Position numbers and translations under genes: made by a program. Positions 1 to 5,675 of a DNA stretch of 5,675 nucleotides are shown here, piece by piece. The notes beneath the pieces are model-generated. The model was given only the letters and a program-made list of their open reading frames with translations. It did no database searches and was not told where the DNA came from. The stretch is from Chloroflexota bacterium (GTDB lineage Bacteria; Chloroflexota; Limnocylindria; Limnocylindrales; CSP1-4), in contig JAKAHX010000135.1 in the NCBI GenBank assembly GCA_021814735.1, forward strand, positions 1-5,675. The letters are read 5' to 3'. Numbering within the stretch: the stretch's first letter is position 1; each line of letters begins with the position of its first letter.

Positions 1-315
1 GCGGCGCGAGAACGGGGGCACGCCCGGCACCGCGACCGAGCGCATGGTGCGAACCAGGTGGTCTGCCGCTGCCTGGAGCCGCCGCTCCCGCTCCACCGGG
101 GAGATGGCCGTGGTGCCCGCACCCCTTCCGCTCGCTGTCGGGGCGGTGGGCGCCGGCACGGCTTGCCATCCCTGGAGAATCACGCGGCGGCGGGCCAGCG
201 CCGCACGCCGGCGCTGGGCGGCCCGGCGCGCGGCGCTGCCGGGCGACGACGGGCGCGGGTGACCGGGCCCCGCGTCCCCGCGGGACCCGGCACCGATGTA
301 CGTCTCGGAAACCAT
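1..315 (-). CDS. Uncharacterised protein, N-terminal 105 residues (partial, runs off left edge)
   Basis: An open frame runs from an ATG at 313-315 to the left edge without a stop and is clearly GC-ending in third positions. The ATG follows a strong GGAGG (321-325) with 5 nt spacing. The visible part has a Gly/Pro/Ser-rich start, an Ala/Arg-rich basic stretch (about residues 28-44), a Pro/Ala/Thr linker (53-70) and a charged, probably helical segment ISPVERERRLQAAADHLVRT (71-90). There is no membrane helix or recognisable catalytic motif so far. A GTG at 157-159 with AGGGA upstream is an alternative start; the ATG is preferred because its ribosome binding site sits exactly in the switching arm of the upstream riboswitch. 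It lies downstream of eno on the same strand, about 100 nt away. Function is unknown; the leader implies fluoride-induced translation. The missing C-terminus could hold a transporter or enzyme domain. Confidence 0.62.
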   Translation of the reverse strand, partial: MVSETYIGAGSRGDAGPGHPRPSSPGSAARRAAQRRRAALARRRVILQGWQAVPAPTAPTASGRGAGTTAISPVERERRLQAAADHLVRTMRSVAVPGVPPFSRR

Positions 316-348
316 GACAGCCTCCGCACCGATGTGCAGAGGCTGTCA
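315..348 (-). promoter_or_regulatory. RBS-sequestering hairpin: translational expression platform of the 337-401 riboswitch
   Basis: On the minus strand, positions 348-334 (TGACAGCCTCTGCAC) pair with 329-315 (GTGCGGAGGCTGTCA) around a 4-nt ATCG loop. This gives 15 continuous pairs with one U-G wobble (338 with 325). The right arm contains the GGAGG ribosome binding site and the A of the start codon. The left arm contains the AGCCTC strand that the aptamer needs for its pseudoknot, so the two structures exclude each other. On the plus strand the wobble would be a C/A mismatch, which supports a minus-strand RNA. No U tract follows, so translational control is more likely than termination. Confidence 0.8.
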
Positions 349-401
349 GCGTCATGAGCGGATCGTCGGCGACACCGACCGGGCGAGCCTCATCGCCCGG
401 T
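337..401 (-). promoter_or_regulatory. Fluoride riboswitch aptamer (crcB motif), upstream of the left-edge gene
   Basis: Read on the minus strand from 401, a 9-bp stem (ACCGGGCG[A] with [T]CGCCCGGT) closes a loop containing GATGAGGCT. The loop strand GAGGCT (391-386) is perfectly complementary to AGCCTC (344-339), which sits in CTGACAGCCTCTGC, matching the conserved 3' element (CUGAUG...CCUCUAC type). Between them lies an extra hairpin GTCGG/CCGAC. The usual second stem just before CTGACA is weak here, and the closing element reads CTGC rather than CTAC, so this is the most divergent of the three copies. The family senses fluoride and normally turns genes on. Confidence 0.83.
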
Positions 402-405
402 GCGT

Positions 406-411
406 ATCCTA
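406..411 (-). promoter_or_regulatory. Possible -10 element (TAGGAT) for the leader transcript
   Basis: TAGGAT on the minus strand ends 5 nt before the aptamer stem begins at 401, so a start 6-8 nt downstream would begin the RNA at the aptamer. The plus-strand riboswitch has the same arrangement with TAGAAT. It lies just after the eno stop codon. No convincing -35 is seen. Read-through from eno is the alternative source of transcription. Confidence 0.3.
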
Positions 412-419
412 CCAGCGCA

Positions 420-1836
<1,417 letters not shown>

Positions 1837-1878
1837 AGGCCGGACGGCCCGACGACGGCCCACGGGATGGCCAGGCGC

Positions 1879-1884
1879 TAGAAT
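1879..1884 (+). promoter_or_regulatory. Candidate -10 element (TAGAAT) of the riboswitch-controlled operon
   Basis: TAGAAT matches five of six bases of TATAAT and ends 7 nt before the first aptamer base (1892), which places the transcription start at the riboswitch 5' end. No clear -35 is visible around 1856-1861. Confidence 0.42.
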
Positions 1885-1890
1885 CCCGGT

Positions 1891-1951
1891 CGGCGATGAA
1901 GCCCGCCTGTCGCGTCGGCGACGACCTGCGGTTCCGCTGACGGCTTCTACC
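1891..1951 (+). promoter_or_regulatory. Fluoride riboswitch aptamer (crcB motif), upstream of the 1978-3884 operon
   Basis: GGCG (1892-1895) and CGCC (1904-1907) close the loop ATGAAGCC. Loop strand GAAGCC (1898-1903) is perfectly complementary to GGCTTC (1942-1947) in CTGACGGCTTCTACC, giving the pseudoknot. Both conserved blocks closely resemble the well-studied Thermotoga-type aptamer (GGCGAUGAGGCCCGCC and CUGAUGGCCUCUAC), with the pseudoknot pairs changed in a compensating way. A short stem GCG/CGC with loop GTTC (1928-1937) precedes CTGACGG. An additional hairpin, GTCGC-gtcg-GCGAC (1909-1922), is inserted in the linker. The best sequence match of the three copies. Confidence 0.92.
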
Positions 1952-1976
1952 TCGATCGCGGAAGCGAGAGGTGGAG
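1945..1976 (+). promoter_or_regulatory. RBS-sequestering hairpin: translational expression platform
   Basis: TTCTACCTC (1945-1953) pairs over 9 bp, including two U-G wobbles, with GAGGTGGAG (1968-1976), which contains the ribosome binding site of the ATG at 1978. Inside, TCGC and GCGA (1956-1959, 1964-1967) close a GGAA (GNRA) tetraloop after a two-base GA bulge. The left arm shares bases with the aptamer's pseudoknot strand, so ligand binding should free the ribosome binding site. Both wobbles would be A/C mismatches on the opposite strand. Confidence 0.75.
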
Positions 1977-1977
1977 C

Positions 1978-2472
1978 ATGTCCGAACCGAACATCCAGGC
2001 AAGGGCGCCCGTGACCGACGGCAAACCGGGTGCCCGCGGGCTCGAACAGGACCCTGCGGGCGGCGAGGGGCCGTCGCGCTTCTGCCCCACCTGCTACGCG
2101 ATCAACGCCTGGAGTCGCGTCACCTGCGAGCGCTGCGGCGCGCCACTCGAGACGACCCGGGACTTCGATGCCGGGCTGATCTGGGCGCTCGACCATCCCG
2201 ACACCGCGACCGCCATGCTGGCGGCCCGCGTGCTCGCCGAGCGGCGCCAGGAGCAGGCGATCGAGCCGCTCGCCCGCCTGGCGCGCAGCCAGGGTGATCC
2301 CTACCGGGCCGCGGCCGCCGTCCGGGCGCTCCGGGCCTTTGCCGGGAACGCCACCGCGGATGCCTGCGTGGAGGAAGCGCGGCGTCATCCCTCGGTGATC
2401 GTGCGCCGTGCCGCGACCGACGGTGCCGCGGCGGGACCGGTGGGCGTGGGATCGGTGGGAGACGCGCGATGA
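1978..2472 (+). CDS. Zinc-ribbon plus HEAT-like repeat protein, function unknown
   Basis: A 164-residue soluble protein. After a disordered, charged N-terminus, four cysteines form a zinc-ribbon (C36-P-T-C39 and C50-E-R-C53-G). Residues about 63-147 are a helical stretch with HEAT/Armadillo-like spacing: HPDTATAMLAARVLAERR, then EQAIEPLARLARSQGDPYR, then AAAAVRALRAF and HPSVIVRRAATDG. This suggests two to three repeats in a small scaffold. HEAT modules generally bind proteins; no enzymatic motif is seen. The ATG follows GAGAGGTGGAGC, and that ribosome binding site lies in the switch hairpin of the fluoride riboswitch. Its stop overlaps the next gene's start as ATGA (2469-2472), so the two are probably co-translated. 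The name is by architecture only; the role in fluoride stress is inferred from the leader. Confidence 0.88.
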   Translation: MSEPNIQARAPVTDGKPGARGLEQDPAGGEGPSRFCPTCYAINAWSRVTCERCGAPLETTRDFDAGLIWALDHPDTATAMLAARVLAERRQEQAIEPLARLARSQGDPYRAAAAVRALRAFAGNATADACVEEARRHPSVIVRRAATDGAAAGPVGVGSVGDAR

Positions 2473-3884
2473 ACACGGTGGAACTGGCCGTCGACGAGGC
2501 GCTCGGCCCCGGGCTGGACGTGATCGTCGACGCCGGCGTGGCGCGGAGTGTCGGCGGACGGGCCGGCGGCCTCTGGCTCGGCCTGGACCGCGCGCACCTG
2601 GTCGAGTCCGACGACGGCCAGGGGGTCCCGATCCCCGCCGTGGTTGCGCTGCCGGCATCGAGCTTTGCCGGATGCCGCGTGGAGGCCGAGCTGGTCGGGG
2701 CCCTGGCGGACGGCGACCGCACCATCCTGGTGGGAGCGCTGCCCGGGCAGGCCCCGCCATCCGAGGCGGTGGTGCGGGCCGTGGCACGCGCGCACGACGG
2801 GGCCTGGCTGGACGCCACGGCCGCGGACCGCGTGGCCCGCGAGGCGCGCCAGCGCTACCGGGTGCGACGGCAGGCCGGCCGCGTCCACGGCGGACGGGCA
2901 TGGCAGGCGGCCGGGGACGATCCGGCCCAACGGCGCTTCACCACGCCGTACTCCCAGGCCGAGTACCGGCTGGATCGCCTCCCGCCGCGCTTCGGCCGCG
3001 GGCTGGAGGGGCTGCTCGACGAGGACGAGCGGCTCATCTACGCCATCGAGCGTCCCCCCGACGCGCTCCGCGGCGGCCGGCTCGGGCTCGCCCGGCGTGG
3101 CGCCGAGCGCCGGGCAGGGCTGCTGCTCCTGACGGACCGCCAGCTGATCTGGATGGTCGACCACATGCCGCCCGACCGGTACCTCATGGACTGGGGCGTG
3201 GACGCCCGCCTGGTCGCCATCGAGGCGCTGCGAGAGGTCCGATTGACCGGCGACGATGTCATCGAGCTGCACATGCAGACGCGGGGCGGGGGCGCGCGCT
3301 TCCCGCTCCCCGGCGAGCTGCGGGCGGAGGCGGAGGTCCTGCGCGACCTGGTGGCCAGGTTCCTGCCGCGTCCCGGCATGACCGCCCTCCTGCGCCGGTA
3401 CGCGCCGGCCGCCGTGGAGTTCGACGCCGCCCCGGCATCGCTCTTCCGGCAGGGTCCGGATGCCGTCCGGGACGTGGCAGCGCTGCGCGCGGCGGTCGCC
3501 CCCGAGGAGCTCCTCGCCGCGTTCTACGCGCCACGGCGCGAGGGGCACCCGGAGGTGAGCGTCATCGGGGTCACCGGCTCGCGCATCGCGCTCCAGCAGC
3601 GTGGCGCGCTGCAGGTGATCGGGCTGTCCGAGTTGCGCGACATCTCGATCACGCTGTCGCCGCTCGTCGGGCGCGTCGAACTGGCGTCGTCGTCCTCGTC
3701 GTCCGACGCGCGGACCGCGACGTTCACCTACCCGGCCACGATGGCCGCCGGCGCGACCACGCTCCTGCGGGTGCTGCGACGGGCGTGGGCCGACTGCGCG
3801 TCCGTTGGACCGGTTCGCGACGAGGGCACCGCGGGGCGGTCGCGGTCCGAGCACGACGACGGCGCGCGCCTGCGGGTCGCCTGA
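2469..3884 (+). CDS. Protein with pyrophosphatase-like N-terminus and tandem PH-like domains, function unknown
   Basis: 471 residues, no signal peptide or membrane helix. Residues 1-150 resemble a degenerate family I inorganic pyrophosphatase in the order of elements: DVIVDAG near the start, DDGQGVPIPAVVALP (48-62), FAGCRVEAELVGAL (66-79, compare PGxxVExRPIGVL), TILVGALPG (85-93, compare KIxAVP) and YRVRRQAGRVHGGRAW (130-145, compare the YKDLEGK...GW tail). Most of the acidic metal ligands appear absent, so it may bind rather than hydrolyse. Residues about 180-300 and 343-441 look like two bacterial PH-like domains, each starting with an 'xExLL/DERLIYA' strand, then 'LLLLTDRQLIWM' or 'SVIGVTGSRIALQQ', and ending in a long helix. 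A polyserine run (407-412) lies in the second. It is translationally coupled to the zinc-ribbon/HEAT gene and shares its riboswitch. Coding is certain; the domain assignments are by eye. Confidence 0.88.
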   Translation: MNTVELAVDEALGPGLDVIVDAGVARSVGGRAGGLWLGLDRAHLVESDDGQGVPIPAVVALPASSFAGCRVEAELVGALADGDRTILVGALPGQAPPSEAVVRAVARAHDGAWLDATAADRVAREARQRYRVRRQAGRVHGGRAWQAAGDDPAQRRFTTPYSQAEYRLDRLPPRFGRGLEGLLDEDERLIYAIERPPDALRGGRLGLARRGAERRAGLLLLTDRQLIWMVDHMPPDRYLMDWGVDARLVAIEALREVRLTGDDVIELHMQTRGGGARFPLPGELRAEAEVLRDLVARFLPRPGMTALLRRYAPAAVEFDAAPASLFRQGPDAVRDVAALRAAVAPEELLAAFYAPRREGHPEVSVIGVTGSRIALQQRGALQVIGLSELRDISITLSPLVGRVELASSSSSSDARTATFTYPATMAAGATTLLRVLRRAWADCASVGPVRDEGTAGRSRSEHDDGARLRVA

Positions 3885-3909
3885 ACTGCGCGGGTCGCCC
3901 GGACTGCGC
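3870..3909 (+). repeat. Short degenerate tandem repeat across the stop codon of the 471-residue gene
   Basis: CTGCGGGTCGCCTGAA (3870-3885) is followed by CTGCGCGGGTCGCCCGGA (3886-3903) and the start of a third copy, CTGCGC (3904-3909). Copy 1 includes the TGA stop. It looks like a local slippage duplication of the gene's last codons. No function is evident. Confidence 0.45.
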
Positions 3910-3932
3910 TGGCGGGCGGTCGCAGGGCGGGT

Positions 3933-3952
3933 GGCGCGCGGCGCGGCGCGCC
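3933..3952. terminator. GC hairpin between convergent genes, possible bidirectional terminator
   Basis: GGCGCGC (3933-3939) and GCGCGCC (3946-3952) form a perfect 7-bp stem with a 6-nt loop in the 69-nt gap between the plus-strand operon and the minus-strand gene ending at 3954. There is no T tract on either side, so termination is inferred from position and stem stability only. Confidence 0.35.
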
Positions 3953-3953
3953 C

Positions 3954-4715
3954 TCAGCCGACGAGTCCCAGGATCGACTGCCATCCTGCGCACCAGCCGA
4001 CGGCGCCGAGCAGCGCCGCCCGGTCCGCGGGCATGTCCAGCCCGCGGTTCGCCCACCCGAAGGAGCGGGCGTAGGTCCGCAGGTGGCGGGAGAGCAACGC
4101 GACCAGCCGCCGCTGCTCGGGCAGGGCGGGACCACCGGGCGCCCGGAGCTCGGCCGCGAGGTGGAGCCGGCACCGGAGCGGTGACCCGTTCCCCGCGCAT
4201 GCCCCGCAGATCCACGGTTCCCACTGCGGGCGCGTCTCGAGGGCCAGGCGCCGCAGCGGTGCGAGATCGCGCCCCCGCGCCACGACCTCCTCCGGCACCG
4301 AGTCGACCTGCGCCCGGTGGGACGTGTCCGGGTCGCAGACGGGGCATGGCTCCGCGTCCAGGAGGTACGCCGCGACGCGGGAGCGCTCGAACAGTCGCCG
4401 CGGAGCGAGGGCGCGCACGGCACGGTCGAAGACGTGATCGTAGACCACCGCCGGCCGGAACATCCACCCTTCGTTGAGCGACGCCTCCACGGCCAGGAAC
4501 CCCAGCGCGTGACGCTGGCACATCCCCCAGGCGCCCAGCAGACGCACCTGCTCCTGCGGCTCGTCGATGGCGCCGGCACCCAGCCAGGCCAGGTAGCGGA
4601 CCTCGCCGTCGGCCAGCGGCGGGCGCAGGGGGTCGACGTGCCCCGCCTGCGCCGCTTCGTCCGTGACCATCGTTCCAGCCGTGTCGTTGCCCCCCATGCC
4701 GGGTACGCGCCGCAC
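3954..4715 (-). CDS. Cys/His-rich protein, possibly DUF6062-related, under fluoride riboswitch control
   Basis: 253 residues, soluble, no signal peptide. Metal-ligand-like motifs are C66-Q-R-H69 (GMCQRHALGFL), C124-P-V-C127, C170-G-A-C173 and C182-R-L-H185. This resembles a family in which a CPxC pair is followed by a helical stretch and a GxCxRHA motif (DUF6062-like, recalled by eye, not searched). The protein reads as two such halves: the first has CxxH but VDPLRP (28-33) where CPxC would be expected; the second has CPVC and CRLH plus an extra CGAC. The start is a GTG at 4713-4715 with GAGGGG 5 nt upstream; ATGs at 4697 and 4670 are alternatives with weaker sites. It lies about 100 nt after a terminator-type fluoride riboswitch and should be induced by fluoride. 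Biochemical function is unknown; a metal-binding or redox role is possible. Confidence 0.88.
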   Translation of the reverse strand: MRRVPGMGGNDTAGTMVTDEAAQAGHVDPLRPPLADGEVRYLAWLGAGAIDEPQEQVRLLGAWGMCQRHALGFLAVEASLNEGWMFRPAVVYDHVFDRAVRALAPRRLFERSRVAAYLLDAEPCPVCDPDTSHRAQVDSVPEEVVARGRDLAPLRRLALETRPQWEPWICGACAGNGSPLRCRLHLAAELRAPGGPALPEQRRLVALLSRHLRTYARSFGWANRGLDMPADRAALLGAVGWCAGWQSILGLVG

Positions 4716-4771
4716 GCCGGCCCCTCGCTGCCACCGTCGAGGACCCCCTCTCGGGCGACACGTTACCGGTC

Positions 4772-4793
4772 GGGCGCTACATCACCGGCGCCC
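4772..4793 (-). repeat. Inverted repeat in the leader of the 3954-4715 gene
   Basis: GGGCGC (4772-4777) and GCGCCC (4788-4793) can form a 6-bp stem with a 10-nt loop, between the riboswitch terminator and the GTG start. No role is evident. The rest of 4716-4828 holds no gene that I can see. Confidence 0.3.
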
Positions 4794-4818
4794 CCGGGAG
4801 GCCCATGTTGCGCCCGCA

Positions 4819-4853
4819 GGAACGAAACGGCTCCTGGTCCACGACCAGAAGCC
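4819..4853 (-). terminator. Intrinsic terminator: transcriptional expression platform of the 4845-4892 riboswitch
   Basis: On the minus strand GGCTTCTGGTC (4853-4843), loop GTG, GACCAGGAGCC (4839-4829) form a fully paired 11-bp stem with one U-G wobble (4849 with 4833), followed by the U-rich tail GTTTCGTTCC. The 5' arm starts with the GGCTTC that the aptamer uses for its pseudoknot, so aptamer folding with fluoride should prevent termination. On the plus strand the wobble becomes an A/C mismatch and no T tract follows, fixing the orientation. Confidence 0.88.
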
Positions 4854-4892
4854 ATCACCCAGCGACCGGGAGCGGCGCGAGCTTCATCGCGC
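4845..4892 (-). promoter_or_regulatory. Fluoride riboswitch aptamer (crcB motif), upstream of the 3954-4715 gene
   Basis: Minus strand: GCGCG/CGCGC closes the loop ATGAAGCT. GAAGCT (4885-4880) pairs with GGCTTC (4853-4848) with one terminal U-G. A second stem, CCC/GGG with loop GGTCGCT, directly precedes TGATGGCTTCTGG, matching the canonical UGAUGG element. At about 48 nt it is the most compact copy and lacks the extra linker hairpin of the other two. The final conserved CUAC reads CTGG here, which fits its double role as terminator arm. A possible -10 is TACCCT at 4913-4908 (weak). Confidence 0.9.
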
Positions 4893-5046
4893 GATTCGAT
4901 TGGCGGCAGGGTACCGCATTCCCCTCCGAACGATCCGCGGCAGCCGCCCTGGCCCCTGGGCAAGCCCCCGGGCAGGGCCTGTGTGGGCGTGCCACCCTCG
5001 ATGCCGGCGCCCCACGATGGACGGGCCGTCCGCCGGTGCCGTGCCG
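4893..5046. other. Intergenic stretch between the HIT gene and the third riboswitch; no gene seen
   Basis: All six frames here read as low-quality, compositionally biased protein without conserved motifs. It contains a tandem pair of near-identical small palindromes (4952-4974) and a possible weak -10 (TACCCT, 4913-4908 minus) for the riboswitch transcript. No tRNA, SRP RNA, RNase P or tmRNA signature was recognised. Confidence 0.6.
4952..4974. repeat. Tandem pair of small GC palindromes
   Basis: GCCCCTGGGCA (4952-4962) and GCCCCCGGGCA (4964-4974) differ by one base and are separated by one base. Each is itself a GCCC-nn-GGGC palindrome. They lie downstream of the HIT gene and upstream of the third riboswitch. 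They could be a protein-binding site, a weak terminator or chance in GC-rich DNA. Confidence 0.4.
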
Positions 5047-5439
5047 TCAGTGCCAGTACACGGCCCGGTCGGGGAGGATCCAGCGCACGCCGCCTCGAGG
5101 GTCGGACCGGTCGCCCAGGTAGCGGGGGATGAGGTGCAGGTGGACGTGTCCGATGGTCTGGCCGCCGGCTTCTCCGACGTTGACGCCGAGATTCCATCCG
5201 TCCGGGTGCCGATCGGACGTGATCCGCTCACGGACTCGCCCGGCGAGCGCGACGATCGCGGCCTGCTCCTCGGACCCGAGGTCGAACCAGTCCGCGACGT
5301 GCCGCCTGGGGAGAATGAGCGTGTGGCCGGGCGACACCGGGAAGGCATCCGGGATCGCAACCGCCAGGTCAGCCGCGTCGATCGGCGACGTCCGCGCGAT
5401 CGCCGCGCAGAGCGGACAGGCTTCCCGGGACTCGTTCAT
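5047..5439 (-). CDS. HIT-family nucleotide hydrolase/transferase
   Basis: A 130-residue cytosolic histidine-triad protein. Key features are an N-terminal CPLC pair (Cys8, Cys11), VSPGHTLILPRRH (35-47), NLGVNVGEAGGQTIGH (83-98) and the defining triad H98-V-H100-L-H102-L-I, with His100 as the expected nucleophile. Family members hydrolyse AMP-linked substrates such as nucleoside phosphoramidates or dinucleoside polyphosphates; the exact substrate cannot be read from sequence. The ATG at 5437-5439 is chosen because GAGGGG lies 9 nt upstream and the protein then begins at the conserved CPLC region. An upstream TTG at 5506-5508 would add 23 non-conserved residues. No fluoride riboswitch was found in its own leader, but it is upstream of, and on the same strand as, the third riboswitch and its gene. 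Confidence 0.95.
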   Translation of the reverse strand: MNESREACPLCAAIARTSPIDAADLAVAIPDAFPVSPGHTLILPRRHVADWFDLGSEEQAAIVALAGRVRERITSDRHPDGWNLGVNVGEAGGQTIGHVHLHLIPRYLGDRSDPRGGVRWILPDRAVYWH

Positions 5440-5553
5440 GCCGTGTCGCCCCTCGTCATCTCCCTCGCGCGGCAGGTGGCCCCGCAGCGGGTACCCGGAC
5501 AGGCGCAACGTCCTGCCGGGATCCGCTCCGGGGCGTCAGTCAATGGGCCGGGC

Positions 5554-5675
5554 CTACAGGGCCCGCTCCAGCACGACCTCGACGGGCACGCTGGCCGGGG
5601 GGACCGCCCAGTTCAGGCGCGACTGATCGATGCTCAGGGCACGCCAGCCCTCACGTGCGAACTCGTTCAGGCGTG
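5554..5675 (-). CDS. DUF4177-like small protein, C-terminal 39 residues (partial, runs off right edge)
   Basis: Minus-strand frame entering from the right edge (first full codon 5671-5673) and ending in TAG at 5554-5556. The visible end is LNEFAREGWRALSID, a short loop, then VPVEVVLERAL. This follows the DUF4177 pattern: a helix ending in 'LNxxxxEGWxLxS' followed by a final strand 'xxVxxERxL'. The function of that family is unknown. The stop codon lies within the loop of a small hairpin, CGGGCC/GGCCCG (5549-5565), which could help termination. The N-terminus lies outside the window. The 114-nt gap to the HIT gene (5440-5553) contains a 10-bp palindrome CGGGTACCCG (5488-5497) and the HIT ribosome binding site, nothing else recognised. 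Confidence 0.7.
   Translation of the reverse strand, partial: RLNEFAREGWRALSIDQSRLNWAVPPASVPVEVVLERAL

Follow-up and report, generated by a model that had tools for sequence, protein, structure and literature searches.

Three fluoride-riboswitch-type elements on one Chloroflexota contig, part of a likely fluoride-response island in a genus without recognisable FluC

Introduction

Why should three RNA elements that look like fluoride sensors lie within less than 5 kb of a single contig, each in front of a different gene? The question arises from an earlier note on a Chloroflexota bacterium (GenBank assembly GCA_021814735.1, contig JAKAHX010000135.1), which proposed three fluoride riboswitches controlling three transcription units and, on the premise that such switches normally occur singly, a dedicated fluoride-response island. 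This premise is too strong: M. extorquens DM4 harbours at least 10 fluoride riboswitches according to the accessible part of PMC6785547, and among 400 sampled Chloroflexota genomes, 121 had a match to the Rfam family RF01734 at E ≤ 1e-4 and seven had at least four. Published partners of the class include mutS (PMC2864571) and enolase (PMC11139923), and translational representatives are described for B. pseudomallei and P. syringae (PMC13273304), in each case in the available excerpts of these sources.

Here, we analysed the entire contig (C125, hereafter the window; 5,675 nucleotides), which belongs to a genome (G000) of 2.14 Mb, 390 contigs and 79% completeness, together with seven further genomes of its genus (G001 to G007), more distant relatives and a sample of the phylum.

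Results and discussion

Three fluoride-riboswitch-type elements in the window

The three elements, named RS1 to RS3, are located at positions 335–400 (minus strand), 1889–1951 (plus strand) and 4844–4894 (minus strand). In each, a P1 stem is capped by an AUGARGCY loop and followed, after a linker, by a strand that forms 6/6 pseudoknot pairs with this loop. A descriptor of the architecture spans 397–337 (minus), 1892–1949 (plus) and 4891–4846 (minus), on the strands and close to the coordinates originally proposed, and the three pseudoknot pairings put forward at that time were correct, the third containing a G-U pair. The P3 stem of RS1 is imperfect and was left uncounted by the descriptor. 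The window yields three matches (scores 11, 11 and 10), its 400 dinucleotide-shuffled versions none; at a looser cut, two matches were found in 1.78 Mb of triplet-block-shuffled sequence from relatives.

The check suggested in the earlier note, namely that all three elements should score above threshold with RF01734, failed, as each stays under the gathering score of 34 bits: RS2 reached 27.8 bits (E 1.2e-4; 1883–1956, plus), RS1 17.5 bits (E 0.26; 406–330, minus), and RS3 was absent from the matches at E ≤ 10. A hold-out model (R2), for which we used 23 elements that all come from other species to avoid circularity, gave 63.3 bits for RS1 (E 1.1e-19), 67.5 bits for RS2 (E 4.7e-21) and 39.2 bits for RS3 (E 7.5e-12), while the next-best match in the window scored 12.0 bits (E 0.005). 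At the level of sequence, descriptor and hold-out model thus confirm the presence of three fluoride-riboswitch-type elements despite the failed Rfam threshold. Further Rfam matches within the window (mir-1258, AS1890, mir-3155, mir-4429, mir-192) were below cut-off (E 0.43 to 9.3) and were dismissed as chance.

Genes and predicted expression platforms

RS1 precedes an open reading frame at 1–315 (minus), 105 aa until the contig end, which encodes an unknown protein (no match in Pfam or NCBIfam). In the sister species G001, the corresponding gene codes for 130 aa, and behind it lie a 77-aa gene, a metallophosphoesterase gene and a CYTH-like gene, as read from gene order and Pfam with the CYTH match under the Pfam cut-off. 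The enolase gene eno (420–1724, minus; TIGR01060 610.6 bits, Enolase_N and Enolase_C) shares its strand with RS1, upstream of which it lies, and is divergent from RS2; it sits between the two elements and is downstream of neither. RS2 is followed by two genes, the first of which (1978–2472, plus) encodes a HEAT-repeat protein (HEAT_2 over cut-off at 33.7 bits) whose N-terminus may hold a zinc ribbon, the zinc-ribbon matches being under cut-off. The second (2469–3884, plus) encodes a 471-aa protein with a pyrophosphatase-like and two PH-like domains. Downstream of RS3, a gene at 3954–4715 (minus) encodes an all-helical protein of 253 aa with invariant Cys/His pairs. Upstream of RS3 lies a HIT-domain gene (5047–5508, minus; domain search), a place occupied in G001 by a peroxiredoxin-looking gene, as judged by eye.

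The proposed position of every element 5' of a gene, overlapping its own expression platform, holds insofar as the pseudoknot strand overlaps a strong downstream hairpin at all three sites. A terminator found no backing from a simple promoter and terminator scan, which called nothing in the window. Behind RS1, a 15-bp hairpin (315–348, minus; ΔG −30.0) re-pairs 6/6 pseudoknot nucleotides, with 0/100 shuffles as good; its predicted stem absorbs the pseudoknot strand together with GGAGG and extends to the start codon. The hairpin of RS2 (1939–1982, plus; ΔG −23.9; 5/6 re-paired; 0/100 shuffles as good) is predicted to form between CUACCUC plus the pseudoknot strand on one side and GAGGUGGAG plus part of the start codon on the other. 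RS3 is followed by an 11-bp hairpin and then GUUUCGUUC (4829–4853, minus; ΔG −25.6; 6/6 re-paired; 1/100 shuffles as good), a terminator-like arrangement with a short U-tract that the terminator scan did not call. We assign RS1 and RS2 to a translational and RS3 to a terminator class.

Among the 43 elements that we analysed across genomes, 36 re-pair at least five of six pseudoknot nucleotides in a downstream hairpin. The remaining seven re-pair four (G002:C72 30034 and 14269, G007:C80 5086, G003:C332 2647), three (G000:C326 1400) or two (G005:C57 2061 and G096:C53), and for 7/43 elements shuffles do as well in at least 10 of 100 cases. When the aptamer strands were held single in the prediction, GGAGG of RS1 and GAGGUGG of RS2 remained largely paired, and the opening concerned mainly the region of the start codon. 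Competition of the platform for the pseudoknot strand is thus predicted for all three elements, and release of the ribosome-binding site only partly.

These folds suggest a simple mechanism. Fluoride binding would lock the aptamer and keep the pseudoknot strand out of the hairpin, which in RS1 and RS2 is predicted to hide the translation start and in RS3 to end transcription. Without the hairpin, the gene or operon belonging to each element would likely be switched on.

A six-element island in the genus

A degenerate pattern search across 101 genomes, in which the reversed pattern yielded no match, detected six elements in G000 (contigs C125, C110 and C326), three of them in the window. Counts for G001 to G007 were 6, 6, 5, 3, 2, 0 and 5, of which those for G004, G005 and G006 mean little because these genomes are 60–61% complete; beyond the genus, four genomes had any element. 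With a further model (R1), built with these sequences and counting matches of at least 39 bits (28.5 bits or less were taken as noise), G002 and G003 rise to seven elements each. G002 holds one additional canonical element (RF01734 32.2 bits), and G003 carries four elements on one 3.2-kb contig, one of them directly upstream of eno.

In G001, all six elements are located on one contig (C82, 11789–22354), within 10.6 kb, and the six elements of G000 match them one for one by gene partner, namely a gene of the MFS family, a MutS-like pair, a 199-aa gene, the 130-aa operon, the operon of HEAT and 471-aa genes and the 253-aa gene. The elements of G000 mirror a one-contig cluster, so that the word island was well chosen; the claims of three transcription units and of clustering are likewise supported. 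We consider it likely that the six elements form a fluoride-response island.

Related clusters, located with Rfam, occur in distant Chloroflexota outside the genus. One in G203 (C30) contains relatives of the same genes (dynamin 41%, MutS pair 53% and 54%, MFS 65%), and another in G271 (C46) combines four riboswitches with an MFS gene (70%) and a 253-aa-like gene (43%); in the latter, a FluC-like gene follows two genes on from the MFS gene, with another riboswitch between them. G000 itself scores zero in the RF01734 survey of 400 genomes, and all six of its elements are below the Rfam cut-off. The Rfam model thus undercounts, and fluoride regulons in this phylum are therefore larger than annotation suggests.

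Partner genes

Residues 1–135 of the 471-aa protein are predicted to adopt the fold of family I pyrophosphatases and are followed by the two PH-like domains. The catalytic Asp cluster of family I inorganic pyrophosphatases, which we take to be DGDPLD, is lost: the site aligns to dGrelp in the profile and reads QGVPIP in the protein of the window. For this reason we call the domain pyrophosphatase-like only. A homologue with 67% identity exists in Candidatus Limnocylindrales, and the protein is not widespread (8/400 genomes at E ≤ 1e-15); two of the seven 471-aa loci submitted to Rfam had a fluoride match within 1.5 kb. The 253-aa protein has 15 homologues, the window's own cluster included, and all 15 sequences were aligned. 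Its structure model (mean pLDDT 87.5) had no PDB match at E ≤ 0.001. The MutS-like pair matches only the C-terminal ATPase part of MutS and was found at L049:4073-7197 (G001), L177 (G203:C30) and L183 (G465:C109). These two MutS-domain-V proteins of 500–530 aa stay together beside fluoride riboswitches in distant families.

Candidate exporters

None of the eight genus genomes had a match to the fluoride exporter FluC (PF02537) over the profile cut-off, with G003 showing one match under it (17.6 bits). The family was over cut-off in 37 of the 101 genomes of the relatives search and in 10 of 14 controls, and the chance that all eight genomes miss FluC through incompleteness, obtained by multiplying their missing fractions, is about 2e-6 if all carried it. 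A FluC gene immediately 3' of a riboswitch is frequent in other genera, e.g. in G032, G042, G008 and G053. CLC genes are present in seven of the eight genus genomes, and a fluoride-selective CLC-F that serves as the missing exporter may be among them.

The MFS gene occurs in 66 of the 400 sampled Chloroflexota genomes. Phylum-wide, 21 of 67 places are within 10 kb of a listed fluoride riboswitch compared to 0.42 expected, a figure that includes riboswitch matches listed to E 1.8e-6, uses rounded sizes and ignores kinship. Ten of 31 MFS loci submitted to Rfam are preceded within 1 kb by a fluoride match in the same orientation, and the lineage model found an MFS-linked element in G007 and G002. 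All six genomes with the MFS gene in the relatives search are without FluC match. MFS loci beside fluoride riboswitches include L049:2510-3787 (G001:C82), L191, L192, L193, L196, L197, L208, L209, L210, L216 and L147; a relative in G080 had no nearby element. We regard the MFS family as a candidate fluoride exporter or tolerance gene.

For G000 itself, the exporter idea rests on relatives, because the copy on C110 looks internally deleted and no element lies within reach of its paralogue (56% identical) on C132. The C110 copy (L051), which follows the element at 4120–4178, appears by eye against G001 to be internally deleted and to run towards a NUDIX frame.

Conservation, position 41 and alternative readings

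In the 29 genus elements used for this count, all 290 cells of P1 and pseudoknot are paired, a value reached by 0/500 shuffles, whereas slid structures pair 40–51%. Both-sided changes occur in only 2/10 pairs, a level that 182/500 shuffles also reach, and covariation therefore rests on few columns. U7, G8, A40 and U48 are kept in 36/36 genus elements, so that the A40-U48 contact, the fluoride-locked linchpin in the accessible text of PMC8752731, is intact throughout. The pair A6-U38, which by our own renumbering we equate with the long-range reverse Watson-Crick pair A5-U35 in the excerpt of PMC8004769, is A-U in 34/36 elements and G-C in the same two of 36. The two G-C cases are G002:C72 38768 (L043:18768-18834) and G003:C123 193 (L091:193-259); they probably reflect one event. 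Could the elements be copies of a dispersed repeat that look like the aptamer through common descent and have no switch function? Copies inside one genome are indeed alike, but the same gene partners are kept across species, two different platforms are used and pairing is kept in every cell, including the co-change at A6-U38. We thus rejected this reading as highly improbable. The clustering, in turn, might reflect ordinary gene order, i.e. unrelated operons that each happen to carry a fluoride switch. Judged by eye, the genes flanking the G001 cluster resemble housekeeping genes (kdp, MoxR, tRNA synthetases and similar ones), and the elements are distributed over two or three contigs in the draft assemblies of G002, G003 and G007. 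The confinement of all six G001 elements to 10.6 kb of one contig and the differently arranged clusters in G203 and G271 speak for an island instead, and we rate the chance of mere gene order as fairly small.

A challenge to a common ligand comes from position 41, which is C in RS1 and RS2 and U in RS3. With the classes assigned from the letters after the pseudoknot strand, C41 occurs in 22 of 25 translational and U41 in 10 of 11 terminator-class elements of the genus, while all 19 descriptor-readable aptamers elsewhere in the phylum have U41 (26 loci were brought in by Rfam, of which seven were unreadable). According to the available excerpts, U41 is highly conserved and a U41A mutant of the B. 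cereus switch is unresponsive (PMC11077080), and the corresponding U (U38 in PMC8004769) makes contacts that fluoride strongly stabilises. We have thus filed RS1 and RS2, judging by their letters, as U41C variants of the class and not as proven members. One might go further and argue that fluoride sensing is confined to the terminator class (RS3, U41), the C41 elements RS1 and RS2 having lost or changed their ligand or needing much higher fluoride. We consider this rather unlikely, since gene partners cross the class boundary: G000, G001 and G004 serve the 253-aa gene with a terminator-class element, G007 with a translational one, and for the MutS pair the element is translational within the genus and of the terminator class in G025. 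Moreover, every other contact position is kept in the C41 copies, C41 recurs once outside the genus, in the class member G096:C84 13630, and the mutant in the available part of the published work carries A41, which differs from C41. In the OFF hairpins predicted for RS1 and RS2, the C at position 41 is paired close to the start codon, which may explain the change.

We thus prefer, with a probability of roughly 0.8, the reading that three fluoride-riboswitch-type aptamers each gate their own gene or operon via a hairpin that takes up the pseudoknot strand, and that they are half of a six-element set matching the sister-species cluster. The sequence shows the aptamers with their conservation and pairing, their overlap with strong alternative hairpins, the clustering, the gene families assigned by domain search and the lack of a FluC match over cut-off in eight genus genomes. 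We infer that the ligand would be fluoride, that the elements would act as ON switches, that binding would persist in the C41 copies and that the genes under their control would protect against fluoride.

Comparison with known systems and implications

RS1 to RS3 share with the transcriptional RF01734 switches (crcB motif) of B. cereus and T. petrophila the P1 stem with its AUG loop, the pseudoknot, the A40-U48 linchpin and a hairpin that overlaps the pseudoknot strand, and RS3 in addition shares U41; they differ in longer linkers and sub-cut-off Rfam scores, and RS1 and RS2 in C41 and the translational platform. The translational switches of B. pseudomallei and P. syringae, compared here by their description in the source excerpt, likewise act without terminator, whereas our locus has C41 and several copies. 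M. extorquens DM4, compared by switch count alone as given in the accessible part of PMC6785547, also carries many fluoride switches in one genome; the lineage studied here differs in that the sister species has six of them in only 10.6 kb and that no FluC match was found. As in the published enolase, pyrophosphatase and mutS operons (excerpts of PMC11139923 and PMC2864571), fluoride-sensitive enzymes or MutS-like genes lie beside fluoride switches, but here the pyrophosphatase-like domain is without the signature Asp and fused to PH-like domains, and there is one switch per operon. A literature search with limited reach into subscription journals found no paper on a Chloroflexota fluoride island. 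As far as our searches reach, novelty lies in the tight packing of the elements without FluC, in the C41 subclass and in the candidate genes.

But, why should a bacterium maintain so many sensors? A possible and as yet tentative scenario, on balance doubtful, is that a FluC-less lineage employs at least six RNA sensors, with U41 terminator and C41 translational classes tuned to different fluoride levels, to drive MFS as replacement fluoride exporter, accompanied by the MutS-like pair and a dead pyrophosphatase-PH protein as damage sensor or decoy. The natural U41C variant raises the question whether a residue thought to be essential is replaceable. The locus names candidates, i.e. the MFS family, the MutS-like pair, the pyrophosphatase-like PH protein and the Cys/His protein, and points towards a way in which bacteria without recognisable FluC may survive fluoride.
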